From Candidatus Omnitrophota bacterium (GTDB lineage: Bacteria; Ratteibacteria; UBA8468; B48-G9; JAFGKM01), in NCBI GenBank assembly GCA_023819375.1, contig JAMWDI010000006.1, positions 1-35,729 of the forward strand: DNA of 35,729 nt, in the 5' to 3' direction. A program made the translations under genes and the position numbers. This document shows positions 1 through 35,729 of the stretch, piece by piece (the stretch's first letter is position 1; each line of letters opens with the position of its first letter). Under the pieces are notes generated by a model. It searched no databases. It was not told the origin of the DNA and worked only from the letters and a program-made list of their open reading frames with translations.

Positions 1-1
1 A

Positions 2-127
2 TTGTTGAAAGAAACCCTTGGAGAACATATATATACAAATTTACTTAAAGCAAAAAAAATTGAATGGGATGAATATAGAAAAAGAGTTCATGAATATGAA
101 ATAAAAATGTATTTACCAATTTTATAA
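2..127 (+). CDS. glnA: Glutamine synthetase, C-terminal end (partial)
   Basis: An open frame enters from the left edge and stops with TAA at 125-127. Its last 41 residues include ETLGEHIYTNLLKAKKIEWD and end in EYEIKMYLPIL. This matches the C-terminal helix region of type I glutamine synthetase, where a LGEH...F/Y...K..EWDEYR..V..WE...YL pattern is usual. The enzyme makes glutamine from glutamate, ammonia and ATP. The next gene begins 1 base after the stop and encodes a glutamine amidotransferase subunit of glutamate synthase, so the two form a GS/GOGAT operon. The catalytic and nucleotide-binding parts lie outside the window, so subtype and regulation by adenylylation cannot be judged. The identification rests on a short stretch plus context. 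Confidence 0.82.
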   Translation: MLKETLGEHIYTNLLKAKKIEWDEYRKRVHEYEIKMYLPIL

Positions 128-128
128 A

Positions 129-1220
129 ATGGATGAGAGGTTTTTTCGTGTACCTTCTGGTTGTGGTGTTTGCGGAATTATGTCAAAAAATGGGCAACTT
201 TTTTCTGGAGAAAAGATTGTTAAATCTATGTGTAATATGATTGAGAGAGGAAATGGTCTTGGCTCTGGCTTTGCAGGATATGGAATATATCCTGAATTTC
301 ATGATAATTGGTGTTTTCATGTAATGTATAATTCTAAAAAAAACATTGAGATTGTTGAAAAGTATCTAAAAGAAAGTTTTGATATAATCCACTCAGAGCC
401 AATTCCAACAAAAAATGGAAAAAAGTTTAAATTTGTACCAATTCTTCATAGATACTTTTTAAAAATAAAACAAGAGAAATTCAATAATAAAATGGATGAT
501 TTTTCTGAAGATGACCTTATTGTAAATGCAGTTATGTTTATAAATAGAAATATAGAAGATGCTTTTATTTTCTCTTCTGGAAAAAATATGGGCATATTTA
601 AAGGAGTTGGAAATCCAGATGAAATTGGAGATTTTTATAAAATTTATGAGTATAAAGGATACTTATGGACAGCCCATAATAGATTTCCAACAAATACAGT
701 AGCATGGTGGGGTGGAGCACATCCTTTTGGCATCCTTGATTGGGCAGTTGTTCATAATGGAGAAATTTCAAGTTATGGAATAAATAGGAGATACCTTGAA
801 AATTTTGGTTATTACTGTACACTTTTTACAGATACAGAAGTTATTACATATTTATTTGACTTGCTTCACAGGAAACATAAAATTGATTTTGAAACTATTG
901 GAAAGATTCTTGCATCTCCATTTTGGTTTCAAATTGATAGAATTAAAGATGAAAATTACAAAAATTATTTAAAAATGCTGAGGATTATTTATGGCCCTGC
1001 ACTTATTAATGGACCTTTTGCAATAATAGTTACAAATTCTGAATATATGATTGGTTTGAATGATAGGATAAAATTAAGGCCACTTGTTGCTGGCGAAGAT
1101 GAAAATTTTTATTATTTATCATCAGAGGAAGCAGCAATAAGGATAATAAATAATAATTTAAAGGTATATCAAGTTGATGCAGGAAAACCATTTATATTTA
1201 AAGTAAAATGGCAAAGTTAA
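129..1220 (+). CDS. Glutamate synthase, glutamine amidotransferase (GltB1-type) subunit
   Basis: A 363-residue stand-alone class II (Ntn-hydrolase) glutaminase domain. It corresponds to the N-terminal domain of bacterial GltB and to the separate subunit of archaeal-type glutamate synthase. It should release ammonia from glutamine for transfer to 2-oxoglutarate. The motif SGCGVCGIM lies at residues 10-18. By alignment with the CGI.GI start of the family the nucleophile is most likely Cys12, exposed by removal of an 11-residue propeptide; Cys15 is a less likely alternative. RFPTNT, GAHPFG and VVHNGEIS near residues 184-214 and TDTEV near 235 are further family motifs. The gene starts 1 base after glnA with no clear Shine-Dalgarno, so translational coupling is likely. 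Its 3' end overlaps the next gene by 13 bases. Confidence 0.88.
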   Translation: MDERFFRVPSGCGVCGIMSKNGQLFSGEKIVKSMCNMIERGNGLGSGFAGYGIYPEFHDNWCFHVMYNSKKNIEIVEKYLKESFDIIHSEPIPTKNGKKFKFVPILHRYFLKIKQEKFNNKMDDFSEDDLIVNAVMFINRNIEDAFIFSSGKNMGIFKGVGNPDEIGDFYKIYEYKGYLWTAHNRFPTNTVAWWGGAHPFGILDWAVVHNGEISSYGINRRYLENFGYYCTLFTDTEVITYLFDLLHRKHKIDFETIGKILASPFWFQIDRIKDENYKNYLKMLRIIYGPALINGPFAIIVTNSEYMIGLNDRIKLRPLVAGEDENFYYLSSEEAAIRIINNNLKVYQVDAGKPFIFKVKWQS

Positions 1221-2728
1221 AGAGAATAAAGGAATTTATTGTTGAAAGAGATAATGAAAAATGTATTCAATGTCAAGCGTGTGTTCGTATGTGTTCCAAT
1301 GATGTCCATATTTATGATTCAGAGGGAAATGTAGTAAAAAGTGATAGTTCTAAATGTGTTGGATGCCATTTTTGTGAAAATATATGTCCAACAGAAGCAA
1401 TAGTGATAAAAAGAAGTTTTTATGAAATAAGAAAGAATTACCATTGGGAAAAGGAATATGTTATAGATATTCAAAAACAAGCAGAAGCAGGTGGTGTAAT
1501 TTTAACAGGAATGGGATGTGATAAAAGGTATAAAAATTACTTTGACCATATTTTGCTAAATGCTTCTCAAGTGACAAATCCCTCAATTGATCCATTAAGA
1601 GAACCAATGGAATTAAAGACTTTTATAGGAAGAAAACCTGATAGAATTGAATATAAGGTTGAAAATGGAAAGGTGAGTTTGAAAACAAAAATTCCACCAT
1701 TGCTTGAACTTGAAACACCAATTATGTTTTCTGCAATGAGTTTTGGTTCAATATCTTTAAATGCTATAAAATCAATCGCAAAAGCCGCATGTGAGTTTGG
1801 AACTTATTGGAATACAGGAGAAGGAGGATTACCTGAAGAATTATATCCGTATGCAGATAGATGTATTGTTCAGGTTGCAAGTGGAAGATTTGGTGTAAAT
1901 ATTGAATATTTTGAAAAAGCAAGTGCAATTGAAATAAAAATAGGGCAGGGTGCTAAACCAGGGATAGGAGGCCATTTGCCTGGAGAAAAAGTTACAGAAG
2001 AAATAAGTAAAACAAGAATGATACCCGAAGGAACCGATGCTATATCTCCTGCACCTCATCATGATATTTACTCAATTGAAGATTTAAAACAGTTAATATA
2101 TGCTTTAAAAGAAGCAACAGAATACAAGAAACCTGTTGGTGTTAAAATTGCTGCTGTTCATAATGTCGCTCCAATTGCTTGTGGAATAGTTAGAGCAGGA
2201 GCAGATTTTGTAGTAATTGATGGAATAAGAGGTGGGACTGGAGCAGCACCAAAAATAATAAGAGATAATGTTGGTATTCCTATTGAAATAGCAATTGCAG
2301 TTGTTGATCAAAGATTGAGGGAAGAAGGAATAAGAAATTGTGCCTCTATAATCGCAGCGGGTGGTTTTAGAAAGAGTTCAGATGTAATAAAGGCAATTGC
2401 TCTTGGCGCAGATGCTGTTTATATTGGAACTGCTGCATTAATTGCTCTTGGTTGCCATTTGTGTCAAAAATGTTATACAGGAAAATGTAATTGGGGAATA
2501 GCAACACAGGATCCATATCTAACAAAGAGATTAAATCCAGAAATAGGTGCCAGAAGGCTTTATAACCTTTTAAGAGCGTGGTCTCTTGAGATAAAAGAGA
2601 TGCTTGGCGGAATGGGAATAAATGCAATTGAATCCTTAAGAGGAAATAGAGAACAATTGAGAGGCATTGAATTAAATGAAATAGAACTAAAATTACTTGG
2701 GATTAAACATATAGGTGAAGCATGGTAA
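1208..2728 (+). CDS. Glutamate synthase, Fe-S and FMN-binding synthase subunit (GltB2-type)
   Basis: A 506-residue central synthase subunit. Residues 19-60 hold two [4Fe-4S] ferredoxin motifs (C19-C22-C25-C29 and C50-C53-C56-C60-P). The rest is the FMN-binding (beta/alpha)8 glutamate synthase domain, with GQGAKPGIGGHLPG, SPAPHHDIYSIEDL and GGTGAAP. Cys416, Cys422 and Cys427 have the C-x5-C-x4-C spacing of the [3Fe-4S] site of GltB; an extra Cys419 lies inside it. It condenses 2-oxoglutarate with ammonia and reduces the product to glutamate, fed by electrons from its own ferredoxin clusters. It overlaps the amidotransferase gene by 13 bases and the following ferredoxin gene by 7, so all are probably translated together. 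This arrangement is typical of archaea and anaerobic bacteria. The electron donor, reduced ferredoxin or NAD(P)H through the flavoprotein at 3176, is not settled by sequence. Confidence 0.93.
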   Translation: MAKLKRIKEFIVERDNEKCIQCQACVRMCSNDVHIYDSEGNVVKSDSSKCVGCHFCENICPTEAIVIKRSFYEIRKNYHWEKEYVIDIQKQAEAGGVILTGMGCDKRYKNYFDHILLNASQVTNPSIDPLREPMELKTFIGRKPDRIEYKVENGKVSLKTKIPPLLELETPIMFSAMSFGSISLNAIKSIAKAACEFGTYWNTGEGGLPEELYPYADRCIVQVASGRFGVNIEYFEKASAIEIKIGQGAKPGIGGHLPGEKVTEEISKTRMIPEGTDAISPAPHHDIYSIEDLKQLIYALKEATEYKKPVGVKIAAVHNVAPIACGIVRAGADFVVIDGIRGGTGAAPKIIRDNVGIPIEIAIAVVDQRLREEGIRNCASIIAAGGFRKSSDVIKAIALGADAVYIGTAALIALGCHLCQKCYTGKCNWGIATQDPYLTKRLNPEIGARRLYNLLRAWSLEIKEMLGGMGINAIESLRGNREQLRGIELNEIELKLLGIKHIGEAW

Positions 2729-3186
2729 GGAGAATTTTGATAAGAGAAGAATATTGTATGGGATGTAGATTGTGTGAAATTTTTTGTATAACTGAACATT
2801 CAAAAACAAAAGATATAATAAAAACATTCAAGGGAAGTGAACCAAAACCTATATCAGGAATATATTTTGAAGAAATTGACTATATTTCGTTTGCTATACA
2901 ATGTAGACATTGTGAAGATGCACCATGTGTTGAAAGTTGTTTGACTGGAGCAATGTATAGAGACGAAAAAACAGGTGCAGTTTTACATAAGAAAGAAAAA
3001 TGTATTGGTTGTTGGATGTGTGTTATGGTATGTCCTTTAGGTGTTATCAAAATTGATTTAGAGAATAAAAAAGTTGCTTCAAAATGTGACTTATGTATAG
3101 AAAGTGGGTTTCCTGCATGTGTTAAAAATTGTCCAAATGAAGCAATAATCCTTGTCAACGAGAAAGGAGAAAGGATTGAAGAATAA
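2722..3186 (+). CDS. Four-cluster [4Fe-4S] ferredoxin-type electron transfer subunit
   Basis: A 154-residue protein with sixteen cysteines in four groups: CMGCRLCEIFC near residues 12-22, CRHCEDAPCVESC, CIGCWMCVMVCP, and CDLCIESGFPACVKNCP. This is the HycB/CooF/DMSO-reductase-subunit-B type of polyferredoxin. It has no signal peptide, so it should act in the cytoplasm. Its place between the FMN synthase subunit and a flavoprotein suggests that it carries electrons between them. An AGGTGA Shine-Dalgarno (2713-2718) precedes the ATG at 2722, which lies inside the end of the upstream gene. The next gene begins inside this one. The subunit is not part of the classical GltBD enzyme, so its precise partner is an inference from gene order. 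Confidence 0.87.
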   Translation: MVRRILIREEYCMGCRLCEIFCITEHSKTKDIIKTFKGSEPKPISGIYFEEIDYISFAIQCRHCEDAPCVESCLTGAMYRDEKTGAVLHKKEKCIGCWMCVMVCPLGVIKIDLENKKVASKCDLCIESGFPACVKNCPNEAIILVNEKGERIEE

Positions 3187-4468
3187 GAGATATATAATTG
3201 TTGGAAATTCAATTGCAGGTGTTAGTTGTATAGAAGGAATAAGAAAAATTGATAAAAATGGAGAAATTTGTGTATTTTCTGATGAGGAATATTTTAATTA
3301 TTCAAGACCACTAATTTCCTATTATTTAGCAGGTAGTCTTAAAGAAAATCAATTGAACTTTAAAGATAAGCAGTTTTATAAGAGTAATAAAGTGAAGTTA
3401 TTTTTAAATACAAAATGTGAAAAAATTGATTTTAAAAGAAAAATTTTGTATACAAAATCTGGAAACTTTGAATTTGACTATTTATTTCTGGGAACAGGTG
3501 GGAAACCTATAATTCCAAAAATAAAAGGAATTGAAAATGTTAAAGAAGGAATATTTACATTTATGAAATTAAAAGATGTGAAAAAATTAAAAAAATATAT
3601 AGAGAAAGAAAAGAAGGTTAAGAATGTAACAATTCTTGGAGGGGGATTAATAGGGCTTAAATGCGCAGAAGGCCTTTTGGGTAGAAATATCCCTTTGGTG
3701 ATTGTAGAACTTGCTGATAGACTTCTTCCAAATACCTTTGATTTTATAGCATCTGAAATAATAGAAAATAAACTTAAAGAAAAAAATTGTGAAATAATTA
3801 AAAAAAATACAATAGAAAAAATTATTAGCAAAGATGGAATATTAAAAGAAGTAATATTGAAAGATGGTAAAAAGATAAAAACAGATATTTTGATAATAGC
3901 GGTTGGAGTATATCCTAATACAGAACTCATAGAGGGAACAGAGATAGAGAAAAATAAGGGTATAATAGTTGATGAGTTTATGAGAACAAATATTAATTTT
4001 GTTTTTGCAGGTGGAGATGTATGTGAATCAAAAGAATTTGATAATAATAGGTCTGTTATTGCAATATGGCCAAGAGCAAGTAGACAGGGTAAAATAGCAG
4101 GAATTAATATGGCAGGTGGAGAAAAGAAATATGAAGGAATGTTTTTAATGAATTCTGTTGAGTTAATAGGAATTCCAACAATATCTTTTGGTATAACGAA
4201 CCCTGAAAATGAAAAAGAATATGAGATATTGAAAAAGATTGATTATGAAAAGAAAATATATAAAAAAATTGTAATTAAAGAAAATAAAATTGTCGGTGGA
4301 ATTTTTCTTAGAGATATTGAAAGAGCAGGAATAATAATAGGTTTAACCAAAAATAAAGTTGATGTCCAAGTTATTAAAAAATCTTTAATTAATGATAAAT
4401 TTGGGCTACTTTATCTTCCAGAGAATTATAGAAAACATATTGTAAAAGGAGAGGGAATTGAAGTATGA
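3176..4468 (+). CDS. FAD/NAD(P)-dependent oxidoreductase of the glutamate synthase operon
   Basis: About 430 residues of the pyridine nucleotide-disulfide oxidoreductase fold (NADH oxidase / rubredoxin reductase / nitrite reductase-like). An FAD-binding Rossmann motif, YIIVGNSIAGVSC, is right at the N-terminus. An NAD(P)-binding GGGLIG motif lies mid-protein, and the second FAD motif TNINFVFAGGDV near residue 275. I chose the TTG at 3176 because AAAGGAG (3164-3169) precedes it at good spacing. A TTG at 3152 would add eight residues without a comparable ribosome site. The gene overlaps the ferredoxin gene upstream and shares ATGA (4465-4468) with the next one. It probably passes NAD(P)H electrons to the synthase through the ferredoxin, replacing the small GltD subunit. 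This role is inferred from context; the family itself is broad. Confidence 0.85.
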   Translation: MKNKRYIIVGNSIAGVSCIEGIRKIDKNGEICVFSDEEYFNYSRPLISYYLAGSLKENQLNFKDKQFYKSNKVKLFLNTKCEKIDFKRKILYTKSGNFEFDYLFLGTGGKPIIPKIKGIENVKEGIFTFMKLKDVKKLKKYIEKEKKVKNVTILGGGLIGLKCAEGLLGRNIPLVIVELADRLLPNTFDFIASEIIENKLKEKNCEIIKKNTIEKIISKDGILKEVILKDGKKIKTDILIIAVGVYPNTELIEGTEIEKNKGIIVDEFMRTNINFVFAGGDVCESKEFDNNRSVIAIWPRASRQGKIAGINMAGGEKKYEGMFLMNSVELIGIPTISFGITNPENEKEYEILKKIDYEKKIYKKIVIKENKIVGGIFLRDIERAGIIIGLTKNKVDVQVIKKSLINDKFGLLYLPENYRKHIVKGEGIEV

Positions 4469-5202
4469 ATGAAATAAAAATAGATGCCTATAGTTTACAT
4501 TACAAGGTTTTAAATGAAAAAATAAGAGAATTGGTAAAAAGTGGTTATAAAAAAATTTATATTGAAAATGTACTTGGACAAAGGTATATCGCTGCTGGAC
4601 TGAAAGAAAAAGGAGTTGAAATTTATATAGATGGTATCCCTGGTAATGACCTTGCTTGTTTTATGGATGGAGCCAAAATTTTTGTAAATGGCAATTGTCA
4701 AGATGGAGTTGGAAATACAATGAATTCAGGAGAAATAATAATAAATGGAAATACAGGTGATATAACAGGTCATTCAATGAGGGGTGGGGAAATTTATATA
4801 AAAGGAAACGTTGGATATAGGGTTGGAATACATATGAAAGCGTATAAAAATTTATATCCAGTTATAGTCATTGGTGGAACTGCAGGGGATTTTCTTGGAG
4901 AATATATGGCAGGTGGTTTAATTATAATTTTAAATTTAGAAAAGAAAGATAAAGTTGTTGGCCACCTTATAGGAACAGGTATGCATGGAGGAGAGATTTT
5001 TATAAGAGGAAAAGTTGGTGATACTATAGGAAAAGAGGTTAAAATATTTAAAGCAGAAAAAGATGAAATTAGAAGAATAAAAAAATACATTGAAAAATTT
5101 TGCAATTATTTTAACAATGAATTAGAAAAAATTATCTCAGATGAATTTATAAAATTGATACCTATTTCAAAGAGACCTTATGGTAAAATATATATTTATT
5201 AG
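4465..5202 (+). CDS. Glutamate synthase GXGXG-domain subunit (GltB3-type)
   Basis: A 245-residue protein with the right-handed beta-helix domain found at the C-terminus of bacterial GltB, in FwdC and in FmdC. The repeating glycine pattern is clear between residues about 65 and 180: FVNGNCQDGVGNTMNSGEI, IINGNTGDITGHSMRGGEI, YIKGNVGYRVGIHMK, IVIGGTAGDFLGEYMAGG. In GltB this domain is structural and helps hold the ammonia channel. It starts inside the stop of the oxidoreductase gene (ATGA overlap), so the two are translationally coupled. With the genes upstream it completes a glutamate synthase in which every domain is a separate polypeptide. The final 60 residues are lysine-rich and match no motif I recognise. 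Confidence 0.87.
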   Translation: MNEIKIDAYSLHYKVLNEKIRELVKSGYKKIYIENVLGQRYIAAGLKEKGVEIYIDGIPGNDLACFMDGAKIFVNGNCQDGVGNTMNSGEIIINGNTGDITGHSMRGGEIYIKGNVGYRVGIHMKAYKNLYPVIVIGGTAGDFLGEYMAGGLIIILNLEKKDKVVGHLIGTGMHGGEIFIRGKVGDTIGKEVKIFKAEKDEIRRIKKYIEKFCNYFNNELEKIISDEFIKLIPISKRPYGKIYIY

Positions 5203-5227
5203 GCATTAAAATTTTAAAAATATAAAA

Positions 5228-6262
5228 ATGAAAGTAGCATATTTGGTTGAGAAAAAAAAGATTGTTTTTGAGGAGATAAAAAAACCTGAAATAAGAGATA
5301 AAAACGATGTTCTTGTACGAATAAAATGTGTTGGAATATGTGGTTCAGATGTTCATTATTATATTGAAGGAAAGATTGGGGATCAGATAGTAAAAGATAA
5401 GATTATTCTTGGCCATGAGGCAAGTGGAGAAGTTGTTGAAGTTGGAAAAAATGTAAGAAATTTAAAAGAGGGAGACAAAGTGGCTATAGAACCAGGTATA
5501 AGTTGTGGAGAATGTGAACAATGTATAAAAGGGAAACCAAATTTATGTCCTAATGTAAAATTTCTTGGAACGCCACCTATTGATGGTGCTTTTAGGGAAT
5601 ATATTGTGATGCCAGAGAAAAATCTTATAAAAATACCTGAAGGACTTGATTATGAAGATGGGGCTCTTTCTGAACCTCTTGCAATTGGTATTTATTCAGT
5701 GAAACTAAGTAAAATTGAAACAGGTGACGATGTTGCAATTTTAGGAGTTGGGCCTATTGGCTTATCTATTTTATTTACGTGTAGAGAAACAGGAGTAAAT
5801 AGAATTTTTGTATCAGATTTGATAGAAGATAGATTAAATTTTGCCAAAAAAATTGGTGCAGATTTTTTAATCAATGCAAATAAAGATAATATTGTTGAGA
5901 TTGTGAAAAATTTCACAAAGGGTAGGGGGGTTGATGTATCGTTTGAATCTGCGGGAAAAAAAGAAACGTTTAGACAAGTAATTTATACTACAAAAATAGG
6001 GGGGAAATGTATTCTTGTCGGTATTCCTTCTGAAGATACAGTTGAATTTGATGTTCACGTTATGAGGAGGAAAGAATTACAACTCATTAATGTAAGAAGA
6101 AGTAGTTTTTGTACAGAAATTGCTTTGAATATGTTAAAAAGGTCAAAATTACCTTTTAAAGAGATAATTACTCATAGATATCCTTTTGAAAAACTGGAAG
6201 ATGCTTTAAATCTTGTTTCTGAGTATAAAGATGGTGTTATAAAGTGTGTTGTTAATCTTTAA
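5228..6262 (+). CDS. Zinc-dependent medium-chain dehydrogenase, sorbitol/polyol dehydrogenase-like
   Basis: A 344-residue medium-chain dehydrogenase/reductase. The catalytic zinc ligands are Cys38 (CGSDVHYY) and His63-Glu64 (GHEASGEVVEVG). A structural zinc site is formed by Cys93, Cys96, Cys99 and Cys107. The Rossmann motif is GVGPIG near residue 174, followed by an acidic residue after the second strand (VSDLIEDR), which favours NAD over NADP. CGSDVHYY and the general layout resemble sorbitol, xylitol and L-iditol dehydrogenases, so a sugar alcohol or related polyol is the likely substrate. I cannot name it. The gene lies 25 bases after the glutamate synthase operon in the same direction and may be co-transcribed. 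No functional link with nitrogen assimilation is visible. Confidence 0.86.
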   Translation: MKVAYLVEKKKIVFEEIKKPEIRDKNDVLVRIKCVGICGSDVHYYIEGKIGDQIVKDKIILGHEASGEVVEVGKNVRNLKEGDKVAIEPGISCGECEQCIKGKPNLCPNVKFLGTPPIDGAFREYIVMPEKNLIKIPEGLDYEDGALSEPLAIGIYSVKLSKIETGDDVAILGVGPIGLSILFTCRETGVNRIFVSDLIEDRLNFAKKIGADFLINANKDNIVEIVKNFTKGRGVDVSFESAGKKETFRQVIYTTKIGGKCILVGIPSEDTVEFDVHVMRRKELQLINVRRSSFCTEIALNMLKRSKLPFKEIITHRYPFEKLEDALNLVSEYKDGVIKCVVNL

Positions 6263-6293
6263 ATGAGATTATCAAAAAGGTAAAAAAGAGGTA

Positions 6294-7220
6294 ATGATGA
6301 AAAATAAAATCTTTAAATTAATACTTTATATTACATTTTTACACTTTTTTCTATATGCACAGGATATCCCTGGAAGTAAAGATCACCCAATAATCTCAAG
6401 ATATCCTGACTCTTATATATATTATTATGACCAAAAAGAGTTTGACGAATTTGAAATTTTATTTGGTCCAGTAAAGATATATCAAGGGGAAGACTATGTT
6501 AAACGTGCGAAAAAGGAAAAGATTGAGGGAAAAGTTACCAAGATAGGATATGAGGCTCCTAAAAATAGAAGTGTGTTTGAAGTTTTTAAGAACTATGAAG
6601 AAGCGCTCAAAAAAGCAAATTTTAATATACTTTATATAGCAAATGGGAAAGACCTTTCCATCTCTGATTTTCTTTCTACTTATTTTCCACTTCGTCCTGG
6701 ATGGAGCGAGGGTAAAAGCTTTTACTTATCTGCAAAAGATAAAACAGGTAATGTTATAATTTCAGTATGTGTGATGCCTGGGTGGGGTGGTCCAGTTATA
6801 CTTTTAGGGATTGTTGAGAAAAAGGAAATGGAAATTGAACTCATTACAGCAAAAGATATATATGAAAAGTTAAAAACCGAGGGTCATATAGCAATTTATG
6901 GAATATATTTTGATTTTGATAAAGCAGATATAAAACCTGAATCAGAACCAACTTTAAAAGAGATAGCAAGATTTTTGAGAGAAAATCCAGAGATAAGAGT
7001 TTATATAGTGGGACACACAGATAATGTTGGCAAACTTGATTATAATATGGAATTATCAAGGAAAAGGGCAGAAAATGTTGTTAAAGAACTTGTAAATAAA
7101 TATGGTATTTCAAAAGAGAGATTAAAAGCATTTGGAGTTGGTCCACTTGCACCTGTTTCTTCAAATGATACAGAAGAAGGAAGGGCAAAAAATAGAAGAG
7201 TTGAAATAGTTAAAGAATAA
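6294..7220 (+). CDS. OmpA-family envelope protein with N-terminal DUF4892-like region
   Basis: A 308-residue exported protein. Residues 1-22 form a signal peptide (lysines, then a hydrophobic stretch ending FFLYA, probable cleavage before QDIPG). Residues 23-175 include DIPGSKDHPIISRYPDSYI, reminiscent of the DUF4892 region found with OmpA domains in some Gram-negatives; this part is less certain. Residues 203-306 are an OmpA-like peptidoglycan-binding domain: YFDFDKADIKP, then VGHTDNVG at 239-246 and NRRVEIV at the end. The protein should anchor the outer envelope to peptidoglycan, which suggests a diderm cell. Two in-frame ATGs lie at 6294 and 6297; the purine-rich AAAGAGGT just upstream fits the second slightly better. 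Confidence 0.86.
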   Translation: MMKNKIFKLILYITFLHFFLYAQDIPGSKDHPIISRYPDSYIYYYDQKEFDEFEILFGPVKIYQGEDYVKRAKKEKIEGKVTKIGYEAPKNRSVFEVFKNYEEALKKANFNILYIANGKDLSISDFLSTYFPLRPGWSEGKSFYLSAKDKTGNVIISVCVMPGWGGPVILLGIVEKKEMEIELITAKDIYEKLKTEGHIAIYGIYFDFDKADIKPESEPTLKEIARFLRENPEIRVYIVGHTDNVGKLDYNMELSRKRAENVVKELVNKYGISKERLKAFGVGPLAPVSSNDTEEGRAKNRRVEIVKE

Positions 7221-7244
7221 TAACTTTGAACCCCTGTCATCCAT

Positions 7245-7282
7245 TTGTAATTTAATGTAAAAATATGATAAAATTTAAAATA
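7245..7282 (+). promoter_or_regulatory. Probable promoter of pdxJ giving a leaderless transcript
   Basis: TTGTAA (7245-7250) is followed after 18 bases by TAAAAT (7269-7274), which is preceded by TGA to form an extended -10. Transcription would start about 7 bases further on, at or next to the pdxJ ATG at 7282. There is no Shine-Dalgarno before that ATG, which agrees with a leaderless message. The boxes are seen directly; activity and start point are inferred. Confidence 0.4.
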
Positions 7283-8013
7283 TGAAATTAGGAGTTAATG
7301 TTGACCATATAGCAACTTTGAGACAAGCCAGAAGAGGGAAATATCCAGACCCTGTTGAAGGTGCAATTCTTGCTGAACTTGCTGGGTGTGATTCTATTGT
7401 TTGTCACTTGAGAGAAGATAGGAGGCATATACAGGAAAAGGATGTTTATTTGTTAAGAAAAGTAGTAAAGACAAAATTTAATCTTGAAATGGCTCTTAAT
7501 GAAGATATTATAAAGATTGCTCTTGATGTAAAGCCCGATCAAGTAACTATTGTTCCTGAAAGAAGAGAAGAATTAACTACAGAAGGTGGGCTTGATGTAA
7601 TAAAATTTTCTGAAAAAATAAAAGAAAATATAAAAAGATTCCAAGAAAATGGGATAAAGGTAAGTTTGTTTATTGAGCCAGATTTAAATCAAATAGAGGA
7701 GAGTAAAAAAATAGGGGCTGATTATATAGAGATTCACACAGGAAGATATGCAGAAGCAGAAAATGAATCAGAAATGTATGAAGAGTTAAATAAAATTATT
7801 AAGGCGGTTGAATATGCAGTCTCAATTGGACTTGGAGTTAATGCAGGCCATGGTCTTAATTATAAAAATGTAGGTAAAATTTGTAAAATAAAAGGGATAG
7901 AAGAGTTGAATATAGGTTATAGTATAATATGCAGATCTATCTATGTGGGGATTTATCAAGCAGTGAAAGAAATGAAAGAAATTATAGAGAAGAATGAGAA
8001 AGAAAATAATTGA
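7282..8013 (+). CDS. pdxJ: Pyridoxine 5'-phosphate synthase
   Basis: A 243-residue TIM-barrel enzyme of normal family length. It condenses 1-deoxy-D-xylulose 5-phosphate with 3-amino-2-oxopropyl phosphate to give pyridoxine 5'-phosphate, in the DXP-dependent vitamin B6 pathway. Diagnostic segments are KLGVNVDHIATLRQARRG at residues 2-19, the phosphate and substrate region CHLREDRRHI at 41-50 with His42, NLEMALN around Glu69, VTIVPERREE, and VNAGHGLNY with a conserved His. The pathway is bacterial, which argues against an archaeal source for the window. The ATG is preceded by no Shine-Dalgarno but by a promoter-like sequence. The 3' end overlaps the next gene by 20 bases. The other pdx genes are not in the window. 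Confidence 0.96.
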   Translation: MKLGVNVDHIATLRQARRGKYPDPVEGAILAELAGCDSIVCHLREDRRHIQEKDVYLLRKVVKTKFNLEMALNEDIIKIALDVKPDQVTIVPERREELTTEGGLDVIKFSEKIKENIKRFQENGIKVSLFIEPDLNQIEESKKIGADYIEIHTGRYAEAENESEMYEELNKIIKAVEYAVSIGLGVNAGHGLNYKNVGKICKIKGIEELNIGYSIICRSIYVGIYQAVKEMKEIIEKNEKENN

Positions 8014-8662
8014 ATCTTTTAAACAACCCCTTCTTAAAAAAAATCTTTTTGATTTGGTTATTGGAAGTATTTTTATGTTTTTCCCTTTTATAAATTTCAT
8101 TTCTCTTGGATACATATATGAAAAATTGAGGGGAGGAATAATTCTTGAGAAAACAAAACTTAAATGGGATGAAAATTTTAAAAATTATTTTATTAAAGGT
8201 TTTTCCCTAACAGTATTATTTTTAGGTTACCTTTTTATTCCTTTGATTTTTCTTTTTTTAGGGATTGTCTTTATATCTATCCTTTCCGGTGGTAAAATCG
8301 TGTCTTTATTTTTGTTTAGAGGCGTGGTTTTAATTATTTTTTCTACTTTTAGTTTTTTGATTTCTCTTTATTTTCTTCTTTTCGGAATATGCGTTTATAT
8401 TGAAGAGAATTCCCTTAAAGCAGGATTTAGTTTACAAAAGATTCTTGACAGGATACTTCTAATACCAAAAGAGTATACAATTATTTACATAATAATTGTT
8501 GGACTTTTACTTTTCTCTATTTTTGCTCTTACACTTCTTTTTAATTGGATTACAGGTTTACTTTTTAGCCCCTTTTTATTTTTTTATGACCTTTTAGTTA
8601 TTTCAAATCTTCTAATTAAGTTTTATCCAAGAAAAGAGGTAAAAATTCAATTACCTTTTTAA
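7994..8662 (+). CDS. Integral membrane protein, DUF4013-like
   Basis: A 222-residue hydrophobic protein with about five membrane segments, roughly at residues 19-40, 68-95, 103-135, 160-183 and 186-208. Features such as the early FINFISLGYIYEKLR segment and the overall length resemble DUF4013 proteins, membrane proteins of unknown function; this is by eye only. It has no recognisable catalytic motif or cleavable signal peptide. The ATG lies inside pdxJ (20-base overlap), so it is probably translated from the same message, but nothing suggests a role in vitamin B6 synthesis. The gene is the last one on the plus strand before the convergent tat operon. Confidence 0.65.
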   Translation: MRKKIIESFKQPLLKKNLFDLVIGSIFMFFPFINFISLGYIYEKLRGGIILEKTKLKWDENFKNYFIKGFSLTVLFLGYLFIPLIFLFLGIVFISILSGGKIVSLFLFRGVVLIIFSTFSFLISLYFLLFGICVYIEENSLKAGFSLQKILDRILLIPKEYTIIYIIIVGLLLFSIFALTLLFNWITGLLFSPFLFFYDLLVISNLLIKFYPRKEVKIQLPF

Positions 8663-8943
8663 TTTTTCGCTTTTTTTAAAAATTCTGAAAGGTCAATATT
8701 TTTAACCAAATATCCAACTTAAAACTGTGTTGGTTTTTGGATGGTAAATGAGAAACATTGAGAATAAAAAGATAATTTTAAAAACGTCGGATAAGAAATA
8801 TTATGTTAATTATGTTAACTTTTTTATTAATGGCAAAATTGGTTTTTTTTTTTATTTGTTCTGATTTTTTTAAAAAGTTTTAAAATTTGTTTATAAAAAA
8901 TTTATTAAAAATTTTTCTTAAATAAAATAATTTAACTCTTTAA
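8663..8943. other. AT-rich gap between convergent genes
   Basis: This 281-base gap separates the stops of the DUF4013-like gene (+) and tatC (-). I see no gene in it. The only structure noted is an imperfect hairpin at 8706-8740 built on CCAAC and GTTGG with outer CC/GG pairing, without a clear T-run after it on either strand. Several T and A homopolymer runs occur around 8841-8915. It probably contains termination sites for both transcripts, but no canonical terminator can be shown. Confidence 0.4.
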
Positions 8944-9657
8944 TTATGAAGAACTTGTTTCAAAAAATTTTGAAAGAAAAATAGAAATTTCGTAAAGAAA
9001 AATTAATGGAATTGCAACAAAAGTTTGAGTAAAAATATCAGTTGTTGGAGTAATTAAAGCAGAAAGGATAAAAGAACCCAAAATTGCGAATTTCCTTTTT
9101 TCCTTTAAGAATTTGGATTTTACAAGTCCTATAGAAGCAAGTGAAGAAATAAAAACAGGCAAATTAAAAATAAAACCCATTGCAATTAAAAAAATAAAGA
9201 GGAAATTCAAATAACTATTAATGGAAATGAATGGCTTTATAATTCCTTTACCAAAAGAAAATAAAACACGTAAACCAAAAGGAATAATTATATAAAAAGC
9301 AAAAGACAATCCCAAAAGAAATAAAAAAGGGAAAAATATAAATAGGGTTTTGGCAATTTTTTTTTCTTTTTCTGTTAGACCTGGAGAAATAAATAAATAA
9401 ACTTGAATTAAAAAAAATGGCATTGTAAAAATGCTACCTGTAAAAGCACAAATTTTTAAAATAGATATGAATGGTTCAACAGGTTTTATAAAAACTGGTT
9501 GTTGTTGATATTTTTTGAGTGGATTTATAATATATAAAAGAATTTTATCTGAAAAAAAATAAGAAAAGATTAAACAAATAAGAAAAAAAGAGATTACATA
9601 AATAATTCTCTTCCTTAATTCTTCAAGATGTTCAATAAAACTTAAATCTTTTTCCAT
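8944..9657 (-). CDS. tatC: Sec-independent protein translocase TatC
   Basis: A 237-residue polytopic membrane protein, the receptor subunit of the twin-arginine translocase that recognises Tat signal peptides of folded proteins. The cytoplasmic N-terminus carries FIEHLEELRKR at residues 7-17, the most diagnostic TatC motif. About six membrane segments follow, at roughly 18-36, 64-90, 103-125, 147-170, 190-203 and 211-228. SPGLTEKE (91-98) and the TPTTD segment (203-207) correspond to conserved loops. Its start codon overlaps the tatA stop by one base (TAATG), giving translational coupling. It is the last gene of a minus-strand operon whose other products are probable Tat cargo. Confidence 0.94.
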   Translation of the reverse strand: MEKDLSFIEHLEELRKRIIYVISFFLICLIFSYFFSDKILLYIINPLKKYQQQPVFIKPVEPFISILKICAFTGSIFTMPFFLIQVYLFISPGLTEKEKKIAKTLFIFFPFLFLLGLSFAFYIIIPFGLRVLFSFGKGIIKPFISINSYLNFLFIFLIAMGFIFNLPVFISSLASIGLVKSKFLKEKRKFAILGSFILSALITPTTDIFTQTFVAIPLIFLYEISIFLSKFFETSSS

Positions 9658-9830
9658 TATTCTTCTTTTTCTTCTTTACTTTCCTCAGATGTTCCCTCTT
9701 TCATGCCTTTTTTAAATTCTCCAAGTGCTTTTCCAAGCGCTCTTCCAATCTCAGGAAGTCTTTTAGCACCAAAAAGTAATAAGATTATAAAAAATATAAG
9801 GATAAGTTCAGGGGCTCCTATATTAAACAT
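9657..9830 (-). CDS. tatA: Sec-independent protein translocase TatA
   Basis: A small 57-residue gene in the gap between tatC and the ferredoxin gene. The product begins [20 protein letters not shown], a short periplasmic N-terminus and one membrane helix. The conserved hinge [20 protein letters not shown] (20-39) and an acidic, glutamate-rich tail follow. This is a textbook TatA/TatE protein, which forms the oligomeric pore element of the Tat system. An AGGAGGG Shine-Dalgarno lies just before the ATG. Its start overlaps the ferredoxin stop (ATGTTTAA), and its stop overlaps the tatC start. No separate TatB is present here, as in minimal TatAC systems. Confidence 0.94.
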
Positions 9831-10407
9831 TTTCCCTCCTTTTTAATTTTTTTCTTTTTACGTCAATAATTTTGACTTTTATAGCAGATTCACCTATAAC
9901 AGGGCAATTTTGTTCACATTGTCCACAACCAACACATATTTTTTTATCTACAACAGGTTTTCCATTTATATTTTTATATACTGCTCCAACAGGACAAACT
10001 TCCATACAAACAAAACAAACTTTGTTTTCTAACCACACAAGACATTTTTTAGGATCAATTTCTGCATTTCCCATTTTAAATTCATTAAATTTTACATTTT
10101 CTATCGCACCTGTTGGACATACTTTTCCACATTCAAGGCATAAAATACATCCTTTTTCTCTTGGAATTATGTAAGGAGTTCCCCATTCAAGTATTCCTTT
10201 GTTTATTGGAACTGGTTTAAGACACTTTGTTGGACAGATTTTCACACATTTTCCACATCTTATACACATGTAAATAAAAAAATCTTCTTCAATAGCACCA
10301 GGTGGTCTTATAAACTGATTTTTTGGAGAAATTTTTATTTTATTTTTTCTTAAAAATAATAACCATCCCCCTACTCCAATAAATTTTAAAAATTCTTTTC
10401 TTTTCAT
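9823..10407 (-). CDS. NapG/MauM-like ferredoxin with four [4Fe-4S] clusters, probable Tat substrate
   Basis: A 194-residue protein. Residues 1-20 ([20 protein letters not shown]) look like a Tat-type signal or anchor in which the second arginine of the twin pair is lysine. After it comes [20 protein letters not shown], characteristic of the NapG/MauM family. Cluster cysteines are C48-C51-C54-C58, C87-C90-C93-C97, C122-C131-C134-C138 and C158-C161-C164-C168. In nitrate respiration NapG works with the membrane protein NapH to move quinol electrons to a periplasmic enzyme. Here the NapH-like gene lies directly upstream (4-base overlap), but no NapA-like or methylamine dehydrogenase gene is present, so the terminal acceptor is unknown. 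It overlaps tatA by 8 bases. Export by the neighbouring Tat system is inferred. Confidence 0.87.
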
Positions 10408-11009
10408 CTTTTTAATTTTTTTATTTTATTTCTTAATTTTACCCCTATCAGATAATTTAAATAACCAAGAGGACATATATTATTGCACCAGAATCTCGGA
10501 ATTAAAATGCTTATGAAAATGATAAGCAAAAAAACCAATAACATTTTTTTAAATACTAAGGATCTCGTAATAATAACAAAAGGATCAAAAATCCAGAATA
10601 AAAAAGGTATTTTAACAAAATTTGAAATTAATGCTGTTAAAAGAATTCCAGAGAAAATAAGGATTTTTATTTTATGTAAAAAAATAGGATTTTTGATACG
10701 AATTTTCCATTTTTTTCTTAATAAAAGAATATTTGTAATATCAATAATTCCACCAACTGGGCATAACCAGTAACAGAAAAAATTGCCAAAGAGTATAAGC
10801 ATAAATAGTATAAAGAGAGATGGTAAAAGTAAAATTGAAAAATAGAGAGTTGATAGAGTTGTAAAGACTGTCATAAGAATATCCATTCTGAAAAACAAAT
10901 TTACAGGTAATTTTTCTGAAATGCCAAAACTGGTTTTTTTAAAAAAATAAAAGAACAAAAATATAAAAAATAACTGAGAAAAATATCTTTTTGTGAAGTT
11001 TTTATACAT
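10404..11009 (-). CDS. NapH/MauN-like membrane iron-sulfur protein
   Basis: A 201-residue membrane protein with about four to five hydrophobic segments, near residues 11-23, 45-78, 112-130, 134-150 and 155-172. It has two C-x3-C-P motifs, C79YWLC83P and C175NNIC179P, the signature of the NapH/MauN/CcoG-related quinol-oxidising family. It is shorter than classical NapH (about 280 residues) and lacks the C-terminal ferredoxin motif. The clusters could come from the NapG-like protein encoded directly downstream with an ATGA-type overlap. The pair should take electrons from the quinone pool at the cytoplasmic membrane. It overlaps the upstream DUF362 gene by 8 bases. Confidence 0.8.
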   Translation of the reverse strand: MYKNFTKRYFSQLFFIFLFFYFFKKTSFGISEKLPVNLFFRMDILMTVFTTLSTLYFSILLLPSLFILFMLILFGNFFCYWLCPVGGIIDITNILLLRKKWKIRIKNPIFLHKIKILIFSGILLTALISNFVKIPFLFWIFDPFVIITRSLVFKKMLLVFLLIIFISILIPRFWCNNICPLGYLNYLIGVKLRNKIKKLKR

Positions 11010-11895
11010 ATTTTATCTTTATTTTACTTAAATCCATTACTCCAAGGCCCATTTCTGCTGCATATCTTATGTGAGGAACCTGTTCAGGTTTTTTGTTTAA
11101 TAATGTAGTTCCATATGCATCAAGAGCAACTATATCTGTTCCACCTATAACCATATTCAATTCTTTTAATTCTCCCGGACCTTGAGGTCCTCTTGTTAAC
11201 ATAACTTTAATAGCATCAAGAATTATCAATTTGGTTTTAGGTAAAATATATTTTGTTATTTCAGCAATACATTTATGTAAATCAGTTCTATGGAAATATC
11301 CTCTATCTTTAACGATACCCATAAAATTTTTCATTGCTATTGTTACAACTCCGCCACTATGGACTTTTACAACTGGAACATCTATTAAGATATCACATTC
11401 ATAAACTTCTTTCAAAATTTCTGCTTCTTTTAAAACTTCACCTCCAATATTTACTGTAATCCATTCAACAGGAGGTTTCATTATTCCTCCTTCTCTTTCT
11501 ACAACTTCTTTTATTCCACTGACTGTATATGTTACATTCCAGGGATTGACCGGATTATCCATAACTATAATTTCTTTTGCACCTGCTTTTTTACATAATT
11601 TAACAATTGTGGCAACAACTTCTGGATTGGTATTGGCACATTGGTCAGGAGTTCTATTCCAGGCAATATTAGGTTTTATGACAACTTTATTTCCTCTTTT
11701 TACAAATTTACTAATCCCACCCATTGCTTCAATAACTTTTGTTGTAATTTCTGCAATATTTAAACCTTTTGCGGCATAGATTTCACTTTCCTTCTCTTCT
11801 GCAAAAGAGATGTTTTTGTTGTTCTTAAATAAATTTGATAAACTTAGACTTGTTAAAAACAAAAAACTTTTTTTAATAAATTCTCTTCTTTTCAT
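11002..11895 (-). CDS. DUF362 protein with twin-arginine signal
   Basis: A 297-residue protein. The N-terminus MKRREFIKKSFLFLTSLSLS has an R-R-x-F-x-K-K pattern followed by a hydrophobic stretch, a good Tat signal peptide. The mature part is a DUF362 domain: VIKPNIAWNRTPDQCANTNP near residues 71-91, PVVKVHSGGVVTIAMKNFMG near 172-192, and LDAYGTTLLN near 260. DUF362 proteins often accompany ferredoxins or have them fused; their reaction is not established. Here the iron-sulfur partners are separate genes downstream. It is the first gene of the Tat operon and probably supplies exported cargo for the TatAC encoded at its end. A GGAG ribosome site precedes the ATG. No cluster cysteines of its own are visible. 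Confidence 0.87.
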   Translation of the reverse strand: MKRREFIKKSFLFLTSLSLSNLFKNNKNISFAEEKESEIYAAKGLNIAEITTKVIEAMGGISKFVKRGNKVVIKPNIAWNRTPDQCANTNPEVVATIVKLCKKAGAKEIIVMDNPVNPWNVTYTVSGIKEVVEREGGIMKPPVEWITVNIGGEVLKEAEILKEVYECDILIDVPVVKVHSGGVVTIAMKNFMGIVKDRGYFHRTDLHKCIAEITKYILPKTKLIILDAIKVMLTRGPQGPGELKELNMVIGGTDIVALDAYGTTLLNKKPEQVPHIRYAAEMGLGVMDLSKIKIKYV

Positions 11896-11979
11896 TTTAT
11901 TGCTCCTTTTTTAAGTTTTTCATTTTCAAATATTTAAATTTAATTAGTTAAAGTAATTTTTTAAAACAATCCCTTTTAT

Positions 11980-11988
11980 ATTTTATCA
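11980..11988 (-). promoter_or_regulatory. Possible extended -10 promoter of the Tat operon
   Basis: On the minus strand TGATAAAAT (TGn plus TAAAAT) lies about 85-95 bases before the DUF362 start codon. The -35 region at the proper distance is T-rich and poor. The same TGATAAAAT form occurs before pdxJ, and TAAAAT before the tRNA gene. This is a candidate only. Confidence 0.33.
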
Positions 11989-12119
11989 CATAAAAAGCCA
12001 GGAAAAAATTTTTCTATTTTTTAAATTAAAAAAAAATCATTTTTGCTATCAAAAAACATAATGTTTTCAAATTTTTATTTTTAGTTTAGTAATAAAGAGT
12101 TTTTTATATAATTTACATG

Positions 12120-12171
12120 CCAGATTAAAAATCTTGTTTGTAAATCCAGATTAAAAATGTTGTTTGTAAAT
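12120..12171. repeat. Tandem duplication of a 26-base unit
   Basis: Two adjacent copies, 12120-12145 and 12146-12171, differ at a single base (ATCTTG in the first, ATGTTG in the second). The unit begins CCAGATTAAAAAT and ends TTGTTTGTAAAT (second copy). A third, partial copy (AGATTAAAAA) follows from 12173. The near identity points to a recent duplication by slippage. No function is apparent. Confidence 0.85.
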
Positions 12172-12253
12172 AAGATTAAAAAATTTTTTAAAAGGATGAA
12201 TTAATAAATGTTAAAATTAAAACTGGATAGAATAAGATTTAGTTGAGAAAAAA

Positions 12254-12356
12254 AGTTAAGAAGTTATTAATTTAAGAAGTTAATAACTTAAAAAGTGAGT
12301 AAGTTAAGAATTTCTGAATTTACAAATTAGTTAAGAAGTTAAGAACTTAGGAACTT
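12254..12356. repeat. Degenerate GTTAAGAA/AAGTTAAT repeat cluster, left copy
   Basis: About one hundred bases built from imperfect 7-9 base units such as GTTAAGAAGTTA, AAGTTAATAACTT (12277-12289), GTAAGTTAAGAA and GTTAAGAAGTTAAGAACTTA. Related sequence in the opposite orientation occurs at 12665-12727, near the end of ppdK. The units are too short and irregular for a CRISPR array, and no spacers are present. Confidence 0.65.
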
Positions 12357-12664
12357 GCGATTTTAAAATTTATTTATTAAATTTAATGGGAAGATTTTTA
12401 ATATGATTTTTTTATTGGTACGTTGAAAGAATTTTTTTCAAGTCTTTTTTACAGACTTAATTAAATCCGAGGTTTTTCAGTTGCTTATCCTACTTCTGGA
12501 AAGTGTTAATATTAATTTAATTCCATTACTCTTAATAGAGCACTCTACTCTTTTATTTGAATTTTTCCAAAAATTTTACTTTTGTTTTTTACCATAATTT
12601 AATTAATGGATAATCAAATGTGAAGTATCAAAACTTTACGGAAAATAATTATTTAGAAATATTT

Positions 12665-12727
12665 CAGATTAATAAGTTCTAAACTTATTAATTTCTTAAG
12701 TTATTAACTTCATAACTTATTAACTTA
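12665..12727. repeat. Degenerate AT repeat cluster, right inverted copy, reaching the ppdK stop
   Basis: AACTTATTAA-type units repeat up to and into the ppdK stop codon. AAGTTATTAACTT at 12698-12710 is the reverse complement of AAGTTAATAACTT at 12277-12289 in the left cluster. The block contains a perfect 11-base inverted repeat (12668-12678 with 12682-12692). Its position makes it the 3' untranslated region of ppdK. Confidence 0.65.
12668..12692 (-). terminator. AT-only hairpin downstream of ppdK
   Basis: ATTAATAAGTT (12668-12678) and AACTTATTAAT (12682-12692) form a perfect 11-base stem with a 3-base loop (CTA), 33 bases after the ppdK stop in its direction of transcription. Only two of the eleven pairs' bases include G or C, and no U-tract follows, so it is not a canonical intrinsic terminator. 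It may stabilise the 3' end or simply be part of the repeat block. Confidence 0.3.
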
Positions 12728-15409
12728 TTTACTTGTATATTCAATTTTCAGCCTTTCCTCAATTGCTGCTTGTGCTGCTGCTAATTTAGCAATAGGAATT
12801 CTATATGGAGAGCAGGATACATAATTCATCCCTACTCTATGACAGAATTTTACACTTTCAGGATCTCCTCCATGTTCTCCACAAATACCTACTTCAAGAT
12901 TTGGATTTGCTTTTTTCCCTTTTTCAATCCCGATTTTTATAAGTTGTCCAACTCCTTCTTGATCAAGTGTCATAAATGGGTCATCTTTAAGAATTTTTTT
13001 CTCAAGATAATAGAATAGAAATTTTCCCACGTCATCTCTACTAAAACCAAGTGTCATTTGGGTTAAATCGTTGGTTCCGAAGGAAAAGAAATCAGCCTCT
13101 TTGGCAATTTCATCAGCAGTTAAAGCAGCACGAGGAACTTCAATCATAGTTCCAACCATATATTTAATTTTAATTCCATATTCTGCCATTACTTTTTCTG
13201 CAACTCTTACAACTATTTCTTTTTGATGTTTAAATTCTTCAACATTACCAACAAGGGGTATCATTATTTCTGGTATAACTGTTTTACCTTCTTTTGCAAG
13301 TTCACACGCTGCTTCCATAATCGCTCTTACTTGCATTTCAGTGATCTCTGGATATGTGATTCCAAGACGGCAACCTCTATGACCAAGCATTGGGTTGAAT
13401 TCATGGAGTTGTTCTACTCTTTCAAGTATTTTTTCTTTTTCTTTTATTTTTTCTGGATCTTCTCCTCTTTCTTTCATTAAGGCAATTTCAACCATTAACT
13501 CTTCTCTTTTTGGTAAAAATTCATGAAGTGGTGGGTCAAGGGTTCTTATTATTACAGGGTATCCTTCCATTTCTCTGAATAAACCAATAAAATCTTCTTT
13601 TTGGAATGGTAGAAGTTTATCAAGGGCTTTTCTTCTTTCTTCTTCTGTTTTTGCCATAATCATTTCAATAACAAAGGGTAATCTTTCAGGAGCGAAAAAC
13701 ATATGTTCTGTTCTGCAAAGACCTATTCCCTCTGCTCCAAATTCTCTTGCTTTTTTTGCATCTCTCGGAATGTCAGCATTTGCTCTAACACCAAGTTTTC
13801 TAAATTCATCAACCCATTCCATTAAAATTTTAAATTCTCCTGTTATTCCTGCTTCAATTGTTGGGACCTGTCCAATAATAACATTTCCTGTTCCGCCATC
13901 AATCGTAATCCAATCTCCTTCCTTTAATTCTTTATCTTTAATTTTCATTATTCCTTTTTCCTCATCTATTTGAATTTCTCCACAACCAACAACGCATGGT
14001 TTACCCATCCCCCTGGCTACAACTGCTGCATGTGAAGTCATCCCTCCTCTACTTGTTAAAATTCCTTTTGCAACTGCCATACCATGAATATCATCCGGGC
14101 TTGTTTCTTCTCTTACAAGAATAACAGGTTCAGTTTTACCAAGTTTTTCTGCCTTATCTGCTGTAAAAACAATTTTCCCACTTACAGCCCCAGGAGATGC
14201 AGGAAGTCCTTTAGCAACAGGTTCAACTTTTGCTTTTGGATCAATTATTGGATGAAGAAGTTGGTCAATCTGCGATGGTTCAACTCTCATTATTGCTTCC
14301 TCTTTTGTTATTAACCCTTCTTTTACCATATCAACTGCTATTTTAACTGCTGCTAAAGGTGTTCTTTTTCCAGTTCTTGTTTGAAGCATATATAATTTGC
14401 CTCTTTCTATTGTAAATTCAAAATCCTGGACATCTCTATAATGTTTTTCAAGTTTTTCTGTGATTTCCTTTAATTGCTTATAAACTTCTGGCATTTCTTT
14501 TTCAAGTTCACTGATTGGTTTAGGAGTTCTTATCCCAGCAACAACATCTTCTCCTTGTGCATTTGTAAGGTATTCGCCATAAAATTCTTTTTCTCCAGTT
14601 GATGGATTTCTTGTAAATCCGACTCCTGTTCCAGAATCATTACCCATGTTTCCAAAAACCATAGTTACAATATTGACTGCAGTTCCAAGGTCATCAGGTA
14701 TTTTGTTTAGTTTTCTATAAGTTATTGCTCTTGGGTTATTCCATGATTCAAAGACAGCATTTATTGCCTTTTTAAGTTGAAACATCGGATCTTGCGGAAA
14801 ATCTTCGCCTGTTTTTTCTTTATAAATCTTTTTAAATTTTTCAACAATTTCTTTTAAACTTTCCGCATCTAAATCAGCATCATAATGAACCCCTTTTTCT
14901 TTTTTCTTTTCCTCAAGTATCTTTTCGAATTCATTTTTATCTATTCCCATAACAACATTTCCAAACATCTGTATAAATCTTCTATATGCATCATAAGCAA
15001 ATCTTTCGTTTTGAGTACTTTCTGCTAAGCCTTTGACCGATTCATCATTCAAACCAAGGTTTAAAATTGTATCCATCATACCTGGCATAGAGTATTTGGC
15101 ACCTGATCTAACAGAAACAAGTAGGGGATTTTTAGGATCACCAAATTTTTTACCTGTTACTTTTTCAAGTTTTTTCAAATATTTTTTTAATTCTTCATCA
15201 AAATCTTCTGGAAGTTTTTTATTGTTTTGATAATAATACCTGCAAACCTCTGTTGTGATTGTGAAACCAGGAGGAACAGGTATTCCTGCATTTGTCATTT
15301 CTGCAAGCCCAGCACCTTTACCGCCGAGCAAATCTTTCATTTCTCCAGTTCCTTCTGCTTTTCCTTCTCCAAAGAAATAAATATATTTTTTCTTTTTTGC
15401 TCTTGCCAT
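12725..15409 (-). CDS. ppdK: Pyruvate, phosphate dikinase
   Basis: An 894-residue enzyme of usual family length that interconverts pyruvate, ATP and phosphate with phosphoenolpyruvate, AMP and pyrophosphate. Domains in order: the ATP-grasp nucleotide domain with LLGGKGAGLAEM at residues 27-38 and VSVRSGAKYSMPGMMDT near 98-114; the swivelling phosphohistidine domain with GGMTSHAAVVARGMG, catalytic His460; and the C-terminal PEP/pyruvate barrel with IGLCRTEHMFF and GICGEHGGDP, catalytic Cys near residue 843. The ATG at 15409 follows AAGGAGG at ideal spacing. A perfect TTGACA-17-TATAAT promoter lies just upstream and no other gene is co-directional within the unit, so it is a strongly expressed single-gene transcript. 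In anaerobes it often runs glycolysis in a pyrophosphate-saving mode or supports gluconeogenesis. Confidence 0.98.
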   Translation of the reverse strand: MARAKKKKYIYFFGEGKAEGTGEMKDLLGGKGAGLAEMTNAGIPVPPGFTITTEVCRYYYQNNKKLPEDFDEELKKYLKKLEKVTGKKFGDPKNPLLVSVRSGAKYSMPGMMDTILNLGLNDESVKGLAESTQNERFAYDAYRRFIQMFGNVVMGIDKNEFEKILEEKKKEKGVHYDADLDAESLKEIVEKFKKIYKEKTGEDFPQDPMFQLKKAINAVFESWNNPRAITYRKLNKIPDDLGTAVNIVTMVFGNMGNDSGTGVGFTRNPSTGEKEFYGEYLTNAQGEDVVAGIRTPKPISELEKEMPEVYKQLKEITEKLEKHYRDVQDFEFTIERGKLYMLQTRTGKRTPLAAVKIAVDMVKEGLITKEEAIMRVEPSQIDQLLHPIIDPKAKVEPVAKGLPASPGAVSGKIVFTADKAEKLGKTEPVILVREETSPDDIHGMAVAKGILTSRGGMTSHAAVVARGMGKPCVVGCGEIQIDEEKGIMKIKDKELKEGDWITIDGGTGNVIIGQVPTIEAGITGEFKILMEWVDEFRKLGVRANADIPRDAKKAREFGAEGIGLCRTEHMFFAPERLPFVIEMIMAKTEEERRKALDKLLPFQKEDFIGLFREMEGYPVIIRTLDPPLHEFLPKREELMVEIALMKERGEDPEKIKEKEKILERVEQLHEFNPMLGHRGCRLGITYPEITEMQVRAIMEAACELAKEGKTVIPEIMIPLVGNVEEFKHQKEIVVRVAEKVMAEYGIKIKYMVGTMIEVPRAALTADEIAKEADFFSFGTNDLTQMTLGFSRDDVGKFLFYYLEKKILKDDPFMTLDQEGVGQLIKIGIEKGKKANPNLEVGICGEHGGDPESVKFCHRVGMNYVSCSPYRIPIAKLAAAQAAIEERLKIEYTSK

Positions 15410-15440
15410 TGAATCCTCCTTGTAAAATATTAAGGTAATA

Positions 15441-15469
15441 ATTATAAAAAAATTTATGGATTATGTCAA
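15441..15469 (-). promoter_or_regulatory. Consensus sigma-70 promoter of ppdK
   Basis: On the minus strand TTGACA (15464-15469) and TATAAT (15441-15446) are separated by exactly 17 bases, a perfect match to the housekeeping consensus. Transcription should begin near 15434, giving a leader of about 25 bases that contains the AAGGAGG ribosome site. It is the best promoter in the window. Activity is inferred from sequence only. Confidence 0.85.
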
Positions 15470-15495
15470 AACTTAAATATCGAAAAGGTTACTCT

Positions 15496-16548
15496 TTAAA
15501 GTTCTACTTTCATAATTTTTTTCTTTTTGTAGGATTGATATGCTTTTTCCATAACTTCAAGAATGTGTAAAGCATTTTCCCAGTTATTTATTTCTGGTTC
15601 TTTCCCTTTTAGAATACAATCAGCAAAATATTCTGTTTCCGCAGTGTAAGGATTTATCTTTTCAAATTCAATTTCTTTAAATTCCCTAATTACATCTTTA
15701 CTTTGAATAGCATCATAACCACTTTCTCCAAGACCGAAAATACCTTCCATTTTACCACCAACGCTTTGTCCTATTGTTCCTTCTGTTAAAATTGCACCTT
15801 TACTTCCATAAATTTCTAATCTTGTCTTACTTGCTTCGTCAGGGATGCAAAAGAAACAATCAATAGTTGCATGAGTACCTTTTGAAAATTCAATCAATGT
15901 TGTAGAAGAATCCTCAACTTTGTAGTTATGAACCTGTGTATTTACTATTGCTGAAATATATTTAATTTTATCATCAATAAAAAATTCAAGAAGGTCGTAT
16001 AAATGGGTTGCCATATCAATTAAACTACCACCACCCCCTTTGCTTGGAATTTGACGCCATGCCCCTTTGATTGGTGGATACCAACAGGAAAGTTGTCCCC
16101 TCATATAGACTACTTTTCCAAGTTTTCCTTCTTTAATTAAATCTTTTATTTTTCTATGTGCTCCATGAAATTTCATCATATATCCTTCTTGTAAATAAAC
16201 TCCATTCTTTCTACAAATTTTTACTGCTTCTTTACCTTCTTTTAAATTTTTACACAAGGGTTTTTCGCATAAAATATGTTTTCCATTTTCAGCACACATT
16301 TTTATATGTTTTAAATGTAAATAAACTGGTGTGGCAATATAAACAGCATCAATTTCTGGATCTTTTACCAGATCTTTTTCCTTTTCATAATACTTTGGTA
16401 TATTAAATTTTTGAGCAATTTCCTTTGCGTTAACAATATCCATAACGGCTATAACTTGAAGATTTTTTGCTTCTAACATCCCCGGGATTGTCCTTCTTGT
16501 CGCTATTCCACCTGCTCCAATAACACCAAATCTTACTTTTTTTTCCAT
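15496..16548 (-). CDS. Gfo/Idh/MocA-family NAD(P)-dependent sugar oxidoreductase
   Basis: A 350-residue oxidoreductase. The N-terminal Rossmann motif is FGVIGAGGIATRR (residues 7-19). The family signature CEKPL with Lys96 lies at 94-98, and the downstream GGGSLIDMATHLYD segment near residue 175 supplies the Asp/His active-site positions. Members oxidise or reduce sugars, inositols and their derivatives; the substrate cannot be told from sequence. The gene lies 22 bases after a DegT-type aminotransferase gene. This pairing is common in amino-sugar or aminocyclitol pathways, where the oxidoreductase makes the keto sugar that the aminotransferase then converts. Both are probably transcribed from the promoter at 17875-17901. 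Confidence 0.9.
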   Translation of the reverse strand: MEKKVRFGVIGAGGIATRRTIPGMLEAKNLQVIAVMDIVNAKEIAQKFNIPKYYEKEKDLVKDPEIDAVYIATPVYLHLKHIKMCAENGKHILCEKPLCKNLKEGKEAVKICRKNGVYLQEGYMMKFHGAHRKIKDLIKEGKLGKVVYMRGQLSCWYPPIKGAWRQIPSKGGGGSLIDMATHLYDLLEFFIDDKIKYISAIVNTQVHNYKVEDSSTTLIEFSKGTHATIDCFFCIPDEASKTRLEIYGSKGAILTEGTIGQSVGGKMEGIFGLGESGYDAIQSKDVIREFKEIEFEKINPYTAETEYFADCILKGKEPEINNWENALHILEVMEKAYQSYKKKKIMKVEL

Positions 16549-16570
16549 TTTGCCCCCTGCTTTTTAATTT

Positions 16571-17830
16571 TTATTTCATATATGCTTTCGCAACTTTATT
16601 GAATGCTTCAACATATTTTTCCATATGTTTTAGTTCATAAACAGGATGGCAGAAGAAACTTATTGTTCTTTCAGATAACCATTTTGCTTTTTTACATTCT
16701 ACTTTTGTATAATCAATATATCTTGCATTTGGATCATTAAATGGATAATTCAATCTACCAAACCCCACTCTTTCTGTATATGCTTTTTCTTTATACATTT
16801 CAGGCCAGAGAACTCCATATACAGGAACTCCTTCTGCTTCAATTGCTGCTATAAATTGTTTTATTGGGACTTTTAGCCTGTCAGTATCAATTACAAAAGG
16901 AGCCCACCAGAAAGCATTTTTTCTTTCTTCTGTGTCAAGTGGAGGATAAAGAACTAATGGATGGTCTTTCAAAGCCTCTATTAAAAACCTTCCATTTCTT
17001 CTTCTATTGGGTAAGTTCCATGTTTCAAATCTTTCGAGTTCGCAAAGTCCAATAAGTGATTGTATTTCGGTCATTCTGTAATTAAATCCAACCCTTCTGT
17101 GGATATACATGAGTTTCTTTTCAAGTTCCAATAATCTTAATCTCTCCTTAACATCATATCCGTGGTCTCTAAATGACATACATTCCCAGTATAAATCTTC
17201 ATTATTTGTTATAACTGCACCCCCTTCTCCTCCTGTTGTAAAATGTTTACTTTGGCAAAAACTAAAACATCCAACATCTCCAATTGTTCCAACTTTTTTA
17301 CCTTTATATTCTCCACCATGAGCCTGCGCACAGTCCTCAATTACATAAAGGTTATATTTTTTTGCTATTTCCATAATTGGATCCATATCGCAAACAACAC
17401 CATATAAATGAACTACAAGAATTGCTCTAGTTCTTTCAGTTATTTTATTTTCTATATCTTTTGGATCAATTGTATGTGTTTCATCAGTGTCAGCAAAAAC
17501 AGGTAATGCTCCTGCTTGTAAAATACAGAAAGATGATGCAATGAATGAATAAGAAGGGCAAATTACTTCATCTCCTGGACCAATACCGAGGGCAGCAACT
17601 GCGGTATGTAGAGCACTTGTTCCACTTGTTGTAGTTACACAAAATTTTGCTCCATTATATTTTGCCCATTCTTGTTCAAATTTTACTCCAATTTCGCCTG
17701 TCCAATAATTTACCTTTCCAGTTTTGAGTGGTTCCGCCACCATTTGAATTGTTTTTTCCGAAAAAGAAGGCCACATAGGAAATGGTTCAGTATTTACAGG
17801 TTTTCCACCTTCAATTGCTAATTTTTCCAT
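16571..17830 (-). CDS. DegT/DnrJ/EryC1/StrS-family PLP-dependent aminotransferase
   Basis: A 419-residue fold-type I aminotransferase that acts on keto sugars or keto cyclitols. The start MEKLAIEGGKPV is typical of the StsC-like subgroup (scyllo-inosose-type aminotransferases). Other family marks are TTTSGTSALHTAVAALGIGP near residues 66-85, GDEVICPSYSF, the cofactor-contacting Asp166 in VIEDCAQAHGG, and the Schiff-base Lys195 in SFCQSKHFTTGGEGG. Unlike a few sugar dehydratases in the family, it keeps the lysine and so should be an aminotransferase. A strong AGGAGG site precedes the ATG. It is the first gene of a two-gene unit with the Gfo/Idh oxidoreductase and is transcribed divergently from a NagB-like gene. 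The substrate is unknown. Confidence 0.91.
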   Translation of the reverse strand: MEKLAIEGGKPVNTEPFPMWPSFSEKTIQMVAEPLKTGKVNYWTGEIGVKFEQEWAKYNGAKFCVTTTSGTSALHTAVAALGIGPGDEVICPSYSFIASSFCILQAGALPVFADTDETHTIDPKDIENKITERTRAILVVHLYGVVCDMDPIMEIAKKYNLYVIEDCAQAHGGEYKGKKVGTIGDVGCFSFCQSKHFTTGGEGGAVITNNEDLYWECMSFRDHGYDVKERLRLLELEKKLMYIHRRVGFNYRMTEIQSLIGLCELERFETWNLPNRRRNGRFLIEALKDHPLVLYPPLDTEERKNAFWWAPFVIDTDRLKVPIKQFIAAIEAEGVPVYGVLWPEMYKEKAYTERVGFGRLNYPFNDPNARYIDYTKVECKKAKWLSERTISFFCHPVYELKHMEKYVEAFNKVAKAYMK

Positions 17831-17852
17831 TTTTTCCTCCTTTTTTACTTTT

Positions 17853-17882
17853 TTGTAAAAATCATTTATAGTAGATTATAAT
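17853..17882 (+). promoter_or_regulatory. Promoter of the NagB-like/isomerase unit
   Basis: TTGTAA (17853-17858) and TATAAT (17877-17882) are 18 bases apart, placing the start near 17889 and giving a leader of about 70 bases. The -10 shares the palindrome ATTATAAT (17875-17882) with the divergent promoter, so the two polymerases would compete for the same DNA. Confidence 0.5.
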
Positions 17883-17901
17883 GAATAGTGAAATTTGTCA
17901 A
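17875..17901 (-). promoter_or_regulatory. Promoter of the aminotransferase/oxidoreductase unit
   Basis: On the minus strand TTGACA (17896-17901) and TATAAT (17875-17880) both match consensus exactly, but the spacing is 15 bases instead of 17. The short spacer may make it weaker or dependent on an activator. Its -10 box overlaps that of the opposing promoter. Confidence 0.6.
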
Positions 17902-17958
17902 GATTTGCCAAAAACAAAAAATTCAAGTAAAATTTGAAAAATAAAAGAGGAGGTGTAT

Positions 17959-18909
17959 ATGAATTTAATAGATACAATAAAGGGTTCTCTTCTTGAAAAT
18001 TTCTTTCCAAAAGGATGGGATCTTGAAAAAATTGAGAAATGTTGTTCTTATCCTCCTGAAAAAATTACAGAAAGGCAACCTTGGTGGCACAAAGATTTTA
18101 TTCCTGTTCCTTGTGATACATTAGAAGAATTCAATGTCAAAATGGGACATGAAATTGCTTATGAAATATGTTCTGCAAAAGAAGAAGGAAGAAATATAAT
18201 TTTGATTTTACCTGTTGGCCCAATGGGAATGTACAAATGGACTGTTTATTTTTTGAAAGAATGGAATATTGATTGTAAACATGTTTGGGGATTTAATATG
18301 GACGAATGGAGTGATAAAGATGGAAATACATTGCCTCCTGATAATCCTGGGGCTTTTCAGAATGCAATGGAAAATGCTTTTTATGGACCTCTTGGAGATT
18401 TGACAGTCCCAAAGAATCAAAGATTTTTTGCAACAAAAGAATTATTACCGACATATCCACAAAGGATTAGAGAATTGAAGGAGAAAGGTGCAAAATTAGT
18501 TGTTATATTTGGTATTGGTAGAGTTTTTCATATTGCTTTCTGGGAACCACATTTTGCAGAAGAATTTAGTTCAGAAGAAGAATGGAAAAAGCAAGAATAT
18601 CGTCTTGGTGCCAAATTACATCCTTTAACAATTGAGCAAAATGCAATAACAAGTTTCAAAAGTAGAACTACTCTTGTCCCATGTTTTGCAAATACAATTG
18701 GCCCTGGAATATTTTTAAAAGCAGATAAAATTATTGGTGGGGCCGATGGAACTCTTGGAAGAGGAATGATGTGGCAGGGAATGAGTTTATGGGTTACTTT
18801 AAGATATGGACCTGATATATGGGTTCCAAGCAGTTTTATGCCTACTTTACCAGGAAAACTATTTTTCTTAAAAGAACTTGCAGGTCCACTCATTCCAGAG
18901 TGTAATTAA
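17959..18909 (+). CDS. NagB-family (glucosamine-6-phosphate isomerase-like) protein
   Basis: A 316-residue protein of the NagB/RpiA/6-phosphogluconolactonase-like fold. The motif FNMDEW at residues 112-117 equals the NMDEY of glucosamine-6-phosphate deaminase, so Asp115 corresponds to the catalytic Asp72 of E. coli Nag[15 protein letters not shown] (184-197) equals the GxGNDGHIAFNEP motif: His191 and Glu196 are kept, but the aspartate (E. coli Asp141) is replaced by Val189 and its neighbours are changed. The reaction is therefore uncertain, though a sugar phosphate is likely. I chose the ATG at 17959, 5 bases after GAGGAGG, over a GTG at 17953 that overlaps that ribosome site. An isomerase gene follows after 1 base. 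Confidence 0.82.
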
Positions 18910-18910
18910 T

Positions 18911-19723
18911 ATGGAAAAAATAAAACTTGGATTGATAGTTGGTTCAAAGAATATTGAGGAAAGTTTTAATAAAATTAAAATGTTAAATCTGTCTATATGC
19001 CAAATTGGTTTTCTTGCAGAGGATATAGATAATTTTGATCCTTTTAAAATAAAAAAATTAGCAGAAAATTATAATATAGAAATTTTTGGGGTTTTTATGC
19101 TTTTTAAAGGACAGATTTTTAATAATAAAGATGGACCAGAAACAATGGGATTTGTTGCGTTAAAATATAGAGATGAAAGATTAAAATTATCTTTGAAATT
19201 TTCAGATTTTGTGAAAGAGATGGGAGTTAAAAATATTATTTGTCATGTTGGTTTTATACCAGATGATGAAGAGGACCCAATTTATAAATCATTTATCCCT
19301 GTTATGAGAGAAGTTATTAAAAAATGTAAAGAAAATGAACAGAATTTTTTATTTGAAACAGGGCAGGAATTGCCATCTACTTTGAAAAGAACAATTATAG
19401 ATATAGGAATGGATAATGTTGGAATAAATCTTGATCCAGCAAATTTAATTTTATATGGAAAAGCAAATCCAATTGATGCTGTTGAAATTTTTGGTGAATA
19501 TGTAAAAAGTATGCATGGTAAAGATGGTTTATGGCCAAATAGAGATGAATATTTGGGAAAAGAAGTACCAATTGGTCAGGGTATGGTCAACTTTCCACTT
19601 ATTTTAAGAAGGCTTAAAAAGAAAGGTTTTACAGGTCCAATAATAATAGAAAGAGAAATAAGTGGAGAAAAACAAATAGAAGATATAAAAAGAGGTATAG
19701 AATATTTAAAACCTTATTTGTAA
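18911..19723 (+). CDS. Sugar phosphate isomerase/epimerase (xylose isomerase-like TIM barrel)
   Basis: A 270-residue AP-endonuclease family 2 / xylose isomerase-like barrel. Segments include KNIICHVGFIPDD in mid-protein, FLFETGQE with a metal-binding Glu, VGINLDPANLILYGK with Asp, VKSMHGKDG with His, and the C-terminal GPIIIEREI with Glu, consistent with a divalent-metal site. Relatives isomerise or epimerise keto sugars or act in inositol breakdown (IolE/IolI-like). The start at 18911 gives MEKIKLGLIVG directly at the first strand; a longer frame from 18878 lies inside the previous gene and is not needed. It is paired with the NagB-like gene, so the products probably work on the same sugar. 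The substrate is unknown. Confidence 0.85.
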   Translation: MEKIKLGLIVGSKNIEESFNKIKMLNLSICQIGFLAEDIDNFDPFKIKKLAENYNIEIFGVFMLFKGQIFNNKDGPETMGFVALKYRDERLKLSLKFSDFVKEMGVKNIICHVGFIPDDEEDPIYKSFIPVMREVIKKCKENEQNFLFETGQELPSTLKRTIIDIGMDNVGINLDPANLILYGKANPIDAVEIFGEYVKSMHGKDGLWPNRDEYLGKEVPIGQGMVNFPLILRRLKKKGFTGPIIIEREISGEKQIEDIKRGIEYLKPYL

Positions 19724-19781
19724 AGAATAGTTTTGGGAATATCTAATCTTATTTTGAGTTAGTAAAAAAAGAAAAAATACA

Positions 19782-20894
19782 CTAAAAAGCAGAATTTATT
19801 ATTTTTTCAAAGTGCTCTCTACTTAAAACAAATTTCATCCTTTTCATCGCTCTCTCACAACCCTTAATGGATAAATCAATAAGTTCTTCAATGTCATCTT
19901 TTTTAACTCCAATGTCTCTTAACTTTATTGGTAATCCAATTTGAGTTAAAAAATTTTTTAATTCTGAAATTGAACCAACAATTTTTTCCAGTTCTTTTAT
20001 TTCTTCTTGATATTCATTTTCTTTCATAAATTCCAAAACATAAGGTAAAAATAAAGCATTTGCAGTTCCATGATGTATTCCATATTTTATTGTAAGTGAA
20101 TAAGCAATGCCGTGAACTATTATTGTTCCTGTTCTGTTTATGGCATATCCTGCAAAAGTTGAGGCAAGAAATACTTTTTCTTTACTTTCTTTATCTCCAT
20201 TAATTGCTTTTTTAAGATTTCCAGAAAGTAATTTTAAACTTTCAATTGCAAAAAATTTTGAAATATAGTCAGAATTTATTGCCAGATAACTTTCTGCAGC
20301 ATGGCAAAAAGCATCCATACCCGTTGCTCCTATTAATTTTTCTGGAAGGTAATCAAGAACATTCGGATCAAGAATTGCCATGACAGGCATTATTTTTTCA
20401 TTTGAAACTGTTTTTTTTGTATTTGCAAGTTTGTCTATTATTACTGCATATCTTGTTACCTCACTTCCTGTTCCACAAGTAGTTGGTATTGCAATTATAG
20501 GTAATGGTTCATTTTTACATTCAACTTCTCCAAAAAAGTCTTTTATATGACCTTCATTCATTGCTCTCAACGCTATACATTTTCCAACATCAAGAGGGCT
20601 TCCTCCACCTATTGCAACTATTACATCACATTTTTCTTTTTTACAAAACTCAACTCCTTCTTCAACATTTTCAGTATCAGGTTCTGGATTTACTTTTGAA
20701 AATAAAGCATAATTAATTTTTTCTTTTTCAAAAATTTCTTTGATTTTTTCAAAAATTCCTGACTTAAATATAAAATTTTTCCCTGAAACAATTAAAACTT
20801 TTTTCCCATAATTTTTAACAAGTGATAGATATTTTAAAATCCCGCCCCTTTCAAAATAAATTTTTGTTGGTGTATAAAAATAAATTTCCTTCAT
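19782..20894 (-). CDS. Iron-containing (group III) alcohol dehydrogenase
   Basis: A 370-residue enzyme with a two-domain group III alcohol dehydrogenase layout. The NAD(P)-binding region has AIGGGSPLDVGK at residues 94-105 and AIPTTCGTGSEVTRYAV at 135-151. Likely metal ligands are Asp194 and His198 (GMDAFCHAAESY), His261 (VHGIAYSL) and His275 (GIHHGTANA). Relatives reduce aldehydes such as butyraldehyde or lactaldehyde; the substrate here is unknown. The ATG at 20894, preceded by AAGGAA, lies 13 bases after the aroA stop. The frame stays open further upstream, but that extension would lie in aroA and adds no family sequence. It is the last gene of the aromatic operon, with no obvious role in that pathway. 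Confidence 0.89.
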   Translation of the reverse strand: MKEIYFYTPTKIYFERGGILKYLSLVKNYGKKVLIVSGKNFIFKSGIFEKIKEIFEKEKINYALFSKVNPEPDTENVEEGVEFCKKEKCDVIVAIGGGSPLDVGKCIALRAMNEGHIKDFFGEVECKNEPLPIIAIPTTCGTGSEVTRYAVIIDKLANTKKTVSNEKIMPVMAILDPNVLDYLPEKLIGATGMDAFCHAAESYLAINSDYISKFFAIESLKLLSGNLKKAINGDKESKEKVFLASTFAGYAINRTGTIIVHGIAYSLTIKYGIHHGTANALFLPYVLEFMKENEYQEEIKELEKIVGSISELKNFLTQIGLPIKLRDIGVKKDDIEELIDLSIKGCERAMKRMKFVLSREHFEKIINSAF

Positions 20895-20907
20895 TTTGTA
20901 TTCCTTT

Positions 20908-22200
20908 TTAAGAAAATTTAAAATTGACACCAAGTTCCCTAAATTTATCAAAAAATTCAGGGAAAGATATATCAACACATTCAGAATTTTCTATAATTGT
21001 TTTTTCTTCTGCAATAAAAGAAGCAAGAGTTAGTGCCATTGCAATTCTATGGTCATTCCACGAGTTTACATTTGTTCCTTTAAGTTTCTTTCCACCTTTT
21101 ACAATAAATCCATCTTCCTTTTCTTCTATATCTGCACCGAGTTTTTTTAATTCAGTTGTAATCGATTTAATTCTGTCTGATTCTTTTACTCTTAATTCTT
21201 TCGCACCACTTACTACTGTTTTACCTTTTGCAATACAACCAAGGATTGCTATGATAGGAATTTCATCAATTATATTTGGAACTTCTGAAGGTAAAATTTC
21301 AACACCTTTCAAGTTTTCAGTATATTCTACTTTTAAGTCACCAACAGGTTCATTTGAAATTTCCATTTGATTTAGTATTTTAAATTTTCCCCCCATCCTT
21401 TCTATTACATTTAAAAATCCAGTTCTTGTTGGATTAAGTCCAACTTTTTTTATAATAATTGAAGCACCAGGAATTAGAAAAGTTGAAGCAATAAAATAGG
21501 AAGCAGATGAAAAATCCCCTGGTATATAAATTTCTTTTCCTTTTAAAACTTGATTTCCTTCCAAAATAATTTTAGTACCTTCTTTTCTTATATTGCCGTC
21601 CAAAAATTTTAATAATCTTTCTGTATGGTCTCTTGTTTGATAAATTTCTTCAATTTCTGTTTTCCCATCTGCAAATATTGTTGCAAAAATAATACAACTT
21701 TTTACCTGAGCAGAGGGAATTTCCATTTTAAAATTAATACCTTTAAGTTTTTTACCTTTTATTGTTAAAGGTGGATATTTGTCATTACTTCTTCCATAAA
21801 TTTCCGCTCCCATTTCTCTTAAAGGTTTTATAATTCTATCCATCGGTCTTTGTCTCAAAGATGAATCACCAGTTAGTACAGAATAAAATGGTTTTGATGC
21901 AAGTATCCCTGATAGAAGTCGTATAGTTGTTCCAGAATTTTCACAATTTAAAACATCTTCTGGCTCTCTATATTCATTTCCTTCAATTATAATTCTTTCC
22001 TCATTTCTTTCTACCTTAATTCCAAGATTTTCAATACATTTTAGCGTTGTCATACAATCTTTTCCCTTTGAGTAATTGTAAATAACAGTTTTCCCTCTGG
22101 CAATACTACCAAACAAAAAAGCCCTATGTGTTATTGATTTATCACCAGGAAGTTCTATAATTCCATTTATTTTTTTTGGTTTTTCAACAATTACCTTCAT
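20908..22200 (-). CDS. aroA: 3-phosphoshikimate 1-carboxyvinyltransferase (EPSP synthase)
   Basis: A 430-residue enzyme that transfers enolpyruvyl from phosphoenolpyruvate to shikimate 3-phosphate. Motifs are LPGDKSITHRAFLFGSIA at residues 18-35, CENSGTTIRLLSG near 85-97, LRQRPMDRIIKPLREMGAE, RVKESDRIKSI in the second domain and SWNDHRIAMAL near 378-388. The NSGTT and LRQRPM forms resemble the class II enzymes of Gram-positives rather than the E. coli type; this is judged by motif only. It starts 2 bases after the aroF stop and has no clear ribosome site of its own, so it is probably translationally coupled. It belongs to the seven-gene chorismate/phenylalanine block. Confidence 0.97.
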   Translation of the reverse strand: MKVIVEKPKKINGIIELPGDKSITHRAFLFGSIARGKTVIYNYSKGKDCMTTLKCIENLGIKVERNEERIIIEGNEYREPEDVLNCENSGTTIRLLSGILASKPFYSVLTGDSSLRQRPMDRIIKPLREMGAEIYGRSNDKYPPLTIKGKKLKGINFKMEIPSAQVKSCIIFATIFADGKTEIEEIYQTRDHTERLLKFLDGNIRKEGTKIILEGNQVLKGKEIYIPGDFSSASYFIASTFLIPGASIIIKKVGLNPTRTGFLNVIERMGGKFKILNQMEISNEPVGDLKVEYTENLKGVEILPSEVPNIIDEIPIIAILGCIAKGKTVVSGAKELRVKESDRIKSITTELKKLGADIEEKEDGFIVKGGKKLKGTNVNSWNDHRIAMALTLASFIAEEKTIIENSECVDISFPEFFDKFRELGVNFKFS

Positions 22201-22202
22201 TT

Positions 22203-23225
22203 TTAAATTTTTTTACCCATCAATTTTGCGAGAGGAATAATTTCTTTCATAAGAATTTCAAACATATCCAATGTTAATGATTGAAATCCATCTGAAAGTG
22301 CTTCTTCTGGTTTTGGATGAACTTCAATCAAAAGGCCATCTGCTCCTGCCGCAATTGCTGCTTTACTCATTGGAATTACTAAATCTCTTCTTCCTGTCCC
22401 ATGACTTGGATCAACAATAACTGGTAAATGTGTTTCCTTTTTAAGTACTGGTATAGCACTTAAATCAAGTGTATTTCTTGTAAATTCAGAATCAAATGTT
22501 CTTATACCTCTTTCACACAGAATGACCTTACTGTTTCCTTCTTTCAATATGTATTCAGCACAATTAAGAAATTCAGACAGTTTGGCAGAAAAATTTCTCT
22601 TTAAAAGAACTGGTTTTTCAATTTTTCCAACTCTTTGTAATAATCTATAATTAAACATATTTCTTGTTCCAATCTGTAAAATATCACTAACTTCTGCAAC
22701 AGGTTCAACCTCTTCTGGCGATAAAACTTCTGTTATTACAGGTATTTTTAATTCTTCTTTCACTTCTTTTACTATTTTTAAACCTTCTGGTCCAAGACCT
22801 AAAAATGAATAAGGGGAAGTTCTTGGTTTGAATACTGCACCTCTCAAAATTTTTGCTCCTTTATCTTTGATAAATTTTGCTGTTTCATAAAGTTGAGTTT
22901 TATTTTCAACAGAACAAGGTCCAGCCATAACCACAAAATAACCTTCTCCAATTTTAGTTCCATTTATATCAATTATTGTATCTTCTGGATGAAAGTCTCT
23001 ACTCGTTAATTTATATTCTTTTAAAATACTTATAACTTCACTCACACCAGGTAAAATTCTAAAAGTTTCATCAGAAATTCCTCTTGTATCTCCTATAATT
23101 CCTATTATAGTTCTTTCAGTTCCTTTACTAATATGGGCTTTAAAACCAAGTTTTTCAATTTTTTCTACAACTTTTTTTATTTCTTCTTCTGTTGCATCCC
23201 TTCGCATTATAATTAAATCAGCCAT
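22203..23225 (-). CDS. aroF: DAHP synthase, type I-beta with N-terminal regulatory domain
   Basis: A 340-residue 3-deoxy-D-arabino-heptulosonate 7-phosphate synthase, the entry step of the shikimate pathway, which joins phosphoenolpyruvate and erythrose 4-phosphate. Residues 1-70 form the ferredoxin-like domain seen in the Thermotoga maritima enzyme, where it binds tyrosine for feedback control. The catalytic barrel follows, with VVMAGPCSVE and metal-binding Cys104, LRGAVFKPRTSPYSFLGLG, LLKRNFSA and IVDPSHGTGRR. An AGGAGGAG ribosome site 5 bases before the ATG at 23225 supports this start. It sits between pheA and aroA. Feedback inhibition by an aromatic amino acid is expected from the family but not provable here. 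Confidence 0.96.
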   Translation of the reverse strand: MADLIIMRRDATEEEIKKVVEKIEKLGFKAHISKGTERTIIGIIGDTRGISDETFRILPGVSEVISILKEYKLTSRDFHPEDTIIDINGTKIGEGYFVVMAGPCSVENKTQLYETAKFIKDKGAKILRGAVFKPRTSPYSFLGLGPEGLKIVKEVKEELKIPVITEVLSPEEVEPVAEVSDILQIGTRNMFNYRLLQRVGKIEKPVLLKRNFSAKLSEFLNCAEYILKEGNSKVILCERGIRTFDSEFTRNTLDLSAIPVLKKETHLPVIVDPSHGTGRRDLVIPMSKAAIAAGADGLLIEVHPKPEEALSDGFQSLTLDMFEILMKEIIPLAKLMGKKI

Positions 23226-23258
23226 ATACTCCTCCTATTTAACTTCTTGTTTTTCATT

Positions 23259-24329
23259 TTACCTCTCCTTTGGATAAGAACCAAGGACTTTTAAAAAAAC
23301 AGTGGATTTTTCAACTTCTTTTAATGCTCTTTTAACATTTTCATCGTCTTTATGTCCAATAAAATCAACAAAAAACACGTACTCCCACGCTTTCTTTTTA
23401 CTTGGTCTTGATTCTATTCTTGTCAAATTTATTTTTTCTCTTTTAAAGGGAACTAAAATATCATGCAATGCACCAACTTTATCTTTTATTGAAAAAAGTA
23501 TTGAAGTTTTGTCATTTCCTGTTCTTTCAGAAAAATTTTTTCCTATAACAAGAAATCTTGTATAATTTTCTCTAAAATCTTCAATTCTCTCAGCAAGAAT
23601 ATTTAAGTTATATATTGAAGATGCAATTTCAGAAGCAATGGCTGCAGAATTTTTTTCTTTTAATGCTTTTTTTACAGCACTTCCTGTACTTTCAGTTTCA
23701 AAGATTTCAACGTCCTTCAAATTTTCACTTATCCAGTTTCTACACTGAGCAATTGCTTGAGGATGTGAATAAAGTTTTTTTATATTTTTTATTGATTTTT
23801 CTTTAGAAAGCAGGTAATGATGAATTTCAAGAAGAATTTCAGATGTTATTTTAAGTTCACTTTCAAGAAAGACATCTAAAGTATGCGTCACAACTCCTTC
23901 AATTGAATTTTCAATAGGGACAACTCCATAATCTGCTCTTTGTTTTTCAACTTCTCTGAATACTTCATCAATTGTTTTGACAGGAATGTATTTTGCTTTT
24001 TCTCCAAATTTCTCTAGTGCTGCTTGATGAGTGAAAGTTCCTTCAGGCCCAAGATAAGCAACAGTAATTTCTTTAAACATCCCTCTGTAAACTTTAAAAA
24101 TAGTTTCCATTATAACTTTAATATCCTCTGGTTTTAAAATTCCTACATTTTTTCTTATCAGTCTTTCAATTATTCTTTTTTCTCTTGAAGGGTCAAAAAA
24201 TGGTTTTTTTTCTTCCTTTTTTATTTCAAATATTTCCTTTACAAGTTCACCTCTTTCGTTTAGAAGTTTGACCAGATTTTCATCAATTTTGTCTATTTTT
24301 TTTCTTATTTCTTCAATTTTTTTCTGCAT
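23259..24329 (-). CDS. pheA: Bifunctional chorismate mutase / prephenate dehydratase
   Basis: A 356-residue fusion (P-protein) that converts chorismate to prephenate and then to phenylpyruvate. Residues 1-85 are an AroQ-type chorismate mutase with IRKKIDKIDENLVKLLNERG and DPSREKRIIERL. Residues 89-265 are the prephenate dehydratase domain, with VAYLGPEGTFTHQAAL, VVPIENSIEGVV, and the catalytic Thr-Arg in NYTRFLVIG. Residues 272-350 are an ACT domain with KVGALHDIL and the phenylalanine-binding motif ESRPSKKKAWEY, so allosteric inhibition by phenylalanine is likely. It overlaps aroB by 17 bases and uses a GGAG site inside that gene. It leads only to phenylalanine; no tyrA-type prephenate dehydrogenase is in the window. 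Confidence 0.97.
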   Translation of the reverse strand: MQKKIEEIRKKIDKIDENLVKLLNERGELVKEIFEIKKEEKKPFFDPSREKRIIERLIRKNVGILKPEDIKVIMETIFKVYRGMFKEITVAYLGPEGTFTHQAALEKFGEKAKYIPVKTIDEVFREVEKQRADYGVVPIENSIEGVVTHTLDVFLESELKITSEILLEIHHYLLSKEKSIKNIKKLYSHPQAIAQCRNWISENLKDVEIFETESTGSAVKKALKEKNSAAIASEIASSIYNLNILAERIEDFRENYTRFLVIGKNFSERTGNDKTSILFSIKDKVGALHDILVPFKREKINLTRIESRPSKKKAWEYVFFVDFIGHKDDENVKRALKEVEKSTVFLKVLGSYPKER

Positions 24330-25401
24330 TTTTCAACTCCTTCAAAATCCTTATAATTTCCTGTTCTTCAATTTCAACTCCAATTTTGCATTTACCAATT
24401 TTTTCTGGTAAAACAAATCTCAACTTTTCTTTTTTTATTTTTTTATCATATTTCAAAAAATTTACCAAGATTTCAATATTAATTTTTTCGTAAGTTGTCA
24501 AAAAATTAAATTTTTCTCCAAGTTCTTTAATTCTTTTATAAATATCTATATCACATATTCCTTTTTTATAAGAAATAAAACTTTCTCCAAGCATCCCAAG
24601 GTAAACCGCCTCTCCATGTGAAAATCTTTTTAAATTTGAAATTTCAATTCCATGTCCAAGAGTATGTCCAAAATTTAAAATTTCTCTTAATCCCTTTTTT
24701 TCTTTTTCATCTTTTTCAACAATGTTCACTTTTATCTTTATACTTTCTTTTACCAGATATTCAAAATTTTCTTCAAGTTCTTCAATTTGAATTTTTTCTA
24801 ATTTTTCAAAAATATCTTTATTTTTAATTACACCATATTTTACTATTTCACTTAAACCCTGTTTAATTTCTCTATAAGGTAATGTAGAAAGAGTTTTTAA
24901 ATCAATGTAAATAAAAACTGGCTGGTAAAATGAACCAATAAGGTTTTTCCCTTTTTCCATATTTATTCCTGTTTTTCCGCCTATGGAAGCATCTACTTGA
25001 GAAAGTAAAGTTGTTGGAATATTTCCATATTTGATGCCTCTCATATAAATTGAAGCAACAAAACCACCGATATCGCTTATGACTCCTCCCCCAAGATTTA
25101 AAATTAAATCATCTCTATTTACCTGAAACTCAAGAAGTTTTTCTATTATATTCAGGACAGTTTTTAAATTTTTTTGTTTTTCACCTGGTTGTATAACAAT
25201 TTCTTTTATTTTTTTACCAGTATTTTTAAGATTTTTTTTTAAATTTTCACCATAAAGTGAAAAAACATTTTTATCACTTAAGATTATTATTTTATTACCA
25301 AAAATTTCAAACTTTAAATTTTCAGCAATTTTTTCAAGTGGATAGCCAATGTAAATATTGTGACTATTCTCATCACCAAGATTTACTCGGATTTTCTCCA
25401 T
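24313..25401 (-). CDS. aroB: 3-dehydroquinate synthase
   Basis: A 362-residue NAD- and metal-dependent enzyme that cyclises DAHP to 3-dehydroquinate, the second shikimate step. Evidence includes the NAD-binding segment LNLGGGVISDIGGFVASIYMRG near residues 101-122, PTTLLSQVDASIGGKTGIN near 129-147, and the metal-binding LNFGHTLGHGIE, followed by FSHGEAVYLGM. The start lies inside aroK (29-base overlap) and the end inside pheA, so the three genes are tightly packed. The length and all key residues look normal. Confidence 0.97.
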   Translation of the reverse strand: MEKIRVNLGDENSHNIYIGYPLEKIAENLKFEIFGNKIIILSDKNVFSLYGENLKKNLKNTGKKIKEIVIQPGEKQKNLKTVLNIIEKLLEFQVNRDDLILNLGGGVISDIGGFVASIYMRGIKYGNIPTTLLSQVDASIGGKTGINMEKGKNLIGSFYQPVFIYIDLKTLSTLPYREIKQGLSEIVKYGVIKNKDIFEKLEKIQIEELEENFEYLVKESIKIKVNIVEKDEKEKKGLREILNFGHTLGHGIEISNLKRFSHGEAVYLGMLGESFISYKKGICDIDIYKRIKELGEKFNFLTTYEKINIEILVNFLKYDKKIKKEKLRFVLPEKIGKCKIGVEIEEQEIIRILKELKNAEKN

Positions 25402-25912
25402 TTTCCTTTTTTACAATTTCAATTATTTCGTCAACAACATCCTCTATTTTTTTCTTTGTTGTGTCTATAGTATAATCTGCTTTTGAGTAATATGGTTTTC
25501 TTCTTTCAAGTAATTCTTTAATTGTTTCAATCACATTTTTTGATTTCATCAATAGTGGTCTATCTTTTTTAGGTAAAGTTCTTTTGTAAATTTCTTCAGG
25601 TGTTGCGGTAAGACAAATTAAAATCCCATTTTTTTTTAAATTCAAATAATTTTTTTCTCTGATTAAAGCCCCTCCACCAGTTGCAATAACACAATTTTTA
25701 TATTCTGATACTTCTTCTATTATTTTTTCCTCAAGATTTCTAAAGTATTCTTCTCCTTTAACCTGAAAAATTCTTGCTATTCTATCTTTTTCTCTTTCTT
25801 CAATCAATTTATCTGTGTCTATAAATTTTCTACCAAGTTTTTTAGCAAGTAATTCTCCAACTTCTGATTTTCCTGTTCCCATAAAGCCAACAAGAACTAT
25901 ATTTTTTTCCAT
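25373..25912 (-). CDS. aroK: Shikimate kinase
   Basis: A 179-residue P-loop kinase that phosphorylates shikimate at the 3-hydroxyl. It has the Walker A motif GFMGTGKSEVG at residues 9-19, the shikimate- and Mg-binding DTDKLIEE near 32-39, the FRNLEEKII segment with a conserved Arg, and the GGGALIRE glycine motif near 79-86. The LPKKDRPLL lid segment and the RRKPYYSKADYTID adenine-site region follow. It starts 5 bases after the aroC stop without an obvious ribosome site and overlaps aroB by 29 bases. aroE and aroD, which would supply shikimate, are not in the window. Confidence 0.96.
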   Translation of the reverse strand: MEKNIVLVGFMGTGKSEVGELLAKKLGRKFIDTDKLIEEREKDRIARIFQVKGEEYFRNLEEKIIEEVSEYKNCVIATGGGALIREKNYLNLKKNGILICLTATPEEIYKRTLPKKDRPLLMKSKNVIETIKELLERRKPYYSKADYTIDTTKKKIEDVVDEIIEIVKKENGENPSKSW

Positions 25913-25917
25913 TTTGT

Positions 25918-27066
25918 TTAAATCCAGAATTTTTTGATTCTTTGAATATAATTTTTGTAATTGTTTTTTAAATCTTCAAGACAATCACCTCCAAACTTTT
26001 CAATATATTCCGAGGCAAGAATAAATGCAAGTAAATTTTCACCAATTATAGAAGCAGGTATTACGGCACATATATCACTTCTCTCATACTCATACTTTTT
26101 TTCTTCTAAATTTCTTATATCAATAGAAGAAAGTCCTCTTTTTAATGTTGGAATAGGTTTCATGAAGCATTTAATCCAGATATCATTTCCATTTGTCATT
26201 CCTCCTTCAATTCCACCGCTATTATTTGTTTTCCATTGGATTTTGTTTTTATAAAATATTTCATCATGAAATTGAGAACCAGAAAGGTTTACTCCTTCAA
26301 AACCTAGACCTATTTCAACTCCTTTAACCCCTGGTATACTTATTAAAATATAAGCAATTTTTGCATCAAGCCGTTTTTCCCAGTGGACATAACTTCCAAG
26401 ACCAGGGCAGACACCTTCAACAATAATTTCAAAAATACCACCTATTGTGTCTCCATTTTTACTAACTCTATCAATTTCTTCCATCATTTCTTTCTCTTTT
26501 TTAAGACACCTTGTTAAAGAGGTTTCAATTTTTTCATAATTTTCTTTTATATCATTAATATTTCCTTCATCTTCAACACTTCCTATTCTTTTTACTCTAC
26601 TGTAAATTTTAACACCAAATTCATTCAAGAGTTTTTTACATATTGCTCCAATCGCTACCCTTATCGCTGTCTCTCTTGCACTTGCTCTTTCTATTACATT
26701 TCTTAAATCTTCAAAATTATACTTTAAAAAACCACTTAGGTCAGCATGACCCGGTCTTGGTATATATCTTTCTTTGCCTTCTTTAACCTTTTCTATGTTC
26801 ATAAAATCTTTCCAGTTTTCCCAATCTTTATTTTCTATTAAAATTGTTATTGGAGCACCTGTTGTTTTTCCATTTCTTACACCACTTAAAATTTCAGCCC
26901 TATCTTTTTCCATCTTCATTCTCTCACTTCTACCATATCCTTTCTGTCTTCTCTCCAATTCTTTATTTATATCTTCTTCAGTAAGAGGCATGTTTGAAAC
27001 CATGCCTTCTAAGATACCTATCAAACATTTACCATGGGATTCACCTGCAGTTAAAAATTTCAACAT
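25918..27066 (-). CDS. aroC: Chorismate synthase
   Basis: A 382-residue FMN-dependent enzyme that converts EPSP to chorismate, the last common aromatic precursor. Signatures are AGESHGKCLIGILEGM at residues 7-22, RRQKGYGRSERMKMEKD, SGVRNGKTTGAPI, RPGHADLSGFLKY, and ERASARETAIRVAIGAI near 127-143. Purine-rich AAGGAAAGGA lies just before the ATG at 27066. The start overlaps the end of the transglutaminase-like gene by 7 bases. The family needs reduced FMN; no flavin reductase is encoded nearby. Confidence 0.97.
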   Translation of the reverse strand: MLKFLTAGESHGKCLIGILEGMVSNMPLTEEDINKELERRQKGYGRSERMKMEKDRAEILSGVRNGKTTGAPITILIENKDWENWKDFMNIEKVKEGKERYIPRPGHADLSGFLKYNFEDLRNVIERASARETAIRVAIGAICKKLLNEFGVKIYSRVKRIGSVEDEGNINDIKENYEKIETSLTRCLKKEKEMMEEIDRVSKNGDTIGGIFEIIVEGVCPGLGSYVHWEKRLDAKIAYILISIPGVKGVEIGLGFEGVNLSGSQFHDEIFYKNKIQWKTNNSGGIEGGMTNGNDIWIKCFMKPIPTLKRGLSSIDIRNLEEKKYEYERSDICAVIPASIIGENLLAFILASEYIEKFGGDCLEDLKNNYKNYIQRIKKFWI

Positions 27067-28169
27067 TTCCTTTCCTTTTTAAAATAATTAAATTTTTGGT
27101 CTTTTTTAAAATAGTTCAATATTAAATTTAATTTTTCACTTTTTAGTACAGGAATAATTTTTTCTGTTTTTGTTTCAGGATCATATTCTACAATCTGAAG
27201 TTTTTTTATTTGTTTTGAATTTAAAGCAAGATAAAATTCAAATGTATTTAATAAATATTCTTTTATAATGAAACTCCCCAATATATTAAAAGTTAAATCC
27301 ATCCATATCCATTGATTGAGATGTTCGGAAAATATTTCTGTTGTAGCATGTCCTTCTGCAATTTTTATATAATAATTTTTTCCTTTAAAAGGAGTTGGAT
27401 AATCCATTCCAATAATTCTTGCAGGAATATTGAAACTATTGCAGGCATATACAAAAATATTTGCAATATTACTGCACCAAACCTTGTCTTTACCTGAAAT
27501 TGCTCTTTCATATTGTTGAAAGGGAGAAACATTTTCCATAATATCAGAAGGTATTCCACGATGTTTGTGAAGAGAATTTATCAATTCTTTTGCAATAACC
27601 TTTGCTTTTTCATAATCTAAAGATATATTTTTAATCTTTTCTCCCCATCTTTCAAAAGCATATTTTTTTTCTTTAGATGTAGGTTTTTTTACAATCCAAT
27701 CTTCTATACACGTTGTAAAAATGTTGATGTCACTATTTTGAATGATTAACCAACCACAAGATGTCAAGTTTCTTTTTTTGTAAAATTCTTCAGGATAAAA
27801 GTTAACATTTATTTTATATTCTTTTGATTCTTTGCCAGTTTTAGAAATACTTTTAATAATTAAAGAACTTTTTTGAGGATCCGAGATATTCTCGTCAAAA
27901 AAGATTGTAATTTTTCCATTTTTACTTTTATTCCATTGTTTTTTAAAAAAAGAGAAATCCTTAAATCTTTCATCTGTAAATTCAGATGTAGAAAAATTTA
28001 TAGTATAAAGAAAATGAGAAAAATTATTCATATGTGAACCAAAAAAAAGAGTAATCCCAATGCCATTTTTTACTCCTGAGATTGACTTTAAGAAAATTTC
28101 TTCTTTGCTTGGATATATTCTCCAGTAATTTTGTTGTGGGTCTAAGGTTTCACTTATAATTTTTTCCAT
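27060..28169 (-). CDS. Transglutaminase-like cysteine protease-fold protein
   Basis: A 369-residue protein with a C-terminal-half transglutaminase-like core. The likely catalytic triad is Cys232 (KVWCSNIANIFVYAC), His274 (AEGHATTEIF) and Asp291 (WIWMDLTFN). The order and spacing are normal for bacterial transglutaminase-like domains. Residues 1-180 match nothing I recognise, and there is no signal peptide. Such domains act as peptidases, amidases or cross-linkers; the substrate is unknown. It is the first gene of the aromatic operon and overlaps aroC by 7 bases, but no pathway link is evident. An AGGAG lies 11 bases before the ATG, rather distant. A TATAAT at 28198-28203 (minus strand) has only a weak -35 (TTTTTA), so transcription may come partly from the tRNA promoter. 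Confidence 0.8.
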   Translation of the reverse strand: MEKIISETLDPQQNYWRIYPSKEEIFLKSISGVKNGIGITLFFGSHMNNFSHFLYTINFSTSEFTDERFKDFSFFKKQWNKSKNGKITIFFDENISDPQKSSLIIKSISKTGKESKEYKINVNFYPEEFYKKRNLTSCGWLIIQNSDINIFTTCIEDWIVKKPTSKEKKYAFERWGEKIKNISLDYEKAKVIAKELINSLHKHRGIPSDIMENVSPFQQYERAISGKDKVWCSNIANIFVYACNSFNIPARIIGMDYPTPFKGKNYYIKIAEGHATTEIFSEHLNQWIWMDLTFNILGSFIIKEYLLNTFEFYLALNSKQIKKLQIVEYDPETKTEKIIPVLKSEKLNLILNYFKKDQKFNYFKKERKC

Positions 28170-28225
28170 TTTTATTTATTCTCCTGTTATCTGTTATATT
28201 ATAACTTAACATGCTTATTTTAAAA

Positions 28226-28297
28226 AGCCCGCGGTCGGATTTGAACCGACGACCTACCCATTACGAATGGGTTGTTCTACCACTGAACTACGCGGGC
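28226..28297 (-). tRNA. tRNA-Thr (anticodon CGU)
   Basis: A 72-base cloverleaf on the minus strand. The acceptor stem is GCCCGCG/CGCGGGC (7 perfect pairs), the D-arm GTTC-AGTGGTA-GAAC, and the anticodon arm ACCCA-TTCGTAA-TGGGT with anticodon CGT, which reads the ACG threonine codon. The T-arm is GTCGG-TTCAAAT-CCGAC and the discriminator is T at 28226. The 3' CCA is not encoded and must be added after transcription. The gene lies alone between the HEPN/MNT end of the valS operon and the transglutaminase/aro operon, with its own promoter. Confidence 0.97.
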
Positions 28298-28304
28298 TTA
28301 AATT

Positions 28305-28333
28305 ATTTTAACACTTTTTCTTTCTTTTGTCTT
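28305..28333 (-). promoter_or_regulatory. Promoter of the tRNA-Thr gene
   Basis: On the minus strand AAGACA (28328-28333) and TAAAAT (28305-28310) are 17 bases apart, matching the -35 and -10 consensus at four and five of six positions. The mature tRNA begins 8 bases after the -10, so there would be little or no 5' leader for RNase P to remove. The spacing fits well; activity is inferred. Confidence 0.55.
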
Positions 28334-28385
28334 AATGCTGAATTTTTGAGAGATACGTAAGTTTTTAAAATGCATAAAAACTGAT

Positions 28386-28418
28386 AGAAAAAAGAAATAG
28401 ATTTGAAAAATATCAAAT
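28386..28418 (-). terminator. Possible terminator after the HEPN/MNT genes
   Basis: On the minus strand ATTTGA and TCAAAT (28401-28418) can form a six-base stem with a six-base loop, followed by a pyrimidine-rich stretch containing TTTCTTTTTT (28386-28400). The stem is AT-rich and weak. It lies about 75 bases after the MNT stop and upstream of the tRNA promoter. A second 7-base palindrome (TTTAGTT/AACTAAA, 28429-28446) lies between it and the MNT stop without a T-run. Confidence 0.3.
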
Positions 28419-28493
28419 TACTCCATAATTTAGTTGATAAACTAAAAAATCTTCTATTTTGTGCTATACTTTCTTGTTTTTTAATCTATAAAT

Positions 28494-28844
28494 TTAAATT
28501 TCAATATAATCTTCTTTTATAAAATTTTTATACTGATTTTCATATTCTTCATTTGTAACAAGATGGATTTGAAATGGGCTTCCAAATGGTTTTAATTTTA
28601 ATTTAATAAATCTTCTATCTTCCCAGTTTTTGGGTAAATTGTCTGAAATCACCAAGATATCTATATCACTTAAAAATGGATGGTATAAATTTTTAATAAC
28701 TGAACCAAAAATCAGTACTTTTACATTCTTTAATAATTTTTCTGCTTTTTTTTTAATTTCAGCAGTAAATTTAATGTAATCTTTAAAATACTTTTCTCTT
28801 TCTTGGGAAATCTCTTTAAGAATTGAAATATGTGTTTTATTCAT
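28494..28844 (-). CDS. Minimal nucleotidyltransferase (MNT) domain protein
   Basis: A 116-residue protein of the DNA polymerase beta-like minimal nucleotidyltransferase family. The core signature is LIFGSVIKN at residues 44-52 and SDIDILVIS at 59-67, giving Gly47-Ser48 and the metal-binding Asp60 and Asp62. The position where many members have the third carboxylate reads FQIHLVT (91-97), so that residue may be histidine here, as I recall for some archaeal-type members; this reduces certainty about activity. The gene starts 3 bases after a HEPN gene. HEPN/MNT pairs form type VII toxin-antitoxin systems in which the MNT adenylylates or neutralises the HEPN partner. Being at the end of a housekeeping operon, it may also have a regulatory role. 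Confidence 0.84.
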   Translation of the reverse strand: MNKTHISILKEISQEREKYFKDYIKFTAEIKKKAEKLLKNVKVLIFGSVIKNLYHPFLSDIDILVISDNLPKNWEDRRFIKLKLKPFGSPFQIHLVTNEEYENQYKNFIKEDYIEI

Positions 28845-28847
28845 TTT

Positions 28848-29240
28848 CTATAAACTTTCTCCTATTAATTTTTTAATTAAATTTAAAAATTCCTCACAAT
28901 TTTTTATTATACTTTTAATCAAATTTTCACTAAATTTTTTATCAAAATATCTTGATGTAAAATAAGCGTCTTCTAAATCACTAAAAAATATTTCATTTTC
29001 CTTATAGAATTTTAAAAATTCTTCACAGTCATAAACATCTGCCAATTCTTTTATAAGTTCATAAAAATAATGTGTTTTAGGCCAGTCACCCACTTTTAAA
29101 CCTATCAAGTATTTTATAAAAAGTTGTATTGCTTGTTCAAAGTCAAAAGCAGCAAGATTAAATCTTTTCTTTTCTAAATCTTCAAAACCCCTTTCCCAAA
29201 ATTCTCTTGCTCTTTCTTTTAAAAAACTGAATGTCTTCAT
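28848..29240 (-). CDS. HEPN domain protein
   Basis: A 130-residue all-helical protein. FLKERAREFWERGFEDLEKK, AAFDFEQAIQLFIKYLIGLK and a central THYFYELIKEL segment fit the archaeal/bacterial HEPN pattern (A..f.eQA.ql.lK..l....G..p.tH....L). DAYFTSRYF at about residues 92-100 equals the conserved third-helix segment. A clear R-x4-6-H ribonuclease motif is not visible, so it may belong to a HEPN subgroup without that activity. The paired minimal nucleotidyltransferase gene follows 3 bases downstream, the usual layout of HEPN/MNT modules. The gene lies 14 bases after a phosphohexomutase gene with no visible promoter between. Confidence 0.83.
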   Translation of the reverse strand: MKTFSFLKERAREFWERGFEDLEKKRFNLAAFDFEQAIQLFIKYLIGLKVGDWPKTHYFYELIKELADVYDCEEFLKFYKENEIFFSDLEDAYFTSRYFDKKFSENLIKSIIKNCEEFLNLIKKLIGESL

Positions 29241-29254
29241 TATTTAATTATAAC

Positions 29255-30598
29255 TCATACCTTTTCAAAAATAAAAGAATTAAATTCTTCAAAATATTCA
29301 TTTAGAATTTTTTCATTTGTACTTTCTACAACTAATCTCAAAACAGGTTCTGTACCTGAAGGTCTAATATGAATCCAACCATTTTTTCTTATAATTTTCA
29401 TTCCATCTGTAAAGTCTATTTTTTCTTTTTTGTATTTTAACTTTAATTTTTTCATTATAATGTTTATTTTTTTAGAATCAATCTCAAACTTTTCTTTTTT
29501 TGTATAATAAATAGGAAAATCAGATAGGATTTCTGATATTTTTTTCTCTTTTTTTGCCATATATTCTAAAATTAAAGCCATTCCGACAAAACTGTCTCTT
29601 CCATAATGAACTGGAGCATAAATTACACCTCCATTTCCTTCTCCACCAATTAAACTATTTACTTTTCGCATTTTTTCAACTACATTTACTTCACCAATTT
29701 TCGTTTTATAAACTTTGACGCCATGTTTATTTGCAATATAGTCAATAATCATTGAAGTAGAAACATTTACCACAACAGGTGTTTTTATTTTTTCAAGAAT
29801 ATTGTCTAAACATATTGCAAGGACTAATTCCTCACCAATGATATTCCCTTTTTCATCAACTATTGCCAATCTATCTCCATCAGGATCTTGAGCAAATCCA
29901 ATATCTACATTTTTTTCTTTAATATATTGTGAAAGTTGTTTCAGAGTTTCTTTTTTAGGTTCAGGATCGTGAGAAAAAAAACCATAAGGTTTTTCGTTTA
30001 AAATTTCAACTTTGCAGTTAAATTTTTCAAGAAATCTTTTGGTATATAAAGCACCGACACCTTGACATACATCAACAGCAATTTTGAAATTGCTTTTCTT
30101 TATATTTTCATTATCAACATTTTTATAAATTTCTTCAAAATATTTTTCAACAATATTCTCTTCAATTAAAATATCTCCTGTTCTTTTTGAAAAAAGAAAA
30201 TTGCCTTTATTGTAAATTTCAATCAATTGCTGGCCTTCTTTTTCATTTAAGAAAGTTCCTCTTTTTGAAAGAAACTTAATCCCGTTGTATTGAAAAGGAT
30301 TATGGCTTGCTGTAATTACAATTCCTCCACTTTTTTTATTTTTTTCAACTACATATTCAACAAGTGGAGTTGGAGCAATATCAAGGTCAACAACATTTTT
30401 TCCACAGGCAAGAAGAGATGCTATTACAGTTAATTTTAAAACATTTCCAGAAATTCTTGTGTCTCTACCAACATATATCTTTTTTTCTTTTATGAAATTT
30501 CCATAAGCAAAAGCAAATTTTTGAACCAAATCGGGTCTTAAAACTTCAGGATAAATCCCTCTGATTCCAGCAACACTAATTTTGAGTTCTTTAACCAT
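29255..30598 (-). CDS. Phosphohexomutase, probably phosphoglucosamine mutase (GlmM-like)
   Basis: A 447-residue alpha-D-phosphohexomutase. The phosphoserine loop is VITASHNPFQYNGIKFL with Ser98 as catalytic residue, the metal loop is DPDGDRLAIVDE near residues 238-249, the sugar-binding loop is GGEGNGGVIY near 318-327, and the phosphate-binding loop RPSGTEPVLR lies near 412-421. The start reads SVAGIRGIYPEVL rather than the GTDGIRG of typical bacterial GlmM, and the GEGNGG loop resembles phosphoglucosamine/phosphomannomutases of mixed type. Formation of glucosamine 1-phosphate for cell-wall UDP-GlcNAc is the likeliest role; phosphomannomutase activity is possible. It follows truB after 4 bases and is co-transcribed with the translation genes upstream. 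Confidence 0.87.
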   Translation of the reverse strand: MVKELKISVAGIRGIYPEVLRPDLVQKFAFAYGNFIKEKKIYVGRDTRISGNVLKLTVIASLLACGKNVVDLDIAPTPLVEYVVEKNKKSGGIVITASHNPFQYNGIKFLSKRGTFLNEKEGQQLIEIYNKGNFLFSKRTGDILIEENIVEKYFEEIYKNVDNENIKKSNFKIAVDVCQGVGALYTKRFLEKFNCKVEILNEKPYGFFSHDPEPKKETLKQLSQYIKEKNVDIGFAQDPDGDRLAIVDEKGNIIGEELVLAICLDNILEKIKTPVVVNVSTSMIIDYIANKHGVKVYKTKIGEVNVVEKMRKVNSLIGGEGNGGVIYAPVHYGRDSFVGMALILEYMAKKEKKISEILSDFPIYYTKKEKFEIDSKKINIIMKKLKLKYKKEKIDFTDGMKIIRKNGWIHIRPSGTEPVLRLVVESTNEKILNEYFEEFNSFIFEKV

Positions 30599-30602
30599 TT
30601 TG

Positions 30603-31304
30603 TTAAAAATTCTGAATAATTTTAACTAGTTCACTTGGATAAATCAAGTATTTTTCAATACCATCTTTTTTTAAATCTTCAATTTTAACACTTTCTTCAA
30701 TTCTAAAAGGTCCAACTTTTGTTCTGATTAAACTATTTTGTGTTCCTCCACATCCAAGTTTTTCTCCTATGTCTCTACATAAAGCCCTAATGTAAGTACC
30801 TTTTGAGCATAATACTTTAAATTTTACATATGGTAAATCTATGCTTAAAACTTCTATTTTTTTAATTAAAACTTTTCTTGGAGTTGGAGTAATTATAATA
30901 CCCTTTCTGAAATATTTATACAATGGTTTTCCTTTATATTTTATAGCAGAAACAGATGGTGGAATTTGTTCATATTCCCCTTCAAAACTTTTTATTACTC
31001 TTGTTATATCCTCTTCTTTTAAATTTTCAACCGGTCTTTGTTCTATAATATTTCCTTCTATGTCATCAGTGTCTGTTTTTACTCCTAACAATATTTCTCC
31101 AATATACTCTTTATGAAAATTAATTAATTTTGAAGATATCTTTGTCATATTGCCTATAAGTATAATTAAAACTCCTTCCCCAATAGGATCAAGCGTTCCA
31201 CCATGTCCAATTTTTTCTTTTAAATTAAATTCTTTTTTCAAAATTCTTATTACATCATAGGAAGTTATACCTTTAGGTTTATAAATATTTAGAATCCCGT
31301 TCAT
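30603..31304 (-). CDS. truB: tRNA pseudouridine(55) synthase
   Basis: A 233-residue enzyme that makes pseudouridine 55 in the T-loop of tRNAs. The N-terminus GILNIYKPKGITSYDVIR is the TruB motif I. KIGHGGTLDPIGEGVLIILIG at about residues 31-51 holds the catalytic Asp39. PPSVSAIKYKGKPLYKYFRKG and the later CSKGTYIRALCRDIG segment are the other family motifs. The length is at the short end, and the C-terminal PUA-like extension is reduced. It shares ATGA with the end of the DHH phosphoesterase gene (31301-31304). The truB/nanoRNase neighbourhood is common in bacteria, where rbfA is often next to them; rbfA is not here. Confidence 0.96.
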   Translation of the reverse strand: MNGILNIYKPKGITSYDVIRILKKEFNLKEKIGHGGTLDPIGEGVLIILIGNMTKISSKLINFHKEYIGEILLGVKTDTDDIEGNIIEQRPVENLKEEDITRVIKSFEGEYEQIPPSVSAIKYKGKPLYKYFRKGIIITPTPRKVLIKKIEVLSIDLPYVKFKVLCSKGTYIRALCRDIGEKLGCGGTQNSLIRTKVGPFRIEESVKIEDLKKDGIEKYLIYPSELVKIIQNF

Positions 31305-32278
31305 TGCAATTCTTTTAAAATTATTTTTTCAACTTCTTTTAAACTTTTATTTTCAAAAAAACAACCTGCTGCCTCTCTATGCCCTCCTCCACCAAACTTT
31401 TTTGCTATATTTTCAACATCTACCTTTCCTTTACTTCTCATACTTACCTTTACTCCATTTGCTCTTTCTTTAAATAAAATGCCAACTTCTACCCCTTTAA
31501 TTGAAATTAAAAAATCTACAAAACCTTCTGTATGTTCTTCTTGAGTTCTGGTTTTTTTTAAAAGTTTATTTGAAATTTCCATTGTACAAAGAGATAGTTT
31601 CTTATAAAATTTAAATGTTTTGAGTGCTTCTTTGAATAAATTGACGGACTTAATAGATTTTTCAAAAAATATTCTCTGTGCAATTTTTTCAGGATTTATC
31701 CCTTTAGTTAGAAGATTTTTTACAATGTCAAAAGTAAAATTACTTAAGTGATGTGTAAAACAGTATGTATCATAAAGAATTGAAGTATAAAGACAGATCG
31801 CTTGTTTTTTGTTAATTTGGCCTAATTTTTTACAGATAAAATAAATCATTTCTCCAGTGGAAGAAAAGATGGGATTTGACCAGTTAATATGCCCGAAGTT
31901 GGAATTTGTTAAATGATGATCTATATTTATAAGAAAGGGAAGATTTAAAATAAAATCTTTTAATTCTCCAACTCTTTCTATGTTACCACAATCAATAATT
32001 ATTCCAACATCAAAGTTTTTTTCTTTTATTTTTTCATTAAAAATTTTTATTTTATCTGAATAGGGTAGAAATTTAAACATTTTTGGTAATTTGTCTTGGT
32101 TAATAATTTCAACATTTTTTCTTAATTTTTTAAGCCCTATAAAAAGCGCAATTTCACTTCCTATCCCATCACCGTCAATATTAATGTGTGACGTGATTAA
32201 AAAAGAATTTTTATTTTTTAAAATATCCACTATTTCATTTACTTTTATTTCATCTTTTTCAGATAACTTTACTGCCAT
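31301..32278 (-). CDS. DHH/DHHA1 phosphoesterase, nanoRNase / pAp phosphatase (NrnA-like)
   Basis: A 325-residue bimetal phosphoesterase that degrades short oligonucleotides (2-5-mers) and/or pAp and cyclic-dinucleotide breakdown products. The N-terminal DHH domain has SHINIDGDGIGSEIAL near residues 40-55, GIIIDCGNIERVG, and the name-giving INIDHHLTNSNFGHINW segment. The C-terminal DHHA1 domain ends with GGGHREAAGCFF near residue 306. All metal-binding acids and histidines seem present. It overlaps hflX by 20 bases and truB by 4. NrnA next to truB is a familiar pair in many bacteria and suggests a link to RNA turnover. Confidence 0.93.
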   Translation of the reverse strand: MAVKLSEKDEIKVNEIVDILKNKNSFLITSHINIDGDGIGSEIALFIGLKKLRKNVEIINQDKLPKMFKFLPYSDKIKIFNEKIKEKNFDVGIIIDCGNIERVGELKDFILNLPFLINIDHHLTNSNFGHINWSNPIFSSTGEMIYFICKKLGQINKKQAICLYTSILYDTYCFTHHLSNFTFDIVKNLLTKGINPEKIAQRIFFEKSIKSVNLFKEALKTFKFYKKLSLCTMEISNKLLKKTRTQEEHTEGFVDFLISIKGVEVGILFKERANGVKVSMRSKGKVDVENIAKKFGGGGHREAAGCFFENKSLKEVEKIILKELQ

Positions 32279-33371
32279 ACAAAGACTCCTTTAAAACTTT
32301 TTTCAAATTATCAATACCTTCTTTTGTCTTAGCAGAAACAAAAATAGCGTCAGGATATTGATTTTTCATCATTTCAATTTCCTCTTTTGATATTAAATCT
32401 ATTTTATTAAAAACATCAATTTTTGGTTTTTCTTCAATTTGAAGAATTTTTAAAACTTCAAAAATTGTGTTTTTTTGTTTTTCAAGATTTGGTTTTGAAA
32501 TATCATAAACACACAGAATTAAATCTGAATATTTAACTTCTTCCAATGTTGACTTAAATGCTTCAATAAGATGATGAGGAATATTTTTCATAAGTCCAAC
32601 AGTATCAGTAACAAGACATATTTTCCCATCTCCAAGATAAACTCCTCTTGTGGCAGGATCTAAAGTTGCAAAAAGTTTATCAGCAACATATAAATTTGAA
32701 GAACTTAAGGCATTAAGAAGACTACTTTTACCAACATTAGTATATCCAAGTAAGGAAACAGAAGGAAAGAATTCTTTTGATTTTCTTAAAATTTCTCTAT
32801 GTCTTTCAATGTCTTTTATTTTTTCCTTTAAATTGTGTATTCTTTCTTTTATTCTCCTTTTGTAAACTTCCAATTTCATTTCTCCAGGTCCTCTTGTTCC
32901 AAGTCCGCCACCTAATCTTGAAAGGAAAACTCCATGTCCTGTTAATCTTGGAAGTAAATAAGTCAATTGAGCAAGTTCAACCTGTATTTTACCTTCCTTT
33001 GTTTTTGCATGTTCTCCAAAAATGTACAAAATTAATTCAGACCTGTCTATGACTTTTATATTCAAAATTTCTTCTATATTTCTAACTTGAACAGGTGAAA
33101 GGTCTTTTTCAAATATCAAAAGAGAAATATTGTTTTTCTTTATAAATTCTTTTATCTCAAGTAATTTACCTTTCCCTATATATGTCGCTGGATTTATTTG
33201 CGCAAGATTTATAAAAAATCGTTCTACTATTTTTATTCCAAGTGTTTTTGCTAATCCTGTAAGTTCTTCATTTTCTTCTTCTAATTCATAAGTCGGTTTG
33301 TCTTTTATTAATATCAGGACTCCCCTTTTGCCTGAAAATCTTTCTGGTATATTTTCTATAAGTTTTTTCAC
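32259..33371 (-). CDS. hflX: Ribosome-associated GTPase HflX
   Basis: A 370-residue GTPase that splits or rescues stalled ribosomes. The N-terminal HflX domain has QINPATYIGKGKLLEIKEF near residues 58-76. GHGVFLSRLGGGLGTRGPGE (145-164) is the family hallmark between the N-terminal domain and a coiled-coil linker. The G domain has the P-loop GYTNVGKSS (209-217), DTVGLMKNIPHHLIEAF as switch II, and the NKID base-recognition motif near residue 330. It starts with GTG at 33371, overlapping the rplU stop as GTGA. It lies in a translation operon with valS and rplU. Confidence 0.95.
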   Translation of the reverse strand: MKKLIENIPERFSGKRGVLILIKDKPTYELEEENEELTGLAKTLGIKIVERFFINLAQINPATYIGKGKLLEIKEFIKKNNISLLIFEKDLSPVQVRNIEEILNIKVIDRSELILYIFGEHAKTKEGKIQVELAQLTYLLPRLTGHGVFLSRLGGGLGTRGPGEMKLEVYKRRIKERIHNLKEKIKDIERHREILRKSKEFFPSVSLLGYTNVGKSSLLNALSSSNLYVADKLFATLDPATRGVYLGDGKICLVTDTVGLMKNIPHHLIEAFKSTLEEVKYSDLILCVYDISKPNLEKQKNTIFEVLKILQIEEKPKIDVFNKIDLISKEEIEMMKNQYPDAIFVSAKTKEGIDNLKKVLKESLYGSKVI

Positions 33372-33682
33372 TTTTTAATTATACTTTTTACTTTTAATAT
33401 ACTTAACCTATCTCTATGCCCTATTCCTCTTCTATATCCTGTTTTTGCTGTTTTTCTGAAAACATAAAGTTTTTTACCTTTTTTTTCCTCAACGATTTCA
33501 CAAATAACTTTTACTTTTTTAAGTTCGTTTTTGTCTGTAATTATTTTATTATCCTCAATTACACATACAGGTGTAAATTCAATTTCTTCACCAATTTTTT
33601 TATTTTTTATTCTAAAAGTAGAAAATTTCAAACCCTCCTTTACTTTAATTTGTTTACCCCCAATTTCAATAAATGCATACAT
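33368..33682 (-). CDS. rplU: Ribosomal protein bL21
   Basis: A 104-residue 50S subunit protein that binds 23S rRNA. It starts MYAFIEIGGKQIKVKEG, the standard L21 beginning (YAVI.tGGKQYkV.eG), and ends with the TGYRRGIGHRDRLSILKVK segment equal to the conserved KN-x-R..GHRQ..T.v.I pattern. Length is normal. It begins directly after the valS stop and shares GTGA with hflX. In most bacteria rplU is followed by rpmA (bL27); here hflX follows instead, so rpmA must lie elsewhere. Confidence 0.95.
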   Translation of the reverse strand: MYAFIEIGGKQIKVKEGLKFSTFRIKNKKIGEEIEFTPVCVIEDNKIITDKNELKKVKVICEIVEEKKGKKLYVFRKTAKTGYRRGIGHRDRLSILKVKSIIKK

Positions 33683-35728
33683 TTATTCTCTCCTTTTTTC
33701 TATAAATTCAATATCTTTCTTTATATTTTTCACTTTTTCCTCTATTTCTTCTTTTCTCTTCTTTTCTTTTTCTATAATTTCATAGGGTGCTTTGCTTAAA
33801 AATTCGCTATTATTAAGTCTTTTTTCAATTTCTTTTAATATTTTATTAAGTTTTTCAAGTTCTTTTTCTTTCCTTTCTTTTTCTTTTAAGATATTTATTA
33901 TACCTCCGAATGAAATACCAAGTCTACCAGAAGATAAATGTTTAACAAAAAAATTCTTTTCTTTTATCTTTGTTTCATCAAATTTTTTAATTTCTTTCAC
34001 TCCTGAAAGTTTTTTTATAATATTTTCCTCTATTTTGTCAATTTCCCCTTCATAATAACAATCTATATTTTTAGATAAAGGGATTTCAAATTTTGCTTTT
34101 AGATCTCTTATAGAAACTATTATTTCCTTAATTTTTTCAAATTTTTTTATACTTTTTTCATCTCTATATTTTTCACTTTCTGGCCAGGAACTTATAACTA
34201 TACTTTCACAATTAAGTTCAACAACATTTTTAAAATTCTGCCATATTTGTTCAGTAATAAAAGGTATAAACGGATGTAATAATTGCAAGGAAGTAATCAA
34301 AGTTTTACAAAGAACTGGAATGACAGCACTTTTTAAATATTCTATGTCCTGATAAACTTTTGAAATTTCCAAATACCAGTCACAAAAATCGTGCCAGAAG
34401 AAATCATATAAATTATTTAGAGATTCATTAAAATAGAAATTATTAAGAGATTTAGTTGTTTTTTCGATTATTTCATTAAGTTTTGAAAGTATCCAATTTT
34501 CTGGGAAATTTAAATTTTTTGTTTCAAATTTTATTTTCACTTTTTCTATATTCAATTCTTCGCATTTTTTAAAAATATATCTGCTGGCATTCCATAACTT
34601 ATTTGTAAAATTTCTTCCTTTAATATAAAAATCAGGTGGTAAAAAAACATCTTGTCCAAAGGCTGTTAAAGATATAAGCCCAAATCTCAAACTGTCTGCT
34701 CCATATTTGTTTATTATTTCTACAGGATCGATAACATTGCCAAGGGATTTACTCATTTTTTTACCTGTTTCATCCCTTACCGTTCCATGAATATAAACAT
34801 TTTCAAAAGGTATTTCTCCCATAAATTCAAGACCTGCCATAACCATTCTTGCGACCCAGAAAAATAAAATTTCTTGAGCAGTTACCAAGGTATCAGTTGG
34901 ATAGAATATTTCAAGATCTTTTGTTTTTTCAGGCCAGCCAAAAACAGAAAAAGGCCAAAGCCAAGAAGAAAACCAAGTATCAAGAACATCTTCATCCTGA
35001 TGAACTTTTTTATTTCCACAATAAGGACAAACTTTAACTTCTTCTTTTTCAACAATTGGTGGACAATTATTTTCACAATACCATACAGGGATTCTATGTC
35101 CCCACCATATTTGACGACTTATACACCAATCTTTCACATTATAAAGCCAGTGTAAGTAAACTTTTTTCCATCTTTCAGGATAAAACTTTAATCTGCCCTC
35201 TTCTGCAACTCTAATAGCAGGTTCTGCAAGTGGTGCCATTTTGACAAACCATTGATTTGAAAGATAAGGTTCTATAATCGTATAACATCTATAACAATGG
35301 CCAATTCTTGTAGTATAATCTTCAATTTTAGACAAAAGTCCAAGTTTTTTCAATTCTTCAATTATCAATTTTCTACATTCAAATCTTTCATAACCTTTAA
35401 ATTTTCCTGCATTTTCATTCATAATACCTTCTTCGTTCATTATTATAACAAAATCAAGATTGTGTTTCTGCCCAATTTCAAAGTCATTTGGATCATGAGC
35501 AGGTGTAATCTTTACAGCACCAGTTCCAAATTCAATTTCAACTTTTTCATCACCTATAATAGGAATAATTCTTTCAACAAATGGAAGTTTAACTTTTTCA
35601 CCGATTAGATTTTTGTATCTTTCATCTTTAGTATTAACAGCAACTGCAGTATCTCCAAGCATTGTTTCTGGTCGAGTTGTTGCTACTTCAATAAAACCAC
35701 CTTTTAAAAGAGGATACTTTATATAATA
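33683..35728 (-). CDS. valS: Valyl-tRNA synthetase (partial, N-terminus beyond window)
   Basis: A class Ia synthetase that charges tRNA-Val. The reading frame stays open to the right edge: before the methionine at 35662 it reads GGFIEVATTRPET, the known editing-domain entrance, so that methionine is not the start and the HIGH motif lies outside. Inside are FGTGAVKITPAHDPNDF (editing domain), WWGHRIPVWYC, the ValS-typical DTWFSSWLWPFS, and KMSKSLGNVIDP (KMSKS loop). The anticodon-binding domain follows, then a C-terminal coiled coil of lysine/glutamate heptads over the last 70 residues, the tRNA-contacting arm. About 680 residues are present of a normal 880 or so. It heads the visible part of the operon ending with HEPN/MNT. 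Confidence 0.96.
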   Translation of the reverse strand, partial: YYIKYPLLKGGFIEVATTRPETMLGDTAVAVNTKDERYKNLIGEKVKLPFVERIIPIIGDEKVEIEFGTGAVKITPAHDPNDFEIGQKHNLDFVIIMNEEGIMNENAGKFKGYERFECRKLIIEELKKLGLLSKIEDYTTRIGHCYRCYTIIEPYLSNQWFVKMAPLAEPAIRVAEEGRLKFYPERWKKVYLHWLYNVKDWCISRQIWWGHRIPVWYCENNCPPIVEKEEVKVCPYCGNKKVHQDEDVLDTWFSSWLWPFSVFGWPEKTKDLEIFYPTDTLVTAQEILFFWVARMVMAGLEFMGEIPFENVYIHGTVRDETGKKMSKSLGNVIDPVEIINKYGADSLRFGLISLTAFGQDVFLPPDFYIKGRNFTNKLWNASRYIFKKCEELNIEKVKIKFETKNLNFPENWILSKLNEIIEKTTKSLNNFYFNESLNNLYDFFWHDFCDWYLEISKVYQDIEYLKSAVIPVLCKTLITSLQLLHPFIPFITEQIWQNFKNVVELNCESIVISSWPESEKYRDEKSIKKFEKIKEIIVSIRDLKAKFEIPLSKNIDCYYEGEIDKIEENIIKKLSGVKEIKKFDETKIKEKNFFVKHLSSGRLGISFGGIINILKEKERKEKELEKLNKILKEIEKRLNNSEFLSKAPYEIIEKEKKRKEEIEEKVKNIKKDIEFIEKRRE

Positions 35729-35729
35729 T

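Follow-up and report, generated by a model that had tools for sequence, protein, structure and literature searches.

The window that we analysed is a stretch of 35,729 nucleotides (positions 1-35,729 of the forward strand of contig JAMWDI010000006.1, assembly GCA_023819375.1) from a Candidatus Omnitrophota bacterium (GTDB lineage Bacteria; Ratteibacteria; UBA8468; B48-G9; JAFGKM01) whose genome is 1.73 Mb long and 94% complete. Positions 8944-11895 of its minus strand hold five genes that overlap their neighbours by 8, 4, 8 and 1 bp along the operon, with the coordinates and strand that an earlier note on this DNA had given. They encode a DUF362 protein of 297 aa (11002..11895; PF04015, 166.7 bits against a cut-off of 24), a NapH-like membrane protein of 201 aa (10404..11009; Fer4_5, 58 bits against 22), a NapG-like ferredoxin of 194 aa (9823..10407; Fer4_7, 62.9 bits against 27), TatA (57 aa, 9657..9830; TatA_B_E, PF02416, 80.5 bits against 21) and TatC (237 aa, 8944..9657; PF00902, 202.3 bits against 25.1), the last of which also passes the NCBIfam TatC model TIGR00945 (182 bits versus a cut-off of 132.7). 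A PPDK gene is kept upstream across the clade, and we left it out of the operon because it lies 830 bp away. Promoter-like sites were no commoner than in shuffles, and an Rfam scan gave one tRNA and nothing else.

Because its order and its signals are conserved across the class, comparison of sequences indicates that the operon is not a product of chance. DUF362 and tatC lie on one contig, in the same DUF362-NapH-NapG-TatA-TatC order, in 11 class genomes, while contig ends divide the operon in three more; the adjacency is thus not unique to this genome. One TatC and one TatA/B-family protein were detected in the whole genome. With a single TatA/B-family match and no separate TatB of the three-component type, the translocase belongs to the minimal TatAC type, and with no second tat locus detected, the operon's is the sole one of the genome, encoded beside its cargo. 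TatC was found in all 15 class genomes with an operon-type DUF362 versus 6 of the 20 without it (Fisher p 2e-5, not corrected for phylogeny). The DUF362 proteins of the operons with split NapH and NapG are monophyletic (support 100/98), and a Lentisphaeria locus with the order TatA-TatC-DUF362-NapHG falls in another DUF362 branch, which is why the linkage of tat to DUF362 seems, from the phylogeny, to have arisen more than once.

It could be argued that the only tat locus of a genome has to lie somewhere, and that its place behind DUF362-NapHG is an inherited linkage devoid of functional meaning. Inheritance can by itself preserve gene order, and in some relatives TatC is found elsewhere without DUF362. 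Yet the reading frames overlap, TatC is kept in every class genome with this DUF362 and absent from 14 of the 20 others, and the Lentisphaeria linkage is separate; moreover, no other substrate with the RRxF[FILM]K pattern was found genome-wide. We therefore hold a meaningless linkage to be improbable. The reading that we prefer, in which the five genes form one exported redox module, draws on the same conservation, and it has to accommodate the 6 class genomes with TatC that lack this DUF362, as well as one relative, G004, in which TatC sits on a separate contig in a different context and UbiA is present.

Conservation across relatives also speaks for the Tat-like N-termini that the earlier note had read on both cargo proteins, KRREFIKK in DUF362 and KRKEFLKF in the NapG-like protein, each found as given. 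The DUF362 N-terminus combines an RRxFLK-like motif (RREFIK, 11872..11889, minus strand) with a hydrophobic stretch, and R[RK]xF is found in 36 of 37 aligned orthologues; the motif is retained in orthologues from many phyla, some of them apparently Tat lipoproteins, as would be expected of an exported module. Our genome-wide scan used the degenerate pattern RRxF[FILM]K only and gave 50 matches, among which the operon's DUF362 was the only one where the motif stands at the head of a long ORF that also shows a signal-like stretch. The start of the NapG-like protein (10381..10404, minus strand) is R-K here and R-R in its four nearest relatives; by this comparison, the R-K variant is a local change.

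The second and third genes match the NCBIfam equivalogs of NapH (52 bits, cut-off 234) and NapG (107 bits, cut-off 269) below threshold, which is why we call their products NapH-like and NapG-like, and not NapH and NapG. The NapG-like protein has 17 invariant cysteines, enough for four [4Fe-4S] sites, and an RPPG motif; the NapH-like protein has two CX3CP motifs, with C79, C83, C175 and C179 invariant in 12 sequences. These features, and a Tat-like start of NapG, recur in the NapGH of Wolinella and E. coli, a menaquinol dehydrogenase according to work cited in PMC5449189 and PMC5928378. The cluster sites, the RPPG and the CX3CP motifs speak for an ordinary quinol dehydrogenase of that type, which would pass electrons to a periplasmic reductase; DUF362 would then be that reductase or an assembly factor. 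However, this operon differs from the menaquinol dehydrogenase in having no NapA catalytic subunit among its genes, a DUF362 as fixed partner and its own tatAC. The NapH-like protein also stops about 20 residues past the second CX3CP motif, the C-terminal cytoplasmic 2x[4Fe-4S] domain being absent from all 12 split NapH sequences aligned. In this it resembles RdhC/PceC of organohalide respiration, a membrane module that likewise has a pair of CX3CP motifs and lacks an Fe-S domain at its C-terminus, but RdhC has an FMN domain, and reductive dehalogenases are the enzymes that it is proposed to serve (PMC5928378).

Neither a UbiA-type prenyltransferase (PF01040) nor MqnA/D (PF02621) was found in this 94% complete genome, and of the 15 class genomes that carry the operon, 14 gave no UbiA match either. 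Since no quinone prenyltransferase was found and NapH is devoid of its cytoplasmic Fe-S domain, gene content makes the quinol route doubtful. An ordinary quinol dehydrogenase is thus quite improbable in this lineage, although it may be the correct reading in phyla with quinones; a salvaged quinone, or a pathway outside PF01040 and PF02621, is possible. The earlier note had proposed a path from quinol to the periplasm that serves DUF362: its electron source finds no backing in these genomes, while a redox path serving DUF362 is supported. Gene content counts both for and against the exported module, which gains from the lack of detected UbiA and MqnA/D and is left with neither a quinone nor a cytoplasmic Fe-S domain of NapH as the point of electron entry.

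In many other phyla, the same DUF362 subfamily is followed by a fused NapH-NapG ('polyferredoxin'), the two being split in the operon clade, and clustering of neighbourhoods in those phyla showed no widely conserved gene besides DUF362 and NapHG. An AF2 model of the fusion was poor (pLDDT 59) and was not used. The DUF362-linked fusions have the NapH-then-NapG domains, mostly with an internal RR-type motif, of the polyferredoxin PFD, a known dual Sec/Tat substrate whose function was not given (Tooke 2017, PMC5449189). PFD is a single chain with an internal RR before TM5, whereas the operon clade has two separate genes, and its paper names no DUF362 partner. The recurrent pairing, and the experimental Sec/Tat dependence of a member of the fusion family, both favour an exported module. 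They also qualify the suggestion that this is an undescribed system: the architecture of the fusion is that of an already described family. In the literature that we searched, no paper names DUF362 as its partner.

Our literature search found no functional study of DUF362 (PF04015, COG2006), and searches of its sequence against PDB sequences with phmmer and hmmsearch found no relative; fold comparison alone found one. The AF2 model (pLDDT 90.9) aligned to the nickel-pincer racemase Mar2 (7s91) with a VIA-align Z of 19.0 over 203 residues at 2.7 A, the next unrelated fold reaching Z 5.8. DUF362 is thus predicted to adopt the LarA N-domain fold, and the two families belong to a common Pfam clan (PMC11770544). 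Foldseek found no match below 0.001 among viral structures, and when the profiles of DUF362 and LarA were compared, the match fell short of significance (E 0.064). In the local hhalign alignment of that comparison, H179 (11359..11361) is in register with LarA H174. It opens an H-x9-K-x12-H motif, continued by K189 (11329..11331) and H202 (11290..11292; not placed by hhalign), all on the minus strand, that is invariant in 37 of 37 aligned orthologues. The H-x9-K...H triad also occurs in 10 further DUF362 proteins, and would arise by chance with a naive probability of about 6e-4. The triad resembles H174/K184/H200 of the nickel-pincer nucleotide (NPN) site of LarA (DUF2088), where K184 is the covalent tether and H200 a Ni ligand, so these residues are candidate equivalents. 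Lysine follows the first histidine at H+10 in both families, while the second histidine stands at K+13 in the operon DUF362, K+16 in LarA, and K+15 and K+16 in the two other DUF362 proteins of the genome.

These observations, with the literature's expectation of further NPN proteins, open the possibility that DUF362 is an NPN enzyme: LarB, LarE and LarC would make the cofactor in the cytoplasm, K189 would tether it, H202 would bind nickel, Tat would export the loaded protein, and NapGH would oxidise or reduce the NPN, giving net redox chemistry and not racemisation. LarC is the nickel inserter. A larC gene lies just beyond the window, its product over both NCBIfam cut-offs, and LarC is found in 38 of 48 genomes with this DUF362 subfamily versus 9 of 26 in the background (p 3e-4; genomes not independent, background not lineage-matched) and, at family level, in 7/8 versus 0/8. 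LarC follows the operon (p 0.004) more closely than it follows LarA (p 0.2), and in three operon-bearing genomes, G004 among them, LarC was detected but LarA was not. Published work puts at about 15% the share of surveyed genomes that encode larB, larE and larC but no larA, and holds that cyanobacteria likely use the cofactor in a yet-to-be-identified protein (PMC11796402).

Against this, LarC is missing from 10 subfamily carriers, among them a coherent Bacteroidales group and the 94% complete G008, although the triad is intact there; Bacteroides ihuae has DUF362 without LarC, and a LarC with neither DUF362 nor LarA is encoded by C. glutamicum and M. jannaschii. LarB and LarE are not beside larC in the operon clade, and a LarA homologue of the same genome, with H108 and the full triad, could from its sequence be the client of LarC. 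DUF362 itself has no equivalent of LarA H108, H179 and H202 being its only invariant histidines, nor of D72/R75 (KPNxxW stands where LarA has DxTR), and it ends after the N-domain, the C-terminal domain of LarA being absent; it also differs from LarA and Mar2 in its predicted export and its pairing with a ferredoxin. In substance this is the exported module that we prefer, with its cofactor specified, and we regard it as a tentative possibility. The full proposal, that DUF362 is a second family of NPN proteins, possibly among those missing in larBCE genomes without larA, exported in holo form by the adjacent Tat and wired to NapGH for net redox chemistry outside the cytoplasm, we consider rather unlikely.

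The explanation to which we incline, with some reserve, is that the five genes form one exported redox module, a periplasmic oxidoreductase of LarA-like fold wired through NapGH, and possibly an NPN protein of the kind that the literature expects. DUF362 would fold in the cytoplasm, where it would probably be loaded with its cofactor, be carried across the membrane by the adjacent TatAC, and act on a small molecule in the periplasm. The NapG-like protein, also Tat-targeted in this reading, would hold four [4Fe-4S] clusters and form the electron relay that joins DUF362 to the NapH-like protein in the membrane; here the electrons probably do not come from quinol, and are more likely exchanged with a low-potential carrier of the cytoplasm. 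The same genome encodes two cytoplasmic DUF362-ferredoxin fusions that have the H/K/H triad coupled to [4Fe-4S] domains and differ from the operon in having no Tat signal and a ferredoxin fused to DUF362, in place of a separate NapG. The module would be their exported counterpart.

The match of DUF362 to the lactate/malate racemase fold, as predicted from our model, is new here, and it turns a large family with no assigned reaction into a candidate NPN protein that can be tested with existing larBCE co-expression. The operon also supplies a partner for the orphan polyferredoxins of NapH-NapG type, and it brings a translocase and its cargo together in one compact locus, in a lineage apparently without quinones.

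Five ORFs on the minus strand (8944-11895), neighbours sharing 1-8 bases, encode a DUF362 protein (297 aa), a NapH-like membrane protein (201 aa), a NapG-like polyferredoxin (194 aa), TatA (57 aa) and TatC (237 aa), confirming the overlapping set described in the earlier note. The genome bearing them (G000, with the window at C13:1-35729; 1.73 Mb, 13 contigs, 94% complete) has MAGs labelled Candidatus Omnitrophota as its closest named relatives. Genome-wide searches for TatC and TatA/B-family proteins yield only the operon copies, so no second tat locus is detected, and the Tat system is of the minimal TatAC type. Elsewhere in the window, glutamate-synthase-like functions are spread across five adjacent plus-strand genes (129-5202; GATase_2, ferredoxin with Glu_synthase, Fer4_11, Pyr_redox_2, GXGXG), a divergent NagB-like protein (17953-18909, plus strand; 42 bits, no Pfam match) adjoins a xylose-isomerase-like gene, and a nucleotidyltransferase and HEPN gene pair (28494-29240, minus strand) resembles the MNT/HEPN toxin-antitoxin type.

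The adjacency is not unique to this genome: of 57 loci whose DUF362 genes are related, every one from this lineage on a long enough contig shows the order DUF362-NapH-NapG-TatA-TatC. When G000 and 60 relatives were searched (35 of these genomes in the class), the DUF362 subfamily was present in 15/35 class genomes, and TatC in 15/15 of these versus 6/20 of those without it. The two genes lie ~2 kb apart on one contig in 11 of the 15, and contig ends break the operon in three more; the exception, G004, has TatC on a separate contig in a different context, as well as UbiA, possibly as a result of mis-binning. The operon DUF362s form a single clade (support 100/98) and a locus from Lentisphaeria (L018), with TatA-TatC directly before DUF362-NapHG, has its DUF362 in another branch, so that tat genes apparently became linked to this DUF362 on at least two occasions.

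Among 37 DUF362 orthologues aligned from many phyla, 36 have an R-R or R-K Tat-type motif at the N-terminus and one has K-R; at loci L014, L020 and L021 the motif runs on into lipobox-like sequence. NapG starts with R-K in the window and with R-R at L002, L004, L005 and L006, and R-K is found on both proteins at L008, L009, L011 and L053. At L010, DUF362 has R-K and NapG is off contig; in this sub-clade (L008-L011 and L053) it is as though signals and translocase had drifted together. The strict pattern RRxF[FILM]K, which Tat substrates with looser motifs would escape, gave 50 raw matches in G000, and only in DUF362 does the motif open a long ORF and precede a hydrophobic segment.

The AF2 model of DUF362 (pLDDT 90.9) groups with malate and lactate racemases (Foldseek, VIA-align; Z 19.0, 203 residues, 2.7 A; next unrelated fold, Z 5.8), and Pfam clan CL0471 is consistent with such a fold. 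The model thus predicts the fold of LarA, the lactate racemase using nickel-pincer nucleotide (NPN), perhaps with a LarA-type cofactor site too. H179, K189 and H202, candidate counterparts of LarA H174, K184 and H200 in verified LarA numbering, are invariant in 37/37 sequences. Another 10 DUF362 proteins of varied kinds, the two cytoplasmic ones encoded by G000 among them, show the H-x9-K...H pattern as well. A naive, post hoc placement test puts the chance of such a triad at ~6e-4, and hhalign sets H179/K189 in register with LarA H174/K184 in a non-significant alignment. DUF362 lacks equivalents of LarA H108, D72/R75 and the C-terminal domain, and is not a LarA.

Just past the window end, directly upstream of valS, lies a larC gene for the nickel inserter (contig C13, 36648-37790; L167:3649-4791), above both NCBIfam LarC cut-offs and with neither larB nor larE beside it; the larC-valS neighbourhood is repeated in relatives (L170, L172-L174). 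That DUF362 itself uses NPN would agree with the presence of LarC in 38/48 genomes with this subfamily versus 9/26 background relatives (p 3e-4, ignoring phylogeny). Within the family, LarC occurs in 7/8 operon-bearing genomes versus 0/8 others, a test that also ignores phylogeny, counts G007 as operon-bearing with its DUF362 end off contig, and has 5 of the 8 others in one genus. LarC also tracks the operon more closely than it tracks LarA. However, LarC was not found in Bacteroidales carriers L024 and L027-L029 or in G008, all with an intact triad, and a LarA homologue of G000 with all site residues (C2:146559) could be LarC's client instead. We consider NPN use by DUF362 rather unlikely. 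Among control genomes, Synechococcus elongatus and Haloferax volcanii have DUF362 and LarC matches and none for LarA, a pattern that in S. elongatus matches the open question of cyanobacterial NPN use; of the three, LarC alone is present in C. glutamicum and M. jannaschii.

The quinol-to-periplasm electron path proposed earlier is doubtful here, because genome searches of G000 detected neither UbiA prenyltransferase (present in 14/14 control genomes) nor MqnA/D, and UbiA was not found in 14/15 operon-bearing class genomes. The exchange partner may rather be a low-potential cytoplasmic carrier; an rnfC-like gene (named by eye) lies one gene off a cytoplasmic DUF362-ferredoxin gene in G000 (L128). 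In Armatimonadota, Gemmatimonadota, Hydrogenedentota, Bacteroidota, Spirochaetes, Planctomycetes and others, a single NapH-NapG fusion follows the same DUF362, and most fusions inspected have an RR-type motif ahead of the last transmembrane segment. They share this architecture with a polyferredoxin shown to require both Sec and Tat, for which the excerpted text gives neither function nor DUF362 partner (PMC5449189). A 2x[4Fe-4S] segment lies between the two halves of the fusions and is absent from all aligned split NapH proteins of the G000 lineage, which retain just the two CX3CP motifs, as in RdhC (PMC5928378).

The analysis shows the order of the genes and how far it is conserved, their motifs and metal-site cysteines, the predicted fold, and that quinone-prenylation genes go undetected; that the proteins are exported and form a complex, which way electrons run, and what the substrate and cofactor are is inferred. 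The best-fitting reading is a periplasmic oxidoreductase with a LarA fold, which would cross the membrane already folded, via the TatAC encoded with it, and swap electrons by way of NapG and NapH. Some planctomycete fusions are extended by DUF6599 (L035:2736-5201) or by DUF6599 and a YceI domain (L039:886-3897), and these extensions may be a clue to the periplasmic ligand.
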